DNA from: Prosthecobacter sp.
GTDB lineage: Bacteria; Verrucomicrobiota; Verrucomicrobiia; Verrucomicrobiales; Verrucomicrobiaceae
Assembly: GCF_029946185.1 (NCBI RefSeq)
Contig: NZ_JAQSEA010000052.1
Location: forward strand, 24,038 to 68,417
Reading direction: 5' to 3'
DNA length: 44,380 nt
This document shows positions 1-44,380 of this stretch, piece by piece (within the stretch, counting starts at the first letter, position 1; each line of letters starts with the position of its first letter). The notes under the pieces are model-generated. The model was given only the letters and a program-made list of their open reading frames with translations, searched no databases and was not told where the DNA came from. A program made the translations under genes and the position numbers.

Positions 1-1336
1 GCGTGGCGCAAGCACGCTGCGTGGCAAGCAGCGATCGGTTCGCCTCGATCACATCCAGATAGGGGCTCGTGCCCGCTTCGTAGCGTGCATGCGCGATTTC
101 GGCTGCCTTTTGGGCGCTGTCACGTGCGCGATGCTGCGCCTCCGTCTGTGTGGCAAGATTGCGCAGAGCGGCGAGGGCATTTTCGACATCGCTAAAAGCG
201 ACAAGCACGGACTGCCGGTAATTGGCGAGCGCCTCATCATGCGCGGCACGGCTGCGTTCGGATGCCGCCCGGGTCTTCCCACCGGCCAGCAATGGCACGC
301 TGATGCTGGGCCCGACGTTCCAGTTGAGGCTGCTGACCTCAAAGAGAGTGGCCGTATCTCCGCTGAGATAGCCGCCGTTCCCGATCAATTTGATGCTGGG
401 AAAGAAATTCCCTTTCACGACACCTATCTGCGCGGTGGCGGAGGCCAGTGTGCGCTCGGCAGCAGCCACATCGGGGCGGCGTTCCAGCAGATCGGTGGGC
501 ACTCCGGCGGGAATGCCGGGAGGTGTGGGCAGCAGGCTGGAATTACCCCCTAGCCTGAAGGCGCTGGGATTCGTGCCGGTCAGCAGGGCGATGCCGTTTT
601 CAAGCTGGTCGCGCTGACTCTGCAGCGCGCTCACTTCCGCCTCGGCGGTGGCCACTTCGGTTTCGGCCTGCGCCTGTTCCAATTCGCTGCCTGCGCCGGC
701 CTTGACCCGTGCACGCGCAATGTTCAGCGCCTGCCCACGCAAGCCGACGGCGTCACGCACAGTTTTGAGTTCGCCATCGAGAGCGCGGATGCGGAAGTAA
801 TTCGTGGCCACATCGGCATGCATGCCGAGCAGCACATTTTGCATCAGGCTCGCGGAGGCGGAGGCATCCGCACGCGCGCTTTCCACTTGGCGGCGGATCT
901 TGCCCCACAGATCCAGCTCCCAGGTGAAATCAACCGGTACAGAGTAACTCGGCCCCATATAATGCAGGCCGCCCAGAGGAAAGGGGCTCGGCATGTTGGA
1001 TGAGGTCCGCTGCGAAGTGAAAGCCGAATTGATGTCCGCACTGGGAAAGAAAGCGGCGCGGGCGATGCCTGTGCCGGCACGCGCTTGGTCGAAGCGTGCG
1101 ACCGCAGCCTTCAGCGTTTGATTGTGCGCCGTGGCGCGCTCCATGAGAACGTTCAGCTTCGCATCACCAAACACGCGCCACCAGTCGCCTTTGGGCAGGG
1201 AGTCGAGCGGCCGCGTTTCACGCCACTTGATGGCGGATTTGTAGTTCGGTGGTGCCACCGTGTCAGGACGTTCGTAATTCGGCCCGACCTGAGCAAAAGC
1301 ACTGGTCGTAAGAAGAAGTGAAAAGAGAAGACGCAT
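1..1336 (-). CDS. RND efflux outer membrane factor (TolC/OprM/NodT family), 3' end cut by window edge
   Basis: Reading the minus strand from the ATG at 1336 gives an open frame of 445 codons that leaves the window at position 1. It begins MRLLFSLLLTTSAFAQ, a signal peptide cut by signal peptidase I after AFA. There is no lipobox cysteine, unlike many NodT-type factors. Next come VGPNYERP and later a GDWWRVFGD-type segment, both typical of the family, then long alanine- and glutamate-rich helices in two repeats as in outer-membrane-factor trimers. The start lies 7 bases after the stop of the pump gene, so the two are surely cotranscribed. The product should form the outer-membrane exit duct of the tripartite pump encoded upstream in the operon. 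Only the extreme C terminus is missing. Family call is firm; substrate cannot be read from sequence. Confidence 0.93.
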   Translation of the reverse strand, partial: MRLLFSLLLTTSAFAQVGPNYERPDTVAPPNYKSAIKWRETRPLDSLPKGDWWRVFGDAKLNVLMERATAHNQTLKAAVARFDQARAGTGIARAAFFPSADINSAFTSQRTSSNMPSPFPLGGLHYMGPSYSVPVDFTWELDLWGKIRRQVESARADASASASLMQNVLLGMHADVATNYFRIRALDGELKTVRDAVGLRGQALNIARARVKAGAGSELEQAQAETEVATAEAEVSALQSQRDQLENGIALLTGTNPSAFRLGGNSSLLPTPPGIPAGVPTDLLERRPDVAAAERTLASATAQIGVVKGNFFPSIKLIGNGGYLSGDTATLFEVSSLNWNVGPSISVPLLAGGKTRAASERSRAAHDEALANYRQSVLVAFSDVENALAALRNLATQTEAQHRARDSAQKAAEIAHARYEAGTSPYLDVIEANRSLLATQRACAT

Positions 1337-1343
1337 AACAGGA

Positions 1344-4300
1344 TCAATGAGGGGCTGGAAGAGCGGCGGCGGGAACGGTGGTCTTTTTCTTGTGGCCGAG
1401 CATTGCCAGCACATAGAACACGGGGGTGAAGAACAGACCGAGGAAGGTCACCCCGATCATGCCGGCAAACACGGCGGTGCCCATGGCGCGGCGCATTTCA
1501 GCACCCGCACCGGTGGAGACAACGAGCGGATACACACCGGCGATGAAGGCGATGGAAGTCATCAAAATCGGGCGCAGACGCAGGCGGCAGGCTTCGATGG
1601 CCGCATCAAAAGCACTCAGCCCGTGGTCGAATCTCTCCTTGGCAAACTCCACGATGAGGATGGCATTTTTACAGGCCAGGCCAATCAGCACGATGAAGCC
1701 GATCTGCGTGAAGATGTTGTTGTCACCTCCCGTGATCATCACACCGGCCAGGGCAAACAGCAGGCACAGCGGCACGATCAAAATGATCGCCAGCGGCAGG
1801 CGCAAACTTTCGTACTGCGCAGCCAGCACCATGAAGACGAGCAGGATGCAGAGCGGATAGACAAACATCGCTGTGTTGCCCGCAATGATCTTCTGATACA
1901 CCAGTTCGGTCCATTGGAATTCAAACCCTGGTGGCAACGATTTTGCGAGTTCGGCGATCACCGCCTCTCCCTGCCCCGAGCTGAGCGGCGGTGCGGCGGC
2001 ACCATTCAAATCTGCCGAGAGGTAGCCGTTGTAATGCGTGACGCGGTCGGGCCCAAAGCTTTCGCTCACCTTGATCAGCGATCCGACGGGCACCATCTCA
2101 CCGGCCAAATTGCGTGTTTTCAGACGGGTGATGTCTTTGACGTCATCGCGGAATTGCGGCTCCGCCTGCGCCACCACCTGGTAAGTGCGGCCAAAGCGGT
2201 TGAAGTCGTTCACGTAAAGACTGCCGAGATTGATCTGCAGCGTCTCGAAGAGATTCGCCAGCGGCACGCCCTGCATCTTGGCTTTTTCACGATCCACGTC
2301 AGCTTCCAGCTGTGGCACGTTCACCGTGTAGCCGGAATAAACCTGCATGAGCTTCCCGCTGCCATACGCCGCACCAATGAGCCCCTGCGTGGCCTGATAC
2401 AAAGCCGCATAACCTTGGTCACTGCGGTCCTGGATCATCATCTTGAACCCACCCGTGGTGCCGATGCCATTGACCGGCGGCGGTGATAGCACCAGCACCA
2501 TTGCATCCTGAATGGCCATAAACTTGCCATTCAGCGCACCTGCGATGGCATCGCCCGAAAGCTCAGGCGTCGTGCGATCCTCGAAGTCATCAAGACCCAC
2601 AAACACGATGCCGCTGTTAGGACTGATGCTGAAGCCATGGATCGACAAACCGGGGAAGGCAATCGCGTCCTTCACGCCGGGATGACTCAAAGCAATTTCC
2701 GACATTTTGCGCATCACTTCTTCGGTACGATCCAGCGAGGCACCGTCCGGTAACTGCGCAAAGCCGACGAGGTACTGCTTGTCCTGTGCCGGGACGAAAC
2801 CCGTTGGCACCATCTCGAAGCCTTTCCACGTCGCCCACACGAGTCCGCAGTAGATGACGACCGCGACGAAGCTGAAGCGGATGATGCGCTTAACCATGCC
2901 CACATAAGCGTTTGACGACCACTCAAAGAAGCGGTTAAACGGGCGGAAGAACCAACCCAGCATCGCATCAATGATGCGTGACAGAATATCCTTCTTCGCA
3001 TGATGATCCTTCAGCAGCAGCGCGGAAAGAGCGGGGCTGAGCGTGAGCGAATTGATGGCCGAGATGACCGTCGAGATGGCGATGGTGACGGCGAACTGTT
3101 TATAAAACTGACCGCTGAGTCCGCTGATGAACGCAGTCGGAATAAACACCGCGCAAAGCACCAGTGCTGTGGCGACAATCGGACCTGTCACCTCCGTCAT
3201 CGCCTGCTTGGTGGCTTCAACTGGGTTCAGACCGTTGCGGATGTTACGCTCGACGTTTTCCACCACCACGATGGCGTCATCAACGACGATGCCGATGGCT
3301 AGAACAAGACCGAAGAGCGAGAGATTGTTGATCGAGAAGCCCAGCAGATGCATCACGGCAAAGGTGCCGACCAGTGACACCGGCACAGCGGCGAGCGGAA
3401 TAATCGAAGCACGCCAGGTTTGCAGGAAAATGACCACCACGAGGACGACCAGCAGCAACGCCTCGATGAGCGTGTGAATGACGGCGTCAATGGACTTGTC
3501 CACGAACACAGTCGGATCGTAGGCGATAGCGTAGTCCATGCCTTCGGGAAACTTACCCTTCAGTTCCTCCATCTTCGCACGCACGGATTTTGACAGCTCC
3601 AGGGCATTGGCACCTGGAAGCTGAAACACTGGAATACCGACGGCGCGTTTGTTGTTTAGCAGGCTGCGTAGCGCATACTCGCTTGACCCCATTTCAAGCC
3701 GTGCAACGTCCTTGAGGCGCAGTTTTTCGCCATGCTCGCCGATCTTGACGATGATGTTCTCAAACTCCTGCTCGCTCACCAGACGGCCCTTAGCATTCAC
3801 GGTCAGCTCAAAGGCGATGTCATTTTTCACCGGCTGCTGGCCGATGGCTCCGGCCGCGACCTGCACATTTTGCTCACGGATGGCATTGACGATATCCGAG
3901 GAGGTCAGCCCGCGTGCTGCGGCCTTGTCGGGATCGATCCACACGCGCATCGCATATTCGCCACCGCCAAAGAGCTGCACCTGGCCAACGCCGGGCAGGC
4001 GGGCGATTTCGTCCTTCACGTTGAGCGTGGCGTAGTTGCGCAGGTACAACTGATCGTAACGATCATTCGGCGAGAGCAGATGCACCACCATCGTCAGGTT
4101 CGGCGAGGACTTCACCGTGGTGACCCCAAAGCGTCGCACTTCCTCCGGCAGCTTCGGCAGCACCTGAGCCACACGGTTCTGCACCTGCACCTGCGCGAGG
4201 TCGATGTCCGTGCCCAACTTGAACGTGACGGTGAGCGTCATCACACCATTGGCGGTGCTCTGCGACGACATGTAGAGCATGTTTTCAATGCCGTTGATCG

Positions 4301-4508
4301 TCTGCTCCAATGGCGACGCCACGGTTTCAGCGATTGTCTTGGGATTCGCACCGGGGTAGGTCGCCGTCACGATGACGGTCGGCGGCGCGACTTCCGGGTA
4401 TTCGGAGATCGGTAGTTGGAACAGCGAGATCGTACCGAGGATGAAGATCAGCAGCGACAGCACGCCCGCGAAAATGGGGCGCGTGATGAAGAAACGGGAA
4501 AAGTTCAT
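1344..4508 (-). CDS. HAE1-type RND multidrug efflux permease (AcrB/MexB-like)
   Basis: The 1054-residue length is normal for a hydrophobe/amphiphile RND pump. The N terminus (MNFSRFFITRPIFAGVLS) is the canonical first transmembrane helix. Transmembrane helix 4 carries the proton-relay pair D410-D411 in GIVVDDAIVVVEN. The matching lysine of helix 10 is K947 in GLACKNAILIVEF. Two large periplasmic loops (roughly 40-330 and 560-870) form the porter and docking domains. It sits between the adaptor gene (31-base gap) and the outer membrane factor gene (7-base gap) in a tetR-adaptor-pump-duct operon. The intact relay residues mean it should work as a proton-driven inner-membrane exporter. Substrates are unknown; AcrB/MexB-like relatives export drugs, solvents or bile-like amphiphiles. 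Confidence 0.96.
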   Translation of the reverse strand: MNFSRFFITRPIFAGVLSLLIFILGTISLFQLPISEYPEVAPPTVIVTATYPGANPKTIAETVASPLEQTINGIENMLYMSSQSTANGVMTLTVTFKLGTDIDLAQVQVQNRVAQVLPKLPEEVRRFGVTTVKSSPNLTMVVHLLSPNDRYDQLYLRNYATLNVKDEIARLPGVGQVQLFGGGEYAMRVWIDPDKAAARGLTSSDIVNAIREQNVQVAAGAIGQQPVKNDIAFELTVNAKGRLVSEQEFENIIVKIGEHGEKLRLKDVARLEMGSSEYALRSLLNNKRAVGIPVFQLPGANALELSKSVRAKMEELKGKFPEGMDYAIAYDPTVFVDKSIDAVIHTLIEALLLVVLVVVIFLQTWRASIIPLAAVPVSLVGTFAVMHLLGFSINNLSLFGLVLAIGIVVDDAIVVVENVERNIRNGLNPVEATKQAMTEVTGPIVATALVLCAVFIPTAFISGLSGQFYKQFAVTIAISTVISAINSLTLSPALSALLLKDHHAKKDILSRIIDAMLGWFFRPFNRFFEWSSNAYVGMVKRIIRFSFVAVVIYCGLVWATWKGFEMVPTGFVPAQDKQYLVGFAQLPDGASLDRTEEVMRKMSEIALSHPGVKDAIAFPGLSIHGFSISPNSGIVFVGLDDFEDRTTPELSGDAIAGALNGKFMAIQDAMVLVLSPPPVNGIGTTGGFKMMIQDRSDQGYAALYQATQGLIGAAYGSGKLMQVYSGYTVNVPQLEADVDREKAKMQGVPLANLFETLQINLGSLYVNDFNRFGRTYQVVAQAEPQFRDDVKDITRLKTRNLAGEMVPVGSLIKVSESFGPDRVTHYNGYLSADLNGAAAPPLSSGQGEAVIAELAKSLPPGFEFQWTELVYQKIIAGNTAMFVYPLCILLVFMVLAAQYESLRLPLAIILIVPLCLLFALAGVMITGGDNNIFTQIGFIVLIGLACKNAILIVEFAKERFDHGLSAFDAAIEACRLRLRPILMTSIAFIAGVYPLVVSTGAGAEMRRAMGTAVFAGMIGVTFLGLFFTPVFYVLAMLGHKKKTTVPAAALPAPH

Positions 4509-4539
4509 GGCAGCGTGTGAGGGGTTGTGCGCGATGCCA

Positions 4540-5694
4540 TTACTTGGCCGCCGTTTCCTTCGCCGGAGCAGCAGGAGCCGAAGGCGCGACCGGCATGCCT
4601 GGCTGCGGCAGTCTCGCCATGCCGTTCACGATGATCTTGTCGCCAAACACGAGGCCGCTGCGGATGATGCGCTTGCCGTCGATGGTCGGGCCAATCACCA
4701 CCGGTTTGTAAACCGAGATCGGGGGTGTCTTCGTTTCATCAATGCCGAGCACATACTTGTTCGCCTGATCGGTAAGGATGCTTTTTTCATCAACCAGCAG
4801 CGCCTTGTACTTGCCGGTCATGGGGATGCGGATGCGCGCAAAGAGACCTGGCGTGAGCATGCCGTCGGCGTTCGAAAATTCGGCCCGAAGCACCATGCTG
4901 CCTGTGCTGGCATCGAGGCGGTTGTCGAAGGATTCCACATGGCCCTTGTGGGCAAAATCCGTTTCGTTCGAAAGCTGGAGCTCCACGGGCATGCGACCGT
5001 CGCCATCCATGAGGATCTTCTTGTCGCGCTGCATTGCCTGGATCTTGAGCAGGCTGTTTTCGTCAATGTCCGAGTACACATACACGGGGTCCACCGTCAC
5101 GATGGTCGTGAGCAGCGTCGTTCCTGCAGTGACGAAGTTGCCAGTGGTGGTGATCGCACGGCTGATGCGCCCGCTGATAGGTGCCTTGACTGAGCTGTGT
5201 TCGAACTCAATCTCAGCACTGTGCTGCGCAGCCCTTGCGGCTTCCAGACCGGCCAGCGCCTGCAGGTTCATCGACTCACGCATTTCCGCCTGCTCCGGGG
5301 CGATGGCCTTAGCCGCGAGCAAGGTCTTCACCCGGTCAAACTCGCGCTTCATCGCCTGCGCATTGGCCTCGGCACGCGCCACTTCGGCACCCGTCGCACG
5401 CAGTTTAGTCTCAAACGGGCGCTGGTCGATGGTAAAAAGAACATCCCCTTTGTTGACCAAGGCCCCGGACTGGAAATGGACTTCGGTGATGTAGCCGGAA
5501 ACGCGTGGCTTCAAATCCACCGTCTCCATCGGCTCGACGCGCCCCGTGAACTCCTCCCACTCGACGAGTTCTTTCTGCTCGACCGGTGCGAGTGTCACCG
5601 GGGCCGGAGGCATCTGACCGCCGTGGCCGCCCTCAGGCGGTTTGCCACAGGCAGCGAGGAGCAGGACGAAGGGGAGGAGGGTTTTAAGTTTCAC
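4540..5694 (-). CDS. RND efflux periplasmic adaptor lipoprotein (AcrA/MexA/MexE-like)
   Basis: The 384-residue protein starts MKLKTLLPFVLLLAACGK, a type II signal with lipobox LAAC, so the mature protein is lipidated on Cys16. It then shows the order expected for a membrane-fusion protein: a first lipoyl half (VDLKPRVSGYITEVHFQSG), an alanine/glutamate-rich coiled-coil hairpin at about 115-165, a second lipoyl half (VKAPISGRISR), and beta-barrel and membrane-proximal domains to the end. It links the inner-membrane pump to the outer-membrane duct. It is the first structural gene after the TetR regulator gene, 68 bases downstream of that gene's stop. The proline/alanine/lysine-rich tail after about 365 is probably disordered. 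Confidence 0.95.
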   Translation of the reverse strand: MKLKTLLPFVLLLAACGKPPEGGHGGQMPPAPVTLAPVEQKELVEWEEFTGRVEPMETVDLKPRVSGYITEVHFQSGALVNKGDVLFTIDQRPFETKLRATGAEVARAEANAQAMKREFDRVKTLLAAKAIAPEQAEMRESMNLQALAGLEAARAAQHSAEIEFEHSSVKAPISGRISRAITTTGNFVTAGTTLLTTIVTVDPVYVYSDIDENSLLKIQAMQRDKKILMDGDGRMPVELQLSNETDFAHKGHVESFDNRLDASTGSMVLRAEFSNADGMLTPGLFARIRIPMTGKYKALLVDEKSILTDQANKYVLGIDETKTPPISVYKPVVIGPTIDGKRIIRSGLVFGDKIIVNGMARLPQPGMPVAPSAPAAPAKETAAK

Positions 5695-5762
5695 GAGGCG
5701 CGTTGGTTTTGGGGTATGAAGTTGACCAGTCGGTTAATTTGAAAGCAAAAGAATAAGCAGCA

Positions 5763-6359
5763 TCAGCCCTTGACGCCGAGGATGATCTTGGCTCCGGATT
5801 CGAATTCATCCAGGCGACCAAGGTCATTCCACATGCGGGCGTGGAGCAGCAGCCCCTCGCTGTAAGCAAACACGATCCGTGCCAAAGCCATCGCATCATG
5901 CGTGACGATGCTGCCCTGCGCCTGCGCATCGCGAATGGCGCTCTCATAGTAGCGGATGAACTGGCTCAGGATTTCCTGCAGCGTGTCGCGCAGGCGCTCG
6001 TCCACCGTGCTGACCTCAGCCCCGAGTGAATGGATGGGACAGCCCAGCACCCGCCCGTGCTTTTGAAACAACTCCTCCTGCTCCTGGCGGAAATTGCGGA
6101 AGCAGTTCAAGATGCGCTCCACCGGCGGCACCACGGGCGAAAAGATCTGGTCCAACTCCTTGCGGTGCTCAGTCCAGCCGTGCTCGATCGCAGCGACGGC
6201 CAGTTCAGTTTTAGACTCAAAGAAGTGGTAGAAACTCCCCTTCTTCACCCCGGCCTTGTCGCAGATATGATCCACCGAGGTGCTTCCGTAGCTGCCCGCC
6301 CAGATCAGTTCGATCATGGCGTCAATTAAGCGGTCTTTAGCAGTAGAAGTGCGGCCCAT
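5763..6359 (-). CDS. TetR/AcrR family transcriptional repressor of the efflux operon
   Basis: The protein has 198 residues with a TetR-type helix-turn-helix at about 8-52. The segment STSVDHICDKAGVKKGSFY and the following HFFESKTEL are the family signature. The C-terminal half is the ligand-binding and dimerisation domain (TetR_C-like; LGCPIHSLGAEVS in the middle resembles YxaF/LmrA-type members). It is the promoter-proximal gene of the efflux operon on the same strand, so it probably represses its own transcript and the pump. A dyad overlapping a TTGACT box lies just upstream (6395-6410). The inducer is not deducible. Confidence 0.93.
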   Translation of the reverse strand: MGRTSTAKDRLIDAMIELIWAGSYGSTSVDHICDKAGVKKGSFYHFFESKTELAVAAIEHGWTEHRKELDQIFSPVVPPVERILNCFRNFRQEQEELFQKHGRVLGCPIHSLGAEVSTVDERLRDTLQEILSQFIRYYESAIRDAQAQGSIVTHDAMALARIVFAYSEGLLLHARMWNDLGRLDEFESGAKIILGVKG

Positions 6360-6394
6360 GGGGGTTTCGGTAAAAGTAGCGGAGCCTTAAATTA

Positions 6395-6412
6395 GACTAG
6401 ACGGTCAGTCAA
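6395..6412 (-). promoter_or_regulatory. Candidate promoter/TetR operator for the efflux operon
   Basis: Upstream of tetR the plus strand reads GACTAGACGGTCAGTC (6395-6410), an imperfect dyad with outer arms GACT and AGTC and a matching central C/G. On the minus strand the adjoining TTGACT (6412-6407) resembles a -35 box. A repressor bound to the dyad would cover it. The -10 element is not convincing (TAAGGC at 17-base spacing). Seen: the dyad and the box. Inferred: that it is the operator. Confidence 0.4.
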
Positions 6413-6477
6413 CAATAATTCCACCTCCTTGATTGCCGCCGTCGCCTTCCCTTCCATAGTGTGACATTCCTTCACAC

Positions 6478-7932
6478 ATGACCGACCAAGCCACAGTCCT
6501 GATCGTCGATGACGAAAAGCATACCCGCGATGGCCTGCGCCTCTCGCTGGAGGATGACTTCGACTGCTACGTGGCCTCAAACGCCGCCGAAGCGATGGAA
6601 TATCTCAATCATGACCGCATCGACGTCATGCTCACCGACCTCCGCCTCGGCGAGGACGATGGCATGAAACTGCTTGAAGCTGCCCTGGCGCTGACCAAGC
6701 CGCCCGTCTGCATCATGATGACCGCCTATGGCAGCGTCGATACCGCCGTGGAGGCCATGCGCCGAGGTGCCTACCATTTTGTCACCAAGCCGCTGAACCT
6801 CGACGAGGTGGAGATCCTCATCAAGCGCGCCCTCCGCAGCCGCTCGCTGGAACACGAAAACGTCGCCCTGAAACAGCAGGTCGAGCGCAAATTCTCCATC
6901 GAAGGCATCCTCGGCCAGGCGGAGGTGATGAAGCCCATCATCGACACCATCCAGCAGGTGGCCCCTTCCCGCGCCACCGTGCTCATCGAAGGCGAGAGCG
7001 GCACCGGCAAGGAGCTCGTGGCCCGCGCCATTCACAATCTCAGTGGCCGGCCCAAGGCGAATATCGTCTCCGTGCACTGCGCGGCGCTCTCCCCGCAGAT
7101 CCTCGAAAGCGAGCTCTTCGGCCATGAGAAGGGTGCCTTCACCGGTGCCCAGGAGCGCCGCATCGGCCGCTTTGAGCAGGCCAATGGCGGCACGCTCTTC
7201 CTGGATGAAATCGGCGAGATCGACGCCAGCACCCAGGTGAAGCTGCTGCGCGCCCTCGGAGAGCAGACCATTGAACGCGTCGGCAGCAGCAAGCCCATTT
7301 CAATCGACGTCCGCGTCATCGCCGCCACGAATCGCGACCTCGCCAAGATGGTCGAGGCAGGCACCTTCCGTGAGGATCTTTACTGGCGCTTGCGCGTCGT
7401 CACCATCCAGCTCCCCCCGCTGCGCGCCCGCAAGAGCGACATCTCCGTGCTGGCGGATCACTTCCTCAAGGAACTCGCCAAAGCCAATGGCAAAGCCTAC
7501 AAGCCGCTCGGCGAAGACGCCCTGCCCGCGATGATGAATTACGACTGGCCCGGCAACATCCGCGAACTGCGCTCCGCCATCGAGCACGGCGTGGTCATGA
7601 GCAACAGCAACCGCGTCATGCTCAAGCATCTGCCGTCCTACCTGCTCAATCCCAACGGCCTCGGCATCGGTTTGCGCGCCCCGTCATTGATCGCCGCCAA
7701 GGATGCAGCCAATGCACCCGCAGGAGAAAGCACCGATCCTGCGATCAAGCCAAAGAGCGATCTCGACATCACGGAGGCCGAGCATCAGCTAATCCTCACC
7801 GCACTGCAACGCAGCGGCAACAACCGCACCGTGGCCGCCGAGATGCTCGGCATGAGCCGCCGCACCCTGCAGCGCAAGCTCAAGGACCTCAACATGGTCC
7901 GCACGCACCGTCGCCGCGTCACAACGCCTTAG
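6478..7932 (+). CDS. Sigma54-dependent response regulator, NtrC family
   Basis: The 484-residue protein has three parts. A receiver domain at 5-115 carries the acidic pair D11-D12 and phospho-acceptor D54 in LTDLRLG. An AAA+ sigma54-interaction domain at about 140-375 has Walker A GESGTGKE, the sigma54-contact loop ELFGHEKGAFTGA, Walker B GGTLFLDEIGE and arginine-finger region FREDLYWRL. A Fis-type helix-turn-helix lies at about 430-475 (NRTVAAEMLGMSRRTLQRKL). All motifs needed for ATP-driven activation of sigma54 promoters are present. It is transcribed alone, with no histidine kinase in the window, so its signal is unknown. No Shine-Dalgarno is obvious before the ATG. A terminator-like hairpin lies downstream at 8045-8082. 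Confidence 0.96.
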   Translation: MTDQATVLIVDDEKHTRDGLRLSLEDDFDCYVASNAAEAMEYLNHDRIDVMLTDLRLGEDDGMKLLEAALALTKPPVCIMMTAYGSVDTAVEAMRRGAYHFVTKPLNLDEVEILIKRALRSRSLEHENVALKQQVERKFSIEGILGQAEVMKPIIDTIQQVAPSRATVLIEGESGTGKELVARAIHNLSGRPKANIVSVHCAALSPQILESELFGHEKGAFTGAQERRIGRFEQANGGTLFLDEIGEIDASTQVKLLRALGEQTIERVGSSKPISIDVRVIAATNRDLAKMVEAGTFREDLYWRLRVVTIQLPPLRARKSDISVLADHFLKELAKANGKAYKPLGEDALPAMMNYDWPGNIRELRSAIEHGVVMSNSNRVMLKHLPSYLLNPNGLGIGLRAPSLIAAKDAANAPAGESTDPAIKPKSDLDITEAEHQLILTALQRSGNNRTVAAEMLGMSRRTLQRKLKDLNMVRTHRRRVTTP

Positions 7933-8044
7933 CTGGTTGAAAACTCATCACGGCACATCCGCCCGAAGGAGCAGCAACGATCTAGTCATTGATCACAGAT
8001 TCGAAGCTCGACCTTCGGGAACGGCACACATGAAGTGATCGTCA

Positions 8045-8082
8045 GGCGCGCGGGCCGTCATCGGCCCCACGCCTCTTTTTTT
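8045..8082 (+). terminator. Rho-independent terminator after the NtrC-type gene
   Basis: A stem GGCG..GGGCCG / CGGCCC..CGCC (8045-8073, loop TCAT) is followed directly by TCTTTTTTT (8074-8082). It lies 112 bases after the regulator's stop and just before the convergent queC end, so it can insulate both. Stem and T-run are seen directly. Confidence 0.75.
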
Positions 8083-8091
8083 GCCTCCCGC

Positions 8092-8754
8092 TCAGATTTC
8101 GGTATCGTAAACCGTCGGGTCGTGAAGACCGGCGAGCACAAACGCCTCGATGCGTTCGACACAGGTGCCGCACTTTCCGCAGTGGAAGTCTCCGCCCTTG
8201 TAGCACGACCACGTCTTGCCGTAATCCACCCCCAGGGTGTCCCCGAGTTTGGCGATGCCCGCTTTGTCGCGATGGATAAAAGGTCGCAGCAGTTCGATGC
8301 GTGCATACGTGCCCTCGCGCATCGCCTCTGCCATGCCCTGCATGAAGGGCTCACGGCAGTCAGGATAGATCGTATGATCCCCCGCATGCGCCGCGATGAC
8401 GAGCGCCTGAGCCTCACGGCTTTCCGCCAGACCGCAGGCGATGGAAAGCATGATGCCATTGCGAAACGGCACGACCGTCTTCTTCATGTTTTCGTCCGCG
8501 TAATGTCCCTCGGGGATCGTCCCGCCTGATTTGAGCAGATCGGAGGCGAAGTGCTGGTTCATGAAGCCGAGGTCGATGATGTCATGCGGCAACCCCGCCT
8601 GGGCGCAATGCCATGCAGCCAGCGGGATCTCGCGGTGGTTGTGCTTCGCACCGTAGTCAAAACTCACGGCTCCGACGACCTCGCACTCCTTGCGCGCCCA
8701 GTAGAGCGCCGTCACCGAGTCCATCCCACCGGAGAGCAGCACGATCGTTTTCAT
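8092..8754 (-). CDS. queC: 7-cyano-7-deazaguanine (preQ0) synthase QueC
   Basis: The start is set at MKTIVLLSGGMDS (ATG at 8754), giving 220 residues. The upstream in-frame Met at 8865 lies inside queF and would add a non-homologous extension. The N-terminal SGGMDS is the PP-loop ATP pyrophosphatase motif. The C terminus has the four-cysteine zinc site (CYKGG..CGKCGTC). QueC converts 7-carboxy-7-deazaguanine and ammonia to preQ0 using ATP. Its ATG overlaps the queF stop by 4 bases (8751-8754), so the two are translationally coupled. QueD and QueE are not in the window. Confidence 0.96.
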   Translation of the reverse strand: MKTIVLLSGGMDSVTALYWARKECEVVGAVSFDYGAKHNHREIPLAAWHCAQAGLPHDIIDLGFMNQHFASDLLKSGGTIPEGHYADENMKKTVVPFRNGIMLSIACGLAESREAQALVIAAHAGDHTIYPDCREPFMQGMAEAMREGTYARIELLRPFIHRDKAGIAKLGDTLGVDYGKTWSCYKGGDFHCGKCGTCVERIEAFVLAGLHDPTVYDTEI

Positions 8755-9188
8755 TCGGGCAGGCGCAGGGTTTCTTCGATATCTGGAAAGCGCGCCTCGC
8801 AGGTAAGCTGAATGCCACCCCGAGCGCCAAACTTCCCACGCACCACCACCTGCTTCGGCGCACACGCTTTCACGATGTCATCCAGCACGCGGTTCACAAT
8901 CGCCTCATTGAAGGAGGCGTGATTGCGATACGAGGCCAGATAGAACTTCAGCGACTTCGTTTCCACGCAGGTCTCATCCGGAATGTAGTAAATCTCAAGA
9001 TGCGCCGAATCCGGCTGCCCGGTCACCGGGCAGATCGAGCTGAATTCCGGCGCGCTGAGATGAATGCGATAGTTCCGCCCTGGCGTACGATTTGGGAACG
9101 TCTCCAGCACCGCCACATCCGGCGAGGTGGGGAGACGATTTTCGGAACGTCCTAGCAATGTGAGGTCTTTTTCCTGGCTCATGTCCAT
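8751..9188 (-). CDS. queF: NADPH-dependent 7-cyano-7-deazaguanine reductase QueF (preQ1 synthase)
   Basis: This is a short-type QueF of about 145 residues. The catalytic cysteine is in SSICPVTGQPD with the nearby active-site Asp, followed by the family segment ETKSLKFYLASYRNH. It reduces the nitrile of preQ0 to the aminomethyl group of preQ1, the step right after QueC, whose gene follows with a 4-base overlap. The start is chosen at MDMSQEKD (ATG 9188) because a weak GGGCGGG lies about 8 bases upstream. The ATG at 9182 is equally possible, and the Met at 9218 gives an unlikely extension. An 8-bp inverted repeat sits 33 bases upstream. No preQ1 riboswitch is recognisable in the leader. Confidence 0.95.
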   Translation of the reverse strand: MDMSQEKDLTLLGRSENRLPTSPDVAVLETFPNRTPGRNYRIHLSAPEFSSICPVTGQPDSAHLEIYYIPDETCVETKSLKFYLASYRNHASFNEAIVNRVLDDIVKACAPKQVVVRGKFGARGGIQLTCEARFPDIEETLRLPE

Positions 9189-9220
9189 GCAGAATGCCCG
9201 CCCTAGCTTGGAATGCAACG

Positions 9221-9246
9221 ATCTGCATCAATTCAAACATGCAGAT
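9221..9246. promoter_or_regulatory. 8-bp perfect inverted repeat between divergent queF and vapB
   Basis: ATCTGCAT (9221-9228) and ATGCAGAT (9239-9246) are perfect inverse copies spaced by 10 bases, one turn of DNA between their inner ends. The site lies 33 bases before queF and 58 bases before vapB. That is a good position for a VapB(C) autoregulatory operator, and it could instead form a hairpin in the queF leader. Sequence seen; role inferred. Confidence 0.45.
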
Positions 9247-9303
9247 TCTTTTTTCATCTTTTTTAACTTGTTTTATCCTCATATATACTCTTCATTCAAT
9301 CCC

Positions 9304-9510
9304 ATGAGAATCACAGTCGATATTGAAGATGAAATCATCACCGACGCCATGGAGTTAACCGGGGAGAAAAACAAGAGTCCCGCCATCGCCAAAGCCGTGG
9401 AGCAGTATGTGAAGCGGATGCGGGCGAAAGAGTTCGGCAAGCGTCTGCGCGAAGGGTTCTATGACTACCCTTCCACCAATTCTGAAATCGAAGCGCTCGA
9501 AATCATTTAA
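9304..9510 (+). CDS. vapB: VapB-type antitoxin
   Basis: The 68-residue protein starts MRITVDIEDEIITDAMELTG and looks like a ribbon-helix-helix VapB (DUF2191-like): a short beta strand, then two helices (SPAIAKAVEQYVKRM), then a charged tail (FGKRLREGFYDYP) that would wrap the toxin. The ATG at 9304 is preferred because upstream in-frame sequence is AT-rich and codes for no recognisable domain. A TATACT box at 9284-9289 suggests a short leader. It is 3 bases from the PIN toxin gene, as expected for a TA operon. Confidence 0.85.
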   Translation: MRITVDIEDEIITDAMELTGEKNKSPAIAKAVEQYVKRMRAKEFGKRLREGFYDYPSTNSEIEALEII

Positions 9511-9513
9511 CCC

Positions 9514-9936
9514 ATGGTCCTTGTCGATTCCTCCATTTGGATCGAGGCCTCCAGGCGCACGGGCAGTCTGGAGGTCAAGGTCGGCATCGAAGGCCTGCTC
9601 GATGCCTATGAGGCCACATTGTGTTCACCCGTGATACTTGAAGTCCTAGGCGGCGCACGCAAAGAGGAACGCAAACAACTCAACGCCGATTTCTCCTGCC
9701 TTCCCTACATCCGCGTCACGGAAGCAGACTACATAGAGGCAGTGCGCCAGAACTGGAAACTGCATGACGCTGGCATCACCGCACCGGCCAATGACGTCCT
9801 CATCGCCACCATCGCGGTGAGGCTCATCTGCCGCGTGTATGCGCAGGACAAGCACTTTGAGGCCATGGCTCCTGTGCTCGGCTTCGCACTGTATGAGCCG
9901 GGATACGGCGGCTCATTTCGGCCGGATGGTGGCTGA
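9514..9936 (+). CDS. vapC: VapC-type PIN-domain toxin ribonuclease
   Basis: The 140-residue PIN protein has its four conserved acidic positions in place: D5 in VLVDSSIWIE, the Glu in CSPVILEVLGG, the Asp in ANDVLIATIA and the Asp in YAQDKHFE. These bind the divalent metals for single-strand RNA cleavage. Known VapCs cut initiator tRNA, other tRNAs or the 23S rRNA sarcin-ricin loop; the target here is unknown. It is the second gene after the small antitoxin. Intact active site, normal length. Confidence 0.9.
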   Translation: MVLVDSSIWIEASRRTGSLEVKVGIEGLLDAYEATLCSPVILEVLGGARKEERKQLNADFSCLPYIRVTEADYIEAVRQNWKLHDAGITAPANDVLIATIAVRLICRVYAQDKHFEAMAPVLGFALYEPGYGGSFRPDGG

Positions 9937-9976
9937 GTGATAGTTTTCCACCTGCGGGAGCGTTTCTAAATGCAGA

Positions 9977-10762
9977 ATGCTCAAAGAAGCCGCCATCCCA
10001 CTCACTGACGACTCGCTCGCGCCTGGCACGGAACGCACGCTCGCCATCCTCGAACTTCTCGGCCGCCACCGCGCCGGACTCAGCCTCACCGAGATCGCCC
10101 GCGAGCTCGATCTACCGGTCAATTCCGTCTTCCGCATCACCGGCACGCTGCACAGCCGGGGCTACCTCCAGCGCCGCGAGGACGACAAGCGCTTCGTGCT
10201 CACCAACAAGCTCTTCGACCTTTCACGCCCACAGGTGCGCGAGAAAAGCCTCGTCGTCTGCGCCTTGGAGTCCATCAAATGGCTGCGCGATGAAACCGGC
10301 GAGACCACGCAGGTACTCGCCAGCGTGAATCACAAGATGACCGTGCTGGAGCAGTGCATCTCCTCGCAGCCGATCAAGGTCAGCAGCACCGTCGGGCTGC
10401 AGGTGCCCATGTATTCCTGTGCCCCTGGCAAGGCCGTGCTGGCGCATCTTCCACCAGCGGAGTTAGAAAAATTCTTCGCCGCCGTGCAGCTCAAACAGTA
10501 CACGCCAAACACGCTTGCCACGCCCGAGTCGCTCGAAACCGATCTCTTCAAAACTCGCAAGCGAGGCTTTGCCACGGACATCGCTGAAGGGCTCGAAGGC
10601 ATCCATTGCGTCGCCGCAGCCATCCTCGACGAATACCATTACCCGGTGGCGGCTATCACCGTCATGTCCCCTTCTTATCGCCTGAAACGTGACCAGTTCG
10701 AAAAGGCCGGTAAGCTCTGCCTCGAAGCCGCTGCAGCCATCACCCGGAGGCTCCTGGCATGA
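9977..10762 (+). CDS. IclR family transcriptional regulator
   Basis: The 261-residue protein has an N-terminal winged helix (about 17-75; GLSLTEIARELDLPVNSVFRI) and a C-terminal IclR effector domain (about 90-255) with the family segments PMYSCAPGKAVLAHL and RGFATDIAEGLEGIHCVAA. Its stop overlaps the start of the 1234-residue cytochrome/DUF1549 gene by 4 bases (ATGA, 10759-10762). This makes it the first gene of the operon and the likely regulator of that exported catabolic module. The ligand is probably a degradation product of the module's substrate (inference). Confidence 0.93.
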   Translation: MLKEAAIPLTDDSLAPGTERTLAILELLGRHRAGLSLTEIARELDLPVNSVFRITGTLHSRGYLQRREDDKRFVLTNKLFDLSRPQVREKSLVVCALESIKWLRDETGETTQVLASVNHKMTVLEQCISSQPIKVSSTVGLQVPMYSCAPGKAVLAHLPPAELEKFFAAVQLKQYTPNTLATPESLETDLFKTRKRGFATDIAEGLEGIHCVAAAILDEYHYPVAAITVMSPSYRLKRDQFEKAGKLCLEAAAAITRRLLA

Positions 10763-13700
10763 ACAAGTTCTCCTTAATCGCTTCTTCATTGTTTCTCAGC
10801 GGCAAGCTTCTCGCTGCTCCCACACCCACTCAAATCGAATTCTTCGAAGCCAAGATCCGCCCCATTCTCGCGCAGGAGTGCTATGAGTGCCACAGCACCG
10901 GTACCAAGAAAAAAGGCGATCTCGTTCTCGACTCCCGCCCCGGCTGGCAGGCCGGTGGCGAATCCGGCGATGTCATCAAGCCCGGCGATCCGGGCGCGTC
11001 GCTCCTCGTTCAGTCCATCAAGCACGAGCACGAGGACCTCAAGATGCCCAAAGCCGGAGCCAAGCTCGACGACAAAGTCATCGCCGACTTTGAGCAATGG
11101 ATTCGCGAGGGTGCCGCCGATCCCCGCGACACGCCGCCCTCCAAAGCGGAGATCGCCAAAGAGACCGAATGGAAGAGCGTTCTCGAACGCCGCAAGCAGT
11201 GGTGGGCCTTTCAACCCGTCTCAAAGCAACCCGCGAACAAAACCATCGATGACTACATCGACGCGGAACTCGACAAGCAAGGCATCCCCGCCGCTCCTCC
11301 CGCTGATGCGCAGACGCTGCGCCGCCGCATGAGCTACATCCTGACCGGACTTCCACCTTCAGGCAATCAGAGCATCGATGACCTGCTCGCCTCCCCACAC
11401 TTCGGCGAGAAATGGGCGCGCCATTTCATGGACTGGGTGCGCTACGCCGAGACCTACGGCTCCGAAGGCGATCCCGCCATTCCCTACGCCTACCAGTACC
11501 GCGACTACCTCATCCGCGCCTTTAATGATGACGTGCCGTATCCGCAACTCGTGAAGGAAGCCATCGCCGGAGACCTGCTGCCCAAGCCACGCATCAAGAA
11601 CGGCATCAATGAAAGCGCCATCGGCATCGCGCAGTTGCGCATGGTGCTGCACGGCTTCTCTCCTGTCGATTCCCTCGATGAAATGGTCACCTTCACAGAC
11701 AACCAGATCGACACGATCACCAAGGCCTTCCAGTCCCTCACCGTGAGTTGCGCCCGCTGCCACAACCACAAATTCGACGCTATCTCCCAGGCCGACTTCT
11801 ACGCCCTCTACGGCATCTTCACCAGCACCCACCCTGCCGTCATTGATGTGAACGCACCCGGCACTGGCAAAGCGGAACGTGAAGAACTCGCCAAGCTCAA
11901 GGAGCAGATCAAAGACGAAGTGGCTGCGCACTGGCTGAAGGTGGCACCGAAGACGGTGTCCTACGACAACTCCGGCACCGCGCATCCAGGCCTCGACAAG
12001 TATCAGTGGTTCACCCATGGCGTCAGCCTCACCCAAGCAGGCGAATTCTCCCTCGCTCTTGAAGGCGATGGCATTGTCTCGCAAATCTATCCCGGAGGTT
12101 ATTTTAGCAATCTGCTCACCACCAAGGAACGCGCCGTCGTGTTCTCCAAACGCTTCAAATGCGAAGGCGGCACCCTCTGGTTTCGCGTCGCTGGCAATGG
12201 CGGAGTGAAGGCCAAGTACGTGGTGGAAAACTATCCCCGCACAGGCACGATCCATAAAGCGGTCCTGCTGAGTGAGTCCAAGGACGAGAAGCTTGGCTGG
12301 CGCTCGCTCGACCTCGATTTTTGGAAGGGCGACGAGATCTTCCTTCAGATCACCACTTCCGCCGACATGCCGGCCGAGTACAGCAAGGATGCACGCTCTT
12401 GGTTTGGCCTCACGGATGTCTTCATCACGAAGGATAAAACACCGCCCTCGGCCGAAGTGCGCACGCAGTTCTCCGCCAGTGAAGTCATCCAGGCATGGCA
12501 GCAGGGCACACTGAGCAACAGCCAGGCCGAAGCGCTCAACCGCCTCTTGCATTCGGGCCTGCTGCCGAACCACCTGAAAGACATTCCAGAAGCGGCCACG
12601 CTGGTGACGCGCTACCGCGAAGTCGAAGCCCGTCTGCCCATGCCCACCCGCGTGCCCGGCGTCATCGAAGCCGATGCCAAAGATGCTCCGCTGTTTGTCC
12701 GGGGCGACCACAAACAACCTACAGAGATCGTCCCGCGCCGCTTCCTTGATGCGCTCGATCCCACACCCTTCAATACCAAAGGCAGCGGTCGTTTGCAGCT
12801 AGCCGAGCACATGGCGGACATGAAGAACAACCCGCTCACCGCACGCGTCATTGTCAATCGCCTCTGGCATCATGTCTTTGGTCGTGGTATCGTCGCCAGC
12901 GTCGATAATTTTGGCAAGCTCGGCGAACTGCCCACGCATCCCGAGTTGCTCGACTTCCTCGCCCAGCGCTTCATCGACAGCGGCGGCTCCATCAAAACCA
13001 TGCTGAAGCTCATCGTGAGTTCCAAGGCCTTCCAACGCAGCGCCCATGCCGCCGAGATTGCCTTGCAGAATGACCCCGAAAACAAGCTGCTGAGTCATTG
13101 GAGTCTTCATCGCCTCGAAGCCGAATCCATTCGCGATTCCATCCTCACCCTGACCGGCAGGCTCGAACCCGTACTCTACGGTGATTCAGTTGGCAGCGGC
13201 ATACCTCGCCGCAGCATCTACGTCAAAGTCATCCGCAACGCGCTTGATCCTTTCCTCACCACCTTCGACATGCCCGTGCCATTCATCACCCGTGGCAAGC
13301 GCGACACCACCAACGTCCCCGCGCAATCCCTCACCCTGCTCAATGACAACAACGTCATACGCTGGTCTCGCGAATGGGCGCTGCGCTCCACCAAGGTCGC
13401 AGACGAACAGCGCGTGAAAGAGATGTTCCAGGAAGCCTTCGCCCGTGAAGCCACGCCGGATGAAGTGCAGCAAAGCCTCGCCTACCTCGCGTCCTCGCAG
13501 CAGGAAAACAACGAGCGTGCCAAAGAACTCGCCTTTCAAGAGCAGCAAGTAGCGGATCTGAACCGCCAGATCACCGCCATCCTCGATCCCTCACGCCTCA
13601 AGCTGCAGTCCGAGCTCAAACTTCCCGCCATACCTTTGAACACTCCGGAACCGCTGGCCGAGTGGACCTTTGACAAGGATGCCAAAGACACCAAAGGCCG

Positions 13701-14463
13701 CATGAATCTCGAACTCGTCGGCAATGCCCGCATTGAAAAAGGCGCGCTCATTCTCGATGGCAAGTCGATGGCGAAATCCGGCTCGCTGCCGAAGAAAGTT
13801 AAAACCAAAACCCTCGAAGCTTGGGTCATGCTGGATAACCTCGCCCAGCGCGGCGGCGGCGTGCTCACCGTTCAGGGCAAGGACGGCGTGCTGTTTGACT
13901 CCATCGTTTTTGCGGAGAAAACGCCGCAGCACTGGGTGGCTGGCAGCAACTTCTTTGACCGCAGCGAACTCTTCGAAGGCAGCGCCGAAACCGAAGCCAC
14001 CACGCGCCCCGTGCACATCGCCGTCGTGTATCAGCCCGATGGCACCATCAGCGGTTACCGCGATGGCAAGCCCTACGGCCGCACCTACCGCAAAGCACCC
14101 GCTGCGATCTTTGAAGCCGACACCTCCGAAGTTCTCCTCGGCTGCCGCCACGGCTCCCCCGCAGGCAACAAAGGTCTGACCGGCCGCATCTTCCGCGCCC
14201 GCATTTATGATCGCGCACTGACGCCGGAAGAGATCTCCCAAACCGCCCGCATCGAATCCAGCTCCATCACCGAGGCCGACATCGTTGCCACTCTCACAGC
14301 GGAGCAGCGCAATCAACTCGTCAAACTCAACACCCGGCGCAAGCAGCAGTCCGCCCAGCTCGAATCTTTGCGCACCACCGCCAGCGACGATCCCGCCCTC
14401 CAAGCCTGGACCAGCCTCGCGCAGTCGCTCATCAACCTGAAGGAGTTCATTTACCTGCAATGA
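10759..14463 (+). CDS. Planctomycete-type cytochrome c / DUF1549 / DUF1553 protein with LamG domain
   Basis: The 1234-residue protein has a Sec signal ([19 protein letters not shown]). A cytochrome domain (PSCyt1-like, about 25-110) follows, with the heme-binding motif CYECH. Then come DUF1549 (PSCyt2, about 155-365; a second CARCH near its end), a carbohydrate-like insert at about 400-560, DUF1553 (PSD1, about 660-930), and a LamG/concanavalin-like domain at about 970-1130. The C terminus has coiled-coil character. Such proteins are abundant in Planctomycetes and Verrucomicrobia. They are found beside DUF1501 genes and sugar-degradation genes and are thought to be periplasmic, but their reaction is not established. 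Four-base overlaps on both sides (10759-10762 and 14460-14463) bind it into the IclR-DUF1501 operon. Confidence 0.92.
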
Positions 14464-15875
14464 ATACGATCAATCGTCGCCAGTTCCTCTCTCGCTCTTC
14501 CACCGGCTTTGGCATGGTCGCGCTTGCAGGCCTCATGCAAGAGCAGGCGCTTGCGGATACACCGCTCATTCATCGTGCTCAGAAATTCGCACCGAAGGCA
14601 CGTAGTGTGATCTTTCTCTACATGAGCGGCGGTGTGTCGCATGTCGATTCGTTCGATCACAAGCCAATGCTGGCGAAATTTGCAGGCAAGCCGATGCCCG
14701 GCGAGGTGAAGAAAACGCAGTTCAACAACAACGGCACGGTGCAGCCCTCGGCTTGGGACTTTAAACGTTACGGGCGCTCCGGGCTCGAAGTGAGCGATCT
14801 GTTTCCGCAGGTCGGAGGTGTGGCGGATGAGCTGTGCATGATCCGTGGCATGACCTCCAAATTCAGTGAGCACGCGCAGGGTAATTTCTTCATGCACACC
14901 GGCTTTCCATTCCTCGGCTATCCCAGCGCCGGTGCGTGGACGAGCTACGGCCTCGGCACCGAATCACGCGATCTGCCGGGCTACATCGTGCTGCAAAGCG
15001 GTGGTGCCTCCACTCCGCATGGCGGCGTGGGATTGTTCAGCAACGGCTTCCTGCCCGCGCAGCATCAGGCAAGCATCGTGAAGGCGGATGAAACCGAAGC
15101 CGTGGCCAACATCCGCCCACGCCAGCCCCAGGACATGCAGCGTAAACAGCTCGATTTCATTGGCGCGATGGACCGCCGCTTCATCAGCACCACGCAGCAT
15201 GACATGCACGTCGAGGCCGCCATTTCAAACTACGAGATGGCCTGGCGCATGCAGTCCGCCGTGCCGGATCTCTGCGACATCTCCGGTGAGACCGAAGCGA
15301 CCAAGAAACTCTACGGCCTCGACGATCCCGAGCCGAAAAAAGCCGCCTATGCCCGTCAGTGTTTGCTCGCGCGGCGTCTCGTCGAACGCGGGGTGAGCTT
15401 CATCGAGCTCAGCACGCTCGCTTACAACATCGGTGGCGGCAACGGCTCCAATCCATGGGACCACCACAGCGCACTTCAAGAAGGCCACGGCAAGATGGCG
15501 AATCAAATCGACCAGCCTATTGCTGCGCTCATCAAGGATCTCAAATCACGCGGCCTGCTCGATAGCACCCTCGTCGTCTGGGCTGGCGAATTCGGCCGCA
15601 CACCCTTTGCTCAGGGCTCAAACGGGCGAGACCACAACCCCTACGGCTTCACCGTTTGGATGGCCGGCGGCGGCGTCAAAGGCGGTCACGTCCATGGTGC
15701 CACCGACGACTTCGGCTACAACGCCGTCGAGAACATCTCCAGCGTCTATGACATGTGGGCGACCGTACTTCATCTGATGGGCATCGACCACGAACAGCTC
15801 ACCTATCGCTTCAGCGGGCGAGACCTTCGCCTGACTGACGTACATGGAAACGTACTCAAAGACATCATCGCTTGA
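14460..15875 (+). CDS. DUF1501 family exported protein, copy 1 (sulfatase-like fold)
   Basis: The 471-residue protein has a twin-arginine signal ([20 protein letters not shown]), so it is probably exported folded. The body is DUF1501, related to the alkaline phosphatase/sulfatase superfamily. It carries the family segments [46 protein letters not shown] and [14 protein letters not shown]. It overlaps the DUF1549/DUF1553 gene upstream and copy 2 downstream by 4 bases each. DUF1501 and DUF1549/DUF1553 partners regularly occur as pairs in PVC bacteria, but the substrate is unknown. It is highly similar to the next gene, with near-identical DNA over about 80 bases around 15195-15275. Confidence 0.93.
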
Positions 15876-17278
15876 TGAATACTCACCTTTCACGCCGCCA
15901 GCTTCTCGCCAATGCCTCCAGCGGCTTTGGCATGGCTGCATTGGCCGGCCTGATGCAGGCGGAGTCGCCGGTGAATCGTGCGAAGCGTTTTGCGCCCAAA
16001 GCACGCAGCGTGATCTTCTGTTACATGAGCGGCGGGGTCTCGCACCTGGATTCGTTTGATCCGAAGCCGCTGCTGGAAAAGTACGCGGGCCAGCCCATGC
16101 CGGTCGAGGTGCAGAAAACGCAGTTCAACAACAACGGCACCGTGCAGCCCGCCCACTGGGAGTTCCGCCAGCGTGGGCAGAGTGGCACGCCGGTGAGCGA
16201 GCTCTTTCCGCACATGGCCACGGTCGCAGATGAGCTCTGCGTCATCCGCAGCATGACGGCGAAGTTCAGCGAGCATGCGCAGGGAAATTTCTTCATGCAC
16301 AGCGGCTTCCCCTTCCTCGGTTATCCGAGCGCAGGCGCATGGGCCAGCTACGGTCTCGGCACGGAATCGCGTGATCTTCCCGGCTACATCGTCCTGCAAA
16401 GCGGTGGCGCCACTGTGCCGCATGGCGGCGTGGGTGTGTTCAGCAATGGCTTCCTGCCCGCGCAGCATCAGGCCAGCATCGTACAGGCAGACGTGGACGA
16501 AGCAGTGCGAAACATCCGCGCCCACCAACCGCGCGACATACAACGCAAGCAACTCGACTTCATCGGCGCGATGGATCGCCGCTTTGTCAGCACCACGCAG
16601 CATGACATGCACGTGGAGGCCGCCATTTCAAACTACGAGATGGCCTGGCGCATGCAGTCCGCCGTGCCGGAACTGTGCGACATCTCCGGCGAGACCGCAG
16701 CAACGAAGCAACTCTACGGCATGGATGGGCCCGACTCCCCACGCACCGCCTATGCGCATCAGTGCCTGCTGGCACGGCGTCTGGTGGAGCGCGGCGTACG
16801 CTTTGTGGAGCTGAGCTGCCTTCCGCAAACACTCGGTGGTGGTCAGGCGGCGAATCCATGGGATCAGCATGGCGAGATCAAAAAGGGCCACGGCAACATG
16901 GCGCATCAGGTGGACCAGCCCATTGCCGCGCTCGTCAAGGACCTCAAATCACGCGGCTTGCTCGACAGCACCCTCGTCATCTGGGCCGGAGAATTTGGCC
17001 GCACGCCCTTCGCGCAAGGCACCGATGGCCGCGATCACAATCCCTATGGCTTCACCATCTGGATGGCCGGGGGCGGCGTCAAGCCCGGCCACATCTACGG
17101 CGGCACAGACGACCTCGGCTACCACGCCATAGAAAATCCCTGCTCCGTCCATGACATGTGGGCCACCGTGCTTCACCTCATGGGCATTGATCACGAGCAG
17201 CTCACCTACCGCTTCAGTGGTCGCGATTTGCGGCTCACGGATGTACATGGGAACGTGCTGCGCGATGTGATCGCGTAG
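15872..17278 (+). CDS. DUF1501 family exported protein, copy 2 (tandem paralog)
   Basis: This 468-residue protein again has a Tat signal ([20 protein letters not shown]) and the same DUF1501 motifs as copy 1: [45 protein letters not shown] and the same C-terminal [12 protein letters not shown]. The two copies align over their whole length, and long DNA stretches are nearly identical, which points to recent tandem duplication or gene conversion. It is the last gene of the operon. The downstream 142-bp repeat (17284-17425) separates it from a convergent oxidoreductase gene. Confidence 0.93.
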
Positions 17279-17283
17279 CTGGA

Positions 17284-17425
17284 GTAAGATGGGTGTGGCG
17301 AAAGCCCGCCCGTCTGCGAGCATGTGGCAAACACACCGGCATAAGAGCGTCCTCGAAGTCGGGCGGTTTGGCGAAGTGAACTGAGGTCGATAATTACCGC
17401 AGCGCGCCAAACACACCCAACCTAC
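17284..17425. repeat. MITE-like element, family T1 copy 1, between convergent genes
   Basis: The left end GTAAGATGGGTGTGGCG (17284-17300) and the inverse of the right end (17405-17425, containing CAAACACACCCAACCTAC) match as imperfect terminal inverted repeats. An internal pair AGCCCGCCCGTCTG and GTCGGGCGGTTTGGCGAA can also pair. A second copy with the same ends and the same internal segments is at 31160-31303. Both lie between 3' ends of convergent genes. No ORF. Confidence 0.75.
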
Positions 17426-17437
17426 AAAAAGACTCGG

Positions 17438-18817
17438 CTACACCTCCAGCTTCCACGGCCCACGATACTCGCGCGTGAGCAGCTTGGAAGCATCCGCATC
17501 GCCGATGATCTCTTCCTTCACGGGATCCCATTTGATGGCACGGTTGGTGAGGAATGAAATCAGCGCGAGGTGGCCCGGCGTGGCGCTGCGGTGCGCTGTT
17601 TCCACCGGGGTGACGGTGGGCTGGCGGCTCTTCACGCAGTCGAGGAAGTTGCGATGGTGCCCCTTCGTTTCGTAGAGTCGTGTCTTGATGATGTCGTCTC
17701 CCAGCTTCGGCGCTTTGGCGACTTCGATGATCTCGCTCTTCGGATCCTTCTCGTCCTTCCGCTTTTTGACCAGCTGTTTGAAGGCTGGATTCGAGCAGTC
17801 GAAAGCGCCGCTACGATTCACATAGACCCAGCCGTCGGTGCCGATCCACTTGGTGCCCATCTTAATGTCGTCGTGGCCGCCTGCGATGGTCATGGTGATG
17901 TCTCCCGCATACTTCGCTTCGGCACGATACTTCGTGGCGGTGTTCCAGATGTCAGTGCGCGGTGGCATGTCCACCTGGATGGGGCTGACCTCAATCGGAC
18001 CGCTGCTGTCCATGTCCATGCCCCAGTGGGCGATGTCGCAATGGTGGCCGACCCAGTCGAGCAACTGGCCGCCGCCGATGTTGTAATCCCAGCGCCAGTT
18101 CTTGTGCACGCGGCACTCGATGTAGTCCTGCATCGTCGCCGGGCCGATCCACATTTCGTAATCAAGTTCAGCAGGCGGTGGTGTAACGCTACGCTTGTCG
18201 CCGGTTTTGGCGAAATCGTTGTGTCCGCTTGGCAGGCCCACATGCACTTCCTTCAACTTTCCAATCAGACCGTTACGCACGATTTCAGCACCGATGCGAA
18301 AATTGTCCTCGCTGCGCTGCCAAGAGCCGGTCTGCCAGACACGCCCGTGCTTCTGCACCGCTTTCACAATGGCCTGCTGCTCCGCGATGGTGCGCGCCAG
18401 CGGCTTCTCGCCATAGATGTCCTTGCCGTTCTTCGCGGCTTCAATGGCGGTAAGCGCATGCCAGTTGTCCGGCAGCGCCAGCATGACGGTATCGATGTCC
18501 TTGCGCGCCATGACTTCGCGGTAGTCGTGGTAAGGTTTGCAATCCTGGTTCTTGTAAGCGCCATTGATCGTATCCAACGCCTTCCGCAGGTTGCCTTTGT
18601 CGATGTCACAAGCGGCGACAATCTGGCAGTCCTGCTCCTGCAGGAATTTGCCGGTATTGCTCGGCCCCATCATACCCCAGCCGAAGACGGCCATGGTGAT
18701 CTTGCTGGAGGGTGCATTCTGCCCAATCACGCTGGCCGGAATGATGGTAGGAAAGCCGATGGCGACGGCAGACTTCGTGAGGAACTGACGGCGGGAGGAA
18801 ACAGGAATGCGTTTCAT
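17438..18817 (-). CDS. Tat-exported Gfo/Idh/MocA family oxidoreductase
   Basis: The 459-residue protein has a twin-arginine signal at the start (SSRRQFLTKSAVAIGFP). It then has a Rossmann fold (MAVFGWGMMGPSNTGKF; the usual GxGxxG is changed to GWGMMG) and the EKPLA motif (GKDIYGEKPLAR) that marks the active-site lysine of Gfo/Idh/MocA enzymes. The C-terminal domain has GGGQLLDWVGHHCDIAHWG, with the conserved His residues. Relatives such as glucose-fructose oxidoreductase carry their NAD(P) into the periplasm as a tightly bound cofactor. It converges on the DUF1501 operon. With that operon it suggests extracytoplasmic sugar oxidation (inference). Confidence 0.93.
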   Translation of the reverse strand: MKRIPVSSRRQFLTKSAVAIGFPTIIPASVIGQNAPSSKITMAVFGWGMMGPSNTGKFLQEQDCQIVAACDIDKGNLRKALDTINGAYKNQDCKPYHDYREVMARKDIDTVMLALPDNWHALTAIEAAKNGKDIYGEKPLARTIAEQQAIVKAVQKHGRVWQTGSWQRSEDNFRIGAEIVRNGLIGKLKEVHVGLPSGHNDFAKTGDKRSVTPPPAELDYEMWIGPATMQDYIECRVHKNWRWDYNIGGGQLLDWVGHHCDIAHWGMDMDSSGPIEVSPIQVDMPPRTDIWNTATKYRAEAKYAGDITMTIAGGHDDIKMGTKWIGTDGWVYVNRSGAFDCSNPAFKQLVKKRKDEKDPKSEIIEVAKAPKLGDDIIKTRLYETKGHHRNFLDCVKSRQPTVTPVETAHRSATPGHLALISFLTNRAIKWDPVKEEIIGDADASKLLTREYRGPWKLEV

Positions 18818-18950
18818 GGGAATTATTTGGCTGACACCGCAGTTGTAATCGCGACCCCAATGGCAAGTCCAGCCGCAAATGAGCTGCTTTTACACCTGCT
18901 TCGCTCCACCGTTCTAGACAGAGGAAGGGATGAGATAGGGTTCCCAATCC

Positions 18951-19160
18951 GGAATCCTGTGAATCCTGTGAATCCTGTGAATCCTGTGAATCCTGTCCCA
19001 ATCGGCTTCCTGCTGCCCAGCGCCCCCCTTGGCCTGAAAGCCTTGGAGGAACTGCGAGCTCAAATTCAACACGGCGTTACCAAGACAGGATTAACAAGAT
19101 GACAAGATTATGCAGGATTTCCGAATCTGGAATCCTGTGAATCCTGTCCCAATCGGCTGT
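18951..19160. repeat. Composite intergenic repeat (AATCCTGT family), locus 1
   Basis: This fills most of the 387-base gap between the oxidoreductase and the mogA-like gene. It holds five tandem 9-bp GAATCCTGT units (18952-18996). A spacer follows with AAAGCCTTGGAGGAACTGCG and CAAATTCAACACGGCGTT, then a core from about 19083 (ACAGGATTAACAAGA) to AATCCTGTGAATCCTGTCCC. The same core-spacer-core order recurs, reverse oriented, at 28171-28443, and a core alone at 39618-39692. Core ends are inverse copies of each other, so RNA or single-stranded DNA could fold into long hairpins. No coding potential. Confidence 0.8.
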
Positions 19161-19204
19161 ATGCGGCCCCGCGGAAATCTTAGAGGAGCATGCGAACTGT
19201 TACC

Positions 19205-19735
19205 TTAGCAACTCGTGGGCACGCGCTGGGCAAGCTTCACAGTGTGCGGAATGGCACCCAGCACAAAACCAAGGCACTCGACGGCACCCTGCGGTTTTCC
19301 GGGCAGGGCGATGACGAGGCTGCGGCCAACCACCGCCGCCAAACTGCGGGAGAGAATAGCGTTTGGAGTCACTTCGAGCGACTTCATGCGCATCAGTTCG
19401 CCAAAGCCGGGAATCTCCACGCGCATGATGCCGCGAATGGCCTCGGGAGTGACATCACGCTCGGCGATGCCCGTTCCGCCCGTGGTGAGGATGAGAGCAC
19501 AGCCTTGAGCCGAGAAGGAACGGATCGCCTCCTGAATGAGCGGAAGGTCATCTGGGATGATCGCCTCAGCAGCGACCCCCCAGCCGTAACCTTCCGCCGC
19601 CTGTTTCAACGCCGGGCCGCCAAGATCCTCATAGACGCCCTGGCTGGCACGGTCAGAAACAGTGATGATGCCGACCTGCATTCGCTGTGTGCTGGCAGTT
19701 GGATGTGCGGGAAGGCCAGATGACTGGAGGGTCAT
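19205..19735 (-). CDS. MogA/MoaB-like molybdopterin-binding protein (molybdenum cofactor synthesis)
   Basis: The 176-residue protein has the MoCF/MPT-binding fold: VGIITVSDRASQGVYEDLGG at the start, ILTTGGTGIAERDVTPEAI in the middle (the GGTG motif binds molybdopterin) and VIALPGKPQGAVECL near the end. MogA adenylylates molybdopterin before Mo insertion. Its ATG (19735) shares one base with the TAA of the protease gene upstream, so translation is probably coupled. A more family-like start is the Met at 19681 (MQVGIITVSD). MogA and MoaB cannot be told apart here with certainty. No other Mo-cofactor gene is in the window. Confidence 0.9.
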   Translation of the reverse strand: MTLQSSGLPAHPTASTQRMQVGIITVSDRASQGVYEDLGGPALKQAAEGYGWGVAAEAIIPDDLPLIQEAIRSFSAQGCALILTTGGTGIAERDVTPEAIRGIMRVEIPGFGELMRMKSLEVTPNAILSRSLAAVVGRSLVIALPGKPQGAVECLGFVLGAIPHTVKLAQRVPTSC

Positions 19736-22125
19736 TACTGTGCCTGTTGCTTGGCACCGACCGGCGTTTTATCCTCGGTTTTGGCCGCAGTGGTGGGCTT
19801 ATGATCAAGCTCAAGAAGATCACGGAGGACATGGATGGTCTCAAGTTTCACGGGCTCGATGCCGTAGGAAAACTTGGAACCGTCATTGCCGCTGTCGTCT
19901 TCATTGGTGGCGGTGCGCATGCCGGAATTCATTTCCTTGCTGAAAGCAGACTCGGGCACCAGGTCAGGCTTGTCCACATTGTCGAGCGTGAGGTGGTAGG
20001 ATTTGAATCCGTTGTCTTTGATGCGCTCAGCGACTTCCTTGGCGCGCTTGGCACGCTCCTCGATCTGCTTGTCGCGGCGAGCTTCGGTGTCGAGGCGTTC
20101 CTTCTCACGATCCTGCAGATTCAAAGAGATGGTGTTGCGGTCGATTTTTTCCTTCAGGCGATTGGACTCCTCAACCACGTTTTGGAACTCCGGATTGGCG
20201 GCGACGCGGCTCTTCACACGGGCGTTGATCTCGTCAATTGGAAACGGGTCTTTGCGGAAGAGGGGGTACTTCCTCGGCGGGATGGTGTCGTAGGGCAGTG
20301 GGTTTTCAGCGGAGGATTCGCCGATGTCGAGTACATCACGGATCGAAGGCAGCGGGATGTCGGATTCGACACCTTTGAGCTGGGTGGAACCACCGGCGAT
20401 GCGGTAGAACTTCTGGATCGTCACCTTGAGGTCGCCAGCGCCTTTTTTGTCGCTGAAGAAGGGCATGTAACGTTCGACCGGGAGGATGGTCTGCACAGTG
20501 CCTTTGCCGAATGAGGACTTGTCACCCACGATGAGCGCGCGGCGGTAGTCCTGCAGTGCTGCCGCCAAAATCTCGGAGGCGGAGGCACTGGCCTTGTTGA
20601 TGAGAACGATCATGGGGCCGTCATACACGGGCTTCTCGTTTTCGCAGTCGCGCCAGGTGATGCTGCCGCGCCAGTCCTTGGCCTGAACCACGGGGCCGGC
20701 AGGAATGAAGAGGCCGGTGAGCTTGATGGCTTCATCCAAGGAGCCACCACCATTGTCGCGCAGGTCAAGCACGAGGCCGTCGATCTTTTCCTTCATCAGG
20801 CGGCGCAGCAGGCGCTCCACGTCCACACTCGTGCTGACCGTGCCGTTTTCCATGTCGGCGTAGAAATTGGAGAGGTTGATCCAGCCGACCTTGAGCGCCT
20901 TGCCGAGATCCGGAGGAGTGACGAGGAGTTCGGCGTTGGCGAGCTTCTCCTTGAGCGGAACTTTGTCACGCACGATGGCGATGATGCGATTGCCGGAAGG
21001 ATCGTCAGCGGGGACGATCTTGATGCGGACGGTGGTGTTCAGCTCACCACGGATCATATCGACGATCTTCTGCAGCTTGAGATACTTCACATCCACAAAT
21101 TCTTCATCGCCCTGGGCGACGGCGATGATGCGGTCATTGAGCTTGAGCTCACCCTGCTTGTCCGCTGGACCACCGACGACGATGCCCTGGATTTCAGCGC
21201 CGTCATCCTTCTGGCCGAGGAGTGCACCAATGCCGACGAGCTGGTGCTGCATGTGGATTTTGAAGTTGTCGCTCTCATCCGTGCTCATGTACTCGGTGTG
21301 CGGGTCATAGGCGGTGGCGAGGCTGGAGAGGAAGAAATTCACCACATCCTTGGTGTCGTTCTCGTCGATGCTCTCAAGCAGGCGCTGGTAGTCTTTGAGA
21401 ATGCGCTCTTTCGGACTCAGGTCCTTGTCTTTGTCTTTTTCCTTCTTGGTTTCAATTTTGGGTTCAATTTTGGCGGCGATTTTAGGAGCGTCGGGGTCGG
21501 GGGGCTCCACCTTTTGGGTGTCCGGCGTTATCGCCGCCTTGACCTCTGCGGCGTTGGTTTTCTTGGCGGCAGCCTTTTCCGCCTTCTTCTTTTCATCACG
21601 CTCACGCGTTTCATCTGCGATGCGTTCAGCGAGCAGATTGTCTTCGATGATTTCGATCCAGAGCTTGTCTTGGGCGGCTTTGTCCTTCGGCCATGGCGCT
21701 TTGTCGCGCTTGATCTCAATCGTGTCCTTCGAATCAAAGGAGAATTGGTTGGAGTCCAGCGCCTTCTTGAGGAAGTCCACGCGCTCTTTCACGCGCGCCT
21801 TGTAGATGTCATAGATCTCGATGGCGGGGCTGATGTTCCGCATCAGCACATGGTCGTCGAGCGTGGTCTCATACTTATCCTTGAAACCCGCGACATCCTG
21901 CTCGGTGAAGAAGATGTGCTTGAAGTCGAGCATGTTCAGGTAGTTGTGCAGCATCTCGCCGGACACCTTGTCGTCAAAGTCCTGCTTCGAGTAGTGGTGG
22001 TTTTGCAGCATGTAGGCCACATGCATGGCCACCTGGCCAAAATTGGTCTCCGCTTGCGCCGAGGGAATGAGGAGCGCGAGGGCAGTAGCCGCAGCCGCGA
22101 CAGGGGTGAGTAGATAGCGAGTCAT
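19735..22125 (-). CDS. prc: Carboxy-terminal processing protease Prc (S41A tail-specific protease)
   Basis: The 796-residue precursor has a signal peptide (LALLIPSAQAE). An N-terminal helical region carries a long Lys/Glu/Ala-rich insert at about 190-245, then a PDZ domain at about 295-380 (VGIGALLGQKDDGAEIQGIV) and the S41 catalytic core at about 410-600. NKASASASEIL holds the nucleophilic Ser and GDKSSFGKGTVQ the catalytic Lys, spaced as in E. coli Prc plus one residue. A C-terminal DUF3340-like helical domain follows. Prc trims periplasmic proteins and cell-wall hydrolases at their C termini. It is first in a two-gene unit with the mogA-like gene. Confidence 0.95.
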   Translation of the reverse strand: MTRYLLTPVAAAATALALLIPSAQAETNFGQVAMHVAYMLQNHHYSKQDFDDKVSGEMLHNYLNMLDFKHIFFTEQDVAGFKDKYETTLDDHVLMRNISPAIEIYDIYKARVKERVDFLKKALDSNQFSFDSKDTIEIKRDKAPWPKDKAAQDKLWIEIIEDNLLAERIADETRERDEKKKAEKAAAKKTNAAEVKAAITPDTQKVEPPDPDAPKIAAKIEPKIETKKEKDKDKDLSPKERILKDYQRLLESIDENDTKDVVNFFLSSLATAYDPHTEYMSTDESDNFKIHMQHQLVGIGALLGQKDDGAEIQGIVVGGPADKQGELKLNDRIIAVAQGDEEFVDVKYLKLQKIVDMIRGELNTTVRIKIVPADDPSGNRIIAIVRDKVPLKEKLANAELLVTPPDLGKALKVGWINLSNFYADMENGTVSTSVDVERLLRRLMKEKIDGLVLDLRDNGGGSLDEAIKLTGLFIPAGPVVQAKDWRGSITWRDCENEKPVYDGPMIVLINKASASASEILAAALQDYRRALIVGDKSSFGKGTVQTILPVERYMPFFSDKKGAGDLKVTIQKFYRIAGGSTQLKGVESDIPLPSIRDVLDIGESSAENPLPYDTIPPRKYPLFRKDPFPIDEINARVKSRVAANPEFQNVVEESNRLKEKIDRNTISLNLQDREKERLDTEARRDKQIEERAKRAKEVAERIKDNGFKSYHLTLDNVDKPDLVPESAFSKEMNSGMRTATNEDDSGNDGSKFSYGIEPVKLETIHVLRDLLELDHKPTTAAKTEDKTPVGAKQQAQ

Positions 22126-22232
22126 TGTGGGGGTCGTCCAAATCTATAACGAACCTCGCGGCGCGTTTTGCTTGTAGATTTTGCCTTTTCTGGGTTGAAA
22201 TGTCCACCTCTTTCCCGTCTTTCGCCATCTCC

Positions 22233-22849
22233 ATGTCTGAAATCTCCACCTACACCGGCGGTATCGCCGCCACGAACGGTTACCTGCTCACTCTGCCTGG
22301 CGGCACCCTCTTGGTGGATGCGCCGGATGGCATCGCCGCCTGGCTCAAACAGCAAAACGTGAAGGTGGACGTCCTCTTCCTCACCCACCAGCACTTCGAC
22401 CACGTCCTGGATGCCGCTGCTGTCAAAGCCGAGCATGGCTGCCGCGTTTACTCCTTTGCTCCCTACTCCAAGGAGCTGACGCTGGAGATCCTCTACGGTG
22501 CCGTGACGGGCAGCCCCTTCTCCGTACCGCCCTTCGTAGCTGATGAAATCCTCGAAGGACAAACCCAGATCGAAGCCCTCGGCGAGACGTGGCGGCTCTA
22601 CCATGTGCCCGGCCATTCGCCAGACAGCCTCTGCTTCCACCTCCCCAGCCAAAATCTGCTTTTCGGCGGCGACGTGCTGTTCTTAGACAGCGTTGGCCGC
22701 ACCGATTTCCCAGACGGCTCCCCCGAGCTCCTGCTCAAGGGCATTATCAAAAAGCTCTTCGTTCTGCCTGATGCCACCCAAGTCTTCCCCGGCCACGGCG
22801 ACGACACCACGATTGGCCGCGAGAAGCGCGAGAACCCCTACCTCACCTG

Positions 22850-22850
<1 letters not shown>
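22233..22850 (+). CDS. MBL-fold metallo-hydrolase (glyoxalase II-like)
   Basis: From the ATG at 22233 the protein has 205 residues. Upstream in-frame Mets at 22200 and 22125 would add a non-conserved tail. The metal-binding motif LTHQHFDHV (HxHxDH) is intact. Further ligands follow in YHVPGHSPDSLCF, LFGGDVLF (Asp) and VFPGHGDDTT. This is the hydroxyacylglutathione-hydrolase-like branch that usually hydrolyses thioesters, but the substrate is not predictable. Its TGA overlaps the rlmN ATG by one base (TGATG at 22848-22852). Confidence 0.9.
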
Positions 22851-23923
<1,073 letters not shown>

Positions 23924-23935
23924 TCACGGGGCCAA

Positions 23936-23992
23936 GGAGCGGCACTTGCCAAGTGCCGGTTTCGGAAGACGGCACTTGGCAAGCGCCGCTCC
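23936..23992. repeat. Nested palindrome / strong hairpin after rlmN
   Basis: Two 23-base arms (23936-23958 and 23970-23992) are inverse copies with one mismatch around an 11-base loop. Each arm is also a small palindrome: CGGCACTTG then CAAGTGCCG around one base. There is no T-run, so it is more like a REP/BIME unit than a simple terminator, though it may stop or stabilise the rlmN transcript. Confidence 0.7.
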
Positions 23993-24085
23993 ATGATGCC
24001 CCTTTTTGAACTCCCGGTGAACGCCGCGTGAATTCATCTTCATAAATCGACGACCGCTTGCTGTGCCTGCGGAAGGAGGCGTAAC

Positions 24086-24748
24086 ATGGCCTCCGTCATG
24101 TCCAAGCGCACACTTCTCCTTAATCTCCTTGCCTGCCTCTGGTGCTGCATCGTGCTCAATTGGCGCTTTCAGCTCGCGGGAAATCAATACTACGCCTTCA
24201 TGCTGTGGAATCTCTTCCTGGCCGGCATCCCGCTCGGCCTCAGCCTGGGCCTGCGCTGGATTGAGCGCCCCATCCTCGCGCTGCCAGTGCTGGCCGTCTG
24301 GCTGCTGTTCTTTCCCAATGCACCCTATGTGCTGACCGATCTGATGCACCTCAACGAGCACAATCGCAATGTCCCCAAGTGGGTGGATCTCCTCATGCTG
24401 CTCTCCTTTGCCTTCGTCTCGCTCTGGCTTGGCTTTCAATCCCTCCACATCGTGCAGCATTGGTTTGCCCGGAAGTTTTCCCACGCCACGGCATGGTGTG
24501 TCACACTTGGCTCGCTCGGCCTGAGCGGCTTCGGTATTTATCTCGGCCGCTTTGACCGCTGGAACAGCTGGGACCTCCTGCACCGGCCCGTCTCTCTGCT
24601 CAGCCGCATCGCCTCCTACGTTCTCCATCCCATGGCCTACACCCACATCTGGGGGTTCACCCTGGGCTTTGGCACCCTGCTCATCTTTGCCTACCTCTTT
24701 TGGTTTTCGTCCGTGCCAACAACAGCGGACACTCGTAAGCTTGACTAG
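24086..24748 (+). CDS. DUF1361 integral membrane protein
   Basis: The 220-residue protein has about six hydrophobic segments (near 10-27, 38-58, 66-84, 102-122, 135-155 and 185-207). It carries the DUF1361 signatures LFFPNAPYVLTDLMHL and FGIYLGRFDRWNSWDLL. The function of DUF1361 is unknown; it is an inner-membrane protein. The start is supported by a good AAGGAGG 7 bases before the ATG, one of the few clear Shine-Dalgarno sites in this window. The next gene starts 2 bases after its stop. Confidence 0.88.
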   Translation: MASVMSKRTLLLNLLACLWCCIVLNWRFQLAGNQYYAFMLWNLFLAGIPLGLSLGLRWIERPILALPVLAVWLLFFPNAPYVLTDLMHLNEHNRNVPKWVDLLMLLSFAFVSLWLGFQSLHIVQHWFARKFSHATAWCVTLGSLGLSGFGIYLGRFDRWNSWDLLHRPVSLLSRIASYVLHPMAYTHIWGFTLGFGTLLIFAYLFWFSSVPTTADTRKLD

Positions 24749-24750
24749 CC

Positions 24751-25167
24751 GTGCCCCACTACGATCCCATCTGCAACCACCTCCTGCTCTTTGATGGCGT
24801 CTGCCATCTCTGCAATGGCAGCGTGCAGTTCATCTTAAAGCGCGATCCCCAGGGAAAAATCAAGTTTGCCCCCATCCAAAGCCCTCTCGGCAGCCAACTC
24901 TACACGCAGCACGGCCTCGATCCCGCAGCACCGAATGCGATGCTCTTCCTCACCCCGCGCGGCGCATTCCAGGCCAGCGATGCCGCTCTCGAAATCGCCC
25001 GCACCCTCGGCGGCGTATGGAAGCTCGCCCTCATTTTCAAACCTCTGCCGCGTGTACTGCGCGATGCCGCTTATTACTTCATCGCCCGCAACCGCTACCG
25101 CTGGTTCGGCAAAGACGAGTCCTGCATGATGCCCACGCCTGAGTTGAAGGCACGCATGCTGGAGTAG
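24751..25167 (+). CDS. DCC family protein (DUF393, thiol-disulfide oxidoreductase-like)
   Basis: The 138-residue protein starts with GTG at 24751, 2 bases after the DUF1361 stop. It has the DCC motif at the N terminus (LLFDGVCHLCNGSVQFIL), where DGxCxxC resembles a thioredoxin-type active site, and the C-terminal segment YFIARNRYRWFGK. The biochemical role of DCC proteins is not settled. It probably forms an operon with the DUF1361 gene. Its stop codon TAG (25165-25167) overlaps the first two bases of a short inverted-repeat element. Confidence 0.88.
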   Translation: MPHYDPICNHLLLFDGVCHLCNGSVQFILKRDPQGKIKFAPIQSPLGSQLYTQHGLDPAAPNAMLFLTPRGAFQASDAALEIARTLGGVWKLALIFKPLPRVLRDAAYYFIARNRYRWFGKDESCMMPTPELKARMLE

Positions 25168-25295
25168 TACGATGGGCACTCTTGCCCGTCGATCAGCGCT
25201 CCCGCAAATTCCCACCAGTCTCCGTGAGCCGCCGAGTGATGACGGCTCATATCCCGCCCATGGGACGTTCTCCAGTCAGGTGTGCTCATCGTACT
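25166..25295. repeat. Short element with terminal inverted repeats (family T2, copy 1)
   Basis: AGTACGATGGGCAC (25166-25179) and the inverse of GTGCTCATCGTACT (25282-25295) match 13 of 14. The left end continues TCTTGCCCGTCG, as in the larger family member at 41940-42171. The 130-base element fills nearly the whole gap between the DCC gene and nadE. No ORF of its own. Confidence 0.7.
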
Positions 25296-25336
25296 TCCTC
25301 CTCGCACACCCCATATCCTGCGTGCTAGGATTGCCC

Positions 25337-27292
25337 ATGCCGCAAGCATCCCCTACCCCGACCGCCACCCGTGAACGACTTGGTTTTGTGCGTGTCGCTG
25401 CCGTGTCCCCGGAACTGGTGCTTGGTGACGTGGCGAAGAATGTCGCCATCATCGCCCGTGAGGCGCGCACGCTGGCGCAGCGCGGCTGTCGGCTCGCGGT
25501 GTTTCCAGAGCTGAGCCTCACCGGCTACTCCTGCGCGGATCTGTTTCATACCACGCCACTGCTGGAGGCGGCAGTGAAAGGTTTGGCTGACGTGGTTGTC
25601 GCCACGCAGGACCTGCCCTGCGTGCTGGTCGTGGGACTGCCACTGCGGGTGCAGGACCGGCTCTACAACATGGCCGCCATCATGGCCAAGGGCCGCCTGC
25701 TCGGACTCGTGCCGAAGACCTTCCTGCCAAACTCCTCGGAGTTCTACGAGCGCCGCTGGTTCTCGCCCGCGCACACGCTGAATCTCTCAACCCTGCGCCT
25801 GAACGATCAGGAGGTCGCCATTGGGACGAAGCTCGTGTTTGAAGCATTGGACGTACCGGGCTTTGTGCTCGGCGTCGAGATCTGCGAGGACTTGTGGTCA
25901 GTCGTTCCGCCCTCGTGCCATCTCGCTCTCGCAGGGGCGGTGCTGCTGGCCAATCCATCCGCCAGCACGGAAGTTCTCGGCAAGGCCCCCTACCGCCGCC
26001 ACCTCGTGGCGCAGCAGGCGGCACGCTGCCTGTCCGCGTATGTGTATGCCGGGGCTGGAGCCGGTGAATCGACCACGGACGTGGTCTATTCGGGCCACGG
26101 CCTCGTGGCGGAAAACGGCGTGCTCCTCGGTGAAACCGAACGCTTCTCGTTCGAGACACGCGCCATCATGACGGATGTGGATGTGCAGTCTCTGGCGCAT
26201 GATCGGCTGAAGAGTTCCGCCTTTCGCGATGAAGCAGGCGGCATCGGCTTCCGCCGCGTCACATTCAGCCTCGGTGCTGCCCTCGGCGGTGCTGACACCC
26301 TGCTGCGATCCATCTCCGCTCACCCCTTCGTGCCTTCGGCCAAGGTGGATCGTGCAGCGGTGTGCGAGGAAATTTTCGCCATTCAGGCCACCGGCCTCGC
26401 CCGCCGGTTGAAGCAAGCACGCGCGAAAACGGCGGTGCTCGGTCTCTCCGGCGGCCTCGATTCAACCCTCGCGCTGCTGGTGCTGCTGGAAGCATTGAAG
26501 CGCGCGGGCATGCCGATGACCGCCGCACTGACGGTCACGATGCCCGGCTTCGGCACCACCACACGCACCAAGGGCAATGCCGAAAAACTTGCCGAGGCGC
26601 TCAACATCGAACTGCGCACCATTTCCATCAATGACGCCGTGCATCAGCACTTTGCCGACATTGGCCATTCAGAAACTCAGCACGATGCGACCTACGAAAA
26701 CTCGCAGGCACGCGAGCGCACGCAGATCCTCATGGATCTCGCCAACAAGACCGGCGGCCTTGTCGTTGGCACGGGCGATCTCTCCGAAGCCGCGCTGGGC
26801 TGGTGCACGTTCAATGGCGACCACATGTCCATGTATCACGTGAACTCCGGCGTGCCGAAGACGTTGGTGCGCTACCTCATCGAGTGGTGCGCCGCCGCCG
26901 GTCCCTTTGCTGAGAAAGCGGGTGCCACCCTGCTGGACATCGCGGACACGCCGATCTCCCCCGAACTCCTGCCGCTCGCGGCGGATGAATCGCTGCAGCA
27001 GAAGACCGAGGACACCGTGGGCCCGTACGAACTGCACGACTTCTTCCTGTTTCACTTCGTGCGGCATGGCAGTAAGGCCGAGAAAATCCGCTGGCTGGCC
27101 GCGCAGGCTTTCGCGGGCAAGTACGATGACGAAACCATCGCCCGGTGGCTCGCCCTCTTCTTCAAACGCTTTGCCCAAAACCAGTTCAAGCGCTCCAGCG
27201 TACCCGATGGCCCCAAGGTCGGCTCCGTAGCCCTTTCTCCGCGTGGCGACTGGCGCATGCCGAGTGACTATGCCGGTGAATTAAACTCCTGA
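25337..27292 (+). CDS. nadE: Glutamine-dependent NAD+ synthetase
   Basis: From the ATG at 25337 (MPQASPTPTATRERL) the protein has 651 residues. An in-frame Met at 25172 exists, but the extra part would be translated repeat element. The N-terminal nitrilase-fold amidase domain (about 15-290) has the Glu-Lys-Cys triad in VFPELSLTGYS (E58), PKTFLPNSSEFYERR and GVEICEDLWS. The C-terminal synthetase domain (about 340-620) has the ATP-binding SGGLDSTLALLV. The enzyme makes NAD+ from deamido-NAD+, drawing ammonia from glutamine. The next gene follows after 9 bases. Confidence 0.96.
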   Translation: MPQASPTPTATRERLGFVRVAAVSPELVLGDVAKNVAIIAREARTLAQRGCRLAVFPELSLTGYSCADLFHTTPLLEAAVKGLADVVVATQDLPCVLVVGLPLRVQDRLYNMAAIMAKGRLLGLVPKTFLPNSSEFYERRWFSPAHTLNLSTLRLNDQEVAIGTKLVFEALDVPGFVLGVEICEDLWSVVPPSCHLALAGAVLLANPSASTEVLGKAPYRRHLVAQQAARCLSAYVYAGAGAGESTTDVVYSGHGLVAENGVLLGETERFSFETRAIMTDVDVQSLAHDRLKSSAFRDEAGGIGFRRVTFSLGAALGGADTLLRSISAHPFVPSAKVDRAAVCEEIFAIQATGLARRLKQARAKTAVLGLSGGLDSTLALLVLLEALKRAGMPMTAALTVTMPGFGTTTRTKGNAEKLAEALNIELRTISINDAVHQHFADIGHSETQHDATYENSQARERTQILMDLANKTGGLVVGTGDLSEAALGWCTFNGDHMSMYHVNSGVPKTLVRYLIEWCAAAGPFAEKAGATLLDIADTPISPELLPLAADESLQQKTEDTVGPYELHDFFLFHFVRHGSKAEKIRWLAAQAFAGKYDDETIARWLALFFKRFAQNQFKRSSVPDGPKVGSVALSPRGDWRMPSDYAGELNS

Positions 27293-27301
27293 TACAATCC
27301 C

Positions 27302-28078
27302 ATGCTCCGCTCATTCGCCCTCACCCTGCTTCTCACGCTCTGCGCCTGCACACGCAGCAACAAGCTCATCATCGGCACCGATGCAACGTACCCACCCTTT
27401 GAGTTTGTCGATGCAAAAGGTCAGATCAGCGGCGTGGACATCGAGGTGGGACGCGAGATCGGCAAGGCGCTGGGACGCGAGGTGGAGTTCCGCAACATCA
27501 ACTTCGACGGTCTGGTCACCGCTCTGCGCACCGGCTCCGTTGACCTCGTCATTTCGTCCATGACCGCCACGCCTGAGCGGCGCCAGTCCATCGATTTCTC
27601 CGAGCCGTATGTGAAGACAGGCCTCGCGGTTCTGGTCGCAAATAATTCCACCGTTCAAAGCGCCGCCGATTTAAAAGCACCGGGCCGCAAGGTCGTCGTC
27701 CGCCTCGGCACCACCGGCGAAAGCTGGGCTCGTGAGAATCTCAAGGACGCCAAAATCATCGCCCTAGATGCGGATGTGTCCTGCGTCATGGAAGTGGTGA
27801 ACGCGAGCGTCGATGCCTGGATCTACGATCAGCTCTCAATCATGAACTATCAGTCCAAGTACGCCGGCAAGACGCGCGCTCTGCTCGCTCCGCTGCGTGA
27901 GGAAGTCTGGGCCATCGGCCTGAAGCAGGGCAATGATGAGCTGAAAACCAAGGTCAACGAAGTCCTCACCCGCATGCACAGCGACGGCAGTTTCACCCGA
28001 CTCGCCGAACGCTTCATGGCCAAGGAAAAAGCCATGATGACCGCGCAGGGCCTGCCGTTTGTGTTTGAGCTGAAGTAG
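27302..28078 (+). CDS. Amino-acid ABC transporter substrate-binding lipoprotein (family 3)
   Basis: The 258-residue protein has a lipoprotein signal (SFALTLLLTLCAC; lipobox LCAC, Cys16). It has the family 3 pattern: IIGTDATYPPFEFVDAKG, LVTALRTGSVDLVISSMTAT, RRQSIDFSEPYVKTGLAVLV, and the late motif YAGKTRALL..EEVWAIGLKQGN. It should bind a polar amino acid or a similar small solute outside the cytoplasm. No permease or ATPase gene is adjacent, so it may serve a transporter encoded elsewhere. It is 9 bases from nadE, so the two may share a transcript. Confidence 0.92.
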   Translation: MLRSFALTLLLTLCACTRSNKLIIGTDATYPPFEFVDAKGQISGVDIEVGREIGKALGREVEFRNINFDGLVTALRTGSVDLVISSMTATPERRQSIDFSEPYVKTGLAVLVANNSTVQSAADLKAPGRKVVVRLGTTGESWARENLKDAKIIALDADVSCVMEVVNASVDAWIYDQLSIMNYQSKYAGKTRALLAPLREEVWAIGLKQGNDELKTKVNEVLTRMHSDGSFTRLAERFMAKEKAMMTAQGLPFVFELK

Positions 28079-28082
28079 TCAG

Positions 28083-28136
28083 GAGCTTCAGCTCGTTCTG
28101 GAAATTTTGTGAGGTTCCCAGAGCGAGCTAAAGCTC
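28083..28136 (+). terminator. Strong hairpin after the ABC binding-protein gene
   Basis: Two 19-base arms (28083-28101 and 28118-28136) pair with one mismatch and one G-U, around a 16-base loop. The arms contain CAGCTCG and CGAGCT. The hairpin starts 4 bases after the stop codon. There is no U-run, so it may stabilise the 3' end rather than terminate, or be another dispersed palindrome. Confidence 0.5.
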
Positions 28137-28170
28137 TCAATCACCTGCGCCGCAAGCGCTCTGCATAGAC

Positions 28171-28443
28171 AGCCGATTTGGACAGGATTCACAGGATCAC
28201 AAATTCACAGAATTTCCGGATCTGAAATCCTGCATAATCTTGCCCTCTTGTTAATCCTGTCTTCTCAACGCCGCGCTGAATTTGAGCCCGCAGTTCCTCC
28301 AAGGCTTTCGGTCCAATGGACTCTCTGGGCGGCAGACAGCCGATTTGGACAGGATTAACAGGATCACAAAATTCACAGAATTTCCGGATCTGGAATCCTG
28401 CATAATCTTGCCTTCCTGTTAATCCTGTCTTCTCAACGCCGCG
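28171..28443. repeat. Composite intergenic repeat (AATCCTGT family), locus 2
   Basis: Two core copies are arranged directly with a 167-base period (AGCCGATTTG at 28171 and 28338). They are separated by a spacer that contains CGCCGCGCTGAATTTGAGCC, CCAAGGCTTTCGG and TCTCTGGGCGGCAG. The second core is bounded by ACAGGATTAACAGGA and its exact inverse TCCTGTTAATCCTGT, so it is a 15-bp terminal inverted repeat. The order is the same as in the locus at 18951-19160, reversed. It fills most of the 417-base gap between the convergent ABC and ThuA genes. Confidence 0.85.
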
Positions 28444-28495
28444 CTGAGCTGAAGTGATTGCGCGGAATTAGCGATCTTCGGCTTTCATGGGATGG

Positions 28496-29494
28496 CTACT
28501 TAGCCAGCTCAAAACTCTCCGGCTTCACGCCCACCTTGTTGCCTTTGAAGCCGTACATCGTCGGCTTATATTCACCCACGATGTTCACATCCGCCTTCTT
28601 CGGCACTTCGAGGCCGAGGCCCCAGAAGACACCGTTCACGACCATGCGGCGCAGGCCTTCGTTGGTGAGGTCGGTGGCGGCTCCCATGGTGGTGGCGAGG
28701 ATCTTGTTTTCGGTGCCTGCATCGTTCTTCACCGTGCGCAGCCAAGCGATGGGCATCATCGGCGTATTCACCTCCTGCTCCACTTTGGCGGCGGTGGCTT
28801 TCTTGTAGCTGGCGGGTGCAGAGTCGGCAGTCATGCCTTGCAAAATCTGACCACGCACCAGAATGACGGCATCGGCAGACGGAGCGGCTTCATAGACGTC
28901 GGTGGTGCCAAAGAGATCGCTCACGCCACGCAGCACCGGGTTGCTGGCATTCGCAGCTTCGATAATGCCCTTGGTGGCCTCATGCTTGTGACTGCCCCAG
29001 TGGCTGACCCAGGTCTCACCGAGAAATTTGCGACCCCAGCCGCCGTTTGGGTTATTCCAGTTCCACGCGGCAAAGGGGCTGTCCTTGGCGTAGCCGTTGA
29101 ACGCATGCGTGCTGGTGCGCAGCGCAATGATCGGCACGCCGCGATTCACGGCAGCTTCGAATTTCTTGGTGGTGGCGTCATCCCAATGGCGGAAGCGCAG
29201 CAGCATGACGATGGCATCGGCGGAGTCCAGCGCCTCAGGATGGCTCAGGCTGGTGGCCGCCGTGGGCTCGATGGTGCCATCCGCACCGAGGCTGAAGAGC
29301 ACCGTGCATTTGAAGCCGTGGCGCTGGCTGAGGATCTTGCCGAGCATGGGCATGGATTCCTCGCTGCGATATTCCTCGTCGCCGGAAAGGAGCACGATGT
29401 GCTTCCCTTTCGCCGCACCGGCGGGTTCATAGACGACGTGGTCGGCGGCCAGCAGGCTGGACGCAGCAAACAAAGAAAGGATAAACTGTTTCAT
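28496..29494 (-). CDS. ThuA-like domain protein, exported
   Basis: The start is set at MKQFILSLFAASSLLAAD (ATG 29494), which gives a clean signal peptide and 332 residues. The in-frame Met at 29584 would bury it. The body is a ThuA-like (trehalose-utilisation) fold of the class I glutamine-amidotransferase-like superfamily: HIVLLSGDEEYRSEESMPML, ADAIVMLLRFRHWDD, GVPIIALRTSTHAF and VSHWGSHKHEATKGII. ThuA-like proteins are frequent in Planctomycetes and Verrucomicrobia beside sugar oxidoreductases; their activity is mostly uncharacterised. Divergent from the beta-propeller gene at 29596. Confidence 0.88.
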   Translation of the reverse strand: MKQFILSLFAASSLLAADHVVYEPAGAAKGKHIVLLSGDEEYRSEESMPMLGKILSQRHGFKCTVLFSLGADGTIEPTAATSLSHPEALDSADAIVMLLRFRHWDDATTKKFEAAVNRGVPIIALRTSTHAFNGYAKDSPFAAWNWNNPNGGWGRKFLGETWVSHWGSHKHEATKGIIEAANASNPVLRGVSDLFGTTDVYEAAPSADAVILVRGQILQGMTADSAPASYKKATAAKVEQEVNTPMMPIAWLRTVKNDAGTENKILATTMGAATDLTNEGLRRMVVNGVFWGLGLEVPKKADVNIVGEYKPTMYGFKGNKVGVKPESFELAK

Positions 29495-29595
29495 GTGGGT
29501 TGGGTGGAATGGGCCGAGGATGAGACATACGCAAAATAACGCCAGCCATTTCCTTTGCCGTGTAAGAGACGTAGAATGACGCACATCCCGCCCTC

Positions 29596-31128
29596 ATGAT
29601 TCCCAAATTCCCTCTTTTCCTCACCCTGCTGGTTGGCGGAGTGTTCGCCTGGCTTTGGTCCACCGACCACACGTTTCGCGCCGCCAGCGTGATGCTGCTC
29701 ATCCCGCTGTGGCTGCTCCTCCTCGGTCTCTGGTGGGCGCTGCACCTTCGCGGCGTGCGGCTGAAGCGCCTGGGATTGTTCATCGTGGGCGTCATCGCCG
29801 TGGTGGCCGCCTTTCGCTTTTTCGTGCGCTATGAAGGCTCCGCTGACGGCTCCGCCATGCCGAGTCTGGCCTTGCGCTGGCAGACGCAGGAGTCACGGCC
29901 CGCTCCCTTCATCCCTTCCGGTGCCGCTGCCGCCACCCCTTCCCCGACTCCACCGGGTGTAGCAAACATGCCGCGCTTTCTCGGCGCTAAAGGCGATGGC
30001 GTCTTGCCGGAACCTGACTGGCAGACTGACTGGAAAGCCCATCCACCCCGTGAAGTCTGGCGCATCCAGGTAGGAGACGGCTGGTCAGGCTTTGCCGTGG
30101 CGGGCGGGCGGGCCATCACGCAAGAGCAGCGGGATGCCCAAGAATTCGTGAGCTGCTATGATCTCGCCACGGGCAAACTGCTGTGGGCGCATGCCGACAC
30201 GGCGCGCTTTGATGAAGCGATGGGCGGCATCGGCCCGCGCGCCACCCCGACGGTGGATCTGGCGCAGAACGTGGTTTTCACGCTGGGTGCCAAAGGCTTG
30301 CTCAACTGCCTGGACCTGACCTCGGGGAAAGTCCGCTGGAGCAAGGAAGTGCTCAAAGACAGTGGCACGACCAAGTCCCCACAATGGGGCAAGAGCTCGG
30401 CCCCTTTGATCGTGGCAGACAACGTCGTGTGCAGCGGTGGTGATGACGGAGCCTCCCTCATCGCCTACCGGAGCAGTGACGGGCAGATCGCTTGGAAGGC
30501 GGGAGAGGACGGGGGCAGCTACAGCTCTCCCGTGCTCATGACGCTGGCCGGACGCGAGCAGATCGTGACCCTGAACACCAACTCCGTGACCGGGCATGAT
30601 CCCGCCAGCGGTGCGGTGCTGTGGCGGTTTGACTGGCAGGGTGCGTTTCCCAAAGTGGGGCAACCGGTGCAGGTGACGCCAGAGCGTATCTTCATCACCA
30701 GCAGTTACGGTTTGAAGAGCCACCTGCTGGAGATCAAGGCGGACGCAGGCGGCAAGATGACCGTTGCCTCCATCGTGAGCGGCAGTGCTCCGCGCACGAA
30801 GTTCAGCAGCGCGAGTGTCTTTGGCACCCACGCCTACGCCGTGGATGAGGGCACCTTTTGCTGCGTGGATCTGACAACCGGTGAGCGCGTCTGGCGCGAA
30901 GGGCGGTACGGCTTCGGCCAGCAAATCCGCGTGGGAGACCAGTGGATGATCGTGCAGGCGGAGAAGGGCTTCGTCGCCCTGGTTAAAGCCAATCCTGAAC
31001 GGCTGGAGGAAGTATCGCGGCTTGAGGCATTGAACACCAAGACGTGGAATCCACCCACACTCGCCGGGCGCTGGCTCCTGCTGCGCAATGACCGTGAAGC
31101 GGTCTGTTTTGAACTGCCGGCAAAGTAG
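29596..31128 (+). CDS. Membrane-anchored PQQ-like beta-propeller protein
   Basis: The 510-residue protein begins with three hydrophobic segments (about 5-22, 31-50 and 58-74), then a proline/alanine-rich linker and a beta-propeller from about 150 to 505. The propeller repeats are of the PQQ/WD-like type: CYDLATGKLLWAHAD, CLDLTSGKVRWSKE, AYRSSDGQIAWKAGE, GHDPASGAVLWRFD and CVDLTTGERVWREG. Relatives include BamB-like scaffold proteins and quinoprotein dehydrogenases, but no PQQ-ligand signature of an active dehydrogenase is evident. It is probably an extracytoplasmic binding or scaffold protein. Confidence 0.85.
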   Translation: MIPKFPLFLTLLVGGVFAWLWSTDHTFRAASVMLLIPLWLLLLGLWWALHLRGVRLKRLGLFIVGVIAVVAAFRFFVRYEGSADGSAMPSLALRWQTQESRPAPFIPSGAAAATPSPTPPGVANMPRFLGAKGDGVLPEPDWQTDWKAHPPREVWRIQVGDGWSGFAVAGGRAITQEQRDAQEFVSCYDLATGKLLWAHADTARFDEAMGGIGPRATPTVDLAQNVVFTLGAKGLLNCLDLTSGKVRWSKEVLKDSGTTKSPQWGKSSAPLIVADNVVCSGGDDGASLIAYRSSDGQIAWKAGEDGGSYSSPVLMTLAGREQIVTLNTNSVTGHDPASGAVLWRFDWQGAFPKVGQPVQVTPERIFITSSYGLKSHLLEIKADAGGKMTVASIVSGSAPRTKFSSASVFGTHAYAVDEGTFCCVDLTTGERVWREGRYGFGQQIRVGDQWMIVQAEKGFVALVKANPERLEEVSRLEALNTKTWNPPTLAGRWLLLRNDREAVCFELPAK

Positions 31129-31159
31129 CGCGCGAAGCCGGTGGCGACGCGCCTGAATC

Positions 31160-31303
31160 TAGGATGGGCGTGGCGACAGCCCGCCCGTCTGTGACCGTGT
31201 GATGACACCGTATTACTCGGTGCCTTCCCCAAAGGTCGGGCGGTTTGGCGAACCTGTGTGCGGGAAGCTGGCCAAGTCATGGATGCCAAACACACCCAAT
31301 CTA
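31160..31303. repeat. MITE-like element, family T1 copy 2, between convergent genes
   Basis: Begins TAGGATGGGCGTGGCGA (31160-31176) and ends with GCCAAACACACCCAATCTA (31285-31303), imperfect inverse copies of each other. Internal AGCCCGCCCGTCTG and GGTCGGGCGGTTTGGCGAA are shared with copy 1 at 17284-17425, while the rest differs. It separates the 3' ends of the beta-propeller and cyclophilin genes. Confidence 0.75.
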
Positions 31304-31379
31304 CGCCTCCCCCCAATCCGCCATCAAACTTCGGATACGGCATGCAACGGTTAACGCAAGAGCGTCCGCCCGCTTGCCT

Positions 31380-32363
31380 CTACCAAATGTGATGGAAGAA
31401 CCGGCCCACCATGCCGCGCGCCGCATCTGGTTTGATGTAGCGCCGGCCTTCGCCTGCAGAGATAGCAGGCAGTTGCATAGGCCCCTTCTGAGTGATGACT
31501 TTGACGGACTTGATCTCGATCCGGGCCACAGGACAGTCGTTGGCATCCACCGGCATGAGGGAGATGCGCTTGAAAGTTTCTAGGCCGGACACCACCTGAC
31601 CAAAGGCAGTGTACTTTCCTTCCAGCGCGCCGTAATTGCCCAGCGTTACGAAAAACTGCGAGCCGTTCGAGCGGCGTTCAGGATTGACCTTGTCTGATCG
31701 GCGGGCCATGGCCACGGTTCCGACACGGAGCGGCAGTTTGATCTCAGCAGGGATCGTTTTGTCCTCGCCACCCGTGCCCCATTTGAGACGTGCAGACTCA
31801 TCCGAAGTCAGCGGATCACCCGTCTGCACCAGAAAGCCCTCAATGGCACGGTGGAAGGCCAGACCGTTGTAAAAGCCGCTGTCACAGAGGTCCATAAAAT
31901 TATTCACCGTCTGCGGTGCCGAGTTCGGAAACAACTCGATCATGACCGTCTCACGTGCGCCACCGAAAGCGACCTCCATCACCGCAAGTTTGTGCACTGA
32001 ATCTTTCGCCCATAGACCGGGATCTTCAGCCCGCTGCACCGGCATGCGCATCGGAGTGGAAGAGGCGTAGGGGGCATAGGTGCGGTTCGTTGCGCCGCTA
32101 GTCGTCGTGGCAGCACCGCCACCCGACTTATCCACGGACTGGAACAGCGCTTTCTGCGCTTCCTCAGCCAGTTTGTCCACCGCCTCGGTGGATTGAGTCT
32201 GGGCTGGTGCTGGCAGCACCGGGGTGGTGCTAGGCCTGAGGGATTCAGGGGCCTTTAACTGCTGGGCGGTCAATGCAGCTTGGCAGCCAAAGGCCAGCAG
32301 GCAGGTCAGAAGCGGGGTCTTCACGTGTCGTACGGTATTAAAAACGGGGAAAGCAGAATCCAT
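31380..32363 (-). CDS. Cyclophilin-type peptidyl-prolyl cis-trans isomerase, exported
   Basis: The protein has 327 residues from the ATG at 32363. A GTG at 32324 would give a cleaner signal peptide (KTPLLTCLLAFGCQAALTAQ) and may be the true start. A low-complexity linker rich in Ala, Thr and Gln reaches about 110. The cyclophilin domain (about 128-295) has FHRAIEGFLVQTGDP (catalytic Arg region) and NGSQFFVTLGNY, with the later segment GKYTAFGQVVSGLE. It should accelerate proline isomerisation in periplasmic proteins. Two small lipoprotein genes follow upstream on the same strand. Confidence 0.92.
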   Translation of the reverse strand: MDSAFPVFNTVRHVKTPLLTCLLAFGCQAALTAQQLKAPESLRPSTTPVLPAPAQTQSTEAVDKLAEEAQKALFQSVDKSGGGAATTTSGATNRTYAPYASSTPMRMPVQRAEDPGLWAKDSVHKLAVMEVAFGGARETVMIELFPNSAPQTVNNFMDLCDSGFYNGLAFHRAIEGFLVQTGDPLTSDESARLKWGTGGEDKTIPAEIKLPLRVGTVAMARRSDKVNPERRSNGSQFFVTLGNYGALEGKYTAFGQVVSGLETFKRISLMPVDANDCPVARIEIKSVKVITQKGPMQLPAISAGEGRRYIKPDAARGMVGRFFHHIW

Positions 32364-32369
32364 GCCGCA

Positions 32370-32684
32370 CTAGCGCAGATTGGATGGGATCGTAGGGCTG
32401 CTCGGGGCCGCACTGCTTGGCGCAGGTGCGGGTGCCAGAGACGGGACGGCAGGTGCTGCCGGTTCGAGGCTCATGGGCGCTGCGGCCTGCTCTGCCCTGG
32501 AATTGTACTGATAGCGCATCTTCGGGTTACCACGTGCTTTGCGTGGCGGCAGCCCCCAGCTCACATCGGCAGCATCCTGCTGGGCCACTGTGGGTTGGCG
32601 GGAATCCACATGCTCAAAGGACCCGCAGGAGATGAGCAGGGTCGAGGCAAGCAGAGCGGCAAAGATGAAGCGCAGAGATGTCAT
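32370..32684 (-). CDS. Small lipoprotein, copy A
   Basis: The 104-residue protein has a lipoprotein signal ending LLISC (Cys20). It then has a conserved core (GSFEHVDSRQPTVAQQD, SWGLPPRKARGNPKMRYQYN) and a proline/alanine/serine-rich tail. It ends 6 bases before the cyclophilin ATG and is probably cotranscribed with it. The core is nearly identical to copy B at 32916-33128, and the region just upstream of both (with AGAATTsAATTCT-like sequence) is also conserved, so the duplication included the promoter. Function unknown. Confidence 0.8.
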   Translation of the reverse strand: MTSLRFIFAALLASTLLISCGSFEHVDSRQPTVAQQDAADVSWGLPPRKARGNPKMRYQYNSRAEQAAAPMSLEPAAPAVPSLAPAPAPSSAAPSSPTIPSNLR

Positions 32685-32915
32685 TGTTTGGCAGAATTGA
32701 ATTCTTAAAGGGCCACGATACTAGGCGGGCTGGCTCTAGCTGGCAAGATCGAAGTCTTGGACGCTGCGACCAGCCTTTTCGTTCACTCTCCACGCCCCAG
32801 AGGCAGCGCCGCAGTTTCGGCACCGGGCAGAATGTGTCGGCGCAGGCCTAAGCCAGCCCGAATGCCTTCAAATTAAACGCATAGACCCTGCTGCGGTCAG
32901 CCCAGCGCGCCGGCA

Positions 32916-33128
32916 TCATGGACTCGGGGCCTGCTCAGTTCTGGAATTGTATTGATAGCGCATCTTCGGGTTCCCACGCGCTTTGCGGGGAGCAAGGCCC
33001 CAGCTTACATCATTGGCATCCTGCTGGGATACCGTGGGTTGGCGGGAATCCACATGCTCAAAGGAACCGCAAGAGAGGAGCAGGGTCGAAGCAAGCAGAG
33101 CGACAACAAGAAAGCGCAGAGTGGTCAT
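32916..33128 (-). CDS. Small lipoprotein, copy B (tandem paralog)
   Basis: The 70-residue protein has a lipoprotein signal (LRFLVVALLASTLLLSC) and the same core as copy A (GSFEHVDSRQPTVSQQD, LAPRKARGNPKMRYQYN). It ends soon after NSRTEQAPSP and lacks copy A's long proline/alanine tail. It lies 231 bases upstream of copy A on the same strand. The shared leader (AAGAATT.. before each ATG) suggests an ancestral unit with its own promoter. No family recognised. Confidence 0.75.
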   Translation of the reverse strand: MTTLRFLVVALLASTLLLSCGSFEHVDSRQPTVSQQDANDVSWGLAPRKARGNPKMRYQYNSRTEQAPSP

Positions 33129-33200
33129 GGTAAGGCAAGATTCAATTCTTAGCAGGTCACGATAGATCGAGATTCTTCGACCCTGCTCCAGCCATTCCGT

Positions 33201-34697
33201 TCACTCTCCCCGCACCAATCGGACAGCCACATGATCGGTGTCCGGCAGGATGCGCTTACGCAATTCAAGGATCACACCAATGGCTTGAAATTCCTCCAGC
33301 ACGCACGCCGCCATCTCGGCCGCGAGGGTTTCGATCAACCGGCGCGGCCGCTCTGCCGCGATCTGCTGCAGCCGGGCCGCGACAGCGGCGTAGTCGATCG
33401 TGGCCGCAATGTCATCGTTCATCGCCTCAAACCGCCTGCGGATGCGCAGGGTCACGTCAGCCTCCAGCACCTGGCTCCCGGCACGTTCCTCTTCAGGCAC
33501 GCCGATGTGGGTGGTCAGGCGCAGTGCCGAGATGCGAATTTCGTCAGGGGGAAGCATGAGGACGGGAGCTTTTAGCCGGAGTTTGGGATCTGACAATGCC
33601 GAAGTCGCAGCAAGCTTTTGCGGCATGGGAACTTCATTCGTCACTCCGCCCAGCAGCCCCCGCCGCACGCATTCGTCCAGCAGGATTCGGGTGGGAATGT
33701 TCAGGTCCATGCGCAGGGCCTCGGCCAGCGGCAGCCATTGAAACTCCTGCGCCTCCTCATTCAGCACCACCTGCGGATCCGCGTCCGCACAGCGCGCGAT
33801 GTAGTTCAGCAGCAGAAAGTGCGCGGAACGCAGGAACTCGGGCGGCTCCACGCAGTCCTGCACCATGACGAATTCGATACCTTGTAAGGTTAGCGCCGTT
33901 TCTTCGATGATCTCGCGAATGAGCGCCGCCTCGCAGTTCTCCCCGCGTTTGATCTTACCGCCGGGGATGCCCCAGCGGTGGCTCCACTTGTGCGTGCGGA
34001 TGAGGAGCATCTCGCCTTTCGCATTCAAAATGAGCGCGCCCACGGTGGACACCGGGTATGCCCCGTCTCCCCCGGTCAGCGGTCCCAGTAAGACGGGCAG
34101 ACGCGAGAGATCCGGCACCAGCATGTCCGGCGCGGCGGTCATGAGCATCTCGGCGCTCTCGTAACCCGTGCAGGTGGCGATGGTCACCACTCCGGCAGCA
34201 TGGCCCGCGTCAATGTCATGCCGCATGTCGCCGATGAAAGCGGTTTCTGCGGCAGCCATGTCCAGCTCCGCCAGCAGCCCATGAATTTCCGTGCGTTTGT
34301 CCACGACCCCGCAGCGCATGATTTCAAATGCATCCCGCACCCCCAGCGCCTCCGCCTGGGCCATCACATGCGGCAGCGGCGCACTGCTCAGCACCACCAG
34401 CCGGCGGCCCGTGGCAGCGGCGAATTGAATCAACTCCCGCGCGTGCGGCAGCAGCGCGATGTCTGCGTGATCATGGGTAAAATGCTCCAGGTAGAGCTCC
34501 TGCAGGCGCTCCACCGGCAGGCCGGGCAACACCTCCGCGAAAAACTCCGTGTACGGCAGGCGAAAGCGCGCCTTAAACTCTTCCCGCGTCATTTCTGCGG
34601 CACCTGCGCTGCGCAGCATGCCATTCACGGCACACAGCACCCCCGGCAGGTCATCTACCAACGTGCCGGACCAGTCGAACAGGAGATTCCGAATCAT
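33201..34697 (-). CDS. HAD phosphatase - NUDIX hydrolase - dihydroneopterin aldolase (FolB) fusion
   Basis: One uninterrupted 498-residue ORF holds three enzymes. Residues 1-205 are a HAD-IA phosphatase: nucleophile D8 in FDWSGTLVDD, S104/S105, K134, and FIGDMRHD with D157 and D161; the usual Asp two residues after the nucleophile is Ser10. Residues 210-350 are a NUDIX domain with a complete box at 247-269 (G..E253..REIIEE). Residues 386-495 are FolB-like: GVPEEER, IDYAAVAARL and LIETLAAEMA with E456, and K481 near the catalytic-lysine position. FolB turns dihydroneopterin into 6-hydroxymethyl-dihydropterin. In E. coli the NUDIX enzyme NudB removes pyrophosphate from dihydroneopterin triphosphate, and a phosphatase then removes the last phosphate. 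I infer one protein for all three steps. The start ATG and stop are clear. Confidence 0.88.
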   Translation of the reverse strand: MIRNLLFDWSGTLVDDLPGVLCAVNGMLRSAGAAEMTREEFKARFRLPYTEFFAEVLPGLPVERLQELYLEHFTHDHADIALLPHARELIQFAAATGRRLVVLSSAPLPHVMAQAEALGVRDAFEIMRCGVVDKRTEIHGLLAELDMAAAETAFIGDMRHDIDAGHAAGVVTIATCTGYESAEMLMTAAPDMLVPDLSRLPVLLGPLTGGDGAYPVSTVGALILNAKGEMLLIRTHKWSHRWGIPGGKIKRGENCEAALIREIIEETALTLQGIEFVMVQDCVEPPEFLRSAHFLLLNYIARCADADPQVVLNEEAQEFQWLPLAEALRMDLNIPTRILLDECVRRGLLGGVTNEVPMPQKLAATSALSDPKLRLKAPVLMLPPDEIRISALRLTTHIGVPEEERAGSQVLEADVTLRIRRRFEAMNDDIAATIDYAAVAARLQQIAAERPRRLIETLAAEMAACVLEEFQAIGVILELRKRILPDTDHVAVRLVRGE

Positions 34698-34801
34698 GTG
34701 CGGCCCGCCTTAGCCCCACCCCCAGCTCTTTGCAAACCCTCTCCCAGCGTCCCTCACTTCTTCATGCTTCCCCGCCCCCACCCAGCGCCTCGGACAGGAG
34801 T

Positions 34802-35026
34802 GGGACCATCCTGGTCCCACCACGCTCCGCATTCACCCAGCGCTCTTCCCAAACAGGGACCATCCTGGTCCCTCTCCTTCCAAACGACCCTGCGACTCCC
34901 ACAGGAGTGGAACCATCCTGGTCCCACAACGCTCCGCGTTCACCCATCACTCTTCCCAAACAGGGACCATCCTGGTCCCGCCACGCCCCGCGCCCCCCCC
35001 TTCCCCAAAGGGACCAGGATGGTCCC
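34802..35026. repeat. Array of five 17-bp palindromes upstream of the HAD-NUDIX-FolB gene
   Basis: GGGACCATCCTGGTCCC occurs at 34802-34818, 34856-34872, 34909-34925 (one change, GGAACC) and 34963-34979, and in inverse form at 35010-35026. Spacing is 53-54 bases (last 47). The spacers alternate, giving a higher-order period of 107 bases. Each unit is a 7-bp stem with a 3-base loop. The array occupies most of the 353-base gap between the fusion gene start and the PEP-CTERM gene stop. Rest of the gap: nothing seen. Confidence 0.85.
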
Positions 35027-35050
35027 TCTCCTTCCGAACCGCCCAGCACC

Positions 35051-35671
35051 TCACCGCCTCCGCCGCAGCCACCACAGCCCAGCCACTCCCAGCAGCAGCA
35101 GGCTGCCGGGCTCAGGCACCGGCGTGAGTGACGTCACAAAATCGATGCTGTAATTAATCTGATCCCCCCCCTCCTGAATCCAGAAAGTGTAGTTCCCCTC
35201 AGGCAGCGGACCATCAAAACCGGTGCCGCCAAAGAAGGGTCCGTCAATCATCAGCGCCAGCAGGTCGGTGTGGGTATTGCCAAAGCCATCCACCTGATTG
35301 CTAAAAAGATTGTTGCTCAGGTGCAGGGAGGCATCGCCCATGTTGATGCTGCCCCCATCGTCGATGGCCATGAAGGAATTGCTGTTGTTGCCACTGGCGG
35401 AGGAGAAACTCGTCAGATTGATGCCCGTCAGGTAGTAGCCGGCGGCGATGGTAAAATTCCAGACGTCGGCGTCCACCGGCCCCACGCCCCCCACAGCCCC
35501 CATCGTGCCCGAAATCAAATTGCTCCCCAAAGACAAGTCACCGAGCAGCGTCGGCACCCCGCCATCGCCAGACAGGTCGCCATTAGCCGTCTCAACCCAG
35601 GTCAGCGCCTGCGCCGTGCCAAAAGGCAGGGCGAGAGCGGCGCACAAAAGGAGAAGTCGATAAACTGGCAT
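35051..35671 (-). CDS. PEP-CTERM sorting domain protein
   Basis: The start at MPVYRLLLLCAALALPFGTAQA (ATG 35671) gives a signal peptide and 206 residues. It is preferred over the Met at 35728 because a perfect sigma70-type promoter lies between the two. The mature part is rich in Gly, Ser and Asn, with no catalytic signature. The C terminus VPEPGSLLLLGVAGLWWLRR is a PEP-CTERM anchor: PEP motif, hydrophobic helix, Arg cluster. Exosortase would cleave it for surface or exopolysaccharide-linked display. The codon and base composition is ordinary, but the leader is extremely AT-rich. Confidence 0.88.
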   Translation of the reverse strand: MPVYRLLLLCAALALPFGTAQALTWVETANGDLSGDGGVPTLLGDLSLGSNLISGTMGAVGGVGPVDADVWNFTIAAGYYLTGINLTSFSSASGNNSNSFMAIDDGGSINMGDASLHLSNNLFSNQVDGFGNTHTDLLALMIDGPFFGGTGFDGPLPEGNYTFWIQEGGDQINYSIDFVTSLTPVPEPGSLLLLGVAGLWWLRRRR

Positions 35672-35680
35672 GTTATTGTA

Positions 35681-35709
35681 ATTATATTCAATATATATAT
35701 TATTGTCAA
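35681..35709 (-). promoter_or_regulatory. Consensus sigma70 promoter of the PEP-CTERM gene
   Basis: On the minus strand TTGACA (35709-35704) and TATAAT (35686-35681) match the consensus exactly, with a 17-base spacer. Transcription should start only about 2-4 bases before the ATG at 35671, so the mRNA would be leaderless or nearly so. Confidence 0.8.
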
Positions 35710-35796
35710 TAAAGGTAATTGGTTTCACAAACCGAAATGACCGTCCTGCCTTTTTCAGGCTCGCATCTCACCTCCCAGCCCTGCATTTTGCCCCTC

Positions 35797-36420
35797 ATGC
35801 GTCCCCTGCTCTCCTTGCTAGCCCTCGTCTGGCTGCCCTCCTGCGTTCATGTCTTCACCACGCATTACGACTACCAAGCCACCGCACCAGCCCCCACGGC
35901 GGCAGGCAGCGCCTTCAGGGTGGAGTTCATCCCCAAGGCCACGGAATCCGGTATCGCCGTCAGCGCCATGGTCGTCGGCGGAGCCATGGTCTCCGAAGTC
36001 GGCCCCTACCAGATGCGCCTGCACGCCTTTGGCCAGCCGGGCGACCAGCAGTGGTTTGAAATCAAGAGCCTGCGCCTCAGCGGTGCCGACCATTTCGAGG
36101 CCCCCATGCAAGCCCGTGGCTTTCAGGGCCGCGCCGAATTCACCCCCACTCAAACTCCCGGCACCACCCGCGCCAGCCTGCTCCTAGGGCCCTACATCAG
36201 CCTCGATGCCAAAAAGCAGCACGACATCGTCCTAGACGCCGAGGTCGTGGTGAAGCGCCGCAGCGGCCCCACCCGCAGCACCCTCCACATCCCGCTGGCT
36301 TTGACCAAAACCAAACGCCGCGAAAGCACCAACGTCATTGCCGAGATCGCCCACGACATCCGCGACCGCGACAAGCCCATGATCCCTGACGCCCTGCCAC
36401 CCCCGCCCGAGAAGCCATAG
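35797..36420 (+). CDS. Putative lipoprotein of unknown function
   Basis: From the ATG at 35797 (MRPLLSLLALVWLPSCVHV; lipobox LPSC, Cys16) the protein has 207 residues. The in-frame Met at 35719 gives no signal-like start. The body is soluble and beta-rich in character (SAFRVEFIPKATESGIAVSA, ASLLLGPYISLDAKKQHDIV). A proline-rich end follows (DALPPPPEKP). I recognise no family. It is transcribed divergently from the PEP-CTERM gene. Confidence 0.7.
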   Translation: MRPLLSLLALVWLPSCVHVFTTHYDYQATAPAPTAAGSAFRVEFIPKATESGIAVSAMVVGGAMVSEVGPYQMRLHAFGQPGDQQWFEIKSLRLSGADHFEAPMQARGFQGRAEFTPTQTPGTTRASLLLGPYISLDAKKQHDIVLDAEVVVKRRSGPTRSTLHIPLALTKTKRRESTNVIAEIAHDIRDRDKPMIPDALPPPPEKP

Positions 36421-36469
36421 CCCGCATCAGCAGCCCGTGCCATGCTGTTCCTAAGCAAGCGGTCGGATC

Positions 36470-36572
36470 GACAAAGGAATGGAGGGCAAAAGAATGACTG
36501 ATTTTTTCAATCAGCATTCAAAAGTCTTGGGTTCAGAAGATCGGCATTCCTTTGCCAACTCATTCCTTTGTC
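36470..36572. repeat. 103-bp inverted-repeat element (AAAGGAATG family)
   Basis: GACAAAGGAATG (36470-36481) and its exact inverse CATTCCTTTGTC (36561-36572) bound the element. A second inner pair, GGCAAAAGAATG and CATTCCTTTGCC, extends the inverted repeat to about 27 bases per arm. An internal hairpin CTGATT/AATCAG lies between. It is in the gap 36421-36716, which otherwise holds nothing I can support. Confidence 0.7.
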
Positions 36573-36716
36573 TAATGGAAGCCTGCCGATGTTCTGGCAA
36601 CCACCGCCGCACTTTGGCGCTGGACAGCCCGCACACGTTCGTCTCCAATGCCGCTCCACCGGCCACACAGGCCGCCGTGATTTCCGTCAACGCAAACCCA
36701 CCACCACACTCACACC

Positions 36717-37580
36717 ATGGGCAAAATCCAATTCGGTTCTCAAGTCTATACCTGGTTCATGCAGGGCACCGGCAAAGGCTACGACAACAAGCTCGACCAC
36801 ATGATCAAGGTCGCCTCAGAAGCAGGCTTCACCGGCATCGAACCCATGGTGCTGGAAATCTCCGAGAGCGCCCTCGGATGCGGCAAGTACTGGCTCGGCG
36901 ACTTCTGCGATCCCCTTAAGCTCAAGGACGTCCTGCAGCAGCACAACATGCAGCTCGCCGGACTCGCCCTCGTCTGCGCCTGGGATGGCGAAACCGAAGC
37001 GCCCAATGAAAAGGCAGCCGCTGATTTCACCCTCGATTTCCTCAAGCACTTCCCCGGCTCCATGCTCGGCACGGTGACCCTGCCAAGCGGTCGCAAAGAC
37101 AACCTGCAGAGCCGCCGACTCAACATCGCCAAGAATGTCAACGCCGTCTCCAAGCGCGCCGCCGATCTCGGCCTCAAGTGCTCCTACCATCCGAACTCCC
37201 CGCCCGCATCCCTCGTCCGCACGCAGGAAGATTACGACGTCGTCCTCAGCAGCCTCGACCCCAAAGTCACCGGCTGGACCCCAGACGTAGGCCACATCAT
37301 TCGCGGCGGCATGGACGTCATCGCCACCCTCAACAAGTGGCAGCACCTGGTGAACCACATCCATTACAAGGACTTCTCCGGCAACGGCGCTGAGCCATGG
37401 GCCCAAATGGGCACAGGCAAGCTCGACTTCCACAAGATCACCGAATGGCTCGTCGCCCGCGACTACTCCGGCTGGATCATCTGCGAAGACGAAGCCCACT
37501 GCGCCGTCGAAGACCCCGATGGCGTCACCATGCAGAACGGCGAATGGTGCAAGACCAACTTGCATCCGATCGTGGCGTAA
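36717..37580 (+). CDS. Sugar phosphate isomerase/epimerase (AP-endonuclease family 2 TIM barrel)
   Basis: The 287-residue protein is of the IolE/hydroxypyruvate-isomerase-like xylose-isomerase-type barrel family. Metal-ligand regions are visible in GFTGIEPMVLEI (Glu), LKCSYHPNSP (His), TGWTPDVGHIIRGG (Asp, His), VNHIHYKDFSGNG (His) and GWIICEDEAH (Glu). No signal peptide, so it is probably cytosolic. It is transcribed alone and ends with a good terminator. Family members in PVC bacteria often act with Gfo/Idh/MocA oxidoreductases on sugars or inositols; the substrate here is unknown. Confidence 0.9.
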   Translation: MGKIQFGSQVYTWFMQGTGKGYDNKLDHMIKVASEAGFTGIEPMVLEISESALGCGKYWLGDFCDPLKLKDVLQQHNMQLAGLALVCAWDGETEAPNEKAAADFTLDFLKHFPGSMLGTVTLPSGRKDNLQSRRLNIAKNVNAVSKRAADLGLKCSYHPNSPPASLVRTQEDYDVVLSSLDPKVTGWTPDVGHIIRGGMDVIATLNKWQHLVNHIHYKDFSGNGAEPWAQMGTGKLDFHKITEWLVARDYSGWIICEDEAHCAVEDPDGVTMQNGEWCKTNLHPIVA

Positions 37581-37605
37581 GGGCTGCGGAAAGCTGATTT
37601 AGAAG

Positions 37606-37641
37606 ACGCCATCTTCCGTGAGGGAGGTGGCGTTTTTGTTT
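37606..37641 (+). terminator. Rho-independent terminator after the isomerase gene
   Basis: ACGCCATCTTCC (37606-37617), loop GTGA, then GGGAGGTGGCGT (37622-37633) pairs over 12 positions with two G-U pairs, followed by TTTTGTTT. Confidence 0.85.
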
Positions 37642-37829
37642 CTCGCCGCATGCCCATGGATGATGGATAAATGCGCTCGGCTGGACAGCGTTGAACGCTG
37701 TTGAGTTACTGTTTTCCGACCAAGTCCATGGCGTGAAATAGCTCATAACTGGCAAGCAAGCGTGATGAAAACCCGTGTTGAAGCCTTCAGCAATATGCCG
37801 GAAGCTTTTGGCACCAAAGCAAATTCGAT

Positions 37830-38492
37830 ATGGTAATGCCAGCGGACGAATCCTATCAAAAAACGAAGCGCCTGAAGCAGGAAGGCACGCCATTGCTGCG
37901 GCCATTCCATGAAATGGCCGAGTGGATCACCGAAGAGCACAAGGTACCCGTGTTGAATGTCATTTATAAATTTGATGCTCTGATTCGTCGTCCACGAATT
38001 GAGGTTATCGTGGAGACTGAAGCTCAATTGAGCAAGCTGCGCACCGGCAGATTCAGTTTTTCCACCTCGATCAACGAACGCCGTGCGAGTGAGCAGTTCA
38101 CTCTTCTTCTGACGGAATGCGGCCTGCCAAATTTCCGCACAAAGGATCTGTTTGTGATCTTTTCTGCATTCGAACCTATTGCGCGGATAGATGTGTTGTA
38201 CCAACTTTCAGAGGAAATGCTCGATCAGTTCAGGCAACAGCTTAAGCACGAAGCGCTCTGGAAGATCGTTGTCGGGATTGGCCAGGTGATATTCTTTTTC
38301 TACACGGCAAAGCAGATGTCTGAGTGGGAACATTCGTGCCTGCGCGATGAGTGGACCAGGCAGATAAACTCACTCATTCAACCATTCGATGAGTTTGGCT
38401 ACTTCGGACTGCGTCCGCTCAACTTGATTCTCGATTCCAAGGAGAACCTCGACCAAACCTACGGCGGGAGTTTGTTTTACTACTTCAGGTGA
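37830..38492 (+). CDS. Hypothetical protein, no family recognised
   Basis: The 220-residue protein starts at the ATG at 37830 or 37836. It is lower in GC than most genes around it and has no signal peptide. It mixes charged helices (DQFRQQLKHEALWKIVVG) with an aromatic hydrophobic stretch (IGQVIFFFYTA, about 150-162) too short and isolated to call a membrane anchor with confidence. The C terminus is FGLRPLNLILDSKENLD.. ending YFR. No catalytic motif is visible. Its base composition, with a mobile-type repeat just downstream, suggests recent acquisition. Confidence 0.6.
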   Translation: MVMPADESYQKTKRLKQEGTPLLRPFHEMAEWITEEHKVPVLNVIYKFDALIRRPRIEVIVETEAQLSKLRTGRFSFSTSINERRASEQFTLLLTECGLPNFRTKDLFVIFSAFEPIARIDVLYQLSEEMLDQFRQQLKHEALWKIVVGIGQVIFFFYTAKQMSEWEHSCLRDEWTRQINSLIQPFDEFGYFGLRPLNLILDSKENLDQTYGGSLFYYFR

Positions 38493-38510
38493 GCTCGAAT
38501 GATGTAAAAG

Positions 38511-38790
38511 ATGCCGGGCATGAATGGCACTCGGTTAAGGGCATCCATCGTGGATCTTGGAAGTCTGCGGACGCTGGGTGGCGGAGGAGGAGGAGCGTCG
38601 AGGGCGCTGCTGGCGGACGCGGTTTGTGTAGAAGGCGCTGGGTTTGCTGCCCGGAGGGCTGTGCGGTAACCCAGGGCTTGCTCGTTCCTCGCCGCGCCCT
38701 GGGCTGAGTCCGCCGCACCTTTGGTGCTGAGAGCCTGGCGGCAATGCGGACGAAACATGCCCTTAACCGAGTGCCATTCATGCCGGGCAT
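38511..38790. mobile_element. 280-bp non-coding element with 34-bp terminal inverted repeats
   Basis: The left end (38511-38544) and the inverse of the right end (38757-38790) match at 33 of 34 bases. The outer 11 bases are ATGCCGGGCAT at both ends and the inner part includes GAATGGCACTCGGTTAAGG. Inside are further hairpins: CCCAGGGC/GCCCTGGG (38670-38703) and GCACC-TTT-GGTGC (38715-38727). No transposase gene and no clear target duplication. It is a non-autonomous element or REP-type cassette. It fills most of the gap 38493-38841. Confidence 0.8.
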
Positions 38791-38841
38791 TTTGCCAGGA
38801 TTGGCACCTGGCGCAATTACCTATCGACGCCCGTTGAGGAG

Positions 38842-39267
38842 TCACACATGGATCCCCTTGTAGCGCTCAATGAAGGCTGACGGCGTGATCGGCTGCGGTT
38901 TGTATCCGGCGTTGGCCAGCGGGGTGAAATGATGGTCCTCGGTAATCACGTAATCGGCCTGGGCAGCGATGGCGCAGTCGGTGAAGGCGTTGTCATCGGG
39001 ATCGCTGCCGATCACGTGAAACTGAAAGTGGGGGTTCACCCGGATCAGGTTGCCCGTGGTCACGTCGATCAACTCCATCAGCAACTCCAGCTTTGTCCAG
39101 GCTCCGGCCCCTGCGGATGCCGTGACGATCTCCTTGTACTCCGCAAGGATGCGGTTCGAGATGGCCCATTGCAACCTGCCAGCCACCACGGCGTCCAAGA
39201 TCGGAAAATAGCGATGCCTTGGCACGCGGCCTTGAATCAGCGTGTTGGTGTCGATGCAGATGATCAT
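38842..39267 (-). CDS. PIN-domain toxin (putative TA toxin, PIN family)
   Basis: The 141-residue PIN protein has its acidic residues in CIDTNTLIQG (D6), SNRILAEYKEIV (Glu), IGSDPDDNAFTDCAIAA (Asp cluster) and ADYVITEDHHF (Asp). It resembles the toxin-component PIN family PF13470 more than classical VapC. Predicted metal-dependent RNase. Its start overlaps the stop of the small upstream gene by 4 bases, the usual coupling of antitoxin and toxin. Confidence 0.87.
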   Translation of the reverse strand: MIICIDTNTLIQGRVPRHRYFPILDAVVAGRLQWAISNRILAEYKEIVTASAGAGAWTKLELLMELIDVTTGNLIRVNPHFQFHVIGSDPDDNAFTDCAIAAQADYVITEDHHFTPLANAGYKPQPITPSAFIERYKGIHV

Positions 39268-39500
39268 ACCGCTGCGTGGCGGGCACGATACCTGCGCACC
39301 AGATCAGGCACCTGATCGAGCTTGCCCGCTTCCTGTTCCACTGTCGCATCCTGTTGAATCTCCTGCCACAGCCGATCCTTGGCCGCCGAGAGCCAGATTT
39401 CGTGCAACAACAGCACGTCCGTCTCAGGCGCGGACTGGATGCGCTGAATCATCTGCTGCCGAAGGTCTTTCGGAACGGGCTGAGTGATCGTGTTGCTCAT
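39264..39500 (-). CDS. Putative antitoxin paired with the PIN toxin
   Basis: From the ATG at 39500 (MSNTITQPVPKDLRQQMIQ) the protein has 78 residues. An in-frame Met at 39545 is less likely. It is mostly helical and charged, with EIWLSAAKDRLWQEIQQDA in the middle and an Arg-rich end (LVRRYRARHAAV). I do not recognise a DNA-binding fold, but position (first gene, 4-base overlap with the PIN toxin) and size make it the cognate antitoxin. Confidence 0.7.
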   Translation of the reverse strand: MSNTITQPVPKDLRQQMIQRIQSAPETDVLLLHEIWLSAAKDRLWQEIQQDATVEQEAGKLDQVPDLVRRYRARHAAV

Positions 39501-39617
39501 GGCATTGAATTTATCACTTGGATCATCTACGACAAGGGTGATCACGTGGATTTTGTGGAGCTAGACGCAGTCCGCAGGGCACAAGTCGGATCTTTGAGCA
39601 GCCGACCGCCTTTTGAA

Positions 39618-39692
39618 CAGGATTCACAAGATGACAGAATTAACAGGTTTTCCGGATCTGAAAATCCTGCATCATCTTGTTAATCCTGTCTT
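39618..39692. repeat. AATCCTGT-family repeat, locus 3 (core only)
   Basis: ACAGGATTCACAAGATGAC at the left, TTTTCCGGATCTGAAAATCC in the centre and CTTGTTAATCCTGTCTTC at the right give the same core as at 28171-28443, without the spacer module. It lies in the 551-base gap 39501-40051. The rest of that gap (39700-40051) holds no gene I can support; its last 30 bases are AT-rich and may be the promoter of the DUF3987-type gene. Confidence 0.7.
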
Positions 39693-40051
39693 CCCCACCC
39701 CGCGTCAGATGCAATTCGCATCCCCGCCCGGCTTCATCATACCATCAAATGACATTGACTTTCGCCGCATCAGTTCCACCTATGCAGCCATCCTTGGGTG
39801 GTTCGTCGTGAAGAACGCGTCAGCCTGAGGGGGACAGCGGAGCAGGCAGTGAAGAACTCTGACCTTCGCAACCAGCAGGACACCCCGGCAGCACGCCCGG
39901 TGGTCTGGCAACCAATCGCCACCACCGTCGCGCCCCCCCTGACGGCCGGTTCCTGCGCCCGCATCCGGCACGCCGCCGCGCCTTTCTGCGCCCCTGCGCA
40001 AACGCCTGCGATCAATCCTAACTTGAATACCACAACTTAATATATCTTAAC

Positions 40052-41533
40052 ATGAATTCCAACGACACGAACCACAGCGGCGGCGACTTCTTCCATACGA
40101 ACGATCTCCGCGCCCCAGGAGACCACCCATTCGGCGGCCCGCCGGCACAGCCCTCCTGCGCGGTGAGTGCAGCAAACCTCACAAATTCAACGCCTGGGTA
40201 TTCGCAGGCGACGAGCCACGACGATGAAAACTCCACAAACTCAACGCCTGGGCATTCGCGTGAGCATCCCATCCCAGAGGATTCCATCCCAGAGGATTCC
40301 ATCCTGGCGGACTATCGAAACTTTGTGCGTGGGGTTTCGGAGCTGCCGGATGCTCTCATCATCGCCCCCATCCTGGCCCTGTGTGGCAAGCTCCTCACCC
40401 CGCATGTGACACTGGACTTTGGCAGCCAGAAGCCGCTGACGATGTACAACTTCATCGCCACGCCCGCCGGGCTGCGCAAGAGCACCACCTTTGCCCCGGC
40501 GGATAAGATCGCCAGGAAGATCCTCATGAGTGACGATCTCATCGCGGGGAACGCGAGCGACTCCGCGCTGTTTGACACCTTTGAAAATCAGCCGCACCGG
40601 CTGCAGTTTGAGGATGAAGGGAACACCATCCTGCGGAGCTGGGAAACCAGCGCCTACGGGCGCGAGGTCTCCGCACGCTACCTGCGGCTCTACGATGGTT
40701 CACCCTGGAACCAGAACTTCAGGCGTGAATGCAAAAGCAGCGAGGATGGCAAGGCGGAGCGCTCCATCCCGCAGGCCACGCTGAGCCTCTGCATCGGCTC
40801 CACCTTTGGGGTGGCCAGGCTTTCACAACTGGAGGCCGGCAGCGGGCTGCGCCGCCGGTTTGGCTTTTACGTGGCCACCAAGCAGGCGCGGGACATCTGG
40901 TGGCCAGAGTCTTTGGAGAATGCCGAACTCGACCGCCTGGCCGACCTCTTTCAAAACCTGACGCACCTGAAGGGCAGTGTGGGAAAAGCCAGCCTCACCC
41001 GCGATGCCATGCAGTACTGGATCATGCTGCAAACGCGCAACCGCCAACGCTGCATGAGCATACCAGGATACACCAATGGAGATGAAAGCCTGCTTTCCAG
41101 CCTCAATGAATCCCCCATGCGCTGCCTGAAGCTGGCTGTCATCTTCCAGGCCTGCCGCTGGGCCAAGGACGACAGTCTCAAACCCTTCATCATCTCCGAT
41201 GACATGCTGGCCATGGCAGAGGCCCACCAGGATTCCTGCCTGGATGCCATGATGTACGTGGAAGGAGTAGGCAGACGTTGTCTGGTGAGCGACACCGCCG
41301 AATGGCTGATGGTGCAGATCTCCGGGGATCACCCCACCAACCCCGGCCAGAGCCGCGCCTCCTACACCAAGACGGAGCTCAGCCGCCGCTTTGCCGCCAA
41401 TCCTGGCCGACCCGGAGCACTCACCATCTCCCGCCTTTATGGCGAGATCATCCCCCACCTCATTGAGCAAGGCCGCTGCAAGCTGCTTTCCAAAAAGGGC
41501 AAGCTCGTGACTTACGAGTTCACGTGGGAATGA
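40052..41533 (+). CDS. DUF3987-type P-loop-like ATPase/primase-associated protein
   Basis: The 493-residue protein resembles DUF3987 proteins seen near phage and plasmid replication genes. It has an unusual P-loop TPAGLRKSTTFAPADKIAR (about 138-156; GxRKST rather than GxGKST). An acidic Walker B-like segment follows in RLQFEDEGNTILRSWE, then an insert/arginine region (IPQATLSLCIGSTFGVARL, SGLRRRFGFYVA). A C-terminal winged-helix-like part starts at about 410 (SYTKTELSRRFAANPGRPGALTI). The first 85 residues are low complexity and contain two translated copies of a DNA repeat (ANLTNSTPGYS and ENSTNSTPGHS). Inverse copies of that repeat lie after the stop. No replication or integrase genes accompany it. 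Function unproven. Confidence 0.72.
   Translation: MNSNDTNHSGGDFFHTNDLRAPGDHPFGGPPAQPSCAVSAANLTNSTPGYSQATSHDDENSTNSTPGHSREHPIPEDSIPEDSILADYRNFVRGVSELPDALIIAPILALCGKLLTPHVTLDFGSQKPLTMYNFIATPAGLRKSTTFAPADKIARKILMSDDLIAGNASDSALFDTFENQPHRLQFEDEGNTILRSWETSAYGREVSARYLRLYDGSPWNQNFRRECKSSEDGKAERSIPQATLSLCIGSTFGVARLSQLEAGSGLRRRFGFYVATKQARDIWWPESLENAELDRLADLFQNLTHLKGSVGKASLTRDAMQYWIMLQTRNRQRCMSIPGYTNGDESLLSSLNESPMRCLKLAVIFQACRWAKDDSLKPFIISDDMLAMAEAHQDSCLDAMMYVEGVGRRCLVSDTAEWLMVQISGDHPTNPGQSRASYTKTELSRRFAANPGRPGALTISRLYGEIIPHLIEQGRCKLLSKKGKLVTYEFTWE
40168..40205 (+). repeat. Repeat R1 inside the DUF3987 gene (38-bp arm)
   Basis: It starts TGCAGCAAACCTCACAAATT and ends ACGCCTGGGTATTCGC. Its exact 38-base inverse is R3 (41539-41577), just after the stop codon. 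R1 codes for part of the low-complexity N terminus. Confidence 0.85.
40231..40260 (+). repeat. Repeat R2 inside the DUF3987 gene
   Basis: A 30-base near copy of R1's right part (CACAAACTCAACGCCTGGGC.. then ATTCGCG), same orientation, 63 bases further on. Three or four changes from R1. Confidence 0.8.
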
Positions 41534-41538
41534 GCCTG

Positions 41539-41597
41539 CGCGAATACCCAGGCGTTGAATTTGTGAGGTTTGCTGCACTGTCTCACACGCCTGGGTA
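41539..41597 (-). repeat. Repeat R3 plus partial copy forming a hairpin after the DUF3987 gene
   Basis: 41539-41577 is the inverse of R1, identical over 38 bases. A partial forward copy follows (TCTCACACGCCTGGGTA, 41581-41597). The two fold into TACCCAGGCGT/ACGCCTGGGTA (11 bp; 41545-41555 with 41587-41597) with an inner GTGAG/CTCAC pair. It could serve as a 3' end structure. Confidence 0.85.
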
Positions 41598-41690
41598 AAA
41601 GCATCATGCGGGGGCGCGGGCCGGGGCTTCGATTCCCTGCCCCGCCTCCGCCTTTCGGTTTGCTCCGCTGCCACCGCGCAGCCTGTGCAC

Positions 41691-41728
41691 GCGTATACCC
41701 AGGCGTTGCGTTTGTGAGGTTTGTTGCA
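41691..41728 (-). repeat. Repeat R4
   Basis: Inverse-oriented 38-base copy with 4 differences from R1 (starts GCGTATACCCAGGCGTTGCG, ends TTTGTTGCA). With R3 it brackets about 110 bases of GC-rich sequence in which I see no gene. Confidence 0.8.
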
Positions 41729-41818
41729 TTGCCTCCACAGCGTTTCGGTGAAACAGGGGGAAACTCATATCCCACCGGCAGATCACGCCCCCAGTCGTTA
41801 GGATTCTCGACCACTCTC

Positions 41819-41980
41819 ATGAACGAATTTCTTCAGCCTACAGCCACCATCGACAGCACCCATGCCTGCATCGTGGCCGCAGCGCCGGAGATTGTCGGCG
41901 AGAGCACGCACGATGAGGTGTTAGGGCGTGCTTGCAGAAGTACGATGGGCACTCCTGCCCGTCGGCCAGCGGCACCGTGA
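41819..41980 (+). pseudogene. Truncated 5' fragment of a transglutaminase-like protein gene
   Basis: From the ATG at 41819 the frame gives MNEFLQPTATIDSTHACIV.. then EIVGESTHDEVLGRACR. This matches the usual N terminus of bacterial transglutaminase-like proteins (Leu-x-Pro-Thr, Ile-Asp-Ser, a helix, then a Thr/Ser-Asp before the domain). At 41940 it runs into the 32-bp terminal repeat of a non-coding element. The last residues are element-encoded and a stop follows at 41980. The Cys-His-Asp core of the enzyme is absent, and none is seen beyond the element, where the minus-strand Lrp-type gene ends. It is a remnant. Confidence 0.6.
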
Positions 41981-42171
41981 GAGCCTGATGACTCACGAGC
42001 AAGCTTGCGCCGCCACAGCGGCAGCACCGAGAGAGCCCTGTGCCTCACGAACAAGCCTGCGCCGCCACCGCAGCCACCTCGGCACCGGCTCGTGCAGCAA
42101 GCTTGAGGATCAATCGTGGGCACCGGGAGCCAGCGGTAGCGCTGGCCGACGGGCAGGAGTGCCCATCGTAC
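41940..42171. mobile_element. 232-bp non-coding element with 32-bp perfect terminal inverted repeats (family T2, copy 2)
   Basis: 41940-41971 and 42140-42171 are exact inverse copies over 32 bases: GTACGATGGGCACTCCTGCC, then CGTCGGCCAGCG. The interior has repeated GCCGCCAC and CTCACGA motifs but no ORF. The first 14 bases match the ends of the smaller element at 25166-25295. It interrupts the transglutaminase-like fragment. Confidence 0.85.
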
Positions 42172-42187
42172 GGCAGGCACCGACACC

Positions 42188-43312
42188 TCACACCACCGGA
42201 CCCGCCACGTCCTTCCACTTCGCGTGCCATTCATTGAAGACGATCGGTGAGATTTCGCTGGGCTTGATCTCGCTGCGTCCGCCCCAGAAGACGTTCGTGT
42301 ATTCCAGCGGGATGCCGACATCTGCCAGATGCTTGTCGATGGCGGCTTTGTGAATGAGCACCATGTCTTTGTCCGTGCCGTGGATGACGCCCATGATGTT
42401 CACATTGGCAAAGCGGTCGCCGCCTTCGCGCCAGTAGGCGTGGGTCATGATGGTGTGGCGGCCCACTTCCCCACCGGCGCGTTCTTCCATGCCCTTCGGC
42501 ACCTTCCAGTGGAAGAGGGCATTGAAGCGCGTCACGCGCACGCCCGTGGCGCTGGGTTTGACGTGCTCCAGGAAGGTCGAAAAGCGGCCGATGACGCCTT
42601 TTTGATCGAGACGCCTGGCGACTTCGCAGAATTTTTCCAGCGAGACCCCAGCGGCCTCGGCGCGGCCTTCCCAGGGGTTTGCGCCGATCTCCTCGATGCT
42701 CAAATCCCCCTTTAAATGCAGCAGCACGTTCCATTCTTCGGCATCGAGTTCAGCGATGTTGGTGGTCATCATCGCGGCGGGCACATCGGCCTTTTCGCCG
42801 GGCTCCATCGTCTTGCGGCGCACATGGCCCACGCCGAGGGCGAAGATGCCGTGTGCCTGCATGGTGTAGTAGCTTTCGGCACCAATGAGACGCGCCAGCA
42901 CATCGCAATGCTGGTTGATGTCGTAGCCCTGCGGGACTTTTAGGGTGGTCCACAGGCGGTAGTCGCTGCCGCTGACTTCGCGGTCCGTGGAGCGCAGCAC
43001 CACGTGGCCGCTGAAGGGGTCCTGCTTGAAAAGGAACTCAAAGGCGGCCTCCAGCTTTTCCGTCGGCACTTTCCAGGCCACCAGAGCGCCTTCAGCGAGC
43101 TTGTTCGCCAGCAGCGTCTGGCGTACGCGGCGGATCACCCCGGCCTTCAGCATCGCTTGAATGCGCTCCACCACGGTCTCCAGCGGCAGGCCGCTCAGGG
43201 TCGCGATGTCCTGAAAAGGAGTGGGGGTGAAGCCTTTGATGCGGTCCTCGCTCACGGCGAGGATTTGCGAATTGATCGGGTCGGTGTGTTCGGTGGGGAG
43301 GGCGTCGGACAT
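42188..43312 (-). CDS. Fused AhbA/AhbB (NirD/NirL)-like Lrp/AsnC family protein, probable siroheme decarboxylase
   Basis: The start is set at MSDALPTEHTDPIN (ATG 43312), giving 374 residues. A longer open frame to 43843 is antisense to the DciA gene and rejected. Two tandem units each have an Lrp-type helix-turn-helix and a RAM-like domain. Unit 1 (about 15-185) has GVIRRVRQTLLANKL, LVAWKVP and GSDYRLWTTLKVP. Unit 2 (about 200-372) has GVIGRFSTFLEHVKP, ALFHWKVPKGMEERAGGEV and IMTHAYWREG..NVNIMGVIHG. This two-unit pattern fits AhbA-AhbB/NirD-NirL, which decarboxylate siroheme in siroheme-dependent heme or heme d1 synthesis. A CbiX-type chelatase gene lies nearby. A plain Lrp-family regulator is the alternative. 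Confidence 0.75.
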   Translation of the reverse strand: MSDALPTEHTDPINSQILAVSEDRIKGFTPTPFQDIATLSGLPLETVVERIQAMLKAGVIRRVRQTLLANKLAEGALVAWKVPTEKLEAAFEFLFKQDPFSGHVVLRSTDREVSGSDYRLWTTLKVPQGYDINQHCDVLARLIGAESYYTMQAHGIFALGVGHVRRKTMEPGEKADVPAAMMTTNIAELDAEEWNVLLHLKGDLSIEEIGANPWEGRAEAAGVSLEKFCEVARRLDQKGVIGRFSTFLEHVKPSATGVRVTRFNALFHWKVPKGMEERAGGEVGRHTIMTHAYWREGGDRFANVNIMGVIHGTDKDMVLIHKAAIDKHLADVGIPLEYTNVFWGGRSEIKPSEISPIVFNEWHAKWKDVAGPVV

Positions 43313-43414
43313 GATTGGAAATTGGGAGGGAGGCATTTTTACCAACGGCCCGGAGAAATGCGAGATTTCAAATTTGTGATTTAGCACCCGCCAATTGCCG
43401 TCTAGCATGCGCCC

Positions 43415-43792
43415 ATGAACAATCGCAAGCCCACCTACGCCATGCGCAGGCGTCACAGCCTCATCGCCGCGTGGCGTGGCGTGGAGGACGGGCCGCTGAT
43501 GGACCTGCCCACGCTCAGGGTGGGCGACCTCGCCACGCAGATCATGGCCAAGGCCGGCATGGGCAATCGCGTCAAATTGGAAGACATCCTCGCCGCCTGG
43601 CAGGAGATCGTCGGGGCGTTCCTCTTCAAGCTCACCCGCCCGGACACCTTCGAGCGCGGCATCCTCACCGTCCGACTCATGCAGCCCACCGCCCATCACG
43701 CGCTGATGCAGGAGAAAGTGAAAATTCTCAAGCGCCTGCAAGAGACGCTGCCCGATGCCAAGATCAAAGATGTGCGCTTTCGGCATGGGTGA
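43415..43792 (+). CDS. DciA-like protein (DUF721 family)
   Basis: The 125-residue protein has a DUF721 core (about 35-115): VGDLATQIMAKAGMGNRVKLEDILAAW.. then a WxxIVG-type segment (WQEIVGAFLFKLTRP) and a C-terminal beta-strand part, GILTVRLMQPTAHHALMQEK. DciA is the ancestral replicative-helicase loader in many bacteria; DUF721 proteins of this size are its usual form. It is divergent from the AhbA/B-like gene (102-base gap) and precedes the chelatase gene on the same strand. Confidence 0.85.
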   Translation: MNNRKPTYAMRRRHSLIAAWRGVEDGPLMDLPTLRVGDLATQIMAKAGMGNRVKLEDILAAWQEIVGAFLFKLTRPDTFERGILTVRLMQPTAHHALMQEKVKILKRLQETLPDAKIKDVRFRHG

Positions 43793-43876
43793 GTGGAAAA
43801 GACGACGAAATGTTTCCAACCCTTGATTCCCTGACGTAATCACCGGTCATTCGTCATTCCAGCTTCCCTCTCGCCC

Positions 43877-44380
43877 GTGAACTCCCACAAAAACGCCGCC
43901 CTCATCATCATCGGTCACGGTTCCACCACGAACCCGGACTCCAGCGCGCCAACGCACCTGCACGCCGACTCCATCCGCCGCCGTGGCCTGTTCCGCGAGG
44001 TCGTCTGCTGCTTCTGGAAAGAAGAGCCCAACATGCGCGAGGTGTACGAGATGGTGGACAGCGAGGTCATCTACATCGTCCCAAATTTCATCAGCGAAGG
44101 CTACTTCTGCCAGCAGGTGCTGCCGCGTGAGCTGCAGCTCAGCGGACCCACCACGCAGCGCGATGGCAAAACCATCCACTACTGCGATCCCGTGGGCATC
44201 CACCCCAACATGACGCGGCTCTTGATTCAGCGTGCCAATGAAGTCGCGCAGCAAGTGCCACGGGAGCAGACCAGCCTCGTCATCGTCGGCCATGGCACCA
44301 GCCTGAACGAAAACTCCACCAAGGCCATTCAGGACCAGGTCGCACTCATTCGCAGCGGCCCCTACGGCTTCGCGGAAGTC
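43877..44380 (+). CDS. CbiX/SirB-like sirohydrochlorin chelatase, 3' end beyond window
   Basis: A GTG start at 43877 opens a frame that stays open to the window edge (168 codons). The start NSHKNAALIIIGHGSTTNPD has the metal-binding His of class II chelatases. A second unit begins near residue 132 (TSLVIVGHGTSLNENSTKAI), so it is the two-domain CbiX form. Middle residues EVIYIVPNFISEGYFCQQVL fit the family, which inserts Co2+ or Fe2+ into sirohydrochlorin. Next to a siroheme-decarboxylase-like gene, ferrochelation to siroheme is plausible. The C-terminal domain is incomplete here. Confidence 0.85.
   Translation, partial: MNSHKNAALIIIGHGSTTNPDSSAPTHLHADSIRRRGLFREVVCCFWKEEPNMREVYEMVDSEVIYIVPNFISEGYFCQQVLPRELQLSGPTTQRDGKTIHYCDPVGIHPNMTRLLIQRANEVAQQVPREQTSLVIVGHGTSLNENSTKAIQDQVALIRSGPYGFAEV

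Follow-up and report, generated by a model that had tools for sequence, protein, structure and literature searches.

A FolB-linked HAD subfamily with a D-W-S-G-T motif, part of a HAD-NUDIX-FolB fusion in Prosthecobacter, as a candidate dihydroneopterin monophosphate phosphatase

Drugs are directed at folate synthesis. To our knowledge, the pyrophosphohydrolase step on dihydroneopterin triphosphate has no assigned enzyme in many bacteria. Excerpts of one account credit the dephosphorylation of dihydroneopterin monophosphate to a non-specific phosphatase, and they also cover two systems that resemble the gene analysed here (PMC1971073). One is the FolK-FolK-FolB protein of Bifidobacterium longum, which likewise places consecutive folate enzymes in one chain; in contrast, the partners of FolB in our case would perform the hydrolytic steps upstream of it, the phosphatase included. 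The other is NudB/FolQ, with which our NUDIX domain shares the NUDIX box and, as for Lactococcus FolQ, a folate-gene neighbourhood. The two remaining parts of the protein can be set beside FolB (PF02152; structures 1nbu and 3o1k) and beside C1-capped HAD enzymes of the phosphoglycolate phosphatase type (2ah5, 3mc1 and 2hsz). Among open-licence PMC papers we recognised none that describes a HAD-FolB or HAD-NUDIX-FolB link.

The window, by which we mean the whole analysed stretch of 44,380 nucleotides, carries the fusion gene at 33201..34697 on the minus strand, encoding 498 amino acids plus a stop; the plus-strand frame over the same positions is not open. The initial annotation had reported a 498-codon frame here and gave no strand, and both this frame and every residue it named (HAD D8, S104, K134 and D157, NUDIX box 247-269, and FolB E456 and K481) were found. 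The frame codes for three complete domains in a single chain, with Pfam matches to HAD_2 (residues 5-174, 68 bits against a cut-off of 23.8), NUDIX (residues 217-335, 70.9 against 21.1) and FolB (residues 387-493, 70.7 against 31.8). An AlphaFold2 model of the protein from a 77-row alignment had a mean pLDDT of 90.3, a pTM of 0.59 and low confidence in the linker at residues 353-379; it was used in place of a single-sequence prediction, for which the mean pLDDT was 35.

Within the genus, FolB lies inside a frame of about 500 residues in 6 of 35 genomes, our own included, and all six of these frames contain HAD, NUDIX and FolB. The six proteins share 88-91% identity with the window protein, and their linker is open throughout and carries an in-frame indel of three codons, so a frame error in one assembly does not explain the fusion. 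The linker itself (residues 351-384, 33546..33647, minus strand; predicted disordered at 353-379) resembles by eye the repeat-bearing spacer found where the genes are separate, in the sister genomes G001 and G023, suggesting that the triple fusion probably arose by read-through of an intergenic spacer. Other members of the genus have either a HAD-NUDIX gene that overlaps or adjoins the FolB gene or a NUDIX-less HAD gene that overlaps it. The triple fusion is thus a recent feature of limited distribution, and it is the HAD-FolB link that is widespread.

The HAD domain occupies residues 1-205 (34083..34697, minus strand) and has a C1-capped, phosphoglycolate-phosphatase-like fold according to Pfam, our HAD profile A1 and structure matches. 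Its motif I reads D8-W9-S10-G11-T12 (34662..34676, minus strand), with Ser where HAD enzymes usually have the second Asp of DxD. This Ser is present in all 119 aligned HAD rows, a set that includes near-duplicates and in which 39 rows were chosen without a motif pattern. D8, T12, K134 and D161 are invariant and S/T104 is kept across the same 119 rows; D157 is found in 118, the remaining row being unreadable; and D16, N25 and H160 are invariant as well. The nucleophile Asp, motif II Ser/Thr, motif III Lys and motif IV Asp pair of a HAD phosphatase are all in place, and the HAD core with its C1 cap is evident from the model and the structure matches; the general acid/base Asp of motif I is not there, Ser taking its position in 119 of 119 rows. 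The initial annotation, correct in the HAD residues it listed, had missed Ser10. Among ten HAD_2 matches in the window's own genome, eight have a readable motif I, namely six DxD, one DAA and the window's DWS, the only one of its kind.

In excerpts of one source, the second motif I Asp is the textbook HAD general acid/base (PMC8069645), and in excerpts of another, changing this residue to Ala in the HAD enzyme Sav2152 raised its phosphatase activity (PMC11084212). Since the Ala change was activating, the DxS motif does not rule out a phosphatase. It does give reason to doubt a routine HAD mechanism, and either the chemistry or the exact substrate of the subfamily may be unusual.

The VIA-align match list, which covers the HAD part alone and not NUDIX or FolB, places this part closest to the phosphoglycolate phosphatase type, with a Z score of 25.7 and an rmsd of 2.0 over 204 residues for 2ah5 and further matches to other phosphoglycolate-phosphatase-like enzymes. 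The nearest named families are likewise phosphoglycolate phosphatases. The likeness to 2ah5, 3mc1 and 2hsz lies in the fold, motifs II-IV and the nucleophile Asp, whereas the window domain differs from them in having DWSGT instead of DxDGT, in its link to FolB, and in scoring under all phosphoglycolate phosphatase cut-offs (54 bits against the 180 bits of the Gph equivalog TIGR01449). Neither the HAD nor the NUDIX domain exceeds any equivalog cut-off.

To follow the HAD domain across relatives, we used two samples. Profile A1, built from 17 rows, matched 34 of 240 phylum-sample genomes with a threshold of E 1e-30, and even the least significant of these 34 matches stood at 1.8e-66, so that by profile score the domain belongs to a sharply bounded subfamily. 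In addition, named bacterial and archaeal genomes were scanned by motif patterns, and the best 80 of at least 527 confirmed HAD relatives were kept; 79 of these 80 titles are Verrucomicrobiota and one is 'uncultured bacterium', a composition from which that of the remaining relatives is not inferable. In 65 of these best 80 named loci the HAD either shares a frame with FolB or immediately adjoins it in the same orientation. Fifteen have both domains in one frame (3 with NUDIX and 12 without), and in 50 a same-strand FolB gene is the direct neighbour (33 of a HAD-NUDIX gene and 17 of a gene for HAD alone). FolB was absent from the fetched flank in 14 of the 80 and lay on the opposite strand in one; of these 15 genomes, 13 have FolB elsewhere and in two none was found.

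Because that scan relied on motif patterns, the phylum sample was added, and it showed HAD linked to FolB in 22 of the 28 genomes examined (25 by fetched DNA and 3 by coordinates) among the 34 that bear the HAD. In the other six of the 28, five f8 genomes and G227, FolB was not within the flank. The remaining 6 of the 34 have HAD frames of 329-415 residues, the size of HAD-FolB fusions. All locus counts are non-independent, as they include many near relatives and some named loci come from the same genomes as phylum-sample ones. FolB itself occurs in 34 of 34 HAD-bearing phylum-sample genomes, which is weak on its own given that 219 of the 240 sampled genomes have FolB. On a quick tree of the 119 HADs, which has long branches and open forks, we counted at least 9 changes between fused and unfused states, at least 11 in NUDIX presence and at least 17 in the kind of linkage, suggesting that the HAD-FolB link has been kept through repeated rearrangement. 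Outside the order, searches with the window's domains matched FolB in 28 of 30 fetched FolB loci, which were the top FolB scores and not a random draw, and matched HAD or NUDIX in none.

Some genomes carry FolB without this HAD. No HAD match at E 1e-20 was found in five FolB-bearing genomes of the genus that are 93-99% complete (G003, G005, G007, G010 and G025), nor in the likewise FolB-bearing G282 of the family and G036, G040, G043, G047 and G049 of the order (f3 genomes), indicating that FolB can work without this HAD there. At three of these loci (L220, L222 and L223, in G003, G007 and G010) FolB follows a gene that by eye resembles a PilT-type ATPase, and no replacement phosphatase adjoining FolB was recognised by eye in these three genomes.

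The NUDIX domain spans residues 213-350 (33648..34061, minus strand), as defined by Pfam, alignments and NudI-type structure matches. Its NUDIX box at residues 247-269 (33891..33959, minus strand) is complete, with G247, E253, R261, E262, E265 and E266 invariant in 62 of 62 rows. The box bears out the NUDIX domain named in the initial annotation, but the domain is not NudB-like by sequence. The NudB model NF006961 gave no match to the domain at E 0.001 in its own genome, and the domain is nearer to NudI both by profile (56.7 bits against 34.0 for NudB) and by fold (TM 0.78-0.85 by target for the NudI-type structure 3oga). Sequence does not assign it: among relatives of solved structure, the best are NudI and MutT proteins that carry no specific name.

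The FolB (dihydroneopterin aldolase) domain forms the C terminus of the fusion (residues 385-498, 33204..33545, minus strand) and was delimited by Pfam, alignment to 1nbu, 100 aligned rows and its fold. Aligning it to 1nbu located E404, Y436, E456 and K481, which we take to be the catalytic-site Glu, Tyr, Glu and Lys of FolB and which are invariant in 100 of 100 rows. Comparison with known FolB structures upheld the FolB-like assignment, with TM values by target length of 0.92-0.93 for 3o1k and 0.87 for 1nbu, the latter at 36% identity. The domain exceeds the NCBIfam folB_dom cut-off (62.8 against 45.05) and, unlike FolB proper, is a C-terminal fusion domain that lies under the NCBIfam folB equivalog cut-off (59.4 against 72.15).

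We then considered the folate pathway around the fusion. Its own genome, which is 95.9% complete, has a single FolB match, the FolB domain of the fusion, and none of the compared genomes of the FolB search has two. NudB did not exceed its family cut-off (NF006961, 103 bits) in any of 27 genomes of the class, all 27 of which have weaker NUDIX matches; the same model was over its cut-off in 1 of 14 controls. Fusion genomes that also carry separate nudB and folB genes, the case named beforehand as damaging to a three-step enzyme, were accordingly not encountered. FolE (PF01227) was found in 0 of the 27 genomes, and FolE2 in all 27 (38 of 44 in the full FolE2 search). The closest solved relatives of the FolE2 of the window's genome are bacterial FolE2 structures, making dihydroneopterin triphosphate the expected starting compound and ruling out that the absence of FolE means none is made. 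FolK is present in 27 of 27. In the Akkermansia-type genomes G162 and G244, FolE2 and FolK are present but FolB and HAD are both missing, a joint absence in line with the HAD-FolB link; these two may use another enzyme to make 6-hydroxymethyl-dihydropterin, or the branch may be broken.

Profile A4, which represents the NUDIX linked to HAD, reached at least 180 bits in 12 of the 27 genomes, always within a HAD-NUDIX frame, and its other matches were below 50 bits. It follows that NUDIX-less HAD-FolB genomes are without a standalone orthologue of this NUDIX, and none was found with A4 in Akkermansia-type HAD-FolB genomes. A different NUDIX gene follows folK in G018, G019 and G033 (L242 3495-4049, L243 3389-3907 and L244 4093-4722), where the HAD gene is NUDIX-less. 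We dropped it as a complement to that HAD: from its motif we take it to be RppH-like, and relatives at 64-70% identity occur elsewhere in the HAD-NUDIX genomes G000, G012 and G016.

Collectively, the domain content and genome context lead us to consider it fairly probable that NUDIX, HAD and FolB would act in turn to carry dihydroneopterin triphosphate to 6-hydroxymethyl-dihydropterin. A FolE2-type GTP cyclohydrolase would supply the triphosphate, which the NUDIX domain would cut to the monophosphate and pyrophosphate. The HAD domain, as a dedicated phosphatase, would take off the remaining phosphate by way of a phospho-Asp8 intermediate, with Ser10, D16, H160 or water standing in for the absent second Asp. 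Dihydroneopterin would then be converted by the FolB domain to 6-hydroxymethyl-dihydropterin and glycolaldehyde, the former being used by FolK. Fusion would provide the three enzymes in equal amounts, and substrate channelling is possible.

Such a three-step folate enzyme had been put forward in the initial annotation, and the context agrees with it, as seen in the HAD-FolB link, the single FolB, the lack of a NudB over cut-off, FolE2 and FolK; the DxS motif, the non-NudB NUDIX, the FolB score below its equivalog cut-off, the HAD-less FolB genomes, the NUDIX-less Akkermansia-type genomes and the 14 of 80 loci with no FolB in the flank count against it. A dedicated phosphatase would be expected to leave just such a footprint, a HAD subfamily that remains tied to FolB while the architecture changes again and again, and the HAD is a strong candidate for the dihydroneopterin monophosphate phosphatase step. 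The broader proposal, which we advance tentatively, is that the D-W-S-G-T subfamily is the dedicated dihydroneopterin monophosphate phosphatase and that in part of the genus it has become fused with a new, non-NudB triphosphate pyrophosphohydrolase and with FolB, covering three consecutive steps.

The main rival to the three-step reading swaps the order of the steps, such that FolB would cleave dihydroneopterin monophosphate to 6-hydroxymethyl-dihydropterin plus glycolaldehyde phosphate, the latter then being dephosphorylated by the HAD. This would account equally well for the HAD-FolB pair and would suit both a FolB domain that scores below its equivalog cut-off and a HAD whose nearest named relatives, the phosphoglycolate phosphatases, act on a substrate akin to glycolaldehyde phosphate. 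However, the FolB domain retains the usual four catalytic residues, and DxS would be just as odd for glycolaldehyde phosphate as for the monophosphate, and we regard the swapped order as unlikely. Nor is FolB of enteric bacteria known to accept phosphorylated neopterin. In favour of the swap, excerpts of one source label an archaeal enzyme 'dihydroneopterin monophosphate aldolase' (PMC5041015).

Two further explanations are less likely than the swapped order, and we hold each to be improbable. The HAD could split a phosphoanhydride, either in the pyrophosphate released by NUDIX or directly in dihydroneopterin tri- or diphosphate. Such leaving groups need less help from a general acid, which fits both the Ser that replaces the second Asp in all 119 rows and the NUDIX-less HAD-FolB pairs, including those of Akkermansia-type genomes, and the structure matches include HAD pyrophosphatases of Bacteroides. 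P-type ATPases have Thr at the second motif I Asp position. Against the phosphoanhydride role, phosphoglycolate-phosphatase-type folds rank higher among the same matches, and wherever NUDIX is present the monophosphate step would lack an enzyme. Alternatively, the HAD and NUDIX could be house-cleaning hydrolases, acting on damaged nucleotides or phosphoglycolate, that share an operon or a polypeptide with FolB and no common pathway. Both belong to large, promiscuous families, neither passes an equivalog cut-off, and in some genomes they lie apart from FolB, but linkage at 65 of the best 80 loci, with repeated fusion and refusion, and the fit of the domains to the missing steps upstream of FolB speak for a shared pathway.

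A phosphatase subfamily so persistently tied to FolB makes the monophosphate step directly testable, in a set of proteins that includes Akkermansia muciniphila. Should DxS prove catalytic, the subfamily would also show that HAD phosphatases lacking the usual general acid occur in nature. Gut Akkermansia strains are predicted folate makers according to excerpts of one study (PMC6593275).

Next to the fusion gene, a gene for a PEP-CTERM protein (Pfam) lies at window positions 35051-35728 on the minus strand. Between the two genes, at 34803-35025, are five copies of the palindrome-like GGGACCAGGATGGTCC, four exact and one with a mismatch, compared with 0.02 expected by chance. Among 265 loci, one further exact copy of these 15 bases was found, on another contig of the same genome (L240).
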